Assembly: GCF_000826065.2 (NCBI RefSeq)
Contig: NZ_LN623542.1
Span: forward strand, 342,715 to 406,714
Direction of reading: 5' to 3'
DNA from: Tessaracoccus massiliensis
Lineage (GTDB): Bacteria; Actinomycetota; Actinomycetes; Propionibacteriales; Propionibacteriaceae
Length of the DNA: 64,000 bases
The notes beneath the pieces were generated by a model, which saw only the letters and a program-made list of their open reading frames with translations, was not told the origin of the DNA and searched no databases. Position 1 is the stretch's first letter. The number at the start of each line of letters is the position of its first letter. Of the stretch, positions 1-64,000 are shown one piece after another. A program made the position numbers and the translations under genes.

Positions 1-1
1 G

Positions 2-886
2 GTGCTCGAGTCCACCTCCCCGCCCGGGGCCACGGAGTTCATGGCGGACGTGGTCTTCCAGGAGCGCCCGGAACTGAAGGACGCGGACCTCAAGTTCGCG
101 CACTGCCCGGAGCGCGTGCTCCCCGGCCGCGTCATGACCGAACTGGTGGAGAACGACCGGATCGTCGGCGGGCTCACCCCTGAGGCAGCCGAGGCCGCGG
201 CCGAGCTGTACCGCACGTTCTGCAAGGGCGAGATCCTCCTCACCGATGCGAAGACCGCTGAGATGGCCAAGCTGGTCGAGAACAGCTTCCGCGATGTCAA
301 CATCGCCTTCGCCAACGAGTTGTCGATCATCTGCGACAAGCTGGGCATCAACGTGTGGGAGCTCATCGAGTTGGCCAACCACCACCCGCGCGTCAACATT
401 CTGCAGCCCGGCCCCGGCGTCGGCGGCCACTGCATCGCGGTGGATCCGTGGTTCATCGTTTCCGCCGTACCCGACGAGGCGCGCCTCATCCGCAGCGCGC
501 GCACCATCAACGACGCTAAGCCCCAGTGGGTCATCGACCAGGTCAAGGCGGCCGCCTACGGGCTGGACCAGCCCGCCGTCGCGCTGATGGGCCTGGCGTT
601 CAAGCCGAACATCGACGACCTGCGGGAGTCGCCGGCGCTGTCCATCGCGGCGCAGCTGGCCGACGAGATGCCCACGGCCCGGCTCCTGGCTGTCGAGCCC
701 CACATCGAGGAGCTGCCGAAGGCGCTCGCGGGCCGCAGCAACGTGGCCTTCACCCAGACGGAGGACGCCATCGCCACCGCGGACATCGTGGTGGTTCTGG
801 TTGATCACGACGCGTTCAAGCAGCTCGACCCCGAGCTCTTGGAGGGCAAGGCCCTCGTCGACACGCGCGGCCTCTTCCGCGCCTGA
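2..886 (+). CDS. wecC: UDP-N-acetyl-D-mannosamine dehydrogenase, 5'-truncated by the window edge
   Basis: Oxidises UDP-ManNAc to UDP-ManNAcA, a sugar donor for surface polysaccharide, in the cytoplasm using NAD. The visible 294 residues lack the N-terminal NAD-binding fold; whole family members are about 410-430 residues, so roughly 120-130 residues lie before base 1. The visible part has the central helical domain, the active-site stretch GPGVGGHCIAVDP with the catalytic Cys near visible residue 144, and the C-terminal UDP-binding domain including GLAFKPNIDDLRESP. A UDP-ManNAc-forming epimerase gene follows convergently, so the two supply one pathway. A UDP-glucose dehydrogenase is less likely because of that neighbour. 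The GTG at base 2 is not the real start. Confidence 0.9.
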   Translation: MLESTSPPGATEFMADVVFQERPELKDADLKFAHCPERVLPGRVMTELVENDRIVGGLTPEAAEAAAELYRTFCKGEILLTDAKTAEMAKLVENSFRDVNIAFANELSIICDKLGINVWELIELANHHPRVNILQPGPGVGGHCIAVDPWFIVSAVPDEARLIRSARTINDAKPQWVIDQVKAAAYGLDQPAVALMGLAFKPNIDDLRESPALSIAAQLADEMPTARLLAVEPHIEELPKALAGRSNVAFTQTEDAIATADIVVVLVDHDAFKQLDPELLEGKALVDTRGLFRA

Positions 887-888
887 TC

Positions 889-930
889 GGTCCCTGAGCC
901 AGCCGCCCCACGGCTGGCCGAAGGGCCCTC
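889..930. repeat. family-2 interspersed repeat with a short hairpin
   Basis: It begins GGTCCCTGAGC three bases after the wecC stop, has a 7-base inverted pair (CCAGCCG / CGGCTGG) and ends CGAAGGGCC. The same boundaries recur at 22244-22304, 27893-27947, 38129-38213 and 46207-46299. It lies between two converging genes and may act as a weak terminator. Confidence 0.55.
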
Positions 931-978
931 AACGTAGAAGCTGAGCCACCCAGGTGCCGCTGCCTCAGCCCCTGACCG

Positions 979-2127
979 TCAGCCCTCGAACTCGTCGATC
1001 CGCTGACCGACGCCCAGGAGCTCGGCAATCGCGGCGACGCTGCGCTCTGCTGCGCGCCCGTCGCCGTAGGGGTTGACCGCGTTACTCATGGCCGCGTACG
1101 CCTCCGCATCGTCGAGCAGGCGGCTGGCCTCGTCGACGATGGTCTGCCTGGCGGTGCCGATCAGCTTGACGGTGCCTGCGGTGACCGCCTCAGGCCGCTC
1201 AGTGTTCTCCCGCAGCACCAGCACCGGCTTGCCGAACGACGGCGCCTCCTCCTGCACGCCACCCGAATCAGTCAGCACGAGCTTGGCCCACTTCTGGGCA
1301 TGGACGAACTCGGGGTAGTCAAGAGGCTCGACGATCACCACGTTCGGGAAGTCCTTGATGGCGGGGAAGATCACCTCGCGCACTGTGGGGTTCTTGTGCG
1401 CGGGGAAGACGAACAGCGTCTCCGGGTAGCGCGCGGCGAGTTCGGCCACGGCTGCGGCGATGTCCGCCATCGGCTCGCCCCAGTTCTCCCGACGGTGGGT
1501 GGTGAGGAGCACCATGTCGCGCCCGGCTGCGGCCTCGTCACGCAGCCGTTGGTCGCTGAACTCCACCGGCTTCTCCGCGGTCCAGTTGAGGGCGTCGATG
1601 ACGGTGTTGCCCACCACGGCGACGATGCCGGGGTCGATGCCCTCGGCCAGCAGGTTGTCGCGCGACATCGTCGTGGGGGCCAGATGCAGCGCCGTCACCT
1701 GGCCGGCGAGGCGGCGGTTGGCCTCCTCCGGGAACGGCGAGTAGATGTTGCCGGAGCGCAGACCTGCCTCCAGATGGACGACGGGGATCTCCTTGTAGAA
1801 GCAGGTGATGGCACCCATCGCGACGGTGGTGGTGTCTCCCTGGACGACCACGGCGTCCGGCCGGTGCTCGTCAAGCACCTGTGGGAGGCGCTCCATGATC
1901 CGGGCCGACAACTCGGTGAGGCTCTGCCCCGGCTTCATGACGTCGAGGTCCGCATCCGGCTCCACGACGAACCACTTGTTGACCTGGTCGAGCATCTCCC
2001 GGTGCTGGCCGGTGCTCACGACGACGGGAGTCAGCGCGTCGGACTCCTCGAGCGCCTTGATGAGAGGGGCCACCTTGATGGCTTCCGGGCGGGTTCCGTA
2101 GAGGACCATGACCTTCTTCACGCGCAC
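979..2127 (-). CDS. wecB: UDP-N-acetylglucosamine 2-epimerase (non-hydrolysing)
   Basis: Interconverts UDP-GlcNAc and UDP-ManNAc in the cytoplasm, giving the substrate for the neighbouring dehydrogenase. The 382 residues match the family's full length. Visible family signatures are GTRPEAIKVAPLI near the N-terminus, HLEAGLRSG near residue 120, TTHRRENWG in the middle, and TDSGGVQEEAP near the C-terminus, which carry UDP-binding and catalytic acidic residues. The start is a GTG at 2125-2127 preceded by GGAAAGGTGA. The gene converges on wecC across about 90 bases. Together wecB and wecC make UDP-ManNAcA, a common component of actinobacterial cell-wall polymers. Confidence 0.95.
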   Translation of the reverse strand: MRVKKVMVLYGTRPEAIKVAPLIKALEESDALTPVVVSTGQHREMLDQVNKWFVVEPDADLDVMKPGQSLTELSARIMERLPQVLDEHRPDAVVVQGDTTTVAMGAITCFYKEIPVVHLEAGLRSGNIYSPFPEEANRRLAGQVTALHLAPTTMSRDNLLAEGIDPGIVAVVGNTVIDALNWTAEKPVEFSDQRLRDEAAAGRDMVLLTTHRRENWGEPMADIAAAVAELAARYPETLFVFPAHKNPTVREVIFPAIKDFPNVVIVEPLDYPEFVHAQKWAKLVLTDSGGVQEEAPSFGKPVLVLRENTERPEAVTAGTVKLIGTARQTIVDEASRLLDDAEAYAAMSNAVNPYGDGRAAERSVAAIAELLGVGQRIDEFEG

Positions 2128-2303
2128 TCACCTTTCCTGGTTCCCGCGCCTTCGAGCGGCACGCTTTCTCGTGCGCAGTCTAGCCAGTGGCCCACCGTTC
2201 TCACGGATGCCACACCTGCCCGCGTTTCCCGCTCTGTGCACGCATCGGTTATCCTGTCGGCCGCTGTGCGCCCAGCGCAACATCGTAGAGAGCGGGGGGC
2301 CCT

Positions 2304-4307
2304 TTGTCTGTCATTGCTGAGGCACGACGTGCCCAGGCTGCTGCCGACGAGCCGAAGAAGCAGTACCTGTACGGGGTGCAGGGCCTGAGAACTGTCGCCG
2401 CCCTGATGGTGGCCGTCTATCACATCTGGTTCAACCGGGTCTCGGGTGGCGTCGACGTGTTCTTCGTGGTGGCGGGATTCTTCGCAGCGGGCTCGCTGCT
2501 GAAGATCACCACGCGCCCGTCGACGCAGGGCCGGCTCGGCGCCGCCGGCCAGTATCTGCTGCGGACCGCACGACGGGTCATCCCCTCCGCAGCGGTGGTC
2601 ATCGTCGGCACTGTCGTGGCGGGTGTCCTCTTCCTGCCGAGGTCTCTGTGGCAGCCGACCTTCGCGCACGGGTGGGCCAGCCTCCTGTACGTCGAGAACT
2701 GGTATCTCATCCAGGCTGGTCATGACTATCTGCAGCAGGGCATGGCCGCCTCCCCCTTCCAGCAGTTCTGGGCGCTGGGCATCCAGGTGCAGAGTTACGT
2801 GCTGTTCGTGGCGGTGGCTCTGCTGGCGGCAGCCGCAACCCGCTTCCTGCGCGGTTCTGTGCAGAGGGGGCTCTTCCTGGCCTCCGCCCTCATCCTGGGC
2901 GCCTCGCTGTGGTGGTCCGTCACCATGACCGCTGAGGCACAGCCCGTGGCCTACTTCCATCTGGGTACCCGTTTCTGGGAGTTCCTGGCGGGGGTGCTGC
3001 TGGCGCTGGTGGTCACCAACCCGCGCGCCCCCAGGGCTGTCATGGCAGCCGTGGGCTGGGCGGGGCTCGTCGCAATGCTCCTGTTCGCCGCCGTGGCTGA
3101 CCCCTCGTCACAACTGCCTGGCTTCCTCGCGCTGGTGCCGATCCTGGCTGGTGCCGCCATCATCGTTTCTGCCCAAGCTGGCGTTGACCCCTTCATCCTG
3201 CGCTGGCGCCCGCTGGTGTGGTTCGCGGATTCCTCCTTCGCGTTCTATCTCTGGCACTGGCCGGTCCTGGTGTATTACAAGTGGCAGTTCCGCGAAACGG
3301 TCGGGCCGCTGTCCGGCATCGCCATCATCGTCGTGTCGGCGGGCCTCGCCATCGCCACCACCTGGCTGGTCGAGAAGCCGGTGCGGCGCTGGCCGCTCCT
3401 GCAAAAGCGCCCGATGCTGTCCATCCTCGTCTCGGTGGCTCTCATGATGCCACCGGCACTGTCTCTGGCCGCATGGGAGAAGCTCGACGAGTGGCAGACC
3501 CAGGACGATCTGGCCGCGGTCGCGGCCGTCTTGGAGACCGGCACCGCTCCCTCCGGTGGGCTCGTTCCCTCCACCGCTGTCGCAGCCCTCGACAAGGCCG
3601 AGGCGTACTACAACGGTTGCCACACCCCCGGGCACTCCGCGGAGGTGAAAGCGTGCGAGGGGGGCGACCTCAGCGCCAGCACAACGGTGGCGATCGCCGG
3701 GGGATCCCACGAGGCCCAGTGGATCGATTCGCTCGCCCGCTTCGGCGAAGAGAGCGGCTTCCGCCTCGTCTCCATGACGAAGAGCGGCTGCCCCTTCGGC
3801 GATGTCGCCGATGCCGGTTTGAATGTGACCCCCTCCTGCGTGGAGTGGCAGGAGAGCATGCAGGACAAGCTCATCGAGCTCCAACCGGACCTGCTGGTCG
3901 TCATGGCCACGCGCAACGTCCAGGGCCGGGAGGAGTTCCCGGCCTGGAAGACCAGCGCCATCGAACGCCTCACCCAGGCAGGCGTGCCGGTGCTCGGTGT
4001 GCGCGACAACGCCATCGTCTCCCATCGGGTTCCTGAATGCATCGATCAGAAGGGCGTGGCAGCGTGCGGCTTCCCGCGGGCCAGCCTCTACCTGCCCGTG
4101 GAGCAACTCGATGTGCCGTTCATACCTGGGTTCACCTTCGTCGATCCGGTCGACGACTACTGCGACGCGACGTGGTGCCCAGTAGCCCGCGGTGGATTGC
4201 TGATGTTCTACGACGATTCCCACTTCACCAAGACCTGGACCCTGCTGCGCGGCGACACCATTCGTGATGCGGTCTGGCTGCAGATCTCATCGTCTGCCGA
4301 GAACTGA
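2304..4307 (+). CDS. acyltransferase-3 family membrane protein with C-terminal SGNH domain (OafA-like)
   Basis: Predicted to transfer acyl (often O-acetyl) groups onto surface sugars from the membrane. Residues 20-400 form a many-helix acyltransferase-3 domain opening with YGVQGLRTVAALMVAVYH and VDVFFVVAGFF; residues about 440-665 form an extracytoplasmic SGNH-hydrolase-like domain. The usual GDSH block reads GGSHEAQW near residue 466, so the Asp is replaced by Gly while Ser and His remain. A second block, DDSHF, is present near the C-terminus. At 667 residues it has the normal length of OafA-like fusions. The start is a TTG with an AG-rich stretch upstream. Its place beside polysaccharide genes supports a role in decorating that polymer; the acyl group and acceptor cannot be read from sequence. 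Confidence 0.88.
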   Translation: MSVIAEARRAQAAADEPKKQYLYGVQGLRTVAALMVAVYHIWFNRVSGGVDVFFVVAGFFAAGSLLKITTRPSTQGRLGAAGQYLLRTARRVIPSAAVVIVGTVVAGVLFLPRSLWQPTFAHGWASLLYVENWYLIQAGHDYLQQGMAASPFQQFWALGIQVQSYVLFVAVALLAAAATRFLRGSVQRGLFLASALILGASLWWSVTMTAEAQPVAYFHLGTRFWEFLAGVLLALVVTNPRAPRAVMAAVGWAGLVAMLLFAAVADPSSQLPGFLALVPILAGAAIIVSAQAGVDPFILRWRPLVWFADSSFAFYLWHWPVLVYYKWQFRETVGPLSGIAIIVVSAGLAIATTWLVEKPVRRWPLLQKRPMLSILVSVALMMPPALSLAAWEKLDEWQTQDDLAAVAAVLETGTAPSGGLVPSTAVAALDKAEAYYNGCHTPGHSAEVKACEGGDLSASTTVAIAGGSHEAQWIDSLARFGEESGFRLVSMTKSGCPFGDVADAGLNVTPSCVEWQESMQDKLIELQPDLLVVMATRNVQGREEFPAWKTSAIERLTQAGVPVLGVRDNAIVSHRVPECIDQKGVAACGFPRASLYLPVEQLDVPFIPGFTFVDPVDDYCDATWCPVARGGLLMFYDDSHFTKTWTLLRGDTIRDAVWLQISSSAEN

Positions 4308-4347
4308 ACTCCACGACGTGGCCCACCGGCGCGCGCGGCGCCTGCGG

Positions 4348-4374
4348 TACTATGACGCAGATCTACGCAAAGGA
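4348..4374 (+). promoter_or_regulatory. candidate -10 element and ribosome-binding site before the 4383 gene
   Basis: TACTAT at 4348-4353 resembles a sigma-A -10 hexamer, and AAAGGA at 4369-4374 sits eight bases before the TTG start at 4383. No convincing -35 is visible. This would make 4383 the first gene of a run ending at 12122. Confidence 0.35.
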
Positions 4375-4382
4375 CGAGACTG

Positions 4383-5204
4383 TTGACAGGCCCATCCCCC
4401 CAGACGGTGAAGCCCGGTAGGGGCAGCAGGCTCAGGCGGCGGATGGGCGCGCTACGGCGCAATCCTCGCCCCTACGTCCAACTCCTGCTGCCCGGGTTGC
4501 TGCTCCTGGCTGGCTGGGTCGCCCTCATCGCCGGGGCAGAGTTCGTCGGGCTCGGCTTGATGATCACCGCTGGGGTTGCCTCAAGCCTCCTGGTGTGGAA
4601 CCGCAGCCGTGTGCTGCAACGTCGCCTCGACAAGGTCACCAGGTCCTCGGCCGCGGGCTATCAGCGACTGCTCGCAGCTTCGTCCGCCGCCCCGCTCTCC
4701 GTCGCCGCGGAGCAACCGCCACCGGCAGCAGCTGCGCCAACGCCGGACCCGAGTGGTGCCGGGCTCACCCGGGCTGACTTCGCGTTGGCCGCTGGGCTGC
4801 CGCCTGGTGTGGCTGATGCGATGGCGCTTGCAGCGCCCCAGCCGGAGCAGCACGCGCTCCTGGCAACACCGTCGAGTCACCTGATGCCTAGCCGGGCATG
4901 GGCCGCTGAGCATCACCACGCACAGTGGCTGACCATCACCGAGACCACGATGGAGAAGGCGCGCCGCTCGGCGCCCTATCTCGATACGGTGCTGCTTGTG
5001 GATCCACAGGATGAGCGCCCCTACGAAGCTGCCTTGGACCAGAGTTTCTTCTGGTGGCTGCCCCCTTCGTGTCGCGTACTCCTGGTGGCGGCGGATCCCG
5101 CAGACTTCGCCGCGAGGCTCGCCTCAACGCACCAGGTGCAACTGGGACTCGTGCAGGCCAGCGCCCTGTGCTCCGAAGCCGTCGTTCTGCGCCCGAAGGA
5201 GTGA
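4383..5204 (+). CDS. unknown membrane-anchored protein of the polysaccharide cluster
   Basis: A protein of 273 residues that I do not recognise. Residues 1-30 are very basic, about 33-72 form two closely spaced hydrophobic helices, 95-135 are rich in Ala and Pro, and 150-273 look like a soluble alpha/beta domain with no motif I can name. The two-helix hairpin with a cytoplasmic tail resembles the topology of chain-length or assembly regulators, but no Wzz signature or Walker motif is visible, so this is only a comparison. The TTG start is chosen for the AAAGGA eight bases upstream. The stop lies five bases before the next start, so it is probably co-translated with the glycosyltransferase genes. 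Confidence 0.7.
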   Translation: MTGPSPQTVKPGRGSRLRRRMGALRRNPRPYVQLLLPGLLLLAGWVALIAGAEFVGLGLMITAGVASSLLVWNRSRVLQRRLDKVTRSSAAGYQRLLAASSAAPLSVAAEQPPPAAAAPTPDPSGAGLTRADFALAAGLPPGVADAMALAAPQPEQHALLATPSSHLMPSRAWAAEHHHAQWLTITETTMEKARRSAPYLDTVLLVDPQDERPYEAALDQSFFWWLPPSCRVLLVAADPADFAARLASTHQVQLGLVQASALCSEAVVLRPKE

Positions 5205-5209
5205 GCCCA

Positions 5210-6775
5210 GTGTCCAACCCCGAACTGGCTGCAGCCATCCGCGGGATCCGGGTGGCGGCTCCACCGCCCCCGCCCAGCTTCGACACGCCGGCCGTCATGA
5301 CGGTGCTCGACGACTTTTCTGAACAGTGCTTCCGAGACGTCGGCTTCTCTCTGTGGCCTGTGCAGCCCAACCCTGAGCCAGTCGATTTCGAGAGCATCAA
5401 CCCGGCCTTCCTTCTGGTCGAATCCGCATGGAACGGCAACAGGGGCGCATGGCGCTACCAGGTCACCGGCAGCAAGGGACCGGGTCCGTGGCTGCGCAAG
5501 CTCGTCGAATCGGCCAATGCGCGTGGCATCCCCACGGTCTTCTGGAACAAGGAGGACCCTCCGCACTTCGAAGAGTTCAAGGCCGCCGCGGGGCTGTTCG
5601 ACGTCATCTTCACGACGGAAGCCTCACTGATCGACCGGTACCGGGAACTCGCGCCGGACGCGAAGGTGGATCTACTTCAGTTCGCCGCCTCGACGGCTCT
5701 GCACCGCCCGACACGGGTTGACAACTTCCGGACCGGTGATGTCTGCTTCGCGGGGCAGTACTTCCGGCACAAGTTTCCTGAGCGCCGCGAGCAGATGGAC
5801 TTCCTGTTCGCCGCCGCGGCCGAGCACGATTTCTCGATCTACAGCCGCATGCTGGGCGGGGATCCCAACTACGCCTTCCCTGAGCAGTACGAGAAGTTCA
5901 TCGTCGGCTCGCTGCCCTATGCCGAGATGGTGGAGGAGTACCGCCGTCACAAGGTCTTCCTCAACGTGAACTCCGTGCCCAGTTCAGAATCGATGTGCGC
6001 CCGCAGGATCTTTGAACTCACCTCGGCCAAGACGATCGTGTTGAGTTCCTTCACCCCTGCCATCCGCAACGTCTACCCCGCAGATGAGGTACCGCTGGTC
6101 ACCACCACCGAGGAGGCCTCCCAGGTGCTGCTTGACCTCATGAGCAATCCCACAGAGCGCGAAGCCATGGCCCACCGTGCCTGGCGGCGCACCGCCGGCG
6201 CCCACACTTACGCACACCGGATGCGTCAGATCACAGAGGCCGTCGGTCTGCCCTCCGAGGAGCGGGTGGAGGCCATTGCGCTGCTCACGCCCCCGGGTCT
6301 GCCCGGCGAGGCCCTTGAGGCTCTCGCAGCAGAACTGGTCACCCAGCAGTTCCTCCCAACGTTCCGGGCAGTATGGCTGCTGGAGCCGAGCGACGCAGGC
6401 AGGCTCAGCCCGGACACCCACAGGGCACTGCAACGGGCCAGCATCGCCGTCGACACCTCCGCCTCACCCACCTGGTGGGCGGCGTGGCACCCTGCTGTGA
6501 CCCATGACGGGCACTACCTCCAGGATCTGGCCCTGTACGCATCGCGGTACTGCGACGGCGCAGCGTGGGCGGATCCGGCAGGGACGGCGAAGCAACGCGA
6601 AGAGACGTTCACCGACGAGGCCTCCAACGCCACCTGGCTGGCACGCGACGGTCATGCGGCCACGCACAGGCTCCGGCCATCCGCGCTGGAGCGTGCCCTC
6701 TCCACGGTGACAGCGCCGGATCTGTACCTGACGTCCGGCATCGGGGTACGCATGCGCGAGGGGATGAACCGATGA
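5210..6775 (+). CDS. CgeB-like glycosyltransferase
   Basis: Likely adds a sugar to a surface polymer or protein in the cytoplasm. The 521 residues contain a CgeB/YkvP-type GT-B fold: an N-terminal lobe with FWNKEDPPHFEEF and then DVIFTTEASLIDRYREL, and a sugar-nucleotide lobe with CFAGQYFRHKFPERREQMDFL and LNVNSVPSSESMCARRIFEL. The last 150 residues are less conserved and unassigned. The start is GTG at 5210, chosen because GAAGGAG precedes it and it lies directly after the previous stop; longer in-frame starts would overlap the upstream gene by 150 bases. It overlaps the next gene by four bases (ATGA), indicating translational coupling. Donor and acceptor are unknown. Confidence 0.85.
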   Translation: MSNPELAAAIRGIRVAAPPPPPSFDTPAVMTVLDDFSEQCFRDVGFSLWPVQPNPEPVDFESINPAFLLVESAWNGNRGAWRYQVTGSKGPGPWLRKLVESANARGIPTVFWNKEDPPHFEEFKAAAGLFDVIFTTEASLIDRYRELAPDAKVDLLQFAASTALHRPTRVDNFRTGDVCFAGQYFRHKFPERREQMDFLFAAAAEHDFSIYSRMLGGDPNYAFPEQYEKFIVGSLPYAEMVEEYRRHKVFLNVNSVPSSESMCARRIFELTSAKTIVLSSFTPAIRNVYPADEVPLVTTTEEASQVLLDLMSNPTEREAMAHRAWRRTAGAHTYAHRMRQITEAVGLPSEERVEAIALLTPPGLPGEALEALAAELVTQQFLPTFRAVWLLEPSDAGRLSPDTHRALQRASIAVDTSASPTWWAAWHPAVTHDGHYLQDLALYASRYCDGAAWADPAGTAKQREETFTDEASNATWLARDGHAATHRLRPSALERALSTVTAPDLYLTSGIGVRMREGMNR

Positions 6776-9117
6776 GAATCGCAATCTACGACGGCATCCT
6801 CGAGACCCACGTTGCTTCGTCCCTCGAACGGGCCCTGATCCGCCGTGGGCACACCGTGCTCAACACCGGCAAGATCGGGCACGGTTTCGAGTTCCCCCGG
6901 GCCGGAGCAGACATCAGCCATCTGGAAGCCGCGGTCGGTCAGGTGCTTGCCTTCCAGCCTGACGTGGTGCTGGTGATGCGCCCCGCGTCTCTTCCCCCGC
7001 AGTTGATCACCCGCTTCAAGAAGCGTGGCGTCCCGCTGGCCGTGTGGCTCTCCGATGATCCGGTGCTGTTCCACCTGACCTATGCTCCCCTGCTCGAGGA
7101 GTACGACTACGTCCTGCACTGCGGCACGGAACGGGTGCTGCAGCATTACGAGGATTTCTTCGGCCGTCCCACCGGGGTCAACTTCCCCTTCTGGACGGAT
7201 CATGAGGCGTTCCCCTACGTGTGGGGCAAGGAGGAACCCGAATCGGATGTGTTGTTCCTCGGCAACGTGCACGATGCGGTGCGCCGCCGTCGCTACTTCG
7301 CGATCGGGCAGATGGCCGCAGACGTGCGGGTGCACGGCAACACCGGCGCCGACTATCTCGGCCTGGCCGGCGGCTATCTCGATTCAGACGCAGAGGTGGT
7401 CAGCGCCGGCGCTGCCGCACGGACTGCGCTGAACATCCCTCAGTTCTTCAAGGATCACCGTGGTCTGCCGACGTGGTTCCCAGGCCTCGACGAGTTGGGC
7501 TTCTTCGAGTATCCCAGCCGCGTCGTCCAGTACATCGCCATGGGCCTGCCCGTCATCAGCATCATCCCCGGTGTCGAGAAGTTCGACTCGCTGCCGGAAA
7601 TGCTGGTCGTGCCTGATCTGGCAGCCGCTGACGCAGCCGTCGCAGAGCTGCTTTCGGGAGACCTCGCCACTCTCAGCCGGGCGGTGGAAACGCGGTTCAG
7701 CCGCCATTACAGCGCAGAAGCCCGCGCCATCGCCTTCGAGTCCTTCCTCGCCGACGATTCGTGGCGCAGTCTGGACGCCCATGAGCGCAACATGTGGTTC
7801 ACCCAGTTCGATGGGAGTGCCCCCACCGGAACCGCCCGGGCGCGGGAGTCTGTCGCGGTGGAAACCTCGCCGACACAGATCCTCGTGGTGGGCACCGGCT
7901 TCGACCGTCCCACCTCGAGGGCGGCCGTCACCCTACGGGCGTTGAACAACCTCGGCCATCAAGCCCGCCCCTATGACCCTGAGCACGGGGGCGCCGTCGA
8001 CGGTACTGCGGGCATCGTCTGTTGCGGCACCCAACTGGCGGACAAACTGCCGGAGGCGCCAGGCAACCCGTGGGCAGTCTTGATCCACGAAAGCGCTCAT
8101 CAACCCCGCGACGTCGCCGTGCCTCTGACCAGATTCGACGCCATCGGTGTGGCTGACGCCTCCCTGGCCGCCAAGCTGAGTGCGGCGGGCCACCGAAACG
8201 TCCTCTTCTGCCCACCGGCTGTCGATGCAGACTTCCTGAAGCACTGCGCGGCCGCCACCCCCAGCGCGATCGTCCAGACACACACCAGTTCCGCCGCCGA
8301 CCAGCTGTTCGCTCCCGCATTCACCGCCGACGTCACCGATCCCGGGATGCGCCGACAGACATTCGAGAGCCTACGAGAGCTCGATCTGCCGGAGTTGGCC
8401 GACTCGCTGCGCTCCCACGTGGGCCTCATCGGCCTGCGGGGTAACCGCACCGCACCTGTCATCGATGAGATCACGCCCTTCGCTGCGGTGGCGGCCGACG
8501 TGGTTGTGCTGCCTCGCATCGCCCCCTGCGAGCTCATCGCACCGTACGGCGACATCGCGGTCCAGGTGCGCGAGCGCGGCGAACTCGCGGTGAAACTCAG
8601 GCGCCTCGGCACCTCCGCCACTGCGCTGGCGGAGTTCTCGGAAGCCGACAAGAGCGTGCTGCACGCGGAGCCCACTCTGCGCGCTCTGCTCAGCCAGGCG
8701 ACGCACCGCAGGCAACCTACCGGGCGGCCCGGGCGATACCCCACCGGCCTTCCGTACCTCAGAATGGCCACCCGCCCCGTCGAAGCCGATGAGCCCGTCG
8801 GCACCACCATTCTGCGTGTGCTGGAGCTACAGGTGAGCGTCAGTTCGGGGGATCACAGCGATCACCTGCTGCGGATCTACCACGAGTCGGAAGTCATCCT
8901 GGAGGCGCCTGCCCGCCCGGAGCTCACCGTCGTGGTGCAGGCGGGCGCCGGTCAACATCTCGGCCGGATCATGGCCGATCTGCTGTATGTGGGACCACCC
9001 ACCATCTCTCCCGCTTCGGAACTGGGCGTCCTGACAGGTAGAGCCCGCAGCCTCACAAGCATTCCCGGCGCGGGGGCCCGATCCTCCAGCACGCGGGCCT
9101 GGATCCTCACCGGCTGA
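6772..9117 (+). CDS. large CgeB-like glycosyltransferase, two-part protein
   Basis: A protein of 781 residues. The first about 350 are a CgeB-type GT-B glycosyltransferase: MRIAIYDGILETHVASSLE opens the first Rossmann lobe, and EYPSRVVQYIAMGLPVIS near residue 250 is the nucleotide-sugar-binding helix. After a linker, residues 365-640 look like a second Rossmann-type region beginning ILVVGTGFDRPTSRAAVTL, perhaps a degenerate second transferase lobe. The final 130 residues are a beta-rich tail I cannot assign. The ATG at 6772 overlaps the preceding stop, which fixes the start. The neighbours suggest assembly of one surface glycan, with this enzyme acting after or beside the 5210 product. Confidence 0.83.
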   Translation: MRIAIYDGILETHVASSLERALIRRGHTVLNTGKIGHGFEFPRAGADISHLEAAVGQVLAFQPDVVLVMRPASLPPQLITRFKKRGVPLAVWLSDDPVLFHLTYAPLLEEYDYVLHCGTERVLQHYEDFFGRPTGVNFPFWTDHEAFPYVWGKEEPESDVLFLGNVHDAVRRRRYFAIGQMAADVRVHGNTGADYLGLAGGYLDSDAEVVSAGAAARTALNIPQFFKDHRGLPTWFPGLDELGFFEYPSRVVQYIAMGLPVISIIPGVEKFDSLPEMLVVPDLAAADAAVAELLSGDLATLSRAVETRFSRHYSAEARAIAFESFLADDSWRSLDAHERNMWFTQFDGSAPTGTARARESVAVETSPTQILVVGTGFDRPTSRAAVTLRALNNLGHQARPYDPEHGGAVDGTAGIVCCGTQLADKLPEAPGNPWAVLIHESAHQPRDVAVPLTRFDAIGVADASLAAKLSAAGHRNVLFCPPAVDADFLKHCAAATPSAIVQTHTSSAADQLFAPAFTADVTDPGMRRQTFESLRELDLPELADSLRSHVGLIGLRGNRTAPVIDEITPFAAVAADVVVLPRIAPCELIAPYGDIAVQVRERGELAVKLRRLGTSATALAEFSEADKSVLHAEPTLRALLSQATHRRQPTGRPGRYPTGLPYLRMATRPVEADEPVGTTILRVLELQVSVSSGDHSDHLLRIYHESEVILEAPARPELTVVVQAGAGQHLGRIMADLLYVGPPTISPASELGVLTGRARSLTSIPGAGARSSSTRAWILTG

Positions 9118-9149
9118 TCCAGCTGCACTCCTTCGCGAAAGGCACTCAG

Positions 9150-12122
9150 ATGGCTTCTCAAGCTAGCCCCACCCGGATCGCGCTGCTCATCGGGGGCACC
9201 GCCCAGGACGCGGAGCGGGCCGCGGCCGTCGAACGGTGGCTCGTTTCGCGTGGGGCCGACGTCCTGACGTTGAGCGACGGCCAGCAGGACCTGCTGCACG
9301 ACGACGTGCCGAGCCCTGTCCCGGCGGTCTTCCGCCCCGAGGCGGTCGTAGCATGTCAGGCCACCGAGCCCACCGGCGTGCAGGTGCCGGTCCTGCATCT
9401 CCCAGACGGGGACGACGAAGACATCGCCCACGCGCTCAACTCCTTCGCCGCCGGATCGCACACCGGGCCCCTGCGCACGGTCCTGGTCTCGGGGTACTTC
9501 GGCGCCCACAACCGTGGCGACGACGTTATCGTCACCGCGTTGCTGGCCGAACTCTCCCGGGCAGACGACACGCGCATCGTCCTGGCCACTCCAGAAGCGG
9601 CTGCTGCCACACGGGCCTACGGCCTCCCCGCCATCGACAGGCTCGACGCCGTGACGTGCAACAGGTGGGCCTCCATCGCCTCTGTCGTGCTCCTCGGCCC
9701 GGGAGGCCTGTGGGACGACTACTCCATCGCAACCGTCGGCGGGTTCGCCGGCACCATCTCCGGCGCACCCCGTTCCCCTGCGCACCTGGTACAGCTACCG
9801 CTCCTGGTGCGCGGTCACGGCGGAAGATTCCTCGGCGTCGGCTTGGGCGCAGGCCCGCTGCGGGACCAGGACTCCCAGGCGGCGGTCAGGCTCGCGCTGG
9901 AGTTGGCAGATTCGGTGGGGGTGCGCGACGTGGAATCCCGAGAACTGCTGGCTTCGCTGCTGCCCGAGGCAGCGGACCGCCTCGTGCTCTCCCCGGACCT
10001 TGCATGGTCCGCGCCGATGCCGGCCGCCGACGTCCGCCCACCCTGGGTCCCCGATGGCCCCTACCTCGCCATCAACCTTCGTCCATGGGAGGACGACAGC
10101 ACGCAACACCGTCTGTGGGACACGGCCGTCGACTTCGCTGCTCAGCGCGGCCTGGGCGTGGTGGCGGTCCCTATGCAGCCTGTCGACCAGACTTTGATGG
10201 AACCCTGGCTGAAGTCTGCTGCCGATGAGGGGCACCCCGTCTCCCTGATGCCCACGACGGCTGACCATGCGGAGTTCATCTCGACTCTGAGGGGCGCAGA
10301 GGCAGTCGTCGCGATGCGTCTGCACACCAACCTGCTGGCGCACTGCGTGGGCACGCCTGCGGTGGGCCTGTCCTACCACCCGAAGGTGGCCAGCCACTTC
10401 GCAGACCTGCAGCGAAGCGAGTTCTCCCTGCCTCTGACTGTCTCCTCCGAAACCCTCACCGCCCGGGTCGAGTCCGCTGTCGATCATGGCCTGCCCGCCG
10501 CGCTGCAGGCCTTGGTGGAGGAGCGCCGAAGCCTGGCTGCCGCCGAACTGACGCGCATCAGGGAGGCCGTGGAATCGTTGCCAGCCAAGGAGCCTGGGTC
10601 AACCTTCCGATCCGGACGAGACGAGAAGCCCACTGAAAAGTCCCAGCCTGCCTGGCTGAGCCCTGCAAGGGTCACCGGCTTCAACACCTCGCGGCCGGGC
10701 GGAGAGGTCCCCATCGTCCACACTCTGAGCCCGACCCGCTTGACGTTCGGGCCGGCGGCCCGAACCCACGGCGTCGGCGATAGCGCCGAGGCCGTCTTCG
10801 AGCTGGCGGTGACCGCAGGCGCCGGATTCAGGGCGACGGTGCAACTCCAATCGCTCTGCCCTCAGATCCCCGAGTTGGAGGGCAACTTCACTGTTGAGGT
10901 GCTCGTCGGATCGGACGTCCGCTACTCCTCAGACATCGCCAGTTGGTCCCCCCGCACCGAGGTGGTGCTGACCGGTTGGTCGCCCACGGGCCTGGTGACC
11001 CTGCGGGTTCGGGTCCGCGCGCTCCGGAACACCCAGGACCTCGGGTGGGACACCAACGCGCAGATCAGGGTGTTCCGGGCGGACCTCGCCCCCTGGGGCG
11101 GCTCCCGCTCCCTGTCATCGACGACCAACCCCCTCGCCTCCACCGCCGGGCCTGTCGCCTGGAGCGAGGACGCGCCCCAGCCTGAAGCGGCACCCGTCGC
11201 CGCGGCGGCTCCCCCGAACCCGGCCAAGCCCGTGCTGGCACGCCCCCGCCACATCGACGGGTCGAAGCACAGGATCTCACACCACTCCAGCGTGGGTCGC
11301 TTCTTGGATCTTGACGAGATCTCACCCGGCTTCAACGTCATCCAGGACGGCGGCATCCCCATCGATGTGCAGATCAGCGACCGCGGCCATTCTACGACCG
11401 TGGTGACCTTCCACGCTGCAGCCCCGCCTGATGTCACACTCCCCTTCCTGGTCGGACAGGACGTCACCCGAGATCTCCCGGTCAACCGCATCTACGTCAG
11501 TGACCCGACTCTCGCCCTCAGCCCCAGGCTCAATCTGGGCTGGTTCGCCGGTTCGATGACACAGCGGTTCCAGCCCGCCTTCACCGCCATCCTCAGGAAG
11601 ATCCTCTCGCTGCGGCCGGAGGTGGAGCGCGTCGTCTTCTTCGGCCCCAGCGGAGGCGGCTTGGCCAGCCTCTACTTCGCGGCGCAGTTCCCGGGTTCCT
11701 TCGCCGTGGCGCTCAACCCTCAGACGTCCATCGCCCGGTACCTCCCGGCGGCGGTGGAGAGGTATGCGGAAGTGGCCTTCGGCATCACGGGTCGGGACCC
11801 GATCGGGCAACTGCCCGTGGACGTGGTGCACGACCTGACCGGCCTGTACTCACGGCCTGTTGACGCCACCGTCCTCTACGCCCAGAACCTGACCGATGAC
11901 CGCCACGTGTCCCAGCATGCCGTTCCCTTCTTCGACCGGCTCCACCCCGCCAACCGGGCGTGGTGGTTGGGCTCCCATGGCTGGGGCGAGGGTCATGTGG
12001 CCCCGCCAATCTCCCTGACCACGGAGATCCTCCGGGCGGTGACGGCAGCTGAGCCAGCGGCTGAAGCCGAGCAGTTGGGTTTCCGGCGGGTGCACAACTC
12101 CCAGTCGTTGAACCTCCCGTGA
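9150..12122 (+). CDS. polysaccharide pyruvyltransferase-like protein fused to a beta-sandwich and an alpha/beta-hydrolase-like domain
   Basis: A mosaic of 990 residues. Residues about 105-450 resemble polysaccharide pyruvyl transferases (CsaB/WcaK type): SGYFGAHNRGDDVIV, LLGPGGLWDDYS and the late MRLHTNLLAHCVGTPAVGLSY block, whose Arg and His are typical. Residues about 500-650 form a beta-rich domain that is also found at the end of the 13000 gene. Residues about 710-970 look like an alpha/beta hydrolase with a GPSGGG nucleophile elbow and a late HGWGEGH. The natural reading is a ketal-pyruvate or related modification of the glycan, with the hydrolase-like part acting on an acyl group or acting structurally. 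GAAAGG seven bases upstream supports the ATG at 9150. Confidence 0.78.
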   Translation: MASQASPTRIALLIGGTAQDAERAAAVERWLVSRGADVLTLSDGQQDLLHDDVPSPVPAVFRPEAVVACQATEPTGVQVPVLHLPDGDDEDIAHALNSFAAGSHTGPLRTVLVSGYFGAHNRGDDVIVTALLAELSRADDTRIVLATPEAAAATRAYGLPAIDRLDAVTCNRWASIASVVLLGPGGLWDDYSIATVGGFAGTISGAPRSPAHLVQLPLLVRGHGGRFLGVGLGAGPLRDQDSQAAVRLALELADSVGVRDVESRELLASLLPEAADRLVLSPDLAWSAPMPAADVRPPWVPDGPYLAINLRPWEDDSTQHRLWDTAVDFAAQRGLGVVAVPMQPVDQTLMEPWLKSAADEGHPVSLMPTTADHAEFISTLRGAEAVVAMRLHTNLLAHCVGTPAVGLSYHPKVASHFADLQRSEFSLPLTVSSETLTARVESAVDHGLPAALQALVEERRSLAAAELTRIREAVESLPAKEPGSTFRSGRDEKPTEKSQPAWLSPARVTGFNTSRPGGEVPIVHTLSPTRLTFGPAARTHGVGDSAEAVFELAVTAGAGFRATVQLQSLCPQIPELEGNFTVEVLVGSDVRYSSDIASWSPRTEVVLTGWSPTGLVTLRVRVRALRNTQDLGWDTNAQIRVFRADLAPWGGSRSLSSTTNPLASTAGPVAWSEDAPQPEAAPVAAAAPPNPAKPVLARPRHIDGSKHRISHHSSVGRFLDLDEISPGFNVIQDGGIPIDVQISDRGHSTTVVTFHAAAPPDVTLPFLVGQDVTRDLPVNRIYVSDPTLALSPRLNLGWFAGSMTQRFQPAFTAILRKILSLRPEVERVVFFGPSGGGLASLYFAAQFPGSFAVALNPQTSIARYLPAAVERYAEVAFGITGRDPIGQLPVDVVHDLTGLYSRPVDATVLYAQNLTDDRHVSQHAVPFFDRLHPANRAWWLGSHGWGEGHVAPPISLTTEILRAVTAAEPAAEAEQLGFRRVHNSQSLNLP

Positions 12123-12368
12123 GTTAGGTTAGGAATGAATATGAGTGAAGATTCGACCACTGCTTGCTGAACAGCAGATGAACTGCCTAGTCAGATAGGT
12201 CTCACCGCCGTTGCCTAGGAGCGATTCTGAGCACAGGTACTCAGCCGCCCCGTGCGGTGTACCCAGATAAGTCGGGTAGTTCTCCCCATGATTTCGGCCC
12301 CCGCGAACAACGTCTTTCAGCCACTCTTGATGTAGCACTCCACAAGGGGATCTACGGAAGGGCTGACA
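12123..12368 (+). promoter_or_regulatory. lower-GC upstream region of the whiB-like gene
   Basis: These 246 bases are visibly less GC-rich than the genes around them and contain no convincing long reading frame. A 9-codon frame starts at 12141 after an AGGA. GGAAGG at 12356-12361 is the ribosome-binding site for the ATG at 12369. The region probably carries the promoter of the regulator, but no -35/-10 pair stands out. Confidence 0.4.
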
Positions 12369-12908
12369 ATGACCGCAACCACCACCGCCTGCGTCGCTTA
12401 CTCGAACGTGTTTCTGCACCCGCTCCTCGACGACACCACCCCCGCCTCGCGGGGCGAGCGCCGCGAGCAGCAGATGCTGCGCACCCAGGCCGAAAAGATG
12501 TGCGCCGGTTGCCCGCTGATGGCCCAGTGCCTGACCGACGCAGTGGCCAAGTTCGATGTCGCCGGCTTCGTGGCGGGCACCACCTAGCGTCAGCGCCAGG
12601 AGATCCGCGCCCGGCTCGGCATCACCGTCGCCCCCGAGGACTTCGACACCTTCGCCGGCGTCAACTCCGGCCGCCAGTTCGACCGCTACGAGATCCACCG
12701 GATGCGTTCAGCCAACCCGGATCAGCCGCTGAGCGTCATCGCCGCAAAGGTCGGCTGCTCCGTCTCCACCGTGAAGCGCCACCTGCGCCGCATCGAGGCC
12801 GAGGGCGGCATCGGCCGCCCGGAGGTCAAGAGGGACGTCTCGCCGGCCCTGATCGTGGCGGTCGCCAACGAGGTCAAGAGCGGCACCCGCAGGGTGACCG
12901 CCGCCTGA
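12369..12908 (+). pseudogene. WhiB-family regulator with C-terminal helix-turn-helix, interrupted by an in-frame TAG
   Basis: Read through the TAG at 12585-12587, the frame gives about 179 residues: a WhiB-type iron-sulphur domain and then a DNA-binding tail. The first 72 residues carry four Cys (Cys8, the CAGC pair near 45-48, and a later Cys near 54) and end GFVAGTT, where family members have the G-(V/I)-W-G-G-T turn. Directly after the stop the same frame continues RQRQEIRARLG, the expected continuation, through to SVIAAKVGCSVSTVKRHLRR, a clear helix-turn-helix. Codon use stays coding-like on both sides. The product may be a pseudogene, a base-call error, or a truncated 72-residue WhiB domain. 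An ATG at 12702 could in principle start the HTH part alone. The ribosome-binding site is GGAAGG. Confidence 0.75.
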
Positions 12909-12936
12909 TCCCCCGCCACATCAGATCTTCCTGATC

Positions 12937-12972
12937 ACAACGGGCCGCTCTTCCCCCGGAGCGGCCCGTTGT
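12937..12972 (+). terminator. strong intrinsic terminator after the whiB-like gene
   Basis: A perfect 14-base stem (ACAACGGGCCGCTC / GAGCGGCCCGTTGT) closes on an 8-base loop 28 bases after the stop codon. No T tract follows, as is common in actinobacteria. Confidence 0.8.
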
Positions 12973-12999
12973 CACGTCCGGGATCGGTACAGTTCGCCT

Positions 13000-15219
13000 G
13001 TGCCCACACCAGCGATACCCGACCTCGACACCCAACGGGCCCTCCTCAGACAGGTGCAGTTTGAAGAGCCCCACAAGAACCGGATCCTCTTCCTCGGAAA
13101 CTTCGTTGAAGGGCCCACCGGAATCGTCAGTTGCCTGGCCCGCTCGCTGGAGAGCCTGGGCCACACAGTCTTCCGCTTGGACACCGTCGGCAATCCGCCG
13201 TTCCTGAAGAACCCCACTGGAGTATCCGGCGGAATGGGGCCCATCTACCCCGATCTCGACGCGCTGGGCACGATCCTTGACGTCTTCCGCCCCGAAGTCA
13301 TCCTGACCTGCGCCGGCGGATTGGTGTGGGAAGACGATGATGTTGAACGCCTCAAGGACCGGGGGATCCTGACCATGGGGCTGACGCTGTCAGATCCCGA
13401 CACGCAACCGACGATCGTCGATCACGTCGGCAGGTTCGACATCCACACCACCAACGCGACGCTCGCACTCGAACGATATTTCGAGAGAGGAATCACCAAC
13501 ACGACGTTCATGCCGTTCGGCGTGGATCACCAGTTCGCGACCCGGAGCGTGGCACCCCACCCTGAGTATCTGGCTGACGCCATCTGCATCGGCCATGCGA
13601 CCGCACGCCCGGAGCGCCATGAACTCATGGGGCTGCTGGCCGACCGGTTCAAAGTGCGCGTGTACGGCCAGGGGTGGGAACTACCCGGGGCACGCCCCGT
13701 CGGCGGCGACGAACTACTGACGGCATCCGCCAGCGGCACCTTCCACATCAACTTCCCCCTCACCCGCAAAGGGTTCCAGAACGTCAAGTGCGGGGTGTTC
13801 GAGTCCGTGGCTCTGGGGGGCATCGTCTGCACCGAGCAGTTCGACGAGCTGGGCAGCCTCTTCCGCTACGGCGAGGAGGTGATCGGCTACACGGGCGGTG
13901 AACACCTGGCGACGCAGCTGGAGGAACTCCTGTCCAATCCGGCCCGCCTTGAGCAGATGAGGCGGCGCGCCTACCACAGGCTGGCCTCAGAGCACCTCTA
14001 CGAACACAGGATGCTCGCCCTCTTCCAACACGCCCGCGAGCGCGTCGAGTCCGACCCGTCCCTGGCCCATGCCCACCGCTTCGCATCCGCCGTCCATGAT
14101 CGCCCTCGCCATGTTCTGCTCTCCGGATGGGGCCCGGCCACTGCGGATGTGTCCGCACGAGAATCCCTGGCTCAGCAGGTTGAGGGGGCTGCGCCCGACA
14201 CCGTGGTCCGGGTAGGGAGCACTGAGCCGGCCGCGGATCAGTTCGCCCTCGGGCGTCCCACCTTTGATGCAGGCGACCCCTACGACACGGAACGCGCCGT
14301 CGCCAGTGCGGGTGCGGTCATCCTGAGCACCGGCCTGCTCCTGGCTGACACGAACCCGCGAAGTCTCGGCAGCGGATTGGCCTACGCCGTGGACGGGCAA
14401 CCAGGGCCGACGACCAACGCGCTGCAGGTCTCACTCCTCGCCAGGGGGCACGGCGTGCCGCTTCACCTGATCACAGACGGCGCGGGCAGGCCGAGCACAG
14501 CACCAGGCCAGCGTGCCATGGGCCTGATCTCCGGGCTGGCCACGTCGCACTCTCAGCACGCGGAAGCGCCCGGCTCCCTCGACGACCTCCTCCGGGCGAT
14601 ACGGGACCTCGGCACGTATCCGCCCGACGAAGGGTCAATGATCACCGCGCCTCCCACCGATCCCGTGCCCGCGTGGTCCCGCTCCGGCTGGCGGGAGGTC
14701 GAAGCGCTGGACCTGTCCGTGCTGCAGGCCCACGGTCGCGGTGTCGATCCCGCTCAGCCAGTCGCAGTCCACACCCATCACACGGTGGAAGGCGAGTTCG
14801 TGATGAACTTCAGGGCGAGCGCCCCGCGCCGAGGCGACGTCGTCGCCACCTGCCTTCCTGACAGCGCATGGGAAGGCACCGCACGCAAGATCGAGCTGCG
14901 GCTGGAGAACCGCTACGCAGAACGCCCCGAGTTGGCAGGGCGGCTCGCCTGGGAAGTGGGCATCGGAGACGGGACCTTGATCCGGCAGGACATCACCACC
15001 TGGCGGGAACCGGTCCACGCATGGTTGACGCTGCCTGCCGAGGTAGCCACCTCCCAGGTTGAACTCAGGGTTCGTACCCTCCGCGATTGTGAGGCCTGGG
15101 GGTGGGGGCCGGCTTCAGCGCTGCGTGTGATCGCTGTCAGGGTGATGCCCATCACGCGGACGTGCAGCGAGGTGCTCGCAGCGGTATCGAGCCCCACTGC
15201 CGAGGTCGAGGGAACCTAG
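13000..15219 (+). CDS. CgeB-like glycosyltransferase fused to a partial pyruvyltransferase-like region and a beta-sandwich
   Basis: A protein of 739 residues. Residues 25-345 are a CgeB-like GT-B glycosyltransferase: NRILFLGNFVEGPTGIVSCL opens it, and FHINFPLTRKGFQNVKCGVF followed by ESVALGGIVCTEQFDELGSL is the nucleotide-sugar region. Residues about 365-545 resemble part of the pyruvyltransferase fold of the 9150 protein (LLARGHG against LLVRGHG there) but lack the full domain. Residues about 560-720 match the beta-domain of the 9150 protein (LRVRTLR...WGWGPAS against VRVRALR...LGWDTNA). The GTG start is the only good in-frame choice; no clear ribosome-binding site is seen. The gene ends one base from the oppositely oriented phosphatase gene. 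Confidence 0.8.
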   Translation: MPTPAIPDLDTQRALLRQVQFEEPHKNRILFLGNFVEGPTGIVSCLARSLESLGHTVFRLDTVGNPPFLKNPTGVSGGMGPIYPDLDALGTILDVFRPEVILTCAGGLVWEDDDVERLKDRGILTMGLTLSDPDTQPTIVDHVGRFDIHTTNATLALERYFERGITNTTFMPFGVDHQFATRSVAPHPEYLADAICIGHATARPERHELMGLLADRFKVRVYGQGWELPGARPVGGDELLTASASGTFHINFPLTRKGFQNVKCGVFESVALGGIVCTEQFDELGSLFRYGEEVIGYTGGEHLATQLEELLSNPARLEQMRRRAYHRLASEHLYEHRMLALFQHARERVESDPSLAHAHRFASAVHDRPRHVLLSGWGPATADVSARESLAQQVEGAAPDTVVRVGSTEPAADQFALGRPTFDAGDPYDTERAVASAGAVILSTGLLLADTNPRSLGSGLAYAVDGQPGPTTNALQVSLLARGHGVPLHLITDGAGRPSTAPGQRAMGLISGLATSHSQHAEAPGSLDDLLRAIRDLGTYPPDEGSMITAPPTDPVPAWSRSGWREVEALDLSVLQAHGRGVDPAQPVAVHTHHTVEGEFVMNFRASAPRRGDVVATCLPDSAWEGTARKIELRLENRYAERPELAGRLAWEVGIGDGTLIRQDITTWREPVHAWLTLPAEVATSQVELRVRTLRDCEAWGWGPASALRVIAVRVMPITRTCSEVLAAVSSPTAEVEGT

Positions 15220-15220
15220 C

Positions 15221-16027
15221 TCAGGCGGCGCCTTCGGCCTCCAACGCGGGGAACCAGAGGTTCAACTCGTCGACGGTGCCGAGATCGGCGAAGTTGCCCG
15301 TGACCACGTCTGCGGCGGCCTTCACCTCGTCGGGTGCGTCGCCCATCGCGACGCCGCGGCCGGCCCATTCGAGCATCTCGATGTCGTTGCGGCCGTCGCC
15401 GATCGCCAGCACGTTCTTGCGGTCGATGCCCAACTCGCGGCAGACCATGTCGAGCCCGAAGGCCTTGTCGATGCCCTTGGGCGCGATGTCGAGCCACGCC
15501 GACCAGCCCACGAAGTAGGCCACCTCCTGCAGGCCCAGCTTGCCGACCATCTCACTGAAGGCTTCTTCTGTGGTCTCCGGGTCGCGCACGATCACACGGG
15601 AGACGTGCTCCTCAGCCAGGTCCTCGACGGGGACGACCGCGACCTCGCCCAGCAGTTCGTCCGGCGGGAACTCGCGGTTCACACGCCAGTGCAGGCCGTC
15701 CTGCACAGCGATGCGCGCGTTGGGGGCGATCTCGGAGACCTGCCGCACCACGTCGGACGGGTCGAAGCGCGTCTCGTGGCGGATCTCCAACTCGGGGTAG
15801 GTCACCACCATCGCCCCGTTGGCGGAGACGTGCCAGCCCTCCGGCAGGCCGAGGTGATCGGCGATCGGCTTGGTGGCCAGCCACGAGCGGCCCGTCGACA
15901 GCACGACGGTGGCACCGGCGTCGACCGCGCGACTCACGGCCGCGCGGATCTCCTCCGGCATGACACCGAACGCGTCGACAAGCGTGCCGTCGATGTCGAG
16001 CGCAACGAGTTCTGGAGTGAAGTCCAT
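15221..16027 (-). CDS. HAD-superfamily Cof-type phosphatase
   Basis: A cytoplasmic sugar-phosphate or nucleotide phosphatase of the Cof/YbjI type; the substrate cannot be told. The 268 residues carry motif I LDIDGTLVD (nucleophile Asp11), motif II STGRS, and the late GDGRNDIEML metal-binding motif, with a C2 cap domain between. Full family length. The ATG at 16025-16027 is chosen because GAGAGGA precedes it and it begins immediately before the HAD fold; longer frames upstream have no such support. It converges with the 13000 gene and follows serS on the same strand after a 143-base gap. Confidence 0.88.
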   Translation of the reverse strand: MDFTPELVALDIDGTLVDAFGVMPEEIRAAVSRAVDAGATVVLSTGRSWLATKPIADHLGLPEGWHVSANGAMVVTYPELEIRHETRFDPSDVVRQVSEIAPNARIAVQDGLHWRVNREFPPDELLGEVAVVPVEDLAEEHVSRVIVRDPETTEEAFSEMVGKLGLQEVAYFVGWSAWLDIAPKGIDKAFGLDMVCRELGIDRKNVLAIGDGRNDIEMLEWAGRGVAMGDAPDEVKAAADVVTGNFADLGTVDELNLWFPALEAEGAA

Positions 16028-16170
16028 GGCGTTTCCTCTCTTCCCTGCCCTCAGGGACGCATGGTTACGTGACGTAATTCGCACTCCAGCATGCCACCGC
16101 CGGGTGAACCAACGGTGGACGGCATCGAAACAGCGGGTGAGCATGGATAGTCGAGTAGCGATTGACAGGC

Positions 16171-17439
16171 TCAGGGAACGAGGACCTCGCGGCCGCCGAG
16201 GAACGGGCGCAGCGCCTCCGGCACATGGATGGAACCGTCGGCCTGCTGGTGGTTCTCCAGCAGCATGATGATGATGCGGGTCATGGCGCACAGCGTGCCG
16301 TTGAGCGTGGCGACGGGGCGCACGCCGTCCTCGAACCGCCCGCGGATGCCGAGGCGACGGGCCTGGAACTCGGTGCAGTTCGACGTGGAGGTCACCTCGC
16401 GGTAGCGGTTCTGCGTGGGCAGCCAGGCGTAGCAGTCGAACTTGCGGGCCGCGCTGAGGCCGAGGTCGCCCGAGGCCACGTCGAGCACCTGGAACGGCAC
16501 CTCGAGCGCCTGCAGGAAGTCCTTCTCGTAGCCGAGGAGCTTCTGGTGCCAGTCCTCCGCATCCGCCGGGTCGCAGTGGACGAACATCTCCACCTTGTCG
16601 AACCAGTGCACGCGGAAGATGCCGCGGGTGTCCTTACCGTGCGAGCCGGCCTCGCGTCGGAAACACGGGGAGTAGGCGACATACTGGCGCGGCAGCGTGC
16701 CCGCATCGAGGATCTCGTCGGAGTGGTAGGCGGCCAGCGCCACCTCCGAGGTGCCCACGAGGTACAGGTCATCTGCCGGCAGGTGGTAGACGTCCTGCGC
16801 GGCCTGGCCGAGGAAGCCGGTACCCTCCATCGCCGCGGGGCGCACCAGCGCCGGCGGGATCATCGGGGTGAAGCCCCACTCGGCGGCCTTCGTCATGGCC
16901 AGGTTCAGCAGTGCAATCTCCAACTGGGCACCCACGCCGGTCAGCACGTAGAAGCGGGAACCGGAGATCTTCGCGCCGCGCTCCATGTCGATGGCGCCGT
17001 GCAGCTCGCCGAGCTCGAGGTGGTCCTTCGGCTCGAACCCCTCGGCCGCGAAGTCGCGCGGGGTGCCGATGGTCTCGAGCACCACACCGTCGTCCTCGCC
17101 GCCCTCGGGCACGCCGTCGAGGACGAGGTTGCCCACCTGCTTCATCAGTTCATCGAAGCGTTCCCCCGCCGCGTCCGCATCCGCCTGGAGCTGCTTCACA
17201 TCGGCGGCCAGCTGCTTGGTGCGGCTGAGAAGGGCGGCCTTCTCGTCGCCCTTTGCCCGCGCAACGTCCTTGCCGATCGACTTCTGCTCGGCCCGGAGCT
17301 GCTCGTAGGAGGCGATCGACGAGCGGCGCAACTCGTCGGCCGCGAGCAGCTCGTCGACGAGTTCGACAGAGTCGCCGCGGAGCGCCTGCGAGCGGCGGAC
17401 GCGGTCAGGATCTGCACGGAGCACCTTGGGATCAATCAT
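16171..17439 (-). CDS. serS: seryl-tRNA synthetase
   Basis: Charges tRNA-Ser with serine in the cytoplasm using ATP. The 422 residues have the N-terminal two-helix coiled-coil arm (about 30-105, rich in Lys, Glu and Ala heptads) and a class II catalytic core: motif 2 [19 protein letters not shown] and motif 3 [34 protein letters not shown] is the serine-binding region. It starts at MIDPKVLR (ATG at 17437-17439), the usual N-terminus of this enzyme. The stop codon lies in CAGGCTCAGGGA, a short sequence common in actinobacterial interspersed repeats. Confidence 0.97.
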
Positions 17440-17501
17440 GCGCCCCACTCTAGCGAGACGGCGTGCGCTGAGCCGCGTCGGGCGGTGGCGCGGATCAGGG
17501 G

Positions 17502-17830
17502 CGGCAAGCCCGTCCACGTCGTGCCCAACGCGAAGGCCAACTCCACGGCCGTCTACTTCGACGACGAGGGCACGGCGCACTCGTTGACCAGCGAGGCGCT
17601 CCTGGCGAAGGAACTCCACGGTCTGCGCACGGTGAAGTCCAAGGCGCCGCACCACGGCGTCGTCGTGCGACGACGCGCTCCCCGACACCATCGAGGTGAC
17701 CACCGACGACGGCGAGGTCAGGCCACCGTCGAATGCGGAACTGCACGGCGACCTGTTCGCCGACAGGGTCACTAGCGCCGATGTGAAGGGCGAGCCCGGC
17801 TCCATCGCCGTGACCAACGCCACCCCCTGA
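17502..17830 (+). pseudogene. decayed gene fragment with one frameshift
   Basis: The 443-base gap between serS and the MFS gene holds the C-terminal part of a former protein. From about 17502 one frame reads [20 protein letters not shown] and onward to [10 protein letters not shown], then breaks near 17665; the next frame (+1) continues [20 protein letters not shown] to a TGA at 17828-17830. Composition and codon use are coding-like on both sides of the break. No start, signal peptide or family could be identified, so it reads as a remnant of a charged protein of unknown function, or as a real gene with a sequencing error and no visible N-terminus. Confidence 0.5.
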
Positions 17831-17882
17831 TCAAGGGGCCGGGGATAGTGTTGCCTCACATCAAGCTCGGGACGGAGGATCA

Positions 17883-19073
17883 TTGGCGACACTAGCCAAG
17901 CGCAGGCAGCCGGTGCCGGCGGAGATCTGGGTGCTCGTCGCAGCGGCATTCCTGATCGCCCTGGGCTTCGGCATCGTGGCGCCGATCCTGCCCCAGTTCG
18001 CCCAGTCCTTCGACGTGGGCGTCATGGCCGCCTCCGCCATCGTGTCGGTGTTCGCCTTCGTCCGCCTGATCTTCGCGCCGGCCGGCGGCGCGCTCATCGG
18101 GAAGTTCGGCGAGCGGCGGATCTACCTGTGGGGCCTGGCGATCGTCGGCCTGTCCAGTGCACTGAGCGGCCTCGCCCCCGATTACTGGACGCTCCTGCTG
18201 TTCCGCGGCCTGGGCGGCATGGGCTCGGTCATGTTCACAGTCTCCTCCATGGGCCTGCTGGTGCGCCTCTCCCCGCCCGCACAGCGGGGGCGCACCGCGT
18301 CGCTGTACGGCTCGGCATTCCTGCTGGGCAACATCTTCGGCCCCATCCTCGGCTCCGCGCTGCAGGGTCTGGGCCTGCGCATCCCGTTCTTCATCTACGC
18401 CGCCGCCGTGTTCGCCTCGGTGCTGGTGGTGATGGTCTCCCTGCGCCGCGACACCGGCGCGCCCGCCGCCACCGGCCAGGCCCAGCCCAAGATGACGCTG
18501 CAGGAGGCCCTGGCGATGCCCTACTACCGGGCGTTGCTGATCACCGGCTTCGCGCATGGCTGGTCCAACTTCGGCGTCCGCATCGCCCTGCTCCCGCTGA
18601 TGGCGGCGTCGGTGCCGGCGATCGGTGCGCAGTCCGCGGGCATCGCTCTGACGCTGTTCGCGCTGGGCAACGCCGTCACTCAGCAGGCCACCGGGCGCCT
18701 CATCGACAGGCTGGGCCGGCGCCCGTTCCTCGTCGCCGGGCTGGGCCTGTCCGCGATGGTGACGCTGCCGTTCGGGTGGGCGGACAACCCCTGGTGGTTC
18801 TTCGCGCTCTCCCTCGCGGCCGGCGCGGGCGCTGCGTTCATCGCGCCCGCGTCGCAGGCGCTGTTGGCCGATCTCATCGGCTCCAACCGCAACGGCGGCC
18901 AGGCGCTGTCCACCTATTCCATGGCCACGGACCTGGGCTCCATCGCCGGCACGCTGCTGGCCGGCGCCATCGCCGACGCGCTGGGCTTCGGCTGGGCCTT
19001 CGCCGCCACCGCGTTCGTGCTGGCCGCCGCCATGGTGCCGTGGTTCTTCGTCAAGCGACGCCGGCGGGCCTGA
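17883..19073 (+). CDS. major facilitator superfamily transporter
   Basis: An inner-membrane secondary transporter, probably a drug or metabolite exporter; the substrate is not deducible. The 396 residues contain about twelve hydrophobic helices. The first helix region reads [14 protein letters not shown], and the conserved loop 2-3 motif appears as [16 protein letters not shown]; a related loop in the second half reads [16 protein letters not shown]. The start is TTG at 17883 with GGAGG five bases upstream; the mature frame begins [13 protein letters not shown]. The lipid-kinase gene follows after only two bases beyond the stop, so the two are likely co-transcribed. Confidence 0.88.
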
Positions 19074-19075
19074 GC

Positions 19076-20005
19076 ATGCGCACCGCGGTAGTGGTCAACC
19101 CGGCGAGGGTGCACCGCGCAGCACGCTTCCGCGCCCTGGTCGACGGCGCACTCACCGCCCGCGGGTTACCGCCGGCCCGGTACCTGCCCACCACCGTCAC
19201 CGATCCCGGAGCCGGCCAGGCGGAGGCCGCGCTCGACAGCGGGGCCGAGCGCGTCCTGGTCGCCGGCGGCGACGGCACCGTGCGGATGGTGCTGGGCGCG
19301 CTCCGCGACACCGGCGTCCCCGTCGGCCTGATCCCCGCGGGCACCGGCAACCTGTTGGCCCGCAACCTCAGGCTGCCGCTGCGCCTGCGCCCCGCCGTCG
19401 AGAACGCGCTCGACGGCGCGCCCCGGCGGCTCGACCTCATCCGCTACACCGATCTGGACGCCGACGCCCAGGGGTACGCGGCGGTCATGGCAGGCGTCGG
19501 CGCCGATGCCGCCGTGATCGCGGACGCCTCGCAGCGGCTCAAGTGCTTCGGCCGCCTCGGCTACGTGCTGGCCGGGCTGCGCCACTTCCGGGCGCGCCCC
19601 GTACCCACCAGGGTCGCGGTGGACGGCGACGCGCTCGCCCGCGACGCCTCCCTCGTGGCAGTGGGCAACCTGGGCGAACTCACCCGCGGCGTGCCGCTGT
19701 TCCCCCACGCCGCGGGCTCCGACGGCCTGCTGGACGTGCTGGTCGCCTCACCGCGCCACGCCGGCGACGTGCTGCGCATGGTGGCCGGCGTGCTGCTGCG
19801 CACCCGCAGCGAGCCGCGGGTGGACCGGCGCACGGGTCGCGACATCGTCATCCACAGCGCCCGGCCGGTGCCGTGCCAGGCCGACGGCGACGCGCTGGGC
19901 GACGTCAGCGCGCTGCGGCTGGAGGTGGTCTCTGGAGCGGCGCAGGTGGTTCAGCCGGCGTCGGGCACGCCGAGTCCGTCGACCCAGGAGGCCGCGGCCT
20001 CGTAG
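19076..20005 (+). CDS. diacylglycerol kinase-like lipid kinase (DagK/YegS family)
   Basis: Phosphorylates a lipid alcohol, most likely diacylglycerol, with ATP at the membrane. The 309 residues show the N-terminal VVVNPARV, the nucleotide-binding GGDGT at 64-68, and PAGTGNLLARNLRLP, then a beta-rich C-terminal domain. ATG at 19076 is two bases after the MFS stop. The last 55 bases overlap the 3' end of pheA on the other strand. A role in phospholipid recycling or mannoside lipid synthesis is typical for actinobacterial members but is inferred only from the family. Confidence 0.88.
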   Translation: MRTAVVVNPARVHRAARFRALVDGALTARGLPPARYLPTTVTDPGAGQAEAALDSGAERVLVAGGDGTVRMVLGALRDTGVPVGLIPAGTGNLLARNLRLPLRLRPAVENALDGAPRRLDLIRYTDLDADAQGYAAVMAGVGADAAVIADASQRLKCFGRLGYVLAGLRHFRARPVPTRVAVDGDALARDASLVAVGNLGELTRGVPLFPHAAGSDGLLDVLVASPRHAGDVLRMVAGVLLRTRSEPRVDRRTGRDIVIHSARPVPCQADGDALGDVSALRLEVVSGAAQVVQPASGTPSPSTQEAAAS

Positions 20006-20865
20006 GAGTCGTCGGTGAAACCGTCGCCGATCTTCGGGCGGGCCTGATCCGCGCGGGGATAGGACCCCAGGAAGTGGACCCGCGGGCAGACGCGGTGCAG
20101 GCCGGCGAGCGCCTCCGCGACGCGCCGGTCGTGCAGGTGGCCCTCCACGTCGATGGAGAAGCAGTAGGAGCCCAGCGTGGTCTTCGTGGGCCGCGACTCG
20201 ATGCGCGTGAGGTTCACGCCCCGCACCGCGAACTGTTCGAGGATCTCCAGCAGCGCACCCGAGTGGTCCTCGCGCATGTACGCCACCAGGGTGGTCTTGT
20301 CAGCGCCCGTGCGCTCCGGGACGGCGCCGGCCCTGCCCACCTCGACGAAGCGGGTCACCGCACCGGGATTGTCCTCGATGGCGTAGGCGAGTTCCGTCAG
20401 GCCGTAGGTCTCCCCCGCCACGCGGGCGCACACGGCCGCGTCGTAGTGCGACTCCGGGCGCGCGACCTCCGCGGCCGCACCCGCCGTCGATCCGGCCTCG
20501 GTGACAGTGGCCCGGGGCACCATCTCGGCCAACCAGTAGCGGCACTGCGCGGCGGCGTGCCCGTGGGTGAGCACCTCGCGCACATCCTCCAACCGCGTGC
20601 CCTCGCGCACGTAGAGCCCGAACTCGACGGCCACGACGATCTCGCCGCGGATCGCGAGCGGCTCGCCGGCGATGAGCTCGTCGAGCGTGGCCGAGACCCC
20701 GCCCTCCACCGAGTTCTCGATGGGGACGACGGCGCCGCTGATCTCGCCGCGGCGCACGGCCTCGAGGGCCTCACGCACGCTGGAGAACGCGACGGCGTCC
20801 TCATCGGTGATCGTGCGCAACGCCTGATGGGTGAACGTCCCCGCGGGACCGAAGTATCCGAGCAC
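19951..20865 (-). CDS. pheA: prephenate dehydratase
   Basis: Converts prephenate to phenylpyruvate in phenylalanine synthesis, in the cytoplasm. The 304 residues contain the catalytic domain (GYFGPAGTFTHQA at the start, PIENSVEGGVSATLDEL near 49-64, TRF at 171-173) and a C-terminal ACT domain with GALLEILEQFAVRGVNLTRI and ESRP at 223-226, the phenylalanine feedback site. No chorismate mutase domain is fused. The start is GTG at 20863-20865. Its 3' end overlaps the lipid-kinase gene by 55 bases, tail to tail. Its position beside an ESX locus may be conserved in related genomes, which I cannot test. Confidence 0.95.
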   Translation of the reverse strand: MLGYFGPAGTFTHQALRTITDEDAVAFSSVREALEAVRRGEISGAVVPIENSVEGGVSATLDELIAGEPLAIRGEIVVAVEFGLYVREGTRLEDVREVLTHGHAAAQCRYWLAEMVPRATVTEAGSTAGAAAEVARPESHYDAAVCARVAGETYGLTELAYAIEDNPGAVTRFVEVGRAGAVPERTGADKTTLVAYMREDHSGALLEILEQFAVRGVNLTRIESRPTKTTLGSYCFSIDVEGHLHDRRVAEALAGLHRVCPRVHFLGSYPRADQARPKIGDGFTDDSYEAAASWVDGLGVPDAG

Positions 20866-20944
20866 GGATCCATCATGACACCTGGGGCGGCCTCCGCTCT
20901 GCGGGCACTCGGTCGATGGACCCGGACGCGACTAATCTGTGGCC

Positions 20945-22252
20945 ATGAAGCGAAACCTCTGGCGCAGCACCGCGGGCATGCTGGCGGTGGGCCTGCTGCT
21001 GAACACCACCGCGGCGGGCGCGTTCGCGGAGGAGGGCCCCGTGGGCATCGGCGAGGCGTTCGCCGCCACCCGCTGCGAGGCACGCCAGGCCACGCAGCAG
21101 GCCCAGATGCTCGATGCGTGGCACCTGGACCGCCTCCACATGGAGGACGTGTGGCAGTTGGCCACCGGCGAGGGAGTCACCGTCGCCGTGATCGACACGG
21201 GCGTCAGCACGGCGGGGAGCCTCTACTTCGGCAACCGGGTGGAGGCCTACGATTTCGTGGGCATCTCTGAGGATGAGCGCAACAAGCAGGCGAAGGTGGA
21301 CTGCATGCACGGCACGTTCGTCACGTCCCTGCTGGCCGCCGGCCGGCGCGACGACGGCGGCGCGGTGCATTCGCTGACCAACTTCGCCGGCATCGCCCCA
21401 GGCGTCAAGGTGCTGGCCTACCGCGCGTTGGCCAACTCCACCGTCGAGGCGAAGGAGGGCGAGCAGCCTCCGCCGCCGGCATCGCTGATCCCGGTGGTGC
21501 ACTCCATTGACGCCGCCATCGAGGCGGAGGTCGACATCATCAACCTCTCGCTGGTCGTGCAGAGCGACGCCCCGGATTTCGATGACTTCGAAAACGCCGT
21601 CTACCGGGCCCAGGAGCGGGGCATCATCATCGTCGCCGCCGCGGGCAACAACACGGACAATATCGGCGCCCTGTTCCCCGCCTCGTTCCCCGGAGTGATC
21701 ACCGTGGGGATGAGCACCGACGCGGAGGCGGCCCATCCCATGAGCTACGCCTGGTCGCCGGTCACCGTGGGCGCGCCCGGGGCCCAGGTCGTCGGGTTGG
21801 CGCCCTCCATGCCTGACCGCGAGGCGACCACCGCCAACCAGGCCTTCCACCAGGACACCGGGACCTCGTTCGCCGCGCCCATCGTCAGCGGCGTGATCGC
21901 CCTGATGCTGGAGTACGACGCGAAGCTGGGCCGCGAGCGCGCCACCCCCGAGCAGATCATCGCCCGGCTGAAGGCGACGGCTGACCCGCCGCCGGCCACC
22001 GCTCCTGACCCCCAGCTCGGCTGGGGCATCGTCAACCCTATGCGCGCCCTGATGGACACCCGCCCGGCGCCCATGGCGAGCGAGGCCGCGGAGTTCACGC
22101 CGCCGCCCGCACCGCCGCCCGAGCCTGAGCCCGTCGACGCCCGCATGCCGGCGCTGGGGCTCGGCGTCGCCGTCGGTAGCGTGCTGGTGGTGGGCATCGG
22201 CCTGGTCGCGGCTATCGCGATCCCCGCGGCCACCCGCCGCCCCGGTCCCTGA
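20945..22252 (+). CDS. mycP: type VII secretion mycosin, subtilisin-like serine protease
   Basis: A membrane-anchored extracytoplasmic protease of the ESX system that processes substrates and stabilises the channel. The 435 residues have a Sec signal (positively charged start, hydrophobic 9-28, AFAEE cut region), a subtilase domain with Asp in VIDTGV near 83, His in MHGTFV near 122 and Ser in GTSFAAP near 308, a Pro/Glu-rich linker, and a C-terminal helix near 400-425 followed by RRP. ATG at 20945 was chosen; GTG at 20939 is also possible. TAATCT lies a few bases upstream, so the transcript may be nearly leaderless. It converges with eccC. Confidence 0.92.
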   Translation: MKRNLWRSTAGMLAVGLLLNTTAAGAFAEEGPVGIGEAFAATRCEARQATQQAQMLDAWHLDRLHMEDVWQLATGEGVTVAVIDTGVSTAGSLYFGNRVEAYDFVGISEDERNKQAKVDCMHGTFVTSLLAAGRRDDGGAVHSLTNFAGIAPGVKVLAYRALANSTVEAKEGEQPPPPASLIPVVHSIDAAIEAEVDIINLSLVVQSDAPDFDDFENAVYRAQERGIIIVAAAGNNTDNIGALFPASFPGVITVGMSTDAEAAHPMSYAWSPVTVGAPGAQVVGLAPSMPDREATTANQAFHQDTGTSFAAPIVSGVIALMLEYDAKLGRERATPEQIIARLKATADPPPATAPDPQLGWGIVNPMRALMDTRPAPMASEAAEFTPPPAPPPEPEPVDARMPALGLGVAVGSVLVVGIGLVAAIAIPAATRRPGP

Positions 22253-22267
22253 GCGTCGCTGGCGTCT

Positions 22268-22304
22268 GGTCCCTGAGCGTCGCGCCGGGCGACGCTCAGG
22301 GACC
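22268..22304. terminator. bidirectional terminator between mycP and eccC, made of repeat sequence
   Basis: A perfect 16-base stem (GGTCCCTGAGCGTCGC and its complement) closes on a 5-base loop. A third, direct copy of the same 16 bases lies at 22244-22259, over the mycP stop. The arms are the start of repeat family 2. Confidence 0.75.
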
Positions 22305-22306
22305 CG

Positions 22307-25300
22307 TCACTCCTCCGTCTTCGGCAGGTGGGCGGTCTGGATGAGGCCCTTGAACGTGCGGGTGATCAGCGTGCCGCGGCCGGCAGGCATCGGCGTGCCG
22401 GTGACGTCGCCGTAGAGCTTGCCCTCGTCCTTGTTGCCGCTCATGACCAGCGCCGGGTTGACCGAGTCCTTCATCTTGGTGATGAGCGGATCGCCGAACA
22501 CGGCGCGGCTGACTCCGCCGAAGGCGCGGGTCATGATGATGTGCAGGCCGATGTCGCCGGCCTGGTTGATCAGGTCCGAGAACACGGCCATCGGGTTGCC
22601 AGACTGCGTGGCCACCAGCTCGTAGTCGTCGACGATGATGAACACCTCGGAGCCGGTCCACCAGGAGCGGTCGCGCAGCTGCTGCTGCGTCACATCCGGG
22701 CCTGGGAGGCGGGCCCGCACGGCCTCCGCCGTCTGCTGCAGCATGGGCGTTGCGGCAGATGCGGACGGGTAGTAGCCGATGAGATGTTCGGTCTCCACCT
22801 CGCCCAGCAGGGAACGGCGGTAGTCGACGATCATGATCTTGGCTTCCTTCGGCGTGAACCGCGTGGTGATGCCCTTCAGGATCAGGCGCAGTAGGTTCGA
22901 CTTGCCGGATTCGGGCGCGCCGAACGCGACGAAGTGCGGCTCGGTCATCGTCTCGAAGAACACCGGCGACAGCTCGAGCTCGTCGATGGCGTACGGGATG
23001 CGACGGTCCTGCGTGTCGTGCGTGATCGCCGGCAGCTCGGTGATGTCCAGGCTCTCCGGCAGCATGCGCACCTCGGCGGCGCGCGGCCCCTTCCACGCCC
23101 GGTTGACCGCCTCGATGAAGTTCCTCTGACCGGCGGAGACGTCGTCGGCGTTCTCCACACCGTCGACGCGGGGCAGGCCGACGAGGGCGTGCAGCCCGCC
23201 TGCGGTGATGGAGCGGCCGGGGCGGCCCGCGGGGATGGCGCCCTGGAGTTTCCGGTCGATCTCCGAGTCGAACGCGTCACCGAGCTTCAGCTCGATGCGG
23301 GACTGGAGTGCGTCCTTCGTGGCCGCGCGGATCTCCATCCACTTCGAGGCGCTGACCCACACGTGGATGCCGAAGCCGAGGCCACCGTTGGCGAGGGTCT
23401 GGATCTGCGGTTCGAGGTTCTCGAACTCGCTCTTGAGGGTGGCCCAGCCGTCGATGATGAGGAACACGTCGGTGGGAAACCGGTCCGCAGGGATGCTGCC
23501 GTCGCGGCGGCCCTGGCGGTACGTGGTCATCGAGTCGATGCCCAACTCGGCGAACTGGACTTCCCGCGCGGAGCGCAGCGACATCACTTCGGCCACCGTG
23601 CGCCGCACCCGGTCGACGTCGAGGCGGCCGGTGACCGAGCCGATGTGGGCGAGGTCGCGCATGGAGGTGAGGGCGCCGCCACCGAAGTCGAGGATGTAGA
23701 AGCCCACCTCCTGCGGCGTGTGGGTCAGCGCCAGGCCTGCGATGCCGGCGCGCAGCGCCATCGACTTGCCGGACTGCGGACCGCCGGCGACGCCGAGGTT
23801 ACCGCCGGAGCCGGCGAAGTCGATCCACCACGGGTCGCGGCGCTGCTGCCGCGGCTTGTCGATGAGGCCGACGGGGGCCTTGAGCGTGGAATGCACCTTC
23901 GGGTCCGCGGCCTGCAACCCTCGGCCCTCCGTCTCGGCGAGCCCGCCGAGCAGCTGATCCATGGTGGGCGGATCGTCGAGAGGCGGCAGCCACACCTTGT
24001 GGGCGGGCCAGCCGTGGCCCTGCAGCCTGCCCACGGAGATCGTCAGCAGGGTCTCGTCCTCGTCCTGATCCTCGTCCTCCACCTCTGGGGCCTCTTCGAC
24101 GACGGGCTCGTCTCCCGCGGCAGGCTCAGGCTCAGGTTCCGGCTCGGGCGGCAGGACGGGCATGACGTAATCGGCGGTGAACTCCAGCACCGGCGGGGTC
24201 CAGGTCTTGGGTTCGATGACCAGGTCGTCGAGCGGGCTGTGCTGCTGCGGCGCCACCGGCTCCGAGGTGCCGTGCCACGGGCCGGAGACGTAGGCCGCCT
24301 TGAAGCGGGTCATACCGGTGGTGTCGTACTTGAGGTAGCCGTTGCCGGGCGGCGTCGGCAGTTCGTAGGCGTCCGGCACACCGATCACGGTGCGCGACTC
24401 CGCGGGCGAGAAGGTACGCAGCGCGATGCGGTAGCTGAGGAAGGTGTCCAGGCCGCGCAGCTTGTTCTCCTCGAGTCGCTGCGAGGCGAGCAACTGGTGC
24501 ACGGCGATGGAGCGGCCCACGCGGCCGATCTGCACGAACAGGTCGATGAACTCCGGGCGGGCGGACAGCAGCTCGGAGAACTCGTCGACCACGATGAACA
24601 GGCTGGGCATCGGCGGGATGTCGGCGCCGTTCTGGCGGGCGGTCTCGTAGTCCTCCCAGTTCTTGAAGTTGCCCGCGGCGCGCAGCACCTCCATGCGTCG
24701 GTCTAGCTCGCCGCCGATGGCGTCCTGCATGCGGTCGACGAGGCCGAGCTCGCCCTCGAGGTTGGTGATGACGGCCGAGACGTGCGGCAGGTGCTCCAGG
24801 CCGAGGAACGTGGCGCCGCCCTTGAAGTCGACCAGGATGAAGTTGAGCTGCTCCGTCGAGTGCGTCATCGCCAGGCCCAGCACCAGGGTGCGCAGGAACT
24901 CGGACTTACCGGAACCGGTGGCGCCGATGCAGATGCCGTGGGGGCCCATGCCGCCCTGCGCGGACTCCTTGATGTCGAGCTCGACGGGGCTGCCGTCGTC
25001 GGCGGTGCCGAAGGGGATGCGCAGATGCTGCCGCAGCGGGCGGGGTCGCCAGGCGACCCTGGGGTCGAGCGTCAAAGGGTCGCCCACGCCGAGCATCGCC
25101 GGGTAGTCCTTCGGCGGCTCGAAGACCACCTCGGCCGGCCCGCCGTCCTCCTCCTCCGCCCCGGCGGCCAGTTCGGGCATGCGGTACGGCGACATCGCGC
25201 GCGCCAGCATCTCGCAGTAGACCACCGGCACCTCGTCCGGACGGCCGAACGGGGTCTGGGCGTGGGGGGTGCGGGTGGTGCGGCGGTGCAGCACGATGGT

Positions 25301-26383
25301 CTCATCACGCACCTCGAACACCGCCACGCCCAGTTCGAGCGCGCGCGGCAGTTCCCTGTTGCCGGTGACCTCGATGGTCACGGCCTTGGTGTTGGGCGTG
25401 ACGAACTGCTGCGGCGAGACGCCCTCGACGCCGTCGGAGACGATCACGGCCAGCGACGGCGGGTTGTCGCTGCCCTGCGCCGAGGTCGCCATCTGGGACA
25501 GCTCCCCGGCTGCGGTGGCGAACATGCGCACCGGGCCCACGCCGTCCTCCTCGGTGGGGTGCTGCAGGTGCGGCAGCCACTTGACCCATTCCCACGACGC
25601 CTGCTGGGCCTGGGTGGCGGCCACCATCAGCGACACGTCGGTGGGCGCGTGCCAGGCCACGAGCTGCGCCACCATGGAGCGGGCCAGCGCGCGGCAGGCC
25701 TCCTCGTCGCCCACCAACTGGATGGCGCGGAAACCCCGCAGGTCCACCGCCAGCGGCACGGACTGGATCACGCGGTGCGTGCGGATGAAGCGACGCAGCG
25801 CGCCCGTGGTCAGCGGCTCGAGGTCCTCGATCGGCTGGGACTCCGGCGGCGTGATCCGCTTGGCGGACTGCTGGCGCCCCACGGAGACGCGGACGGAGCC
25901 GAAGTCCTCAGCATCGGGGCGGCGCTCCCACATGCGCATGCCGCCCACGACCGTCCACAGCGTGTCGGGGGCGGGGTGGCGGTAGGCGACGGATTCGCGC
26001 TGCTCGTCGGCCGTCTTCGCGAAGTTCTTGCGCACCTGGGCCAGGTAGCGGAAGTAGTCGCGACGGTTGGCGTCGAGCTGGGCGGACTGGTCGTCGTTCT
26101 GGCGGCCCACCTGGGAGAGCATCATGCCCATCATGGACACGGCGTACAGGCCGCCGATGACGCCGCCCAACGCGCCGCGGCCACCGCCGCCACCGCCCAT
26201 GTTCATCATCATCAGACCCATGGCCAGGCCGCCGGCCACCATCGGCAGCATGCGCAGCAGGTTGCCGAAGGGTTTGGACGCCGCCGGGGGTGGGATCTCC
26301 GGCGGCGATTCGAGCAGCAGGTCCCCGCGTGGCATCGCCGGAGGCGAGACCCGCTTCGGCCTGTGGAACAAGATGTGGCCCAT
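22307..26383 (-). CDS. eccC: type VII secretion ATPase EccC with three FtsK/SpoIIIE domains
   Basis: The motor of the ESX secretion machine; it recruits WXG100 substrates and drives export at the membrane. The 1358 residues begin with a basic stretch and two helices (about 43-95, Gly/Met-rich), then three nucleotide-binding domains. Walker A motifs are GATGSGKS near 485, GGPQSGKS near 868 and GAPESGKS near 1158. The first domain has a normal Walker B ending VVDEFSELL; the second reads LIIDGWATL, with Gly in place of the usual acidic residue, as expected for regulatory domains; the third reads FIIVDDYEL. EccCa and EccCb are one chain here. It is divergent from eccD across 70 bases. Confidence 0.96.
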   Translation of the reverse strand: MGHILFHRPKRVSPPAMPRGDLLLESPPEIPPPAASKPFGNLLRMLPMVAGGLAMGLMMMNMGGGGGGRGALGGVIGGLYAVSMMGMMLSQVGRQNDDQSAQLDANRRDYFRYLAQVRKNFAKTADEQRESVAYRHPAPDTLWTVVGGMRMWERRPDAEDFGSVRVSVGRQQSAKRITPPESQPIEDLEPLTTGALRRFIRTHRVIQSVPLAVDLRGFRAIQLVGDEEACRALARSMVAQLVAWHAPTDVSLMVAATQAQQASWEWVKWLPHLQHPTEEDGVGPVRMFATAAGELSQMATSAQGSDNPPSLAVIVSDGVEGVSPQQFVTPNTKAVTIEVTGNRELPRALELGVAVFEVRDETIVLHRRTTRTPHAQTPFGRPDEVPVVYCEMLARAMSPYRMPELAAGAEEEDGGPAEVVFEPPKDYPAMLGVGDPLTLDPRVAWRPRPLRQHLRIPFGTADDGSPVELDIKESAQGGMGPHGICIGATGSGKSEFLRTLVLGLAMTHSTEQLNFILVDFKGGATFLGLEHLPHVSAVITNLEGELGLVDRMQDAIGGELDRRMEVLRAAGNFKNWEDYETARQNGADIPPMPSLFIVVDEFSELLSARPEFIDLFVQIGRVGRSIAVHQLLASQRLEENKLRGLDTFLSYRIALRTFSPAESRTVIGVPDAYELPTPPGNGYLKYDTTGMTRFKAAYVSGPWHGTSEPVAPQQHSPLDDLVIEPKTWTPPVLEFTADYVMPVLPPEPEPEPEPAAGDEPVVEEAPEVEDEDQDEDETLLTISVGRLQGHGWPAHKVWLPPLDDPPTMDQLLGGLAETEGRGLQAADPKVHSTLKAPVGLIDKPRQQRRDPWWIDFAGSGGNLGVAGGPQSGKSMALRAGIAGLALTHTPQEVGFYILDFGGGALTSMRDLAHIGSVTGRLDVDRVRRTVAEVMSLRSAREVQFAELGIDSMTTYRQGRRDGSIPADRFPTDVFLIIDGWATLKSEFENLEPQIQTLANGGLGFGIHVWVSASKWMEIRAATKDALQSRIELKLGDAFDSEIDRKLQGAIPAGRPGRSITAGGLHALVGLPRVDGVENADDVSAGQRNFIEAVNRAWKGPRAAEVRMLPESLDITELPAITHDTQDRRIPYAIDELELSPVFFETMTEPHFVAFGAPESGKSNLLRLILKGITTRFTPKEAKIMIVDYRRSLLGEVETEHLIGYYPSASAATPMLQQTAEAVRARLPGPDVTQQQLRDRSWWTGSEVFIIVDDYELVATQSGNPMAVFSDLINQAGDIGLHIIMTRAFGGVSRAVFGDPLITKMKDSVNPALVMSGNKDEGKLYGDVTGTPMPAGRGTLITRTFKGLIQTAHLPKTEE

Positions 26384-26453
26384 GAGCGCCTAACTTAACC
26401 GACAACCGGGGCAGGCGACACAGTTGCGCCCTTCGCCGGTTAAGGTATCGGTC

Positions 26454-27884
26454 GTGAGTACACAGGCCGAGGAAGATCTCTCGCGCGTCACTGTCATTTC
26501 GAGCAGCCGTCGCGTCGATCTCGCGCTGCCCGGATCCGTGTCGCTCAGCGAGCTGCTGCCCAGCATTCTGCGCTTCTCCGGGCTGGAGGCGAACAACCCC
26601 ACCGACGCGGTCAACGCCTGGGTGCTGCAACGCTTCGGCTCAGACCCGTTCGACCTGTACACCCCCGTCAACAAGCTCGGTATCCGCGACGGCGAGACGC
26701 TCCACCTGAGGCAGCGGGAGAACGCCATCCCCGACGCAGCGTTCGATGATGTCGTCGACGCCGTGGCCGGCGCCACCAACTCCCGCCCCAGCTGGCAGGC
26801 GAAGCACTCGCAGCGCCTGGGCCTCACCCTGATGCTGCTGGCGCTGATCGGCATGCCGCTGCTGATCATCCTGGGGCAGCCGCCGATCGACATCAACAAG
26901 GCCCGCTTCGACCCATCGCTGCGCATCCCGATGGGGCTCGCCGTCGGCGTCACCGGCTTCCTCAGCTTCGCCGCCGCCATCGGCTCCATCGCCCTGGCCC
27001 GCGCCGCCCGCGAGAAGCAGACGGCCGCGGCTCTGGCCTGGGGCAGCGTCGCGTTGGCGGGCATCACCGGCTGGTTCCTGCCCGATCCCATCTCAGATCT
27101 GGTGCCGCTGCCGGTGCGCATCATCATGGCCGCCAGCTTCGTCCTGATCACGGCGGCAGCCTGCGCGCTCGCTGCCCGCGTCCACCCCATGCACCTGTTC
27201 AGCACGGCACTGGCCGCGCTCCTCGTGGTGGCCGGGTCCAGTTTCATGCTGCTGTTCCCCGACAGCGACGTGGAGGTCGCCGCCATCGCGTTGACGATCA
27301 TCTCGTTCCTGACCACCTACCTGCCGACGCTGTCCTACCGCATCGCGGGCATCGCCCTGCCCAACCTCCCCACCACCTCGGAGGGGATCCTGGCCGACGA
27401 GACCCCGGTGCAGTCCGATATCGTCAAGCGCGCGCTCTTCGCCGACCGCCTGCTGGGCGCCATGCTCTCGGCGCTGTCCGCGGTCGCGGTGCTGGGCGCC
27501 TTCGTGGTGATCACCCAGAGCACGCTCTGGTCGACGATGCTGGTGCTGTGCATCGGGTTCGCCTTCCTGCTGCGGGCCCGCGCCTTCGTCGGCTTCACCC
27601 AGCGCCTGGCGCTGATGCTGGGCGGCGCGATCATCGTCGTGCTCGGCCTCCTGGCCATCGCGTCGAGCCAGGTGGGCTCGCTCGCAGGCATGGTGATCCT
27701 CTTCGTGGCCGCGCTGCTGCTGACCTACATCTTCGCCCACTACTCCGCCGCCCTCTACAACCGCATCCTCGCCCCCACCTGGGGTCGCTGGGGTGACGTC
27801 CTCGAGTGGCTCGCGATCATCGGCATCATCCCCGCCCTGCTGGGCGTGTTGAACCTGTACTCGTACTTCAGCTCGCTCCTCTGA
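26454..27884 (+). CDS. eccD: type VII secretion integral membrane protein EccD
   Basis: Forms the large membrane vestibule of the ESX complex. Residues 1-85 are a ubiquitin-like (YukD-type) domain starting LSRVTVISSSRRVDLALPGS; about eleven hydrophobic helices follow from near 120 to the end, matching EccD. GTG at 26454 gives 476 residues and begins right before the ubiquitin fold; a TTG at 26424 would add ten residues. No strong ribosome-binding site is seen for either. It is divergent from eccC and converges with the 27973 gene across a family-2 repeat. Confidence 0.92.
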   Translation: MSTQAEEDLSRVTVISSSRRVDLALPGSVSLSELLPSILRFSGLEANNPTDAVNAWVLQRFGSDPFDLYTPVNKLGIRDGETLHLRQRENAIPDAAFDDVVDAVAGATNSRPSWQAKHSQRLGLTLMLLALIGMPLLIILGQPPIDINKARFDPSLRIPMGLAVGVTGFLSFAAAIGSIALARAAREKQTAAALAWGSVALAGITGWFLPDPISDLVPLPVRIIMAASFVLITAAACALAARVHPMHLFSTALAALLVVAGSSFMLLFPDSDVEVAAIALTIISFLTTYLPTLSYRIAGIALPNLPTTSEGILADETPVQSDIVKRALFADRLLGAMLSALSAVAVLGAFVVITQSTLWSTMLVLCIGFAFLLRARAFVGFTQRLALMLGGAIIVVLGLLAIASSQVGSLAGMVILFVAALLLTYIFAHYSAALYNRILAPTWGRWGDVLEWLAIIGIIPALLGVLNLYSYFSSLL

Positions 27885-27892
27885 CCCCATGT

Positions 27893-27947
27893 GGTCCCTG
27901 AGCGTGCCCCGCGACGAAGGAGCCGGGCACGACGAAGGGCCCCCGCA
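27893..27947. repeat. family-2 interspersed repeat
   Basis: It begins GGTCCCTGAGCG, contains GTGCCC...GGGCAC arms, and ends GACGAAGGGCCCCCGCAG. The ending is nearly identical to the copies at 38129-38213 and 46207-46299. It lies between the converging eccD and 27973 genes. Confidence 0.6.
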
Positions 27948-27972
27948 GCCTGTCTGCTGGCGCAACCACCGG

Positions 27973-28641
27973 TCAGCGGCCGTTCTGGAACAGCATGCGG
28001 TACTCCGTCGGCGAGGGTGGGACCCGGACCTTGACGACGCGGCGGACACTGGCCAGCACGACCTCAGACTCCTCGAGCTCCGAGACGGCCCTGACCTGGC
28101 CGCTCTGCAGCGCGTAGGCGCGGCGGAGGTTCTCGCCGGACTTCGCGTCGAGCGGGGAGAGCATCGATATCTCGCAGGCTCTGAGGTCGCCCACGGACTT
28201 CGGCGAGGAGGGGTCGCCGACGATCGCCACGGCCTGCCACGGGCCCAGGCGGGCGTTGGTGCCCACCGCGCCCGCCTCGTCGATGATCAGGCTGGGGCGG
28301 AAGGCGCGACCCTGGCCGGGGATGTTCTCCGGCGTCTTCAGGATGTCGATGGTGCCGCCGCAGGCGCGGACCGTGTCGGCCAGCACGAGCCAGCGACGGT
28401 GGTCCTCCGCGACGACGGACAGGTGGGCGCCCAGGCACATGGCCCGGAACGCCACGAGCCACTTGAGGTACTCCGGGACCGCCAGGTAGAGGCGGGTGGG
28501 CTCCGGGCGGAACAGCCGCATCGTCACCGGGCCGCCGGGGCCGACACCGAGTAGCAGGCCGGAGGGCCCCGTCGACATCGTGGGGATCTGCTGCTCGGTG
28601 ACCTTCTCCGGGGCGAGGGCCTGGAACGTGATTTCGGTCAC
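27973..28641 (-). CDS. unknown ESX-locus protein, 222 residues
   Basis: I do not recognise the family. The protein has no signal peptide or membrane helix and looks like a soluble alpha/beta protein: SGLLLGVGPGGPVTMRLFR near the start, LYLAVPEYLKWLVAFRAMCL in the middle, and PSLIIDEAGAVGTNARLGPW near 115-135. Its ATG overlaps the eccE stop by four bases (ATGA), so it is translated with eccE and probably acts with the secretion machine, for example as a chaperone or cytosolic accessory; EspG-type chaperones are an obvious comparison, but I see no motif to support it. Confidence 0.7.
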   Translation of the reverse strand: MTEITFQALAPEKVTEQQIPTMSTGPSGLLLGVGPGGPVTMRLFRPEPTRLYLAVPEYLKWLVAFRAMCLGAHLSVVAEDHRRWLVLADTVRACGGTIDILKTPENIPGQGRAFRPSLIIDEAGAVGTNARLGPWQAVAIVGDPSSPKSVGDLRACEISMLSPLDAKSGENLRRAYALQSGQVRAVSELEESEVVLASVRRVVKVRVPPSPTEYRMLFQNGR

Positions 28642-29810
28642 TGGTCAATCCGCCTTCCGAGGGGAACAGTGGCGAGCATCCCCGGCACCTGGGTGCCGCC
28701 GAGGGGGCCGAGCTTCACCGCGCCGCTCAGCGCGGAGACGACGTACTCGTCGGCCGCGACGGCCTGCTCAACGTTGGGAGTCACCAGCCTCACGGCGCCC
28801 TGCGGTGGGCGGCCGGGGCTGACGGTGAACGACGTCACGGCCATCATGGCGGGGGCTTTGGACACGACGTCGAGCAGCCGCTGGTAGGCGGCGCTGGGGC
28901 TGGCGCCGAAGCTGTGCACGGCGCGGGTCTCGTGCACGAGCCCGTCGTTGAACCACGCCTTCCATTCCTCCCGGGTGCGGGGCGCCGTCGGGTCCGGGGA
29001 GGCGCCGGTGACCAGGGCGATCACGTCGGAGATCTCGAGGGGGTCCAGCGGGGCCGTGACCATCCCGTGGCGCTTCAGCAGCGCCTGCGCGCGGTGCAAT
29101 CCGAAGCGCAGGGTGGCGAACACGCCGGTCTGGCCGTCGCCGCGTCGGCCCACCGCTTCGAGGCAGAGGCGTGGGTCCAGCCGGAGCGCCACCCAGGTGC
29201 GGCGCAGCGCCGGCGGGGGGTTCTCGCCGAGGATCTCGCGGTAGGCGCCCAGGGCGGGCGAGCCTTCCGGCAGCATGCCGCCCGAGGGTGCAGGCACCGT
29301 GAGCGTGACCACCTGGACGCCGGCGAACACCACGTCGTCCTGCCGGGTGAGCGCGCCGAGGGCGTTGAGGTCGAGTTCCGCCCCGCGGTCCGTGAAGAGC
29401 GTGTGATCCGCGGTGACCTCGAGGATGCCGGACCACGAGGTGCCGTCCGCGGTGACGCCGATGTCGCCGTCGTGGGCGTCCTTGATCTGGGTGAGCGCGA
29501 GGTGGGGTAGCCACTGCGCCAGCGGCACCAGATCCGACGCGTGGTCCGGGTGCTCGACGCGCTGCCGGGAGCGCCTGCGGAACGCGGAGCCGAGCTTGAG
29601 CGTGGCGGGGATCGTCCGGCCGTTGACCGGGACGCTCAGCAGGATGGCGACCAGCAGCACGACGCCGGCCGCGACGTAGGCCCACACCTCCTGCTGCACC
29701 ACCAGCAGCGCGATAGCCACCAGCACGATCTGCCAGGCGACCACCATCGGCAGGTATCGCGTCGAACGCGCGCGGCGTTGCAGCGCCAACCCGTCGGTCT
29801 TTCGCAGCAT
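28638..29810 (-). CDS. eccE: type VII secretion protein EccE
   Basis: A peripheral membrane component of the ESX complex. The 390 residues have two N-terminal helices (about 20-60: YLPMVVAWQIVLVAIALLVV and then YVAAGVVLLVAILLSV) and a long cytoplasmic domain containing HDGDIGVTADGTSWSGIL and RRTWVALRLDPRLC, the usual EccE pattern. ATG at 29808-29810 is chosen because GGAGGTG lies five bases upstream. The stop overlaps the start of the 27973 gene. It is divergent from eccB across 126 bases, so the ESX genes here lie in at least three transcription units. Confidence 0.85.
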   Translation of the reverse strand: MLRKTDGLALQRRARSTRYLPMVVAWQIVLVAIALLVVQQEVWAYVAAGVVLLVAILLSVPVNGRTIPATLKLGSAFRRRSRQRVEHPDHASDLVPLAQWLPHLALTQIKDAHDGDIGVTADGTSWSGILEVTADHTLFTDRGAELDLNALGALTRQDDVVFAGVQVVTLTVPAPSGGMLPEGSPALGAYREILGENPPPALRRTWVALRLDPRLCLEAVGRRGDGQTGVFATLRFGLHRAQALLKRHGMVTAPLDPLEISDVIALVTGASPDPTAPRTREEWKAWFNDGLVHETRAVHSFGASPSAAYQRLLDVVSKAPAMMAVTSFTVSPGRPPQGAVRLVTPNVEQAVAADEYVVSALSGAVKLGPLGGTQVPGMLATVPLGRRIDQ

Positions 29811-29936
29811 CTGTCCACCTCCGGTGGCCCACTCTAGGGCGTGCAGCGGTCCAGTCGCGGCCAGTTGTGGCCCTCTGTGCTCCTTGAGACGGCTACAGTT
29901 GCGCTCGACCCACAGCCGGACAGACGCAGGACACCC

Positions 29937-31334
29937 ATGGCGACTCGCAAGGACCTCCTGAAGGCGCACGCCTTCACCTCGCGCCGCATGTTAGCGGCGT
30001 TCGTCGATCGTGACCCCGAGGACCCGACGCCGCCACTGCGCCGCGTCGGCACCGCCACCTTCGTCTCCGTCCTGTTGGGAGTGGTCCTGCTGGCCGGCAC
30101 TGCGCTCATCGGGCTGCTGCGCGGCGGGGTCAGCAACGATTCGTGGACGGACCAGGACAACGTCATCCTCAACGACACCCAGTCCGGGCAACTGTTCGCG
30201 CACACGAACAAGCAGGTCATCCCCGTCACCGACGTGGCCACCGCCCGGCTCCTGGCCGCGGGCGACGCGCCGGAGGGCCCGCCGCGGGTGATCGACGTGA
30301 AGACGGAGGCGCTCGTGGGCGCCGAGATGCAGCCCCGCCAGGGCATCCCGGGAGCCCCGCCGCAGCTTCCCGCGGCTGGGGACCTGGCGACGTTCCCGCT
30401 GCGCCTGTGCTCCACGGAGCCCACCGGCCGGGGTCGCTACCTGACGCTCCAGTTCGGCGCCACCGAGCCGTCGAGCATGGACTACTCCTTCATCGCGCGC
30501 GCCAGCGAGGGCACCCAGTACCTGATCTCCGGGGGCCGCAGCCATGAACTGTACGCGCCGCGCGGCAGCACCAGCCCCGTGTCCTTCGAGGTGCCCGTCA
30601 TCGAACCGGGCAACTCGTGGATCTACGCCATCCCCCTGGGGCAGCCGATCAACCCTCCCGAGATCCCCGGCTACGGAGACACCGCCACGAAGGCCTACCA
30701 GGGCAAGACCATCGGCGAGGTGGTGGCGGTCACGGGCAGCGACCCGGTGCGCCACTACGTCCAGCTCAATAACGGCATGGCCACCATCTCCTACCTCGAG
30801 GCCAAGCTGCTCTACCACGAGCAGGGACGCGACTTCACCCAGGAGGTGGGCTCCATCTCTGAGCAGGACCTCTCCGGCTACCTCATCGACGGGCTCGAAT
30901 CCATTACGGCACCGGGCATCCCCATGTACGCCCCGGTTGCCCCGCCCGGTTTCGACACCGGCACCAACGCTTCCGTCTGCGCCACGTACACCGCCGATGA
31001 TCCTGACCGCGTTTCTGTGTCGATGGGGCAGACAACCCCCACGATCGATCAGCGTCAGATGGGCCCGCCGACGGGTAAGTACATCGACCACATCGACCTG
31101 CCAGCCCTCAAGGGCGCCCTGCTGCGCAACGCGGATTCCGCCAAGGAAGAGGCGGTGGCCACGCTGCTGCTCAACGGTCGCAGCTACCCCATCCCCACCA
31201 TGGCGGCACGCCAGGCGCTGGGATACGGCGACGTCGCCCCCATGCCGGTCACCGGGGGCCTGTTGAACCTGCTGCGCTCCGGCCTGCCCAGCGGAGTGGC
31301 GCTCTCCCGCGAGTACGTCACCACCCAGGAGTGA
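29937..31334 (+). CDS. eccB: type VII secretion protein EccB
   Basis: A single-pass ESX core component whose large domain lies outside the cytoplasm. The 465 residues open MATRKDLLKAHAFTSRRM, the family's typical basic cytoplasmic segment; a helix spans about 38-60, and the rest is the R1-R4 repeat domain, with VTDVATARLL near 95 and PVTGGLLNLLRSGLPSG near the C-terminus. Cys residues near 154 and 350 could form the usual disulphide. ATG at 29937 follows a GCAGGA. It leads the unit that contains the two WXG100 genes. Confidence 0.93.
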   Translation: MATRKDLLKAHAFTSRRMLAAFVDRDPEDPTPPLRRVGTATFVSVLLGVVLLAGTALIGLLRGGVSNDSWTDQDNVILNDTQSGQLFAHTNKQVIPVTDVATARLLAAGDAPEGPPRVIDVKTEALVGAEMQPRQGIPGAPPQLPAAGDLATFPLRLCSTEPTGRGRYLTLQFGATEPSSMDYSFIARASEGTQYLISGGRSHELYAPRGSTSPVSFEVPVIEPGNSWIYAIPLGQPINPPEIPGYGDTATKAYQGKTIGEVVAVTGSDPVRHYVQLNNGMATISYLEAKLLYHEQGRDFTQEVGSISEQDLSGYLIDGLESITAPGIPMYAPVAPPGFDTGTNASVCATYTADDPDRVSVSMGQTTPTIDQRQMGPPTGKYIDHIDLPALKGALLRNADSAKEEAVATLLLNGRSYPIPTMAARQALGYGDVAPMPVTGGLLNLLRSGLPSGVALSREYVTTQE

Positions 31335-31508
31335 GTTCCTGCTCCCATGACCGCCTAGTCCGCGTAGGTACTCCTACTCGTTTGTGCCGGGAGGGGTGGG
31401 AAGTGACCTCCCTTACGCATAGTGTTTCTCATGACACCACAGCAGCCACGAGGAAATCCAAGTGGCTCGAGCAGAGCCACAGTGGCTCAACGTCGAAGGG
31501 AATGAATC
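31335..31508 (+). promoter_or_regulatory. leader region of the WXG100 genes
   Basis: These 174 bases hold CATAGT at 31418-31423 as a possible -10 element, a hairpin GTGGCTC-GAGCA-GAGCCAC at 31463-31481, and the ribosome-binding site GAAGGA at 31496-31501, seven bases before the ATG. WXG100 genes are usually expressed far above the core genes, so a separate promoter here would fit. Confidence 0.45.
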
Positions 31509-31817
31509 ATGGGCGACAAGTCCGTAGACCGCGCTGCAATGCAGAAGGCAACGCAGCAGATCGAGACCAAGCACCAGCAGATCCACCGCCTGCAGACCCG
31601 ACTCCAGGGCCAGATGGGCGACCTCGCCAGCCGCTGGCACGGTAACGCATCGAACGCGTTCCAGAACGGCTACCGCGCGTTCGACACCGAGTTCGAGAAG
31701 GTCAAGGCCGGCCTCGACACCATCCACGGCCAGCTGGTCGAGACCCTGCGCGAGTACGGCGTGCGTGAGGAAGAGAACCAGTCCACCGCCAACCAGATCG
31801 CCGGCCTCATCGGCTGA
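31509..31817 (+). CDS. WXG100-family type VII substrate (first of pair)
   Basis: A small secreted helical-hairpin protein, a substrate and probable partner of the next gene's product. The 102 residues form two helices separated by the W-X-G turn: Trp43-His44-Gly45 in ASRWHGNAS. The C-terminal secretion signal Y-x-x-x-E is present at Tyr83-Glu87 (YGVRE). No Sec signal. GAAGGA lies seven bases upstream. This is a CFP-10/ESAT-6 type pair; which member matches EsxA or EsxB cannot be settled from sequence alone. Confidence 0.92.
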   Translation: MGDKSVDRAAMQKATQQIETKHQQIHRLQTRLQGQMGDLASRWHGNASNAFQNGYRAFDTEFEKVKAGLDTIHGQLVETLREYGVREEENQSTANQIAGLIG

Positions 31818-31853
31818 CGCCGCTGAGATCAAAGAAAGACCAGGAGAGATTCC

Positions 31854-32147
31854 ATGAGCGACTCAACCATCTACTCTGTCTCCGGCCTCCAGGAGGGCAT
31901 TTCCAACCTCTCGGCCGCACACAAGGAACTCACGCAGCTCCTTGAGGACCTGAAGGGCGAGCTCTCGTCCTCCCTCGGCAGCTGGGAAGACAACGCCCGC
32001 ACCGCCTACGTCGAAGTGCAGCGTCAGTGGGACCAGTCGGCGAAGAAGCAGCAGGAGATCGTGCAGCAGATGCCCGTCCTCCTCGGCAACATCGCCGATG
32101 GCTACAACTCCACGGAGAAGCGCAACGCAGGCATCTGGGGTCAGTGA
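31854..32147 (+). CDS. WXG100-family type VII substrate (second of pair), variant W-E-D turn
   Basis: The 97 residues form the same two-helix shape as the preceding gene's product and likely form a heterodimer with it. The turn reads Trp44-Glu45-Asp46 (GSWEDNART), so the Gly of the family name is replaced by Asp. The secretion motif Y-x-x-x-E is present at Tyr84-Glu88 (YNSTE). AGGAGA lies upstream of the ATG, 36 bases after the previous stop. A strong terminator follows. Confidence 0.9.
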   Translation: MSDSTIYSVSGLQEGISNLSAAHKELTQLLEDLKGELSSSLGSWEDNARTAYVEVQRQWDQSAKKQQEIVQQMPVLLGNIADGYNSTEKRNAGIWGQ

Positions 32148-32160
32148 TCCAGAAGCATTG

Positions 32161-32192
32161 AGAAGGGGCCCGGCTTTCGCCGGGCCCCTTCT
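32161..32192 (+). terminator. intrinsic terminator after the WXG100 genes
   Basis: A perfect 14-base GC-rich stem (5' arm AGAAGGGGCCCGGC) closes on a TTTC loop and is followed by TCTGTGTCTGTTT. It starts 13 bases after the stop and closes the ESX locus. Confidence 0.9.
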
Positions 32193-32275
32193 TCTGTGTC
32201 TGTTTGGCTGGGGTGAAGTGCTGATTCCCGCGACTCCTGAGCCAGCGCCGCCCGGCTCAGGAAACGCACGGGCGG

Positions 32276-32623
32276 TCAGCGGCCGCGCTTGCGTGCCAGC
32301 GCGCGGGCGCGGGCGAAGCAGAAGATGCCGTAGGTGATCAGCCCGGCGCCCACGATGATGAGCAGAAAGGTCCCGTAGGGCAGCTCGGTCAGCTTCTTGA
32401 GGGCGCCGTCCAGGCCGCCGGCCTCCTCCGGGTCGTTGGTGATGACCGCCACGACGAACAGGATGCCCACGATGCCCACGGCGATGCCCTTGGCGATGTA
32501 GCCGGCCATGCCGAAGGCCGTGAATATGCGGCGGGCCTGGCCCGAGACGTCGACGTCTTCGAGGAAGGTCTTGCGGACGCCCTTGGCCACATCGTAGTCA
32601 GGGCGCGTTGAGGTGTTCCCCAT
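32276..32623 (-). CDS. truncated DUF1206 membrane protein
   Basis: 115 residues with one DUF1206 unit: GYIAKGIAVGIVGILFVVAV forms one helix, TNDPEEAGGLDGALKKL the connecting segment, and FLLIIVGAGLITYGIFCFAR the second helix. Family members usually have three such units in about 260-280 residues; the first two are absent. DVAKGVRKTFLEDVD at the start looks like the normal linker before the last unit, so the gene appears to have lost its 5' part. The ATG overlaps the end of the amylase gene by 26 bases. It may be a remnant or a short functional version; function is unknown even for whole members. Confidence 0.65.
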   Translation of the reverse strand: MGNTSTRPDYDVAKGVRKTFLEDVDVSGQARRIFTAFGMAGYIAKGIAVGIVGILFVVAVITNDPEEAGGLDGALKKLTELPYGTFLLIIVGAGLITYGIFCFARARALARKRGR

Positions 32624-33773
32624 CTCCGGAGATGTCGACGGCGGGCCGGGCCAGGTTGAGGTTGACGGTCAGCCAGTGGTCACCGTCGTGCACCCGGTAG
32701 CGGAGGGCCTCATTGCTCTTGTCGAGCACCTCGACGACGGCGCGGACCAGCCACGGGTGGCGGCGGCGCAGCGCGATGGCCGCCTGATAGTGCCGCAGCA
32801 CGTCCGCCCCGAGCGACGACAGCTCTGCGGGCGTCTCCGGCAGGGGTGGACGCACCTCGTCGTCGCCGTGCCAGGCCTCGGTCTTGGTGCCGGTGAAGCC
32901 CTGCTCGTCGCCGTAGTAGATGCTGGGGGCGCCGGGCAGCGTCATCAGCAGGTACGGGGCCACGGCCACGGCCTGCGGCACCTGCGTGGCGAACCGGGTC
33001 ACGTCGTGGTTGCCGAGGAAGGTGTTGGGGATGAAGCGCTGCGTGAACTCCGCGTGCCGCTCGATGGCGTGCGCTAGTTCCCAGCCGTTGACGTCCTTGA
33101 ACGAGCTCCAGATCCCCTTCCACAGCTCGTACTGCGTCACGGTGGTGAGCGTGGACTCCTCGATGAAGCGCGGGTAGTCGCCGTGGATCACCTCGCCGAT
33201 GAACACCGCATCTGGGAACTCGGCGCGGACCCGCTCCGCCGCGGCGCGCCAGAAGGAGGTGGGTACGGCGTAGGCGACATCGAGCCGCCAGCCGGCGATG
33301 CCCCGGCGCAGCCAGTGCAGCATCACATCGACGACGAGGTTGAGCACCTCCGGGTTGTCGTGGTCGAGTTCCACCAGATCCCCGTGGCCCTCCCAGGAGC
33401 GTGGCTGGTCCCCGTCGCGGCGCAGCAGTTCCGGCCGCTCGGCGACGAGGGGGTGGTGGCGGGAGACGTGGTTGAAAACGCCGTCGAGGATCACGTGCAT
33501 CCCCCGGGCGTGCGCCTGCTCGATGAGGTGGCCGACATCCTCGTCCGTGCCCAGGCGCGGGTCGATGCGGTAGTGATCGAGCGTGTCGTACCCGTGGGAG
33601 GCGGAGGCGAAAATGGGCCCCAGCAGCAGCCCGTTGCAGCCCAATTCGACGGCGTAATCCAGCCAGTTGGCGAGCCTGCGCAGCCGGGGCTGCGGCTCAC
33701 CGTGTTCCGTGCGGATGGGAGCGCCGGCGGCGCCGAGGGGGTAGACGTGCCACCAGATGGCGTGTTCGAGCAT
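32598..33773 (-). CDS. alpha-amylase family glycoside hydrolase (GH13)
   Basis: A cytoplasmic (no signal peptide) GH13 enzyme acting on alpha-glucans or maltodextrin-like sugars. The 391 residues contain the four family regions: DGVFNHVS (region I), GWRLDVAYA with the nucleophile Asp (region II), FIGEVIHGDY with the acid Glu (region III) and FLGNHDVTRF with the third Asp (region IV). The start is ATG at 33771-33773. Compact for the family, ending shortly after the barrel with a small beta domain. Exact specificity (amylase, glucosidase, or trehalose-related) is open. It lies just downstream of the glycosylase gene. Confidence 0.9.
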   Translation of the reverse strand: MLEHAIWWHVYPLGAAGAPIRTEHGEPQPRLRRLANWLDYAVELGCNGLLLGPIFASASHGYDTLDHYRIDPRLGTDEDVGHLIEQAHARGMHVILDGVFNHVSRHHPLVAERPELLRRDGDQPRSWEGHGDLVELDHDNPEVLNLVVDVMLHWLRRGIAGWRLDVAYAVPTSFWRAAAERVRAEFPDAVFIGEVIHGDYPRFIEESTLTTVTQYELWKGIWSSFKDVNGWELAHAIERHAEFTQRFIPNTFLGNHDVTRFATQVPQAVAVAPYLLMTLPGAPSIYYGDEQGFTGTKTEAWHGDDEVRPPLPETPAELSSLGADVLRHYQAAIALRRRHPWLVRAVVEVLDKSNEALRYRVHDGDHWLTVNLNLARPAVDISGDGEHLNAP

Positions 33774-33779
33774 GGTTCC

Positions 33780-34643
33780 TCACTTCAGCAGTTTGGACAG
33801 CCGCCGGTCTGCCAGCGGTTTGCCTCCAGTCTGGCACCCCGGGCAATACTGCAGCGACGAGTCTGCGAACGACACCTCCGCAATGGTGGCCCCGCACACC
33901 TCGCATGCCTCTCCCGTGCGGCCGTGCACCCGCATGCCCGCCCGCTTCGCGTCCTTGAGTTCCCCGATGGGCGTGCCGACGGCGGCGTCCACCGCGCCCT
34001 GCAGGACGGCACGCACCTGCTCGAACAGCGCGTCGGCCTCCTCCGGGGTCAGGGAGTTGGCCGCCTTGAAGGGGCTCAGCTTCGCGGCGTGGAGGATCTC
34101 GTCGGAGTAGGCGTTGCCGATGCCTGCGAGGATCTTCTGGTCCCGCAGCACCCCCTTCAGCTGCGCCCGCCCCGCCTGCTCCAGCACGCCGCGGAAATCC
34201 GCGACGGTGAAGCCCTCCGCGAGCGGATCCGGGCCGAGCGCCTGGATGCCTGGCACCTCCCGAGGATCCTCCACCACGTAGATGGCCAGGCCCTTCTGCG
34301 TGCCCGCCTCCGTGAGGCTGAAGCCCGAGCCGTCGTCGAGCACGACGCGCAGCGCGAGCCCGGACCTACCGCGGCGGGCGGGCACCGGCGGCGCCTCGTC
34401 GTGCCACGTGACCCACCCGGCGCGGGCGAGGTGGAAGATGAGGTGGACGCCCTGGGCGTCGATGTCGACGAACTTGCCGTGCCGCGACACTGAGCTGACC
34501 TCCAGCCCGGCCAGCGCGTCGAGCGGCACCTTGAACGTCTTGAGCGCGGCGAAGCTGACCAGGTGTCCCTCCGCGATGATGCGGCCGCTGAGCTTCGCGT
34601 CGAGTGCCGCAGCGACGGCGGCGACTTCAGGCAGTTCAGGCAC
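33780..34643 (-). CDS. Fpg/Nei family DNA glycosylase
   Basis: Removes oxidised bases and cuts the DNA backbone. The 287 residues begin MPELPE, so after Met removal Pro is the catalytic nucleophile and Glu the partner; SRHGKFVDID carries the conserved Lys, GIGNAYSDEILHAAKLSP is the helix-two-turn-helix, and CEVCG with YCPGCQTGGK form the C-terminal zinc finger. It may be MutM- or Nei-like; sequence alone does not decide. It overlaps aat by eight bases upstream and leads into the amylase gene. Confidence 0.93.
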   Translation of the reverse strand: MPELPEVAAVAAALDAKLSGRIIAEGHLVSFAALKTFKVPLDALAGLEVSSVSRHGKFVDIDAQGVHLIFHLARAGWVTWHDEAPPVPARRGRSGLALRVVLDDGSGFSLTEAGTQKGLAIYVVEDPREVPGIQALGPDPLAEGFTVADFRGVLEQAGRAQLKGVLRDQKILAGIGNAYSDEILHAAKLSPFKAANSLTPEEADALFEQVRAVLQGAVDAAVGTPIGELKDAKRAGMRVHGRTGEACEVCGATIAEVSFADSSLQYCPGCQTGGKPLADRRLSKLLK

Positions 34644-35385
34644 GGCGTTGTCCTCTCAACCGCAACGGGGCCCTGGCCCCGTCGTTGTAGGCCTTTATCA
34701 GTTCCTCCCCCGTGAGGGGGCCCAGATTCGTCCACTCCAGCTCCGGGTACGCCAACGCGACGCTCAGCTTCCGCAGATACTCCTCACGGTCGATCTCGTA
34801 GGCGCCCAGCGAGCCGAGGTGCTCGGTGAGCCACTGCACGTCGAGCAGCCCGACGCCCACCTGCCGTAGCTGCACGATGAGCCTGATCAGCGCCACCTTG
34901 GAGGCGTCCCGGCCCCGCTCGGAGTCATGGAACATCGACTCGCCAGCGAACAACCCGCCCAGGTGCAGGCCGTAGAGCCCGCCGACGAGGGCTCCGTCGT
35001 CGTCCCAGACCTCGACGGTGTGCACCCACCCCGCCTCATGAAGATGGAGGTACGCCTCGAGGACCCGCTCGTCGATCCAGCCGTGCGGGCGGGTGGGATC
35101 CGCGCAGCGGGTGAGCACGCCGTCGGGATCCACATCGACGGTGGTGGTGTAGCGCTTGGCGCTCTTGCGGAGGGAGCGGGTGAGGTGCAGGCCCTCCACC
35201 GGCAGGACGCCGCGGCGCATGGGGGACCACCACCCCATCTCCGCGGTGCTGCTCTGCTGCAGCGGCATGGGGAACACTCCGCAGCGGTAGGCCTCCAGCG
35301 CGAGGGCAGGGCTGAACTCATCGGACCACCCGATGAGATCCTGGCCCGGCCACTCTTCCGGCCGGCCGAACGTGATGCCCAGCAT
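34636..35385 (-). CDS. aat: leucyl/phenylalanyl-tRNA--protein transferase
   Basis: Adds Leu or Phe from charged tRNA to proteins with N-terminal Arg or Lys, marking them for ClpS/ClpAP-type degradation. The 249 residues include LALEAYRCGVFPMP, MGWWSPMRRGVLP, HTVEVWDDDGALVGGLYGLH and GGLFAGESMFH, all typical of the family, and an LDVQWLTEHLGSLGA stretch. ATG at 35383-35385 begins just before the conserved region; a GGAGG sits very close to it, so the true start may differ slightly. The gene overlaps fpg by eight bases. Confidence 0.93.
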   Translation of the reverse strand: MLGITFGRPEEWPGQDLIGWSDEFSPALALEAYRCGVFPMPLQQSSTAEMGWWSPMRRGVLPVEGLHLTRSLRKSAKRYTTTVDVDPDGVLTRCADPTRPHGWIDERVLEAYLHLHEAGWVHTVEVWDDDGALVGGLYGLHLGGLFAGESMFHDSERGRDASKVALIRLIVQLRQVGVGLLDVQWLTEHLGSLGAYEIDREEYLRKLSVALAYPELEWTNLGPLTGEELIKAYNDGARAPLRLRGQRRA

Positions 35386-35523
35386 GCCTCCAGTCTTGCA
35401 GGTGCCGCCGACGGTTTCGACGACGGTGATCCTCCGGTGGCCCCCCGGTTCATCCCTGGTTGGGGCGGCGAACCCTCGACCTGGCTGGGGTGGCGTGGCA
35501 AGCTGAAGGGGTAAGGAGGCGCC

Positions 35524-36204
35524 ATGACGCAACCCACTGACGCCGTCGCAGTCGCCGAAGGGCTGACCGCGGATGTCTTCCACGAGGTGCTGGACCTGGC
35601 CATCAAGGGCAAAGGGAAGCTACCGGGCGCCAAACACGCCGCCAAGCAGCTACTGCTGCGGCACAACGACGCCGAGGCCGCGATCCGCAGCATGGTCAAC
35701 AGCCACATCGCCATGGCGGGCGGGCAGGGTTTCGCCACCAACTGGGGCGGCTTCTTCGTCTCGCTGCTGACCATCCCCGCGAACCTCGCCGCCGCGTCGT
35801 TCCTGCAGGCCCGCGTCGTCGCCGGCATCGCGCACCTGCGCGGCTACGAACTCGATGACCCCCGCGTGCGCACCGCGATCCTCATGATCATGCTGGGCCC
35901 CGGCGGCAACGCCGAGCTGTTGGAGAAGGGCGCCCTGCCGTCGTCGGCCGCCATGGTGGCCACCGCGCCGGTCTTCGACGCGAAGCTCGACGGCCAGGTG
36001 TCGAAGGCGCTGCTCGACCGCGCGATGAACTCCATGACCGGCAAGCGCCTCGGCGTGTGGGTGGGCAAGCGCATCCCGTTCGTCGGCGGAGGCGTGGGCG
36101 CCGCCGTGGACGGCTGGGCCACCCGCTCCATCGCGATGCACGCCCTGGAACAGTTACCGAGTCGCCGCCCGAAGCTGGGCCGAGGCGTCGTCGAGACGGC
36201 GTAG
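35524..36204 (+). CDS. EcsC-like protein of unknown function
   Basis: 226 residues, probably related to the EcsC family: a basic LAIKGKGKLPGAKHAAKQLL segment, a conserved NWGGFFVSLLTIPANLAAAS stretch, and a Gly-rich IPFVGGGVGAAVDGWATRSI near the C-terminus. The hydrophobic stretches are short and amphipathic, so membrane association is possible but integral helices are not clear. No biochemical role is established for the family that I can state. ATG with GGAGG-like GTAAGGAGGC upstream. It converges with the alr remnant. Confidence 0.68.
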   Translation: MTQPTDAVAVAEGLTADVFHEVLDLAIKGKGKLPGAKHAAKQLLLRHNDAEAAIRSMVNSHIAMAGGQGFATNWGGFFVSLLTIPANLAAASFLQARVVAGIAHLRGYELDDPRVRTAILMIMLGPGGNAELLEKGALPSSAAMVATAPVFDAKLDGQVSKALLDRAMNSMTGKRLGVWVGKRIPFVGGGVGAAVDGWATRSIAMHALEQLPSRRPKLGRGVVETA

Positions 36205-36208
36205 CCCC

Positions 36209-37152
36209 TCAGGGGCCGTATACGCGGGGGACGCGGGCGGCGATCAGGCAGGTCACCTCGTAGGTGATGGTGCCCATCAGGTCTGCCAGTTCCTCCACGC
36301 CGATGCGTTCCTGCCCGCTGGTGCCCATCAGCACCACCTCGTCGCCCACCTGCACAGACGGCTCGTCCGGGCCCAGGTCCAGCATGGTCTGATCCATGCA
36401 GACCCGCCCGGCGATGGGGTACGAGCGGCCGCCGATCAGCATCCGGCCGCGCGACGACAGCAGGCGCGAGTAGCCGTCTCCGTAGCCGACGGCGACCGTG
36501 GCGACCCACGTGTCCCGCGGCGCCGTCCAGGTGCGGCCGTAGCCCACCGTCTCCCCCGCGGCGACCCGCTTGACGAAGCTGACCCGCGACGTCCACGTGC
36601 CCACGTCGCGCAGCGGGCGTGACGGCGGGGTCTTCGCGTCGGGGTAGGAGCCGTAGATCATGATGCCGGGACGCACCATGGTGCTGCGCCCGAGGCTGTG
36701 GCCGAGGACTGCGCCGGAGTTGGCCGCATGCACCCACTCCACCGGGCCGACGGCGTTCTCGATCTCAGCGACCACGCCGTCGAAGCGCTCCAGTTGGGCG
36801 CTGGTGAAATCGGCGCCGTCAGCGACATCGCTGACCGGCAGGTGCGTGAAGATGCCGCCCAGCCGCAGGCTGCCCGCCTCTTGCCTCTTATACACACCTT
36901 CCGAGCCCCCGAGACCGTACTAGGCGTCACGCCGCCGGCCCGCAATTGCTCGGCCTCGGAGGTGAGCGCGATCCCCAGCCACTCTGCCGAGCCGCGCTCC
37001 TGGATGCTCTTCGCGACGGTGACCAGCCCGTGCCCGTAGGCGTTCGCCTTGACGGCGGCGAGCACTGCCCGGCCACCCGCGAGGTCGCGTGCGGTGCCCA
37101 GGTTTGCGTGGATCGCGTCGAGGTCGACGCGGAACGTGGTGGGAGAGGCCAT
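36209..37152 (-). pseudogene. alr: alanine racemase split by embedded adapter sequence
   Basis: Makes D-alanine for peptidoglycan with PLP. The N-terminal 76 residues (36924-37152) start MASPTTFRVDLDAIHANL and include AAVKANAYGHG with the PLP Lys34, ending RAGGVT. The C-terminal 223 residues (36209-36880) start EAGSLRLGG and include HAANSGAVL, VRPGIMIYG, VGYGRTW with the expected Tyr region, and GRVCMDQTML. Between them are 43 bases of library adapter, and about 70 residues of the normal barrel are missing; the halves are in different frames. The real chromosome very probably has an intact alr, so this is an assembly fault rather than a true pseudogene. Confidence 0.93.
36881..36923. other. 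embedded Nextera transposase adapter plus i7 index (assembly artefact)
   Basis: CTCTTATACACA at 36885-36896 is the core of the Nextera/Tn5 mosaic end; CCGAGCCC then CGAGAC at 36901-36915 match the read-2 adapter with one substitution and one extra T nearby; CGTACTAG at 36916-36923 equals, from memory, the N702 index. Translated on the minus strand the mosaic end gives MYKRQ, a familiar contamination peptide. Confidence 0.93.
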
Positions 37153-37243
37153 GGCCCAACTATTGCGCACGTAGCTGACACGTCGCGCTCGGCCCGTGGT
37201 GATGTCCACGCGTCTGAGCCGCGGGCGTGGCAGACTTCACTAC

Positions 37244-38092
37244 ATGTCTAACAACCAGTGGAACACCGGCCAGAACCCCGAGTGGGCTCCCCAGCAGCCG
37301 GAAGGCGCAGCCCCGGAGCAGCAGGGCCAGCAGCAGCAGGAATGGGGCCAGCAGACGGACTGGACCCAGCAGGGTCAGACCTCCGCCACCGAGTGGGGCC
37401 AGCCCCAGCCGCAGACCAGCGCACAGGACTGGCAGGGCGCACAGGCTCAGCCCCAGCCGAGCGCTGGCGACTGGCAGCAGGCCCAGCCCCAGCAGAGTGC
37501 GCAGGACTGGCAGGCCGCCCAGTCCCAGGGTTCCGCAGACTGGAACCAGGCGCAGCCGCAGCCCAGCGCGCAGGATTGGGGCCAGGCGCAGCAGGCCCAG
37601 TCGTGGGACCAGGGTCAGCAGGGCCAGCAGCAGTGGGGCCAGCAGGGCCAGCAGGGCCAGTCCTGGGATCAGAACCAGCAGTGGAACCAGCAGCAGGGCG
37701 GTTACGCGAACACCACCGGCGGCTACTCCGGCGCCCCGCAGCAGTGGAACCAGCAGGCTGAGAAGAAGCCCAGCCCGTTCGACTTCTCCTTCAAGCGTCA
37801 GGCGCTCCCCGGCGCGGCGGGCACGATCTTCCTGATCGGCACCATCGGCTTGGCCGTGTGGTGGCTGTTCCACTTCATCGGTGTCTTCTCGTTCACCGCG
37901 GGCCTCAGCGGCGGCGTGCCCATCCCGATGCTGCTCGAGCGCCTCCTCGGCGGCGCCGCACTCGCCGTGTTCGGCATCATGCTGCTGCGCGCCATCCTCG
38001 AGGTTGGCGTCGCCGTGACCGGCCTGCTGAACAAGCCGGACCCGGCCTCCGCCAAGGACGACGACAAGCCGGCGGAGGACACCGCCGTCTGA
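37244..38092 (+). CDS. Gln/Trp-rich DUF4282-type membrane protein
   Basis: 282 residues. The first 175 are almost wholly Gln, Trp, Ala, Ser, Gly and Pro with about five imperfect units of the form QPQPSAQDWxxAQ (about 52-118), then GQQGQQ-type runs. Residues 178-282 form a small membrane domain with helices near 193-215 and 234-257 and a charged tail (KDDDKPAEDTAV), consistent with DUF4282. ATG at 37244 is chosen; the frame upstream has no support. It is divergent from alr across 91 bases. The N-terminal part is probably disordered and cytoplasmic. Function unknown. Confidence 0.78.
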   Translation: MSNNQWNTGQNPEWAPQQPEGAAPEQQGQQQQEWGQQTDWTQQGQTSATEWGQPQPQTSAQDWQGAQAQPQPSAGDWQQAQPQQSAQDWQAAQSQGSADWNQAQPQPSAQDWGQAQQAQSWDQGQQGQQQWGQQGQQGQSWDQNQQWNQQQGGYANTTGGYSGAPQQWNQQAEKKPSPFDFSFKRQALPGAAGTIFLIGTIGLAVWWLFHFIGVFSFTAGLSGGVPIPMLLERLLGGAALAVFGIMLLRAILEVGVAVTGLLNKPDPASAKDDDKPAEDTAV

Positions 38093-38128
38093 TCCGGCGC
38101 CCGGTCCAGGAGCGTCGCCCTGCGAGCT

Positions 38129-38213
38129 CGTGTCCTGAGCCAGGCGCCTGCGAGGAACGAGCAGCGCGTCTGGTCGAAGGATGCGAGCCAGGCGACGACG
38201 AAGGGCGCCCGCA
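38129..38213. repeat. family-2 interspersed repeat
   Basis: It runs from CGTGTCCTGAGC to GACGAAGGGCGCCCGCAG with internal GCGAG...GAGCC arms. The last 26 bases (on into GTGTCTG) differ from the 27947 copy at only two positions. Confidence 0.5.
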
Positions 38214-38579
38214 GCGTGTCTGTAGTCAGCCTCAGCGTCAAGGAGTGGCCGGGGGCGGGGGATGCAAGTACGCGCGCCGAGCCCGGACCCCACCCAGGTA
38301 GTTGTTGCCCGGCAACGCCGGCCATCTTCGGAGTACCCCGCCCCCGGACACGACGGCACCAACCGTGCCAACGGTTTCGGCAACAACCCCCCACACCACC
38401 TCAGTGTTTGAAGCAGTGTCTGATGGGGGCCTGAGAGGGTGGGTCGGGCGTTGCCGAAGACGGTCACCCCGACCCTGGCTCAGATCGAGCACAGCGTGAC
38501 CGCCTTCGGCATGGGCGGCGAAGGCCCCAGCAGACACTGCGGCACCAACCTGTGGCCCAGGTGTCAGACACGCTGCAGC

Positions 38580-38620
38580 GGTTTCGACACTGCTCGCTGC
38601 GCTCGCAGGCTCAACCAGCG
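38580..38620. repeat. family-1 interspersed repeat
   Basis: GGTTTCGACAC, then TGCTCGCTGCGCTCGCAG, then GCTCAACCAGCG. It matches 45135-45176 at almost every base and, inverted, the ends of 45059-45098. Confidence 0.65.
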
Positions 38621-38633
38621 CTGCGGGGCCAGG

Positions 38634-40217
38634 TCAGTAGAGGAGAGCCAGGGCGGGTTCGGCCAGGATCGAGGCGACGTCGTGCAGGAAGCGCGAGCCC
38701 TGCTCGCCGTCGATGATCCGGTGGTCGAAGGCGATCGCGAGGGTGGTCACCCAGCGCGGCTCGACCCGCTCGTCGGGGCCCTCCCCCACCACCCAGGGGC
38801 GGCGGTCGATCGACCCCATGCAGAAGATCGCCGACTCGTCACCGTTGATGATGGGCGTGCCCGCGTCGATGCCGAAGACGCCGACGTTGGTGATGGTGAA
38901 CGTGCCGTGTGCGTAGTCGCCGGGCTGGAGCTTGCCCTCGCGGGAGACCTGGACCAACTGGTTGACCGCCTGGCACAGCTGCAGCAGGCTCAGCCGCTGC
39001 GCGCCCTTGATGTTGGGCACCATCAGCCCTCGCGGGGTGGCCGCGGCGATGCCGAGATTCACGTCGGCGTGGTAGACGATCTCCTGGGTGTCCTCATCCC
39101 AACTGGTGTTGAGATCCGGGTTGCGCATCAGCGCCAGGCAGATGGCCTTGGCGTAGACCAGCAGCGGCGAGACGCGCAGGCCGGTGAACTCGCGCCGGCC
39201 CTTCAACGTCTCGACGAACTCCATGGTGCCGGTCACATCGATGGTGATCCACTCGGTGACGTGCACCTTGGTGCTGACGGAACGCACCATGTTCTCAGCA
39301 GTGACTTTGCGCACGCCCTTGATGGGGACGCGGCGTTCCGAGCGGCCCTCGAACGGGTCGAACCCGCCCAGGCCCTCCGTCGGGCCGAAACCGCCACCGA
39401 AGGAGGAGCCGGTGAACGACGTACCGGCGTGGCTCTGCGTGTCGCGCGGGGCGCCCTGGAAGGAGGCCTGGTCGTTGAGGATGCGGCACTGCCTGGGCTG
39501 CTCGTCGAGGTACTGGAACGCGGCGGCGGCCTCGACGTCGCGGCGGGTGACCGTGCCGTCCGGCCCGGTGCCGACGACGGTGCTCAGGTCGACTCCGAGA
39601 TCCTTCGCGTACTTGCGCACGGGCGGCTTCGCCTTGGTGTCGCCGGGGTCAGAGGCCAGCACGAGGGTGGATTCCGACGGCGCGGTGCCGGGCGACGGCA
39701 ACGGGTCCCCCGTCGCCTGGGCGTGCACCGGTTCGGCGGGGTGCACCTCGTCGGCGCGGCGGCCGGGCTCGTGCTGGTCGTAGGCGGCCGACAACGCCTC
39801 GGAGGCCTCGTGGGGCTCTCGACGGGGGGCCTGGTGCCGGCGGCGGCGTCGCGTCGAGGGGGCGTCCGAGGCGCCGTAACCGACGAGGTTGGGGGTGGTG
39901 GTTTCAGCTGGTGCGTCGGCTGCGAGGGTTTCGACACGGGCTGGCTCCTTCGTCGCAGAGCGCGTCTCAACCAGCGTGGGGTCGTCGATCTCGACGATGG
40001 GGGTGCCCACCTCCACCGTCGACCCCTCGGCCACCAGCAGACCTGTGACGGTTCCCCCGTAGGGCGACGGCAACTCGACGATGGACTTGGCGGTCTCGAT
40101 CTCGACGAGGATGTCGTTGACCTCGATCTCGTCGCCCTCGGCCACCCGCCAGGCGACGATCTCGGCCTCGAGGAGGCCCTCACCCGGATCCGGGAGCAGG
40201 AACTGGCGCTTCATCAT
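38634..40217 (-). CDS. 2-oxoacid dehydrogenase complex E2, dihydrolipoamide acyltransferase
   Basis: The core of a 2-oxoacid dehydrogenase complex; it transfers the acyl group from lipoate to CoA. The 527 residues have one lipoyl domain (1-80, Lys44 in EIETAKSIVELPSP), a long Pro/Ala/Thr linker, a peripheral subunit-binding domain (about 195-235: VRKYAKDLGVDL, VVGTGPDGTVTRRDV) and a catalytic domain ending with DHRIIDG, the active-site His motif. A family-1 repeat is embedded in frame in the linker at 39927-39976. Starts at ATG 40215-40217; a second ATG follows directly. Last gene of the E1-alpha/E1-beta/E2 set. Branched-chain or pyruvate specificity is not settled. Confidence 0.92.
   Translation of the reverse strand: MMKRQFLLPDPGEGLLEAEIVAWRVAEGDEIEVNDILVEIETAKSIVELPSPYGGTVTGLLVAEGSTVEVGTPIVEIDDPTLVETRSATKEPARVETLAADAPAETTTPNLVGYGASDAPSTRRRRRHQAPRREPHEASEALSAAYDQHEPGRRADEVHPAEPVHAQATGDPLPSPGTAPSESTLVLASDPGDTKAKPPVRKYAKDLGVDLSTVVGTGPDGTVTRRDVEAAAAFQYLDEQPRQCRILNDQASFQGAPRDTQSHAGTSFTGSSFGGGFGPTEGLGGFDPFEGRSERRVPIKGVRKVTAENMVRSVSTKVHVTEWITIDVTGTMEFVETLKGRREFTGLRVSPLLVYAKAICLALMRNPDLNTSWDEDTQEIVYHADVNLGIAAATPRGLMVPNIKGAQRLSLLQLCQAVNQLVQVSREGKLQPGDYAHGTFTITNVGVFGIDAGTPIINGDESAIFCMGSIDRRPWVVGEGPDERVEPRWVTTLAIAFDHRIIDGEQGSRFLHDVASILAEPALALLY
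39927..39976. repeat. family-1-like repeat inside the E2 coding sequence
   Basis: GGTTTCGACACGG at one end and GTCTCAACCAGCG at the other, with GCAGAGCGCG inside, which matches the 45059-45098 copy inverted. On the coding strand it reads TLVETRSATKEPARVETLA, keeps the frame and lies in the flexible linker. Confidence 0.6.
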
Positions 40218-40223
40218 GGGCTC

Positions 40224-41201
40224 CTAGTAGTTCAGCGACTGGTCGACGGCGTCGAGCACCCGGTCCACGGACGGGAGGTACTCCTCCTCCACGCGCGACG
40301 GCGGGTAGGGCATGTCGTAGCCCGCAACCCGCAGCACGGGCGATTCCATCACGTAGAACAGGTCCTGGTGCAGCCTGGCGGCGATCTCGGCGCCCAGGCC
40401 GAACGACAGCGGCGCCTCGTGCACCACGACGGCGCGCTTCGTGCGGCGCACTGAGCTCATGACGGTCACCCAGTCCACCGGGCTGAGTGTGCGCAGGTCC
40501 ACCACCTCGAGCGACATGCCCTCCTCGGCGGCGACGGCGGCCGCGTCGAGGCAGGTCTTGACCATGGGCCCGTAGCAGAGCAGGGTCGCGTCGGTTCCGT
40601 AGCGGGTGATCGACGCCTGGTGCATGGGCTCGGGCCGCGCGGAGAAGTTCACCGTCGACTTGGTGTGGTAGCGGCGCTTGGGCTCCAGGAAGACCACCGG
40701 GTCGTCGGACTGGATGGCCTGCTGGATCATCCAGTAGGCGTCGTTGGAGTTGGCGCAGGTGACCACCTTGAGGCCGGGGGTGTGCGCGAAGTACGCCTCG
40801 GGCGATTCGGAGTGGTGCTCGATGGCGCCGATCCCGCCGCCGTAAGGGATACGGATGACCATGGGCATGGGCGTCTGGCCGCCGGTGCGCATGTGCAGTT
40901 TGGCCACCTGCGTGACGATCTGCGAGAACGCGGGGAACACGAACCCGTCGAACTGCATCTCGACGACGGGGCGGTAGCCGCGCATGCACAGGCCGACGGC
41001 GGTGCCGACGATGCCGGATTCGGCCAGCGGGGAGTCGATGACGCGGTTCTCGCCGAACTCCGCCTGCAGGTTCTCGGTGATGCGGAACACGCCGCCGAGC
41101 TTGCCAATGTCCTCGCCCGCGAGGAGCACCTTCGGGTCGGCCTGCAGCGCGCGACGCAGGCCCCGGTTGAGGGCCTTGGCCATCGTGAGGGTTTCGGTCA
41201 T
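40224..41201 (-). CDS. 2-oxoacid dehydrogenase complex E1 beta subunit
   Basis: With E1 alpha it decarboxylates a 2-oxoacid using thiamine diphosphate. The 325 residues match the family's length and show LAGEDIGKLGGVFRIT, the conserved DSPLAESGIVGTAVGLCMRG, RTGGQTPMPMVIR and VVDLRTLSPVDW. Starts at ATG 41199-41201, which overlaps the E1-alpha stop (ATGA). The E2 start lies six bases after its stop. The conserved LDAAAVAAEEGMSLEVVDLR arrangement is closest in feel to branched-chain (BkdB-like) E1 beta, but the pyruvate enzyme is not excluded. Confidence 0.93.
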   Translation of the reverse strand: MTETLTMAKALNRGLRRALQADPKVLLAGEDIGKLGGVFRITENLQAEFGENRVIDSPLAESGIVGTAVGLCMRGYRPVVEMQFDGFVFPAFSQIVTQVAKLHMRTGGQTPMPMVIRIPYGGGIGAIEHHSESPEAYFAHTPGLKVVTCANSNDAYWMIQQAIQSDDPVVFLEPKRRYHTKSTVNFSARPEPMHQASITRYGTDATLLCYGPMVKTCLDAAAVAAEEGMSLEVVDLRTLSPVDWVTVMSSVRRTKRAVVVHEAPLSFGLGAEIAARLHQDLFYVMESPVLRVAGYDMPYPPSRVEEEYLPSVDRVLDAVDQSLNY

Positions 41202-42289
41202 GCGTCCTCCCCTGCCGCGGCGTACTCGTTGTATTCGCGGCGCTGCGATTCGAGCGCGACGGAGGGCTCCGCGTAGACGGTCTCGAACAGGCGGTCCATC
41301 GTCACCGATTCCAGGGTGGAGATGGAGGCGCGCAAGTCGACGCCGAGTTGCTTGGCGTCGGCGTCAACCTGGGCGAGCCAGTCGTCGTCGATGGCGCCCT
41401 CGTTGATCAGGTAGGTGGTCAGGCGCGAGATGGGATCCCGCCCGCGCCACTCCTCCTCATCGGCTGAGGCGCGGTACTTGCTGGGGTCGTCGGAGGTGGT
41501 GTGGGCGCCCATCCGATACGTGAAGGCCTCGATGAACGTGGGCCCCTCGCCGTTCCGGGCGCGGTCCATCGCCCAGTCGGTGACCGTCTTGACGGCAAGC
41601 ACGTCGTTGCCGTCGACCTGCACGCCGGGGAAGCCGAAGCCCCTCGCCCGCTCGAACAGCGGGATCCGGCTCTGCAGCGCGATGGGCTCCGAGATGGCCC
41701 ACTGGTTGTTCTGGCAGAAGAACACCACGGGGGCGTTGTAGGAGGCGGCGAAGACGTAGGCCTCGTTGACGTCGCCCTGGCTGGCGGCGCCGTCGCCGTG
41801 GTAGACGATCACCGCGGCCGGATCCTCCGCGTCGGGGCCCACCACGCCGTCGAACTGCAGGCCCATGGCATAGCCGGTGGCGTGCAGGGCCTGGCAGCCG
41901 ATGACGATCTGGTAGTTCTTGAACTTCTCCAGGTTGTCCCAGTTGCCGCCGTCCGTGCCGCGGAAGAGGCCCAGGAAGTTCGTGAGGGGCACGCCCATCA
42001 CCAGGGCGACGGCGTGCTCGCGGTAGCTGGGGAAGACGACGTCCACGTCGCGCACCGCGTGGGCCGAGCCCACCTGGGCGGCCTCCTGGCCGAGCGACGG
42101 CGGCCAGAGGCCGAGCTCGCCGTGGCGTTGCAGGGCGGTGGCCTCTGCGTCGAAGCGGCGGGCGAGGATCATGTCGCGGAGGTACCCCTTGAGGTCCTCG
42201 TCGGTGCCGCTGAACTCGAAATCAGGGTTCTCGACGCGCTGCCCATCCGGTGTGAGCAGCTGCACCATGTCGTGGCTCTGCCCTCGCAA
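41198..42289 (-). CDS. 2-oxoacid dehydrogenase complex E1 alpha subunit
   Basis: The thiamine diphosphate-binding half of E1. The 363 residues include RRFDAEATALQRHGELGLWP, the SLGQEAAQVGSA substrate region, and the ThDP/Mg motif GDGAASQGDVNEA followed 22 residues later by QNNQWAIS; FTYRMGAHTTSDDPSKYR holds the usual phosphorylation-loop region. The start chosen is TTG at 42287-42289 because AAGGAGG lies five bases upstream at 42295-42301; ATG at 42266-42268 is the alternative. A dyad that could be an operator lies just upstream. Confidence 0.9.
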   Translation of the reverse strand: MRGQSHDMVQLLTPDGQRVENPDFEFSGTDEDLKGYLRDMILARRFDAEATALQRHGELGLWPPSLGQEAAQVGSAHAVRDVDVVFPSYREHAVALVMGVPLTNFLGLFRGTDGGNWDNLEKFKNYQIVIGCQALHATGYAMGLQFDGVVGPDAEDPAAVIVYHGDGAASQGDVNEAYVFAASYNAPVVFFCQNNQWAISEPIALQSRIPLFERARGFGFPGVQVDGNDVLAVKTVTDWAMDRARNGEGPTFIEAFTYRMGAHTTSDDPSKYRASADEEEWRGRDPISRLTTYLINEGAIDDDWLAQVDADAKQLGVDLRASISTLESVTMDRLFETVYAEPSVALESQRREYNEYAAAGEDA

Positions 42290-42310
42290 CGCAGCCTCCT
42301 TCCGCCGACC

Positions 42311-42337
42311 TACGTAACCGTAACTTACGCAAGCGTA
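42311..42337. promoter_or_regulatory. candidate operator upstream of the E1-alpha gene
   Basis: The perfect dyad CGTAA-C-TTACG at 42319-42329 is flanked by another CGTAA at 42313-42317 and by GCGTA at 42333-42337. It lies directly upstream of the E1-alpha ribosome-binding site in an otherwise unremarkable gap, so a repressor or Lrp-type regulator may bind here. Confidence 0.45.
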
Positions 42338-42560
42338 GCCAGGAATGCGTGTGACTCGGCCGAAGGGCATCTCCACAGCTGACCCGAAACTCTTGTGGGA
42401 ACCTCACAATCGGGCCGATCTGGTGACTTTCCGGTAACTCTGTCATGACGTGAACGTTAACAACTGGTTATCGGCTTGACCCGCGGCCAGTTTGGCCCAA
42501 GAGTGGGCAACAACTACCACGACGGTGGTTCGTTCTAATGCCCAGCTGCATCGGAGAGAC

Positions 42561-45005
42561 ATGACGAAGAACTTCAAGCGCGCGACCGCGTCGCTCGCCG
42601 CAACCGCCCTGGTTGCGAGCGGCCTCGCGTTCGCCACCACCAACCAGGCTTCCGCCGCCGTCGGCACGTGTGAAGCCCCCACCGGCACCGTCAAGGTGTT
42701 CGGGTTCAACGACTTCCACGGCCGCATCGCCGCCGCCACCAAGCTGTTCACGCCCGTCGAGGAGGCCCGCGCGGCCGACGACGAGGTCCTGCTGATCAGC
42801 AGCGGCGACAACATCGGCGCCTCGCTGTTCGAGTCGATGGTGGCCGACGACAAGCCCACCCTCGACATCCTCAACGCCATCGGCCTCGACGTCAGCACCG
42901 TGGGCAACCACGAGTTCGACAAGGGCTGGGCGGATCTCGCCGGCCGCGTCGACGCCGGCTCCGAGTTCTCCTACCTCGGTGCCAATGTCTACGAGGCGGG
43001 CACCACCACCGTCGCCGCCCCGCTGAAGTCCTACGAGACCTTCGACAAGGGCGGCGTGACCATCGCCGTCGTGGGCGCCGTCACCGCAGACACCCCGTCG
43101 CTGGTCGACCCGTCGCAGATCACCGACATCGAGTTCGGCGACCCCGTCGAGGCCGTCAACCGCGTCACCGGCGAACTGCTGGACGGCGACCCCGCCAACG
43201 GTGAGGCCGACGTCGTCCTGGTCTCCTTCCACGAGGGTGCCGCCAGCGGATCCGCGACCGCAGCCGAGAACGCCGCGGATTCCGAGGCCTTCGCCGCCAT
43301 CTACAACGATGTCGACGACCGCGTCTCGGCCATCTTCAACGGCCACACCCATCAGGTCTACAACTGGACCACCGCCGGTGGCGTGCCCGTCATCCAGGCC
43401 GGCCAGTACTCCGAGCGTCTCGCCGAGCTCGAGCTCTCCGTCGACTCCGCCAACGGCGGCGTGTGTGACACCACCGTCACCATCCACGACCAGCGCAAAG
43501 CCACCCCCGGCACCAGCGCTGCGCTGACCGAAGTGGCTGACATCGTGACCGCGGCCAACGCCTACGCCGATGAAGAGGGCACACGGGTCATCGGCCAGGC
43601 CGAGTCCGCCATCTCCACCCCCGGTAACGGCGGCTCCGGCACCCGCGACCACGAGTCGCCCATGAGCAACCTCGTGGCCCAGATGTTCTTCGAGGTGCTC
43701 GGCAACGCCGACGCGGACAACTTCATCGGCATCCAGAACCCCGGCGGCACCCGCGACTCGTTCGACGCCGGCGACATCACCTACCGCGAGGCCGCCCTCA
43801 CGCTGCCCTTCGCCAACTCGCTGTTCACCACGCAGATCACCGGTGACCAGTTCAAGACCGTGCTCGAGCAGCAGTGGCAGCGCAACGCCGCCGGCGAGGT
43901 GCCCTCGCGTGCGTTCCTGGCGCTCGGCCTGTCCGACAACGTGAGCTACACCTACGACGAGTCGCTGCCCGAGGGCGAGCGCATCACGTCGATCTCCATC
44001 AACGGCGAGCCGATCGAGGGCGACAAGCTCTACACCCTGGGCTCCGGTTCCTTCCTGATCGGTGGCGGCGACAACTTCTGGGAGCTGGCCAACGGCGTCA
44101 ACACCGCCGACACCGGCCGCGCCGATCTTGAGGCCTGGGTCACCTGGGTCGAGGCGCAGGACGGCCCCCTGGCCCCTGACTACTCGAAGCGCGGCGTCTC
44201 CGCCAAGCTGCCCGCCGCCAACGTCCTGGCCGAGGGTGGCGAGTCGCTGACCTTCACCTTCGGGCAGCCGCTCGAGGGTGGCGTCGCACCGCAGACGCTG
44301 GACATGTTCCTCGACGCCGAAGGCGCCAAGGTCTCCCCGCAGCTGTTCAACTCCGAGATCGTCGCCTACCTGGGCGACCTCGAGGTTGGCCGCGGCACCG
44401 TCACCGACGGCGCGGGCAGCATCGAGGTGTCCCTCGCCGACGGCACCACCGCCGCCGCTGGCGCACAGACGCTGAAGTTCGTCGTCCTCGAGTCGGGCAC
44501 CGAGATCACCGTCCCGGTGACCGTCGAGCTCAAGGAAGACCCCGCGCCGGAGCCCGAGCCGAAGAAGTTCGAGCGCACCGCTCCCTACGCCCTGGCCGGG
44601 GAGCACACCCTCAACGGTCGCCAGTGGAAGACCGCCTGCGAGGCCTACTCGCAGACCGAGCGCTGCCGCACCGACATCTGGGCCACCGTGGTCAAGATCG
44701 AGAACGGCCAGTTCGTCCGTGAGACCGGTTGGGCCTTCAACAACCTGACCTACCTGCCGTTCATGACCCGCGCCGAGTGGGGCAACAACCCGCTGGCCAA
44801 CAACGGCGAGTGGACTGCAGAGACGGACAAGCGTCAGTGGATGACCGAGTGCGACACCGCTCGCACCGGTGGCGACGGCTGCCGCACCTACGCGATGGTG
44901 ACGGTCTACAAGGCCACCGCCAAGCCCGAGGGCGGCTACACCTTCTCGCAGAACAACGAGTGGGTGTTCAACAACATCGTGATGTTCGGCGACTACACCA
45001 AGTGA
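42561..45005 (+). CDS. secreted 5'-nucleotidase / metallophosphatase with C-terminal Cys-containing repeat pair
   Basis: Releases phosphate from extracellular nucleotides. The 814 residues have a Sec signal (basic start, hydrophobic to about 30, ASAA cut), a metallophosphatase domain with FNDFHGR, SSGDNIGAS, GNHEFDKGW and NGHTHQVYN as metal-binding motifs, and a 5'-nucleotidase C domain with NPGGTRDSFDAGDITYREA and GSGSFLIGGGDNFW. A Pro/Glu linker near 665 leads to two related 60-residue units, each with W-x-T-x-C or W-M-T-E-C followed by a second Cys in CRT, then a WAFNN or WVFNN ending. ATG at 42561 follows GGAGAG. No LPXTG or membrane anchor, so wall attachment, if any, would be through the repeat pair. 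Confidence 0.92.
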   Translation: MTKNFKRATASLAATALVASGLAFATTNQASAAVGTCEAPTGTVKVFGFNDFHGRIAAATKLFTPVEEARAADDEVLLISSGDNIGASLFESMVADDKPTLDILNAIGLDVSTVGNHEFDKGWADLAGRVDAGSEFSYLGANVYEAGTTTVAAPLKSYETFDKGGVTIAVVGAVTADTPSLVDPSQITDIEFGDPVEAVNRVTGELLDGDPANGEADVVLVSFHEGAASGSATAAENAADSEAFAAIYNDVDDRVSAIFNGHTHQVYNWTTAGGVPVIQAGQYSERLAELELSVDSANGGVCDTTVTIHDQRKATPGTSAALTEVADIVTAANAYADEEGTRVIGQAESAISTPGNGGSGTRDHESPMSNLVAQMFFEVLGNADADNFIGIQNPGGTRDSFDAGDITYREAALTLPFANSLFTTQITGDQFKTVLEQQWQRNAAGEVPSRAFLALGLSDNVSYTYDESLPEGERITSISINGEPIEGDKLYTLGSGSFLIGGGDNFWELANGVNTADTGRADLEAWVTWVEAQDGPLAPDYSKRGVSAKLPAANVLAEGGESLTFTFGQPLEGGVAPQTLDMFLDAEGAKVSPQLFNSEIVAYLGDLEVGRGTVTDGAGSIEVSLADGTTAAAGAQTLKFVVLESGTEITVPVTVELKEDPAPEPEPKKFERTAPYALAGEHTLNGRQWKTACEAYSQTERCRTDIWATVVKIENGQFVRETGWAFNNLTYLPFMTRAEWGNNPLANNGEWTAETDKRQWMTECDTARTGGDGCRTYAMVTVYKATAKPEGGYTFSQNNEWVFNNIVMFGDYTK

Positions 45006-45023
45006 TCATCACCTGAAACAGGC

Positions 45024-45053
45024 GGGGCCCCGGAGCAATCGCTCCGGGGCCCC
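45024..45053 (+). terminator. intrinsic terminator after the 5'-nucleotidase
   Basis: A perfect 13-base stem (GGGGCCCCGGAGC and complement) with an AATC loop is followed by TTCGTTGG. It starts 18 bases after the stop codon. Confidence 0.88.
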
Positions 45054-45058
45054 TTCGT

Positions 45059-45098
45059 TGGTTGAGCCTGGCGCGCTCTGCGCGACAGTGTCGAAACC
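45059..45098. repeat. family-1 interspersed repeat (forward copy)
   Basis: TGGTTGAGCC, then TGGCGCGCTCTGCGCGACA, then GTGTCGAAACC. Its ends are the inverse of the 45135-45176 copy, so the two form an inverted pair around 36 bases. Confidence 0.65.
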
Positions 45099-45134
45099 GC
45101 CAAGCCTGGCAGCGGCCTGTGCCCAATCTCACGG

Positions 45135-45176
45135 GGTTTCGACACCGCTCGCTGCGCTCGCGGGCTCAACCAGCGG
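45135..45176. repeat. family-1 interspersed repeat containing the argF stop codon
   Basis: GGTTTCGACACCGCTCGC, then TGCGCTCGCGGG, then CTCAACCAGCGG. The argF stop (TGA on the minus strand at 45166-45168) and its last codons lie within it. Confidence 0.65.
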
Positions 45177-46158
45177 CCAGGGTGGCGACGAGGACGGCCT
45201 TGATGGTGTGCATCCGGTTCTCAGCCTGGTCGAAGACGATGCTGGCGCTCGACTCGAAGACCTCGTCGGTCACCTCAACGCCCTCGAGGCCGAACTGGTC
45301 GAACAGGCTCTGCCCCACCGTCGTGTTGAGGTCGTGGAAGGCGGGCAGGCAGTGCATGAACTTCGCCTGGGGGCCCGCCTGTGCCATGAGCTCGGCGTTG
45401 ACCTGGTAGCCACGCAGGAGTTCGATGCGTTCGGCCCACACCTCCTTGGGCTCGCCGAGGGAGACCCACACGTCGGTGTAGAGGAAGTCGCAGCCCTCGA
45501 CGGCGGAGGTGTCGTCGGTGACCGTGACGCGGGCACCCGTGGTCTCGGCCAGGCGCCGGGCCTGGGTCACCACGTCGTCGGCGTTCTGCTGCTGCGCGGG
45601 TGCGATCATGCGCACGTCCATGCCCATCATCGCGCCGCTGATCAGCAGGGAGTTGCCCACGTTGTTGCGGGCGTCGCCGAGGAACGCGAACGTGATCTCG
45701 TGGAGCGGTTTGCGGGAGTGTTCGAGCATGGTGAGCTGATCGGCGAGCATCTGGGTGGGGTGCCAGTCGTCGGTGAGGCCGTTGTAGACCGGGACGCCGG
45801 CGTGCTCCGCGAGGGTTTCGACGGCGGCCTGGGCGGAGCCGCGGTACTCGATACCGTCGTACCAGCGGCCCAGCACGCGGGCGGTGTCGGCGGCGGATTC
45901 CTTGTGCCCGATCTGCGACCCGGCGGGATCCAGGTAGGTGGTGGTACCACCCTGGTCCGCCATCGCCACCTCGAACGCGCAGCGGGTGCGGGTGGAGGTC
46001 TTCTCGAAGAGGAGGGCCACCTGCTTGCCTCGGAGCAGCTGCTCCTCCCGGCCTTCGCGTCGGGCCGCCTTCAGGTCCGCGGAGAGCTGCAGCAGGTGCT
46101 GCCATTCGTCGGGCGTGAAGTCGAGTTCCTTGAGGAAGGAGCGGCCGAGCAGGCTCAT
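45166..46158 (-). CDS. argF: ornithine carbamoyltransferase
   Basis: Makes citrulline from ornithine and carbamoyl phosphate for arginine synthesis, or the reverse in arginine breakdown. The 330 residues contain the carbamoyl-phosphate site STRTR at 55-59, [15 protein letters not shown], and the ornithine-site HCLPAFHD with the catalytic Cys near 270. ATG at 46156-46158 begins [15 protein letters not shown]; a weak AAAGG lies upstream beside a TTTCGCGAAA dyad. The sequence [14 protein letters not shown] is shared by catabolic ArcB-type and anabolic ArgF-type enzymes; with no arc or arg neighbours in the window, the direction is undecided. Confidence 0.93.
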
Positions 46159-46206
46159 GGGGGTCGCCTTTCGCGAAGGGGAAGCCCTCAGAATACGCGC
46201 AGCAAC

Positions 46207-46299
46207 GGCCCCTGAGCATGGCGCGTCCAGCCGTACCGGCCCCTGAGCGTGGCGCGTCCGAGCTTGCGAGGACCGCGTCACGACGAAGGGCCCCCGCAA
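46207..46299. repeat. family-2 interspersed repeat with duplicated head
   Basis: Two heads, GGCCCCTGAGCATGGCGCGTCC at 46207 and the same with G for A at 46238, are followed by GAGCTTGCGAGGACCGCG and the family ending CACGACGAAGGGCCCCCGCAA. It lies just before a long palindrome. Confidence 0.55.
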
Positions 46300-46311
46300 T
46301 CATCTCTACGA

Positions 46312-46363
46312 ATCGGGGGGTCGATGTGGATTATCCACATCGCCCCCCCGATTCGGTAGAGAT
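46312..46363. repeat. 52-base near-perfect palindrome
   Basis: The left arm ATCTCTACGAATCGGGGGG-T-CGATGTGGAT pairs with the right arm ending GATTCGGTAGAGAT, with one bulged base, one mismatch and a 2-4 base loop in ATTAT. It lies between the 5' end of argF and the 3' end of the phosphatase gene. Confidence 0.7.
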
Positions 46364-46380
46364 AAACGAGCGGCGGGTGC

Positions 46381-46836
46381 TCAACCAGGGGAGACGGCGG
46401 CGTCGAGGATGGCCGGCATCGCGGCCTCGACGTCGGCGAGCGTGTCGTAGAAGCCGTCCTGGTCCCCGTACCAGGGGTCGATGAGGCTCTCACCCTTGGG
46501 CTTGTCGGGGTTGAAGTCGTTGAGCAGGTGCACGTTCGCCGTCGGGAGCAGCTTCTCGAGGCGTTCGACATGGAAGGGTTCGACGGCGACGACGAGGGCG
46601 TCGTCGAGGTCCTCGGCGGTGATCCGGCGCGCCCGGTGGTTGGCGGCGTCGTAGCCGGCCTCGGTCAGGACGCGGACGGCGCGACGGTCGATGCCGTTGC
46701 CCGCCTCCTCGCTGGAGATGCCGAAGCTCTCGATCTCGAGATCCAGTCCCCGCTCGTCGGCCATGCGGCGGGCGACGCGTTCGGCGATCGGTGAGCGGCA
46801 GATGTTGCCCCAGCAGACGAAGATCAACCTGGTCAT
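46381..46836 (-). CDS. low-molecular-weight protein tyrosine phosphatase
   Basis: Removes phosphate from phosphotyrosine in proteins, or possibly phosphoarginine. The 151 residues begin with the P-loop CWGNICRS (Cys8 to Arg14, C-x5-R) and carry the general-acid Asp120 in IDPWYGD. This is a normal family length. ATG at 46834-46836. In actinobacteria such enzymes can be secreted or act in the cell; no signal peptide is visible. It is divergent from the response-regulator gene across 93 bases. Confidence 0.93.
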
Positions 46837-46929
46837 GCGGCTCAGCCTAGGTCACCGGGCAGGCGGCGTGGCGGAACGCAGACCCAGGTAGGATGTCGAG
46901 TTGTCGGAGAGAGGTGGCAGGGTAGGGCT

Positions 46930-47616
46930 ATGCAGATCTTGGTGGTGGACGACGATCAGGCCGTTCGTGATTCTCTGGCCCGTTCGCTGACGTACTCGGG
47001 CGACGAGGTGCAGACCGCCGCAGACGGCGTGGAGGCGCTCGCCAAGCTGGTCAGCTGGCAGCCGGACGCGATCATCATGGACGTGATGATGCCTCGGCTC
47101 GACGGGCTGGAGACCACCCGCATGCTGCGCCAGGGCGGCAACGACATCCCCATCCTCATCCTCACGGCGCGCGACGCCGTCGGAGACCGCGTGGACGGGC
47201 TCGACGCAGGCGCTGACGATTACATGGTCAAGCCGTTCGCGCTCGACGAGCTGCTTGCCCGGTTGCGCGCGTTGACGCGTCGCTCCAAGCCGGCAGCGGA
47301 ATCCGAATCGAAGGTGTTGACGTTCCAGGACGTGACGCTCGACACCCAGCACCGCGAGGTCACCCGCGACGGTCAGCACATCTCGTTGACGCGCACCGAG
47401 TTCGCGCTGCTGCAGGTGTTCATGGAGAACCCGCGCCGCGTGATGGAGCGCAACACGCTGCTCAACGAGGTGTGGGGCTTCGAGTTCCCCACGACGGCGA
47501 ACTCGCTCGAGGTCTACATCGGTTACCTCCGCCGCAAGACGGAGACGGGCGGGAGGTCCCGCCTCATCCACACTGTGCGCGGCATCGGCTACGTCCTGCG
47601 TGAAACTCCCCCGTGA
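46930..47616 (+). CDS. OmpR-family response regulator (MprA-like)
   Basis: A DNA-binding regulator phosphorylated by the next gene's kinase. The 228 residues have a receiver domain with the acidic pocket DDD at 7-9, phospho-acceptor Asp51 in IIMDVMMPR, Thr79 and Lys101 in MVKPF, then a winged-helix effector from about 125 with [20 protein letters not shown] and [13 protein letters not shown] at 46930 follows GGTAGGG. The stop overlaps the kinase GTG by four bases. The MprA-like label comes from overall sequence feel and pairing with an MprB-like kinase; targets are unknown, though cell-envelope stress is typical. Confidence 0.9.
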
Positions 47617-49031
47617 TCGGAAGCTGGTGGATCCGGCTCCGACGCGGTATCGGGCGTCTCGTCAGCGGTCAGTCGCTCCAGTGGCGGCTGGCGCTGCTGA
47701 CCGGCATCTCCGTTGCGGCGTCGGTTCTCGTCGTGGGCGCCGCCTCGTACGTCACCACCCGTTGGTCGCTGCTGGATCAGATGGACCGCGAGTTGGTGCA
47801 GGTGGCGCAGAATGCTTCGAGCACGGTGTCGTTGAACGTCGCCAACCTGGGCGGCCTCTCCCCTGACGCGTTGGGTTCCTCCGGCGGGCTGCTGGGCGTG
47901 GTCTCGGCCAGGGGCACCATCAATCAGGTCTCCGGGCAGAGCGAGACCCTGACGGCCGGTCCCGAGGAGATCGCGGTGGCACGGCTGAGCGTCGGTTCGT
48001 CTGCGCGCAGCGTGGAGTTCGACGGGATGACCTACCGCCTGGTCTCTGTGCCGCTGCGGGTCGACGACGAGCACTACGCCGTGATGTACGCCCGGCCCCT
48101 CGATCCCTTGGCTGCCACCCTGGGGTCGCTGTGGATCGTGCTGCTGGTGGCGGGCATGCTCGGCATCGTGACGACGATGGCCGCGGCCCTGTGGGCGGCG
48201 CAGACTGTACTCGCGCCGGTGCGCCGTCTCTCGCGCGCGGTGAAGTCCGTCACGCAGACGGACCAGCTCAACCCCATCCGCATCTACGGCCGCGATGATC
48301 TGGGCGAGCTCACCAAGTCGTTCAACACGATGCTGCGCTCCCTGCAGCAGTCGCGGGAGCAGCAGCGCCAGCTCATCGCCGACGCAGGCCACGAGCTACG
48401 CACGCCGCTCACCTCGATGCGCACCAACGTCGAGTTGCTGTTGGCGGATGACAAGTCCGGCATGCTGCCCGAGGGTGCGCGCTCCGAGGTGCTGGGCGAT
48501 GTCGCAGCCCAACTGGGAGAGTTCTCGGCGCTGGTGGGCGACCTCGTCGCTCTCACCCGAGACGACCACCTGCAGCGCCCGCACGAACTGCTCGACATGG
48601 CGGAGGTCACCGAATCGGCGCTGGCACGCGCGACCCGTCGCGGCCCCGGCATCCACTTCGACGTCGCCCTGGAGTCCACCCCGGTGATGGGGGACGCCTC
48701 CACGCTCGAGCGCGCCATCACCAACCTGCTGGACAACGCGGTGAAGTTCTCCCCGTCCAACGGCACCATCCGGGTGTTCCTGATGGACGGCACGCTCACC
48801 ATCATCGACCAAGGCCCCGGCATCGAAGAGGACGACCTGCCCAACATCTTCGACCGCTTCTACCGCTCTGACAAGGCACGCAACACCCCCGGCACGGGTC
48901 TGGGCCTGTCGATCGTGGCCCACACGGTCGACGCGCACGGCGGTAGCGTGAAGGCCAGCAACGACCCCGACGGCGGCGCCCGCTTCACGATGCGCCTCCC
49001 CGTCGTCGAACTCGCCGAGCAGTACGAGTGA
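47613..49031 (+). CDS. sensor histidine kinase (MprB-like)
   Basis: A membrane sensor for the preceding regulator. The 472 residues have a first helix (about 28-50), an extracytoplasmic sensor of about 110 residues, a second helix (about 168-195), a HAMP segment ([20 protein letters not shown]), the DHp box with His260 in [14 protein letters not shown], and a catalytic domain with [27 protein letters not shown] and GTGLGLSIV. Starts at GTG 47613, overlapping the regulator stop; ends with a GTGA overlap onto azlC. The signal sensed is unknown. Confidence 0.92.
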
Positions 49032-49752
49032 AGCGCCCCGTGCACGTGCGGCCCAACGAACGCCGAGGGTCCGCCGGACGTTCCCGTGTGCTGACCCCCG
49101 CGCAGAAGCGCGGGCTGTCCGTTGGCCTGGCCACCGGGCTGTACGGGATCTCGTTCGGGGCCTCGCCGTCGTTGCGGGTCTCAACGTCTGGCAGGCGTGG
49201 GCACTCAGCCTGTTGATGTTCACCGGCGGCTCGCAGTTCGCGTTCATCGGCGTGGTGGGCGGCGGTGGAGCATTGGGCGCAGCGGCGGCCGCGGCCTCAT
49301 TGGTGGGCGTGCGCAACGCCATCTACGGCGTCACGGCCAACGCCCTGCTCCGGCCCCACGGCTGGCGCAAGGTCCTGGCCGCGCATGTCACGATCGACGA
49401 GTCCATCGCCGTCGCCTCCGCCTCGGAGGATCCGGCCGAGGAGAAGCGCGGCTTCTGGACCGCAGGCCTGGCGGTCTTCGTGCTCTGGAACCTGTTCACC
49501 GTGGTGGGCGCGCTGGCCGGCAACGCACTCGGCGACCCCAAGGCCTGGGGCCTCGACGGCGCCGCAGTCGCCGCGTTCCTCGGCCTGCTTTGGACGCGGT
49601 TGAAGGCGAAGGACCCCATCGTGATCGCCGTGGTCGCAGCCTTGGTGACCGTCCTCGTCGTCCCCTTCGTACCGCCCGGCATCCCGATCATCCTCGCCGC
49701 CGTCGTCTCCGTCCTCATCACCTTCGCCCAGCGCCGCAAGGAGGCCCGATGA
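49028..49752 (+). pseudogene. azlC: AzlC-type branched-chain amino acid exporter subunit, frameshifted
   Basis: The large subunit of an AzlCD-type exporter. The N-terminal frame reads through GLSVGLATGLYGISFGA, then breaks near 49160-49163; the remaining frame continues AVVAGLNVWQAWALSLLMFT and GGSQFAFIGVVG, which is exactly the expected AzlC continuation. One missing C in the run GGGGCCTC would restore a single frame of about 241 residues. The rest has four to five hydrophobic helices. It starts by a GTGA overlap with the kinase gene and overlaps azlD (ATGA). Because both parts are otherwise intact, a base-call error is as likely as a real mutation. Confidence 0.88.
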
Positions 49753-50057
49753 CCCTCTGGATCTGGATCCTGATCTCCTGCGCCATCGCGTTCGGCACGA
49801 AGTTCGTGGGTTACCTCCTGCCGGAGAAGTGGCTGGAGAACGAGTGGGTGCTCCCGCTCAGCCAGGGCGTCACGGTCGGCCTCCTGGCCAGCCTCGTGGC
49901 GGTGACCACGTTCGTCGACGGCCAGGAGCTTCGCCTCGACGCCCGCGTGGTCGCGCTGCTGGCGGCCGCCATCGCACTTCGGCTGAAGGCCCCGTACCTC
50001 GCGGTGGTCGTGATCGGCGCCGTCGCAGCCGCGCTGGCCCGCCTCGTCGGCCTCTGA
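49749..50057 (+). CDS. azlD: AzlD-type branched-chain amino acid exporter subunit
   Basis: The small partner of AzlC in export of branched-chain amino acids and analogues. The 102 residues form about three to four hydrophobic helices: WIWILISCAIAFGTKFVGYL, then LSQGVTVGLLASLVAVTTF and AVVVIGAVAAALARLVG, as in AzlD. ATG overlaps the azlC stop by four bases, so translation is coupled; if azlC were truly frameshifted this coupling would suffer. Ends 18 bases from the converging cbiX-cysG gene. Confidence 0.85.
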   Translation: MTLWIWILISCAIAFGTKFVGYLLPEKWLENEWVLPLSQGVTVGLLASLVAVTTFVDGQELRLDARVVALLAAAIALRLKAPYLAVVVIGAVAAALARLVGL

Positions 50058-50075
50058 CCGGCGAGGCAATCCACG

Positions 50076-51293
50076 TCAGCCGCCCAGTAACTCCGCCACG
50101 ACAGCGTCGCGCACGCGGGCAGACAACCGCGGGTCGCGCTGCCCCAGCACGCCGACGGTGAGGCCAGCCAGCCGTTCGGTCGCGGGCGTCCAGGACGTGC
50201 CGCCGCGGGCATCATCCGCTCGAACGCAGAAGATCCTCCGCCGCTCGCATTCGGCCGCGACCTCCGCGTTGACCTGCGGATCGTTCGTCGCGGCCAACAC
50301 GTACCAGGCGTCGTCCAGCACCTCTGGCGTGAACGGAGCCTCGCTCCACGTCACCTCTCCAGCGCCCACACGACGGCGCAACTGCACGCTGAGCGTCGGG
50401 GAGACGAGGTGCACGCGAGCCCCGGCCTCGAGCAGCTTCGGCACGCGGCGATCCGCGACCCGCCCCGCTCCCACGACCACCACGTCCCGGTTCCGCAGCA
50501 TCAAGCCAGCCAGGTAGGCAGGCGACCCCTCAGCCGCAGGCGACTCCCCCAGCGCCTCTCGATACCTGTCGATCACCACATCCGCCAACCTCTCGACGGG
50601 CCCGATCACGTCCGCGACCCGCACCTCGACCTCAGGGTGCCGCTCCTGCCACGCGGCCACCTGTTGGCGCATCCACGTCGAGAGCCTCCCCTCGAAGAGC
50701 AGGTTGCCCGCCACCACGATCTTCGGGTTCTCGCCGCCCACGGCCGCTAGGTCGTTCAGCACCTCCGGCAAGCCCGGGCGCGCGACCTGAGCCCATGCCG
50801 GCCAGACGCGGGCCACGTCGCCGCGCTCGTAGATCAAGCGGGCAAGCCGGGCATGATCGGCGTTCGCCTCCGCGACGGCGGCGCCTCGGCCGAGCAAGGC
50901 CACCGACACGTCCCGCGGATCCCATCCCGCGGCCGCCTGCGCAATGCGCTCACTCAAGAGGCCGAGCATGCGCGGATCGGCGCCGAGGTAGCGGGCGTAG
51001 CTGAGCTCCGCGTCGGGAAACTCCGCCGCGGCCTCGGCGATGGCCTCGGGGATGTCGACGCGCACGTGCGCGCCCGTGCCCATCATGAGCGGCACGACGA
51101 TGGCCCGGTCAGCCCCGCCTCCGAGCGCCTGCCGGATCGCATCAGGGATGCTCGGCTCGTCGATCTCGACGAAGCCCAGATGCACGTCCACTACGCCGAT
51201 GCGCTGGCGCACCACCTCGACGAGTTCGCGCGTCTGCCGCTGCCCGGCCGCGTCGCGGGTTCCGTGGGCGCTGATGATCAATGGGGCGTTCAT
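50076..51293 (-). CDS. cbiX-cysG: CbiX chelatase fused to precorrin-2 dehydrogenase (CysG N-terminal type)
   Basis: The N-terminal about 235 residues are a two-lobed CbiX/SirB chelatase: SAHGTRDAAG with the metal-binding His10, VVPLMMGTGAHVRVDIPEAI and a second lobe with LLGRGAAVAEANADHARLA. Residues about 265-405 are a precorrin-2 dehydrogenase with VVVVGAGRVADRRVPKLLEA as the NAD-binding fold. So one protein can oxidise precorrin-2 to sirohydrochlorin and insert cobalt. 405 residues in all. ATG overlaps the cbiEGH stop by four bases. Last gene of the minus-strand chain. Confidence 0.9.
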   Translation of the reverse strand: MNAPLIISAHGTRDAAGQRQTRELVEVVRQRIGVVDVHLGFVEIDEPSIPDAIRQALGGGADRAIVVPLMMGTGAHVRVDIPEAIAEAAAEFPDAELSYARYLGADPRMLGLLSERIAQAAAGWDPRDVSVALLGRGAAVAEANADHARLARLIYERGDVARVWPAWAQVARPGLPEVLNDLAAVGGENPKIVVAGNLLFEGRLSTWMRQQVAAWQERHPEVEVRVADVIGPVERLADVVIDRYREALGESPAAEGSPAYLAGLMLRNRDVVVVGAGRVADRRVPKLLEAGARVHLVSPTLSVQLRRRVGAGEVTWSEAPFTPEVLDDAWYVLAATNDPQVNAEVAAECERRRIFCVRADDARGGTSWTPATERLAGLTVGVLGQRDPRLSARVRDAVVAELLGG

Positions 51294-53692
51294 AGGGTCT
51301 CCTCCGTGATGGTTCCTTCGGGGCCACGTCCATCGCCGCCCGTGCCGTCACCCAGCCACGCATAGTCGCGGGGTGTGATGAAGCGCAGCTCCCCGCCGCC
51401 CGAGGCGACGTACCTGCTGCGGCTGGAGCCGACGATGACGATGGAGTTCATGTCCACCATCTCCGGCGAGAACTCCGCCAAGGTCGACAAGGTGGCCTTC
51501 TGCTGCGGCCGTTCCGCCTGCCGCACCACGGCAACGGGCGTGCTCGGCGGGCGATGCGCACCCAGGATCTCGAGCGCCCGCGGCAGGTGGGCGCGGCGCT
51601 TCTTGGAGCGCGGGTTGTAGAGCGCAACGACGAAGTCACCCTCCGCGGCGGCCTGCAGGCGCTGCTCGATGGCCTCCCACTGGGTGTGAAGATCCGAGAG
51701 CGAGATGGTCGCATGGTCGTGACCCAGCGCCGCTCCCAGGATGCTCGACGCAGCAAGCGAGGCGGTGATGCCGGGCACCATCTCGACGTCGATGCCCATC
51801 GTGCCCTGCTCCAGCGTAGGCGAGGCCATGGCGTAGATCGACGGGTCGCCAGAACACACCAGCACGACGTTCTCGCCGCCGCGGGCCCGCTCGATCGCCT
51901 CGGCGGTGCGCGCCTCCTCGGTGCCCATCTTCTTGGCGGCGATGTCGCAGCCTGGCCGGGCGAGGTCGCGCACCTGGCGGACGTACGGGCCATAACCAAT
52001 CAGGAAGGTGGCCTCACGCACCGCGCGCACGGCACGCGGGGTGAGCAGATCGCGGGCCCCGGGCCCGATGCCCACCACTGACAGCTTGCCCCGGGCGGGG
52101 AGCTCGCCGACGGCGCACGTGGCGTCAGTGCTGCGCTGCTTGGGCACGATCAACTGGGCGCCCCTCGCCATGACCGCCGCCTCCGACACACTGGGCGTAC
52201 CCACGTGACTCTCGACGGTGCGGCTCGGCGTCGGCACCTCGAAGCTCGCGAGCTCCTCGGGCGGGTAGGTCGTGAGCGGCACGCCCAGCTTGGCCACCAA
52301 CTGCACCAAACCCAGTTCACCGGCCTTCACATCGTGCGTGACGACGGCGGTCACGCTGTCGTGCGCCAGGCCCGCGCCGTCGAGCGTCTCGTGGAGCAGA
52401 GCCTCGAGATGCTCCCGGGAGGTGCCGGAGTTGCAACCCATCCCCACCACGAGGCTGGGCGGGTTCAGCACCACCGTGGGCACGGAGGATTCCGCGATCA
52501 CCGCTTCGGCTGCGCGCTGCGATACGACGATGCGGGCCACCGGATTCTCGGCCTCCGCCGTCACGTTGCCAGGCAGCGCCGGCAGCGGCCAGGGGCGTTC
52601 CTTGATCAGAGCGACGGGGGCCTCGTCGATGATCGCCTGCGTCACCGCGGCCACGTCGCCGTGGTAGGGCCAGCCCAGCGTGTCGAGCGCCGGGAGGTTC
52701 AGGGCGTCGGTGGCCGTGGTGAGCACGGGCGTGGCGCCCAATGCGTCACCGATGCGGCGGGCGAGGTCGTTGGCGCCGCCGGCGTGGCCGCCGACGATGG
52801 GCACCGCGAACCGGCCCGCCTCGTCCACCACCACCACACCGGGGTCATGCGCCTTGTCTTGCAGCAACCCGGCGATGAGCCGGATGGTGGCGCCGGTGGC
52901 GAGGTGGGAGACGATCAGATCGCATTCGCCCCACGCGCGCGGCAGGCCCTCGGAGGCGACCCCGTCGTAGCGCCGCGACCTGATGCCCAGCGCCCTGTCG
53001 ATGGCATCGGCATGGCGACGAGCCGCCTTGGAGTTGGTGATCTGCCCCACCACGGGCTCCCCTGCTTCAGCCGGCGGGCCGTCCTGAGCCACCTCGTCGG
53101 GGTGCGCGGAGAGGAAGATCGCGACGTGGGGCTCGGCGATGTCGTCGAGCGTGGCGGCCTCGGCCAGCGGCACGACGCGCACGCGCTCCTCCGGCTCGCC
53201 CAACTTCTCAGCGATGACCACCCAGCGGTCCAAGCCCTCAAGCTCGCGCGCCAGGTCAGCCGCAGAGGCAGCTCCGCTAGTCAGGACGGCGACCTTCGGG
53301 TGACGACGGACGGCGGCCAAGGCGACCCCCGGGTCTCGGCCGTGCGCGGTGACCACCTTCGCGTCGTCCCACGGGAGGCTGACGGCGGCGAAGGCCGCCG
53401 CGACGGAGGAGGGCGCCGTCACGGTGGTGAACGTGAAGCCCTCCCTGCGCAGCCGCGCGCCGATGCCGTAGAACAGCGGATCCCCGCTGGCGACGACCAC
53501 CACGGTGTCATCCGCCGGCTGCGAGCGGATGGCGTCGACGGCGGCGCTCACCCCCCGCAGATGGAACGTGCGCTCCTCCGGCGCATCCAGCACGGCCAGG
53601 TGTCTGGCGGAGGCAACCACCAGATCTGCGGTGGCCACTGCGGCCCGCAGCTCTGGGGATGGAAGCCCCAGCAGGCCAAAGAGGGTGATCAT
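51290..53692 (-). CDS. cbiEGH: trifunctional CbiE-CbiG-CbiH cobalamin enzyme
   Basis: 800 residues in three parts. About 1-205: CbiE, precorrin-7 C5-methyltransferase (VVVASGDPLFYGIGARL). About 215-525: CbiG, cobalt-precorrin-5A hydrolase (CDLIVSHLATGATIRLIAGL, VVVVDEAGRFAVPIVGGHAG, and the C-terminal VVGMGCNSGTS). About 535-790: CbiH/CobJ, precorrin-3B C17-methyltransferase (VVGIGPGARDLLTPRA, LVCSGDPSIYAMAS, VALYNPRSKKRR). From memory, a cbiEGH fusion is known in Propionibacterium freudenreichii. CbiG marks the anaerobic route. Overlaps cbiF and cbiX-cysG by four bases each. Confidence 0.92.
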   Translation of the reverse strand: MITLFGLLGLPSPELRAAVATADLVVASARHLAVLDAPEERTFHLRGVSAAVDAIRSQPADDTVVVVASGDPLFYGIGARLRREGFTFTTVTAPSSVAAAFAAVSLPWDDAKVVTAHGRDPGVALAAVRRHPKVAVLTSGAASAADLARELEGLDRWVVIAEKLGEPEERVRVVPLAEAATLDDIAEPHVAIFLSAHPDEVAQDGPPAEAGEPVVGQITNSKAARRHADAIDRALGIRSRRYDGVASEGLPRAWGECDLIVSHLATGATIRLIAGLLQDKAHDPGVVVVDEAGRFAVPIVGGHAGGANDLARRIGDALGATPVLTTATDALNLPALDTLGWPYHGDVAAVTQAIIDEAPVALIKERPWPLPALPGNVTAEAENPVARIVVSQRAAEAVIAESSVPTVVLNPPSLVVGMGCNSGTSREHLEALLHETLDGAGLAHDSVTAVVTHDVKAGELGLVQLVAKLGVPLTTYPPEELASFEVPTPSRTVESHVGTPSVSEAAVMARGAQLIVPKQRSTDATCAVGELPARGKLSVVGIGPGARDLLTPRAVRAVREATFLIGYGPYVRQVRDLARPGCDIAAKKMGTEEARTAEAIERARGGENVVLVCSGDPSIYAMASPTLEQGTMGIDVEMVPGITASLAASSILGAALGHDHATISLSDLHTQWEAIEQRLQAAAEGDFVVALYNPRSKKRRAHLPRALEILGAHRPPSTPVAVVRQAERPQQKATLSTLAEFSPEMVDMNSIVIVGSSRSRYVASGGGELRFITPRDYAWLGDGTGGDGRGPEGTITEETL

Positions 53693-54519
53693 TCGTCGTC
53701 CTTCCTGGTGGCGACGGCCCCGTGCGTGCGCAGTTCGGCCTGCGCCTCGGGGTCTGCCGCTCGGTATTCGTGGCGGAAGCCGGGGTGGTAGAGGTGGCTG
53801 CGGTACTCGACCGGCTCATCCGTGAGCGCCGGCCCCACCAGGACGATGGTGTGCTTCCAGAGCTTGTGCTCCTTCATCGTCTCGGAGAGGTGTTGCAGCT
53901 CGCAGCGCAGGATCAACTCGTCGGGCCAGGTGACCTGGTATCCGACGATGCAGGGGGTGGTGGGCGGATATCCGCCCGCGAGCAATTCGTCCTGGAGCGC
54001 CTTGTTGCGGGCGGCGGAGAGGTACAGCGCCATGGTGGTGCCGTGCTGCGCGAAGCCGCGGACGGTCTCCCGCTCGGGCATGGGTGTGCGGCCGCCCTCG
54101 AGGCGCGTGATCACCAGCGACTGGGCCACCTCCGGCCGGGTCAACTCCATGTCCGTGCGCGCGGCAGCGGCCGAGAACGCGGAGACGCCAGGCAATGACT
54201 CATAGGGCAGCCCAATCCTGCGGCACAGGTCCCGCTGTTCTGCGGTCGCGCCGTAGAGCGCCGGGTCGCCGGTGTGGATCCGGGCGACGAGGAGGCCCTC
54301 GTCCCGGGCGCGCTCCAGATGCGGCTGCAGGTCCTCGAGGGAGGCGGAGGCCGAGTCGATCACCAGGGCGTCCGCGCGTCGGTTGGCGATGAGATCCGGA
54401 TGCACCAGCGAGGACGCCCAGATGATGATGTCAGCCTGCTCGATGATCCGGGCGCCGCGCACCGTGATCAGATCCGGCGCGCCCGGGCCCGCGCCCACGA
54501 ACACGTAGCGGCCGCTCAT
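53689..54519 (-). CDS. cbiF: precorrin-4 C11-methyltransferase
   Basis: Methylates C11 of cobalt-precorrin-4 with SAM. The 276 residues begin RYVFVGAGPGAPDLITVRG, the first SAM-binding loop, followed by VARIHTGDPALYGATAEQR and LPYESLPGVSAFSAAAAR; GGRTPMPERET is the typical CbiF/CobM stretch. Full family length. ATG at 54517-54519 overlaps the cbiL stop (ATGA). The last residues are charged (ATRKDDE). CobM- and CbiF-type enzymes are the same family; the anaerobic neighbours favour cbiF. Confidence 0.94.
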   Translation of the reverse strand: MSGRYVFVGAGPGAPDLITVRGARIIEQADIIIWASSLVHPDLIANRRADALVIDSASASLEDLQPHLERARDEGLLVARIHTGDPALYGATAEQRDLCRRIGLPYESLPGVSAFSAAAARTDMELTRPEVAQSLVITRLEGGRTPMPERETVRGFAQHGTTMALYLSAARNKALQDELLAGGYPPTTPCIVGYQVTWPDELILRCELQHLSETMKEHKLWKHTIVLVGPALTDEPVEYRSHLYHPGFRHEYRAADPEAQAELRTHGAVATRKDDE

Positions 54520-55193
54520 GGCTTTCTCCGGGCCAGGACGGTGGAGAAGTAGCCGAGCTGCCCGCTCTGGGATGGGTCCGTGCTGATCCGGGAATCCTCC
54601 GTGCCGAGGTTGGATCCGACGGCGAGGTCATGGCCCGCGAAGACCTCCGCCACCATCTGGACCTGGCGCCCCGCCTTGTAGACCACGACGACGTCCGCGG
54701 CCTCGCGCGCCTCCCGCAGCCGATCGGCGCCCGCGGTGGCGGGCGCCAGAGCGAGGATCTCGTCGCCCAACACCAGCGGCCGGTTCTGTTCGGCCGCGAA
54801 GAGCTGCATGGCGGTGATGCCGGGGACGGTCTCGGACGCGACGCCGACGGGCATGAACTCGGCGACGTAGGAGAAGGTGGAGTACACGTTGGGATCCCCG
54901 ATGGTGGCGAACGCGATCAGCTGGGCGCCGCTGGCGAACCGCTGCGCCACCGCCTCCGCGGCCTCGCGGCGGCTCTTTTCCCGCTCGCCAAGATCCCGGC
55001 TCATGGAGAACTCGATGCGCAGGATCTCGGCCTGCGGGGCCACCTCCCGCACGATGGTCTCGGCGCGGCCGAGCTTCGCGTCGGGGCACACCACCACGTC
55101 GGCCTCCGCGAGGATGCGGGCCGCGCGGAGGGTGACGAGCTCGGGGTCGCCCGGGCCCACCCCCACTCCCACAAGGCGTTTCTTGACGGTCAC
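54516..55193 (-). CDS. cbiL: precorrin-2 C20-methyltransferase
   Basis: Methylates C20 of (cobalt-)precorrin-2 with SAM, the first step after cobalt insertion. The 225 residues show LVGVGVGPGDPELVTLRAAR, VVCPDAKLGRAETIV, FATIGDPNVYSTFSYV and a VPGITAMQLFAAEQNRPL segment. GTG at 55191-55193 is chosen because it overlaps the cbiP stop by four bases and begins directly before the fold; the frame upstream would overlap cbiP by over 170 bases. Product name CobI applies in the aerobic route. Confidence 0.93.
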   Translation of the reverse strand: MTVKKRLVGVGVGPGDPELVTLRAARILAEADVVVCPDAKLGRAETIVREVAPQAEILRIEFSMSRDLGEREKSRREAAEAVAQRFASGAQLIAFATIGDPNVYSTFSYVAEFMPVGVASETVPGITAMQLFAAEQNRPLVLGDEILALAPATAGADRLREAREAADVVVVYKAGRQVQMVAEVFAGHDLAVGSNLGTEDSRISTDPSQSGQLGYFSTVLARRKP

Positions 55194-56650
55194 TGGGGTC
55201 TCCTTGGGTTGGGGCTCATGGCGAGCGCCAGGAGCTGGTCGAGGTTGAGGTGCTGCTCCATCGCGGCGGCGAGGGTGTCGATCATGGCCTCGCGGGCGTC
55301 GGCGAATCCCGGCGCATCCGGCCTGGGCTGCCACGTTGAGCCGGCCGCACGGGCGGCCTCCGCCAGCCATGCGCGGCGGAAGTCATCGGATTCGAAGGCG
55401 CCGTGCCACATGGTTCCCCAGGTGTTGCCGCGGCGGGTGCCGTCGAGGAACGGCTCGTCGGTGCTGCCAACGGAGGCGACCCCGTGGTGGATCTCGTAGC
55501 CGGTGGTGACCGGGTGCCCGCGCCACTGCCCGGTGGGGCGCGAGAGGGTCTTCTCTGCGCGGAAGTCGGTGCGGTGGCCGAGGATTGAAAGTCCACGGGC
55601 GCTCTCGCCCTCCACGCCGTCGGCGATCTCGCCGCCGAGCATCTGATAGCCCCCACAGATACCGACGGTGGTGCGGCCGTCGCGGTGACGCTCGGCCACG
55701 ACATCGGCGAGGCCGCGGTCGCGCAGCCAGGCGAGATCGGAGACGGTGGCCCGCGATCCGGGCAGCACGAGCACGTCGGCGTCGTGCGCCACCCGTGGGT
55801 TGGTGGTCACGACGACGTCGACGCCCGGCTCCGAGGCCAGCGCGTCCACGTCGGTGGCATTCGAGATGCGCGGGAAGCGGATGACGGCCACCCTCAGCGA
55901 CGCCTCGGGCGCGGCGGCGCGGGTGCGCCAGCGGCCCACCTCGAGGGTGTCCTCGCCGTCGAGCCAGACGCCGTCGAGCCACGGCAGCACCCCAAAGCTG
56001 GGCATGCCCGTGCGGCGGGTGATCTCGTCGAGGCCGGGAGTGAGGATGTGGGCGTCGCCGCGGAACTTGTTGATGACGTAACCAGCCAGCAATGCGCGGT
56101 CCGCGCCATCGAGGAGGGCCCAGGTGCCGTAGAGGGAGGCGAGTACGCCGCCCCGGTCGATGTCGCCCACCAGCACCACTGGCAGGTCGAATGCCGTAGC
56201 CAGGCCCATGTTCGTGTAGTCGCCCCGACGCAGGTTGATCTCCGCGGGCGACCCGGCGCCCTCGCAGATCACCAACTCGTGCGTCTCGGCCAACTCGCGA
56301 TAGGCCGCGTGCGCGGCCTGCGCCAGATGGGCCCGATCCGTGGTGTACTGCCCAGACCTGAGCTCGCCAGCAGGCTGGCCGCGCAGGATCACGTGGCTGG
56401 TGCGTTCGCTGCCGGGCTTCAGAAGCACGGGGTTCATGGCGGTTGAGGGCGTGACCAGCGCCGCCTGCGCCTGCAGGTACTGGGCCCGGCCAATCTCGCC
56501 GCCCTCGACCACCATCGAGTTGTTGCTCATGTTCTGGGCCTTGAAGGGCGCCACGTCGATGCCGCGGCGCCGGGCGGCGCGGCACAGGCCCGTCACCACG
56601 AGGGATTTGCCCGCATCCGACGACGTTCCGGCAATCAGGATTCCGGTCAC
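55190..56650 (-). CDS. cbiP: cobyric acid synthase
   Basis: Amidates four carboxyl groups of adenosylcobyrinic a,c-diamide with glutamine and ATP. The 486 residues begin ILIAGTSSDAGKSLVVTGLC (ATP-binding) and FKAQNMSNNSMVV, followed by LVICEGAGSPAEINLR and VLVGDIDRGGVLASLYG; the C-terminal glutamine amidotransferase has the active-site Cys in VGICGGYQMLGG near 330 and the late EIHHG His. CobQ is the aerobic name. ATG at 56648-56650 overlaps the cbiB stop. Sits in the four-base-overlap chain. Confidence 0.95.
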   Translation of the reverse strand: MTGILIAGTSSDAGKSLVVTGLCRAARRRGIDVAPFKAQNMSNNSMVVEGGEIGRAQYLQAQAALVTPSTAMNPVLLKPGSERTSHVILRGQPAGELRSGQYTTDRAHLAQAAHAAYRELAETHELVICEGAGSPAEINLRRGDYTNMGLATAFDLPVVLVGDIDRGGVLASLYGTWALLDGADRALLAGYVINKFRGDAHILTPGLDEITRRTGMPSFGVLPWLDGVWLDGEDTLEVGRWRTRAAAPEASLRVAVIRFPRISNATDVDALASEPGVDVVVTTNPRVAHDADVLVLPGSRATVSDLAWLRDRGLADVVAERHRDGRTTVGICGGYQMLGGEIADGVEGESARGLSILGHRTDFRAEKTLSRPTGQWRGHPVTTGYEIHHGVASVGSTDEPFLDGTRRGNTWGTMWHGAFESDDFRRAWLAEAARAAGSTWQPRPDAPGFADAREAMIDTLAAAMEQHLNLDQLLALAMSPNPRRPQ

Positions 56651-57576
56651 CGCTTCCTCCTCACGAGTACGGCCAGGGCGGCCGTTGCGGCGACGACAAC
56701 CGCGCTCAAGGTGCCCGCCTTCCGGGCGTGCTCGGCACCCGGCCGGGGGCCGTCACCCAGCAGGCCCCGCTCCTCCACCCGCCCGGCGTAGACGTTGGTG
56801 CCGCCCAGCTGCACGCCGAGCGCGCCGGCGAACGCAGATTCGCACCAGCCGCCGTTGGGGCTGGGGTGGTTGCGCGCATCGCGCAGCATGATCCGCCACG
56901 CCCGCCGGGCGTCCCCTCCCACCAGCGGAGCGGCGGTGCAGGCGAGCGCGCCGGTGAACCTGGCCGGGGCCAGGCAGAGCAGATCGTCGAGCCGCGCCGA
57001 GGCCCACCCGAAGTTCTCGTAGCGCGGGCTGCGGCTGCCCACCATCGCGTCGAGCGTGTTGACGGCGCGGTGCGCCAGCAGCCCCGGCACGCCAGCGATC
57101 GCGCCCCAGAACAGCGACGCCACCGCGGCGTCGGCCGTGTTCTCCGCCACGGATTCGACGGTGGCCCGGGCCAACTCCGCAGGGTCGAGGGCGTTCGGGT
57201 CTCGGCCGCAGAGATGGGTGACGCGCTCCCGGGCGGCGGCCAGATCGTCGGCATCGAGATGGTTTGCCATGAGGTGCGCCTCGCGGCGCAGGCTCGCCGC
57301 GCCCAGGACGGCCCACGTCGCCAAAGCCGTGACTGCAGCCCGAGCCCAGAAACTGGATCTGGTCAGGCGCTCCGCCGCGACCCCGAGCGCCACCACGGGC
57401 CCCACCGTCGCCACCACGTGGCCGACGCCGGCGGCGCGGGAATCGGCGTAGGTGTGCTCCTCCACCTTGGCTGCTGCTTGGCCGAAGATCGCGACGGGGT
57501 GCCCGCGGTGAGGGTCGCCGGTGAGGGCATCCGCAGCAACGCCAAGGAGCAGCCCGAGTGCGCGTGGCCCGATCAT
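56647..57576 (-). CDS. cbiB: adenosylcobinamide-phosphate synthase
   Basis: Attaches the aminopropanol (or its phosphate) to adenosylcobyric acid at the membrane. The 309 residues contain GVAADALTGDPHRGHPVAIFG at the start in outline, a helix-rich body, VESVAENTADAAVASLFWG near 148-166, and SPRYENFGWASARLDDLLCL; the end is a helix and RRKR. CobD is the aerobic name. ATG at 57574-57576 overlaps the stop of the histidine phosphatase by four bases. Substrate aminopropanol phosphate would come from the CobC-like domain at 59606-61963. Confidence 0.93.
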   Translation of the reverse strand: MIGPRALGLLLGVAADALTGDPHRGHPVAIFGQAAAKVEEHTYADSRAAGVGHVVATVGPVVALGVAAERLTRSSFWARAAVTALATWAVLGAASLRREAHLMANHLDADDLAAARERVTHLCGRDPNALDPAELARATVESVAENTADAAVASLFWGAIAGVPGLLAHRAVNTLDAMVGSRSPRYENFGWASARLDDLLCLAPARFTGALACTAAPLVGGDARRAWRIMLRDARNHPSPNGGWCESAFAGALGVQLGGTNVYAGRVEERGLLGDGPRPGAEHARKAGTLSAVVVAATAALAVLVRRKR

Positions 57577-58112
57577 GCGAACTCCTTCGGGCCGACGACG
57601 GCGGCCGAAGGCACGTCGACCCACTCGACGTCGCGGTGCCCCAATCCGTCGATCGCGGCGCACAGGATGCGGATGGTGTCGCCGTGGCTGACGAGGATGG
57701 CGTCGGTGGCGAGATCCGCGAGAAACGCGGTGACGCGCGCATGGACGTCCTGCACGGATTCCCCACCGCCCCAGCGGACCTCGGTGATGTGCTGGCCGGG
57801 CGGGGTGGGTTCTGCGGCCAAGTCGTCGTAGTGCTTCCCCTCCAGTTCCCCCAGACCCTGTTCCCGGAGGCGGGCGTCCACCTCCACCGTCCCGCCCAGG
57901 TGGTCCGCGATGATCTCGGCGGTATCGAGGGCGCGAAGCTGGTCACTGGAGATGATGCGCACGCCCGCCGGCAATTGCGCGGCCGCCTCCACGGCCTGCG
58001 CTCGGCCCAGGGGCGTCAGCGGCACGTCCATCGTCTGGCCCTGGAGGCGACGCTCGCGGTTCCAGGTGGATTCGCCGTGCCGCACGAGCCAGATCCTCAC
58101 CCCGGCTGTCAT
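57573..58112 (-). CDS. histidine phosphatase family protein, alpha-ribazole phosphatase-like (CobC)
   Basis: A cytoplasmic phosphatase of 179 residues with the RHG motif VRHGESTWN (His12) and a late VSHGD (second His). In a B12 cluster it likely acts as the CobC-type phosphatase removing phosphate from alpha-ribazole phosphate or adenosylcobalamin phosphate; other broad-specificity roles are possible because RHG enzymes vary widely. First gene of the seven-gene overlap chain. Starts at ATG 58110-58112; the ATG of cobK on the other strand is only 29 bases away. Confidence 0.85.
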   Translation of the reverse strand: MTAGVRIWLVRHGESTWNRERRLQGQTMDVPLTPLGRAQAVEAAAQLPAGVRIISSDQLRALDTAEIIADHLGGTVEVDARLREQGLGELEGKHYDDLAAEPTPPGQHITEVRWGGGESVQDVHARVTAFLADLATDAILVSHGDTIRILCAAIDGLGHRDVEWVDVPSAAVVGPKEFA

Positions 58113-58141
58113 GCCCGCCCCCTGTGCAGTTGACTGTAGGC

Positions 58142-58879
58142 ATGACGGTGGTGATTGTGGGCGGGACGCTTCAGGCGCGTCGCCTCGCGGCGGAGCTGAA
58201 TGAGCGAGGAGTGCGCGTGGTCTCCACTCTCGCCGGCCGCACGGCCACCCCTGCCGAGGTTGCAGGTGAGGTGCGCGTCGGTGGCTTCGGAGGCACCGCC
58301 GAGATGCGCGATTGGCTGCTGGCCGAGGGCGCCGTCGCGCTCATCGACGCGGCTCATCCGTTCGCCGCCGCCATGCACCGGCGCTGCGCCGTGGTGGCGC
58401 AGGAAGCGGGTGTGCCGCTGCTGCGGCTGAGCCGCGCGAGTTGGGCCGACCGCCCGGACGCTGAGGGCTGGACATGGGTGGACACGCACGACGAGGCGGC
58501 CGCCGCCGTCGCCCGCACCCCCGCGCTCATCACGGTCGGCAAGCAGGGGGCCGCCGCATACGCGCACATCGACGGCGCCGTCCTGCGCATGACGGAACTG
58601 CCCGCCGACCCACTCGAAGGGCTGGCGGAGGTGCTGCTCCAGCGCGGCCCGTTCACGATCGACGGCGAACGCGCCACGTTCACGGAACTCGGCATCCAAA
58701 CCCTTGTCACGAAGGATTCCGGCGGGGATGAGACCAGCGCCAAGCTCGACGTGGCCGCTGAGCTGGGCTGCGCCGTCGTGGTGATCCGACGCCCAGCCAC
58801 GCCGGGGGTGCCCAGCGTGACGGCCATCGGCGAGGCTCTCGAATGGTTGGAGAATCACGGGTTCATCCCTCCGGCGTGA
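58142..58879 (+). CDS. cobK: precorrin-6A reductase
   Basis: Reduces (cobalt-)precorrin-6A at the C18-C19 bond with NADPH; CbiJ in the anaerobic route. The 245 residues begin VVIVGGTLQARRLAAELNER, the nucleotide fold, followed by ALIDAAHPFAAAMHRRCAVV, VPLLRLSRASW and LVTKDSGGDETSAKLDVAAE, all family features. ATG at 58142 is chosen over a GTG at 58124. It is the only plus-strand gene in the B12 cluster. Its last 17 bases overlap the 3' end of cobA. Confidence 0.92.
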   Translation: MTVVIVGGTLQARRLAAELNERGVRVVSTLAGRTATPAEVAGEVRVGGFGGTAEMRDWLLAEGAVALIDAAHPFAAAMHRRCAVVAQEAGVPLLRLSRASWADRPDAEGWTWVDTHDEAAAAVARTPALITVGKQGAAAYAHIDGAVLRMTELPADPLEGLAEVLLQRGPFTIDGERATFTELGIQTLVTKDSGGDETSAKLDVAAELGCAVVVIRRPATPGVPSVTAIGEALEWLENHGFIPPA

Positions 58880-59609
58880 AGCCCGCGACGTCACCGATGA
58901 CGGTGATGGCTGGCGGCTGCACGTCGTTGCTCTCCGCGACGGCGGCCACCTGGCCGAGCGTCGTGCGCCAGACCTGCTCCCCCGCGACGGTGCCGTTGGC
59001 GATGATCGCGGCGGGCTGTTCGGCGGGGCGTCCCGATGCGAGGAGCGCCGCGGAGATGGCGGCGAGGTTGTGCACGCCCATGAGGATGACGAGGGTGAGC
59101 CCGCTCCTGCCGAGCTGCTCCCACGCGACGGTGCTGCGCTCGTCGTCCGGCGCCACGTGGCCCGAGACGACTGTGAAGCCCTGAACCAGCCCGCGGTGCG
59201 TGACCGGGATGCCCGCGACGCCGGGGACCGCGATGGCGGACGAGACGCCGGGGATCACGTTGACGGCGATGCCAGCGGCGGCGCACGCTTCCCACTCCTC
59301 TCCCCCGCGGCCGAAGACGAAGTTGTCGCCGCCCTTGAAGCGCACCACGCGCTTGCCGGCCTGCGCGTGCGTGACGAGCAACTCGTTGATCTGCTCCTGC
59401 GGCGTGAAAGCGCCCCGCGGGATCTTTCCGGCGTGGATGATCTCGCAGTCGGCGCGGCAGGCCGCGAGGGCGTCGAGGGGGGCGAGGCGGTCGGTGACCA
59501 CGACGTCGGCCTCCTCCAGGGCCCGGAGGCCGCCGACGGTCAGCAGATCCGGATCACCTGGGCCTCCGCCCACGAGCGTGACGGTGCCTGGGGTGGGGCG
59601 AGCAGTCAT
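58863..59609 (-). CDS. cobA: uroporphyrinogen-III C-methyltransferase
   Basis: Adds two methyl groups to uroporphyrinogen III to give precorrin-2, feeding both B12 and sirohaem. The 248 residues carry LVGGGPGDPDLLTVGGLRAL, VVTDRLA, GDNFVFGRGGEEWEAC, VIPGVSSAIAVPGVAGIPVT and LVILMGVHNL, the complete SUMT pattern. No CysG domains fused here; those functions sit in the cbiX-cysG gene. ATG at 59607-59609 has AGGAG upstream and overlaps the stop of the fusion gene by four bases. Confidence 0.94.
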   Translation of the reverse strand: MTARPTPGTVTLVGGGPGDPDLLTVGGLRALEEADVVVTDRLAPLDALAACRADCEIIHAGKIPRGAFTPQEQINELLVTHAQAGKRVVRFKGGDNFVFGRGGEEWEACAAAGIAVNVIPGVSSAIAVPGVAGIPVTHRGLVQGFTVVSGHVAPDDERSTVAWEQLGRSGLTLVILMGVHNLAAISAALLASGRPAEQPAAIIANGTVAGEQVWRTTLGQVAAVAESNDVQPPAITVIGDVAGFTPEG

Positions 59610-61963
59610 GGGTTTCTCCTGAGGTTCTGCAGTGCGACGGCGAGTGCCGCGTTGGTGTGGGGGTCCTTGGCCGCGACCCGCAGCCAGGTGGCGTCGAGGC
59701 CAGGGAAGGTGTCGGCTCGGCGAGCGGCGAATCCCTCGACGAGCAGGGCCTGCTGCGCTTGGGGATGGCCGGTGTGGATGAGCGCGAACGGGGCGGCCAT
59801 TGGGGCATCGATACGGGCGCTGAGGTCGCGTGCCATCTCCTGCCACGCCTCGGCGCGCGAGGTGGCGTCAGCCTCTGCCACCGCGATCGCCGCGGCCACC
59901 GCGGCGGCCGAGAGGCTCCAAGGCGGCTGCTGCTCGGCGCAGCGCGCGATGGTGCTGGCGTCGGCGGAGATCCAGCCCAGCCGCACCCCGGGGATCGCCC
60001 ACAGCTTGGTGAGCGAGCGCACCACCACGATGCCGTCGGTGTCGCCCAACAGGGATTCGGGCTCCCGGGGGATCGAATCCAAGAAGGCCTCGTCGACGAC
60101 GACGCGCAGCCCGGCGTCGCGGATCCGGCGGAGATCTGCGGCCGGGTGGAGCACCGATGTGGGGTTGGTGGGGTTGCCCACCCAGACGGTGTCGCAGCCG
60201 CGCGACCTCGCCGTCTGCACCACGAGATCTGGGGACAGCGTGAAGGGCGGTGGCAGGATCATCCGCTCGACTCTCACCCCGGCGGCGCGCAGTGCAGCCT
60301 CCGGTTCGGTGAACTGCGGGTGGATCATCAGGGCGCCGTCGGAGGGGAGGGCTCGGGCCAACAAGCCGAAGGCCTCGGCCCCGCCGGCGGTGGGAAGGAC
60401 GAGTTCGGGCGCGAGACCGTGGACCGTGGCCAGCGCTTGGCGGGCCGGGGTGGCGTCCGGGTACTGGCCGATGTCTGCGGCCGCGATGGCGTCGAGCAGG
60501 AACTGCGGCGGCCCGGCCGGGTGGGTGTTGACCGCGACGTTGATGCCGCTGGCTCGAGCGTCCACGTCGCCGTGGTGGTTGAGGTCAGCCGTCTGCCGTT
60601 CGGCGTACGACGCGGCGGCCGCGGCGAAGCGCCGCGCGAAGTGCGGGGCGCCCGCCCAGTGGAGGTGCAGGTAGGACGCGTGGAGCGTGGCGGTGGCGGC
60701 GCCGTCGTGGGTCGCATCCCACCGCCAGGCCGGGGTGACGGCTGGGCCGACAGTGGCGCGCGTGCGGTGGAACTCGTGGCCCCAGACCTGTTCGCCGTCC
60801 CTTGTCAGGAGCGAATCAGGAGCAGTGGCGCGACGGTAGCCCATCGTGAGCCGGGAGTGCATGGCTGCGTCCAGCGGGATGGCGCCGGCCATCGCTTCGC
60901 CCTCCAGCGTGCGGCCGAGGTAGAGCATGCCGGCGCACTCGGCGACCGTGGGCAAACCCGCCGCCACCTGGGCCGCGATGTCGTCAAGCAGGGCGCGGTT
61001 GCCACCCAGCTCCGTCGCGAACACCTCGGGGAAGCCGCCGCCGAGGTACAGCCCGGCCGTCTCATCGGGGAGGGATGGGGCGATGAGCGGGTCGAACTCC
61101 TGGACGTCGCAGCCCGCCGCTTGGAGGAGCTCGGTGGTCTCGGCGTAGCGGAAGGTGAAGGCCCGCCCTGCCGCCACCGCGATCACCGGCCGGTTGGCGG
61201 CGGGTTCGACGCCAACGCCCTCCAGATCGAGCGCAGCCGACGGCGACCACGGCGCCACGTCCAGGTCCGGCGCCGCGCGCGCGATCTCGAGCAGGCGACC
61301 AAGGTCCAGCCCTGCCTCCACGCGGTCAGCCAAGGCCTGGACAACGTCGCGGGCCTGCTCCCGCTCCGCAGCCGGCACGAGTCCCAGGTGCCTCGAAGGC
61401 ACCTCGATGTCGGCGTCACGGCGCAGCACTCCCAGCACCGGCAGGGTCTCCTCGACGGCGGCCCGCACCTCCTGCTCATGCCGCGGGGAGGCGACCTTGT
61501 TGAGCACCACGCCAGCCACCTGAATCCCTGGATCCCACGTGGCCATGCCGTGCACGAGTGCGCCGATGGAGCGCGACGTATGGGAGGTGTCCACGCACAG
61601 GATCACCGGCGTCCTCGTGAGGGCGGCCACGTGCGCGGACGAGCCCTCGCCGCCGGTGCCGAGCCGGCCGTCGAACAGCCCCATGACGCCCTCGATGATG
61701 GCGACGTCCGCCATCTCCGGCGTGGCCGCGCCATGCAGGAGCAGCGGGGCGATCAGCTCCGCACCGCACAGCACCGGGTCGAGGTTGCGCCCAGCCCGGC
61801 CGCTGGCCAGGGCGTGGTATCCGGGGTCGATGTAATCGGGGCCCACCTTGTGGGCGGAGACCTTCATGCGCCGCGCGAGCGCTGCGATGAGCCCGACGGT
61901 AAGCGTGGTCTTGCCGTGCCCGGAGGCGGGGGCGGCAATCAGGAGACGTGGCAGGTTCACCAT
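59606..61963 (-). CDS. CobB (cobyrinic acid a,c-diamide synthase) fused to CobC/CobD-type threonine-phosphate decarboxylase
   Basis: 785 residues. About 1-455: CbiA/CobB, which amidates cobyrinic acid at a and c; it has APASGHGKTTLTVGLIAALA, HKVGPDYIDPGYH, GVMGLFDGR, and the glutaminase Cys in VAECAGMLYLG with a late GHEFHRT. About 460-785: a PLP-dependent aminotransferase-fold enzyme with QYPDATPARQAL, TAGGAEAFGLLAR and the PLP Lys near 652 in RSLTKLWAIPGVRLGW, matching threonine-phosphate decarboxylase that makes aminopropanol phosphate. The fusion joins two branches that meet at CbiB. ATG overlaps the cobO stop by seven bases. Confidence 0.92.
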   Translation of the reverse strand: MVNLPRLLIAAPASGHGKTTLTVGLIAALARRMKVSAHKVGPDYIDPGYHALASGRAGRNLDPVLCGAELIAPLLLHGAATPEMADVAIIEGVMGLFDGRLGTGGEGSSAHVAALTRTPVILCVDTSHTSRSIGALVHGMATWDPGIQVAGVVLNKVASPRHEQEVRAAVEETLPVLGVLRRDADIEVPSRHLGLVPAAEREQARDVVQALADRVEAGLDLGRLLEIARAAPDLDVAPWSPSAALDLEGVGVEPAANRPVIAVAAGRAFTFRYAETTELLQAAGCDVQEFDPLIAPSLPDETAGLYLGGGFPEVFATELGGNRALLDDIAAQVAAGLPTVAECAGMLYLGRTLEGEAMAGAIPLDAAMHSRLTMGYRRATAPDSLLTRDGEQVWGHEFHRTRATVGPAVTPAWRWDATHDGAATATLHASYLHLHWAGAPHFARRFAAAAASYAERQTADLNHHGDVDARASGINVAVNTHPAGPPQFLLDAIAAADIGQYPDATPARQALATVHGLAPELVLPTAGGAEAFGLLARALPSDGALMIHPQFTEPEAALRAAGVRVERMILPPPFTLSPDLVVQTARSRGCDTVWVGNPTNPTSVLHPAADLRRIRDAGLRVVVDEAFLDSIPREPESLLGDTDGIVVVRSLTKLWAIPGVRLGWISADASTIARCAEQQPPWSLSAAAVAAAIAVAEADATSRAEAWQEMARDLSARIDAPMAAPFALIHTGHPQAQQALLVEGFAARRADTFPGLDATWLRVAAKDPHTNAALAVALQNLRRNP

Positions 61964-62535
61964 TCGATGCCCGCCTGCCCGCGCTGCCCGCCGTCGAAGG
62001 GGTGCTTCACCTTGGTCATGTCCGTGACCAGATCTGCGGCCGCAACCAACTTCTCGGGCGCCCCCCGCCCGGTGATGACCACGTGCTGCGACCCGGGGCG
62101 GTTGCGCAGGTGCGCCAGCACGTCGTCGGTCTGTACCCAGCCGCGCGCCATGGGGTAGGTGAACTCATCCAGGATCAGGAGGTCGTGGCGCTCCGCGGCC
62201 AGCTGGGCGCGCACGTGCTCCCAACCGATCCGGGCCAATTCCTCCGCCTCGAGCGGCTGGTCCGCGTGGGGCCGGGACCACGTCCAACCACGCCCAAGGT
62301 GCTCCCACGTGACGGGCCCGCCCACTCCGTCGCGGCGGTGTGCGTCGTCGAGCGCGCGGAAGGCGGCTTCCTCCCCCGTGCGCCACTTGCCGGATTTCAC
62401 GAACTGGTAGACGCCCACGTTCCAGCTCTGCGCCCAGCCGCGCAGCGCGATGCCCATCGCCGCCGTCGTCTTCCCCTTGCCCTCGCCCGTGTGGACGATC
62501 AGCATGGGGCTGTTGCGCCGCTCCTTCGTGCTCAC
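61957..62535 (-). CDS. cobO: cob(I)yrinic acid a,c-diamide adenosyltransferase (CobO type)
   Basis: Adenosylates the corrinoid cobalt with ATP. The 192 residues carry the P-loop HTGEGKGKTTAAMG, WEHLGRGWTWS, LLILDEFTYPMARGW and VVITGRGAPEKLVAAADLVT, the CobO/CobA-type set. GTG at 62533-62535 is chosen because it overlaps the cbiT stop (GTGA); an ATG eleven codons later is possible and begins just at the P-loop. Overlaps the next gene by seven bases. Confidence 0.93.
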   Translation of the reverse strand: MSTKERRNSPMLIVHTGEGKGKTTAAMGIALRGWAQSWNVGVYQFVKSGKWRTGEEAAFRALDDAHRRDGVGGPVTWEHLGRGWTWSRPHADQPLEAEELARIGWEHVRAQLAAERHDLLILDEFTYPMARGWVQTDDVLAHLRNRPGSQHVVITGRGAPEKLVAAADLVTDMTKVKHPFDGGQRGQAGIEW

Positions 62536-63095
62536 TTCACCACACTCCAAGCGACGACGGTGCGCAGCGGCTTCCAGGCCCGCCACGTGGCGAGCGGTTC
62601 GAGTTGCTCGACGGCGATCCGCGCGAGCTCGCCGCCGTATCTGCTGTGTGCGTCCAGGAGACGAATCTCGGTTTCGGCGGTGACGCCGTGCGCCACGAGC
62701 CGGCCGCCCTCCCGCAACGCGGCGACGCACGCGTCGATCACCTCGGCGGTTCCCCCGCCGCCGATGAAGATTGCGTCTGGAGTTTCTTCCCAGCTCAGGA
62801 CTGTTGGGAGGGCGTCGCCCACCACCACCTCGACGGCGCCCGGCGCCAGCTTCTCGATGTTGCGGCGGATCCGAGCGGCCCGCTCCTCCCGCTGTTCCAC
62901 GCCAATGGCGCGGCAGCCCTCAGCCGCCCGGGCCCACTCGATGGCGATGGACCCGGCACCCATTCCGATGTCCCAGAGCAGCTCGCCCGGGGCGGGGCGG
63001 AGATGGGCGAGTGCGGAGGCGCGCAGGTGTCGCTTGGTGATGAGTCCGTCGTCCTCGAACACGTCGTCGGGGAGCCCTGGTACCGGGGAGATCAT
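62532..63095 (-). CDS. cbiT: cobalt-precorrin-6B C15-methyltransferase (decarboxylating)
   Basis: Methylates C15 and removes the C12 acetate carboxyl with SAM. The 187 residues include FEDDGLITKRHLRASALAHL, the SAM-binding LLWDIGMGAGSIAIEWARA and AIFIGGGGTAEVIDACVAAL. CbiE and CbiT are on separate proteins here, unlike the aerobic CobL. ATG at 63093-63095 overlaps the cbiO stop by four bases and lies before the first conserved block. Full family length. Confidence 0.94.
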   Translation of the reverse strand: MISPVPGLPDDVFEDDGLITKRHLRASALAHLRPAPGELLWDIGMGAGSIAIEWARAAEGCRAIGVEQREERAARIRRNIEKLAPGAVEVVVGDALPTVLSWEETPDAIFIGGGGTAEVIDACVAALREGGRLVAHGVTAETEIRLLDAHSRYGGELARIAVEQLEPLATWRAWKPLRTVVAWSVVK

Positions 63096-63892
63096 GGCTG
63101 TCCTTTGTGGGTGCGGAGCGCAGCGTCGACGGTGCGCGGAAGGGGGTCGAGCCCCAGGGCTCGGCCGACGGTGATCGCGTGCGGGACCCGCAGGTGGGCG
63201 ACTCGCATGAGTTCGGGGTCGCCCAAGCCGGTGGCTGCGTCGGTCTGGGTGAGTTCGCCGTCGACGAGGACGGCCACTTCGTCGGCCCATTGGTAGGCCA
63301 GGTCGACGTCATGGGTGGCCAGCACGATGGCGGTGCCGCGCTCATGGAGCCGTGCGAGCGCGGTGAGCAGGCCGGCGGTGCCCACCTCGTCGAGGCCTGC
63401 GCTGGGCTCGTCGAGCAGGAGTACAGACGGGCGCAGCGCGATGGCCCCGGCGCTGACGACGCGCTTGCGCTCGCCGTAGGAGAGTTGATGGGTGGCCCGG
63501 CCTGCCAGCTGCGTGATGTCGAACAGTTCGAGGGCGTCCTGCACCCGGCCCCGCACTTCGTCCTCTGGGAGGCCCAGGTTGTAGGGGCCGAATGAGACGT
63601 CCTGCGCGACATCCGCGGAGAGCAACTGATCGTCCGGGTCCTGGACCACGAGCTGGACCCGACGGCGGTGCTCGCGCAGCTCGGCTCGCCCCCGCCCGAG
63701 TGCCTTGCCCGCGACGCGAACCTCACCCTCCCTGAGTTCGAGGGCGCCGGCCAGCGTGGTGAACAGCGTGGACTTGCCGGAGCCATTGGGGCCAACCAGC
63801 GCCATCCGCGTGGCCGGGCCAACGCAGAGGTTCACGCGCCGCAACACGTCGCGATCCCCGCGCCGCACCGTCGCACCCACCAGCTCGAGCAT
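63092..63892 (-). CDS. cbiO: cobalt ABC transporter ATPase (CbiO/EcfA type)
   Basis: Powers uptake of cobalt (or another ECF substrate) at the membrane. The 266 residues contain Walker A GPNGSGKST near 34-42, Q-loop LVVQDPDDQLLS, signature LSYGERKRV, Walker B SVLLLDEPSAGLD and the switch His in VLATHDVDLAY. ATG at 63890-63892 overlaps the TGA of the upstream gene; a GTG one codon earlier is also possible. The B12 context favours cobalt. The gene continues the minus-strand operon from outside the window. Confidence 0.92.
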   Translation of the reverse strand: MLELVGATVRRGDRDVLRRVNLCVGPATRMALVGPNGSGKSTLFTTLAGALELREGEVRVAGKALGRGRAELREHRRRVQLVVQDPDDQLLSADVAQDVSFGPYNLGLPEDEVRGRVQDALELFDITQLAGRATHQLSYGERKRVVSAGAIALRPSVLLLDEPSAGLDEVGTAGLLTALARLHERGTAIVLATHDVDLAYQWADEVAVLVDGELTQTDAATGLGDPELMRVAHLRVPHAITVGRALGLDPLPRTVDAALRTHKGQP

Positions 63893-64000
63893 CACAACAC
63901 CACCGAGGCGAGGCCGCCCACGCCAACCACGGCAGCCGTCGTGACGAGCAGCGCCGGGAAGGGGCGGGTGGGGTGAGGCAGGGTTTCGAGGGCGTCGAGA
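63892..64000 (-). CDS. C-terminal end of a membrane protein, cut by the window edge
   Basis: The last 35 codons of a gene ending TGA at 63892-63894, just upstream of cbiO. They read ALETLPHPTRPFPALLVTTA and then AVVGVGGLASVVL, a probable transmembrane helix. In this position a CbiM, CbiN or CbiQ component of the cobalt transporter would be expected, but the short tail does not allow a choice; it does not look like a typical CbiQ end. Confidence 0.5.
   Translation of the reverse strand, partial: LDALETLPHPTRPFPALLVTTAAVVGVGGLASVVL

Follow-up and report, generated by a model that had tools for sequence, protein, structure and literature searches.

The alanine racemase gene (alr) in this 64,000-nucleotide window of the Tessaracoccus massiliensis genome is interrupted by 43 bases of Illumina Nextera sequencing adapter and index (positions 36881-36923, + strand). 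We consider it almost certain (probability about 0.98) that the tail of a read, rich in errors and bearing adapter, was incorporated at a contig join or gap closure, making the interruption a data error and not biology. The original prediction of an assembly join is supported by the adapter, the index, the missing gene segment, the change of frame, and two more adapter traces in the same genome.

The inserted string reads as mosaic end, read-2 adapter, and eight-base index, in the order first proposed from the sequence alone, and is oriented as in a read running out of its insert. The mosaic end lies in read-through orientation at 36881-36899 (+), with three mismatches to the 19-base reference. 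Alignment placed an extra T and then the Nextera read-2 adapter core, with one substitution, at 36900-36915 (+), and the known i7 index CGTACTAG follows directly (36916-36923, +). The name N702 for this index is given in passages of PMC5570097 and PMC10926370, and the Nextera adapter string in a passage of PMC6460022. Overall, the copy carries 3-4 substitutions and one extra base, in agreement with the several substitutions and single extra base noted earlier; its left boundary is uncertain by 1-2 bases.

This arrangement is not expected by chance. The mosaic end has a single match in the window at up to three mismatches and none in 100 dinucleotide shuffles. Positions 36901-36923 match the read-2 adapter plus N702 index with one mismatch, while none of 100 shuffles contained this string at up to two mismatches. 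The index alone is not significant, being present in 20 of 100 shuffles. Local alignment to the adapter reference scored 62 at this site. Six single-base shuffles of the window gave 24-28, and the window outside the site gave 24 (+) and 26 (-). On the minus strand, the adapter encodes the peptide MYKRQ (36881-36895), which opens the ORF 36209-36895 from a mechanically called GTG start. MYKRQ had been described as the usual trace of this fault. This follows from translation of the adapter; the single paper found to contain the string is unrelated. P7 sequence normally comes after the index. Here no P7 tail follows it, and native sequence begins at 36924.

Both flanks of the adapter were assigned to alr by profile, with Pfam and PDB relatives giving the same identity. 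The C-terminal piece (36209-36880, -) matches TIGR00492 positions 151-367 and includes Pfam Ala_racemase_C and the end of Ala_racemase_N. The N-terminal piece (36924-37152, -) matches positions 3-74, with a probable ATG start at 37152-37150. The locus lacks profile positions 75-150. The codon ends of the two halves lie 44 bases apart (43 adapter bases and one native base), and the halves are in different frames, as had been predicted. An adapter can connect contigs that are otherwise unrelated in an assembly graph, and two distant loci might in this way have been falsely fused through shared adapter sequence. Such a fusion is very improbable here, as alr sequence lies on both sides of the adapter, correctly ordered and on the correct strand. 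That they form one gene in the right order instead indicates a join or gap closure made at the right place with the wrong content.

Related alr loci were used to size the missing segment. Both parts were present in 96 of the 100 loci examined, and all 96 had native sequence between them, spanning 207-261 bases with a median of 222 (some of the 96 represent one contig in two collections, e.g. L023/L037, L028/L035, and L030/L049). The other four loci (L032, L070, L095, and L109) held the C-terminal part only. The distance between parts was a multiple of three in 95 of the 96 loci and was 222 bases (74 codons) in all 16 of the best-scoring loci, giving a precise value for the "about 70 residues" originally thought to be missing. 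By this spacing, approximately 221 native alr bases were replaced by 43 adapter bases, with a change of frame. Among named genomes, the closest alr relatives (best 80 of 305) are from Propionibacteriaceae, Tessaracoccus and Arachnia ranking near the top.

Alternatively, the strain could truly be without this part of alr, the adapter merely marking the ends of reads. The 17 contigs of the assembly yielded no further copy of the segment in an alr context, which fits true loss, but an unfilled gap would equally leave the segment absent. Moreover, alr is normally required for D-alanine, and a profile search of the 17 contigs found no full-length alr elsewhere in the genome. The one other alr match is weak (38.5 bits, profile positions 5-140) and falls in a different ORF on contig C14, of a kind also present in relatives. 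A single continuous alr match was recovered from 37 of 40 relatives (beginning at position 28 in one, G016), and in the other three (G008, G014, and G015) the gene is broken or cut. In G015 it is split across two contigs at approximately profile positions 102-161, overlapping the region missing here. Taken together, these results leave true loss with a negligible probability.

We also examined whether the missing stretch is unusual in itself, using 12 relatives that we selected. Its mean fold energy was below that of the rest of alr in 10 of the 12, the strongest 80-base fold window fell within it in five, and its highest 100-base G+C content exceeded that of the rest of alr in six, by 0.01-0.05. 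The stretch is thus weakly unusual, and this comparison of 12 selected relatives gave weak support to a strong hairpin or G+C peak, an idea we did not retain. Also in the window, the + strand ORF at 37196-38092 encodes a product whose N-terminal half is long, repetitive, and rich in glutamine, and whose C-terminal part matches DUF4282 below threshold.

The 19-base mosaic end derives from the ends of Tn5, and its match at 36881-36899 could in principle reflect the end of a natural Tn5-type transposon, or a Tn5 insertion made in the laboratory, in alr of the living strain. However, it is followed by synthetic read-2 adapter and index, and it is the single mosaic end in the window at up to three mismatches, with no two inverted ends around a cargo. 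There is no 9-base target duplication at the boundaries (GCCCGCCTC versus GCGTCACGC), native alr sequence is lost and not duplicated, and Pfam found no transposase in five other nearby ORFs. We regard a transposon or Tn5 insertion as scarcely credible.

A sequencing artefact is further supported by the rest of the assembly (17 contigs, 3.21 Mb), in which the alr site lies on C16, a contig of 736 kb. Two more traces lie in this assembly, on C17 and C13. At up to three mismatches, the mosaic end has two copies genome-wide, at the alr site and at C17:512572-512590 (L003 1173-1191). The C17 copy is a partial adapter (mosaic end and read-2) that aligned over 30 bases, the last part weakly. It falls at the beginning of a 311-aa ORF; relatives of this ORF occur in 23 of 24 other genomes of the genus. 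A short G+C-rich hairpin comes just after the adapter. As the N-terminus of this gene is variable, the length missing there could not be estimated. The third copy (C13:160292-160342; L314 793-843) comprises mosaic end, read-2 adapter, CGTACTAG, and 11 bases of P7, with an alignment score of 80. It has errors of its own, in one gapped, substitution-rich stretch, and was located via the adapter core. Its mosaic end is too damaged for the search at up to three mismatches, which recovered two of the genome's three copies; copies of this kind can thus pass a screen. The C13 copy sits inside a long open frame whose translation, on reading the sequence, resembles a putative SppA-type protease.

Matches to the read-2 and read-1 cores in this genome were judged against reversed controls. 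The read-2 core gave three one-mismatch matches (the alr site on C16, the C13 adapter, and one on C14 with no surrounding adapter), compared with two for the reversed control. The read-1 core gave 16 one-mismatch matches, none exact, against 11 for its reversed control, and these were taken as chance. Two three-mismatch matches to the read-1 tail both lacked surrounding adapter, and no P7 tail was found in the genome at up to three mismatches. A single indexed library would leave just this pattern, one index shared by two copies in an assembly. Because the genome contains two more adapter traces, one of them with the same index, a technical origin of the alr interruption is nearly certain. The base accuracy of the contig, also called into question originally, is doubtful at the join itself.

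Our data suggest how the join could have arisen. Short inserts in an Illumina Nextera library carrying the i7 index N702 would have let some reads run through into the read-2 adapter, and error-rich copies of that adapter may have escaped trimming. Exact copies are easily trimmed, so the survivors inside contigs would tend to carry errors. At a place in alr that was probably thinly covered, a tail that left the C-terminal half in the + strand direction may have stayed on a contig end or served in gap closing. The assembler would then have abutted the next contig right after the index, with the loss of about 221 native bases and the gain of 43 adapter bases. Against this course stand the absence of a P7 tail after the index, which bears on the joining step on the right side, and the weakly unusual character of the missing stretch, which bears on the cause of a coverage gap. 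The adapter errors themselves look like general miscalls. Pre-phasing, in which the wrong base is the next base, was considered and set aside; it fits this site but is not specific, as across the 27 sites aligned the substituted base equalled the next base in 40 of 93 cases and the previous base in 45 of 96, both proportions somewhat above the expected third.

Read literally, the assembly would imply that no functional alanine racemase is encoded, and databases would take up false protein starts (MYKRQ...). Completeness and contamination of the genome are scored at 99.99% and 0.13%; the fault is present despite these scores, which therefore did not reveal it. The alr site itself is mainly of use as a caution on error-rich adapter copies.

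Retained sequencing adapter in assemblies is a fault of known kind. PMC11536531 describes adapter contamination of genomes in microbial databases, with a concentration at contig ends. Those cases and ours have in common that read-through adapter was kept in the assembly, harming its accuracy and contiguity. They differ in that the passages on this subject concern Illumina universal adapters concentrated at contig ends, and the paper's text does not contain the word "Nextera", whereas here an error-bearing Nextera adapter lies inside a 736-kb contig. Our literature search was narrow and does not establish that error-rich internal copies are undescribed.

Viral sequences provided many comparators. 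The exact 34-base adapter was found in at least 120 IMG/VR loci. Among the IMG/VR matches listed, 121 of 123 exact copies are oriented outward and lie no more than 100 bases from a contig end; L205 (4,687 bases) and L260 (149 bases) are the exceptions. N702 is the commonest index among the IMG/VR copies listed (26 copies). P7 sequence is visible in 54 of the 123 comparator copies listed; the tail is too short to show it in 66, and three have another tail. The tail is usual in such artefacts but, judging by these listed copies, not essential to them.

The 43 bases of the alr site matched nine phage records, with no match in E. coli genomes and plasmids; the adapter and index of this site recur in phages of unrelated hosts. 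Six of the phage records were fetched. Four contain the mosaic end in exact form and then read-2 adapter and CGTACTAG, and two have error-rich copies, with CGTACTAG (L279) or without it (L281). Two complete-genome deposits with embedded adapter and CGTACTAG, MH000603.1 (33834-33874; L276) and MK327937.1 (110019-110059; L277), carry the same adapter and index as the alr site, also inside the record. Their copies are free of errors as far as the index and run wholly or partly into P7, while the alr-site copy has errors and ends at the index.

Among 396 Actinomycetota genomes, 22 (this one included) contain the mosaic end at up to two mismatches, and one locus was viewed from each of 19 of the other 21. 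Nine of these loci continue as read-1 or read-2 adapter (L127 for only about five bases), in seven the contig ends at the mosaic end, two (L143 and L145) show no adapter continuation, and one resembles a mate-pair junction. This last locus (L141, G236:C2:127-145) has back-to-back mosaic ends, as in a Nextera mate-pair junction, and 38 matches to the mosaic end, allowing two mismatches, were counted in its genome. Within the genus, the mosaic end at up to three mismatches occurs in three of 39 genomes: this one, G002 (two clear adapters), and G014, where the match has no clear continuation as adapter. Like the alr site, the G002 copies are mutated Nextera adapters inside a multi-megabase contig. 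Unlike it, they have a different index, comprise one read-1 and one read-2 adapter, and have longer tails.

There is a better-than-even case that error-rich adapters in long, seemingly finished contigs form a recurrent class, missed by exact and near-exact screens and silently breaking essential genes of reference genomes. In four genomes chosen for holding error-rich matches (G182, G403, G002, and G377), all 25 sites fetched aligned to the read-1 or read-2 Nextera adapter. These comprised 10 of 10 sites in G182:C1 (L285-L294), three of three in G403:C1 (L295-L297), and two of two in G002:C1 (L298-L299), the 15 being internal to contigs of 3.4-3.9 Mb. From G377, 10 of 12 matches were fetched; all 10 were adapters, each within nine bases of a contig end. 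The adapter continuation is weak at two of these sites (L289 and L292) and runs to just 4-5 bases at three others (L303, L306, and L309).
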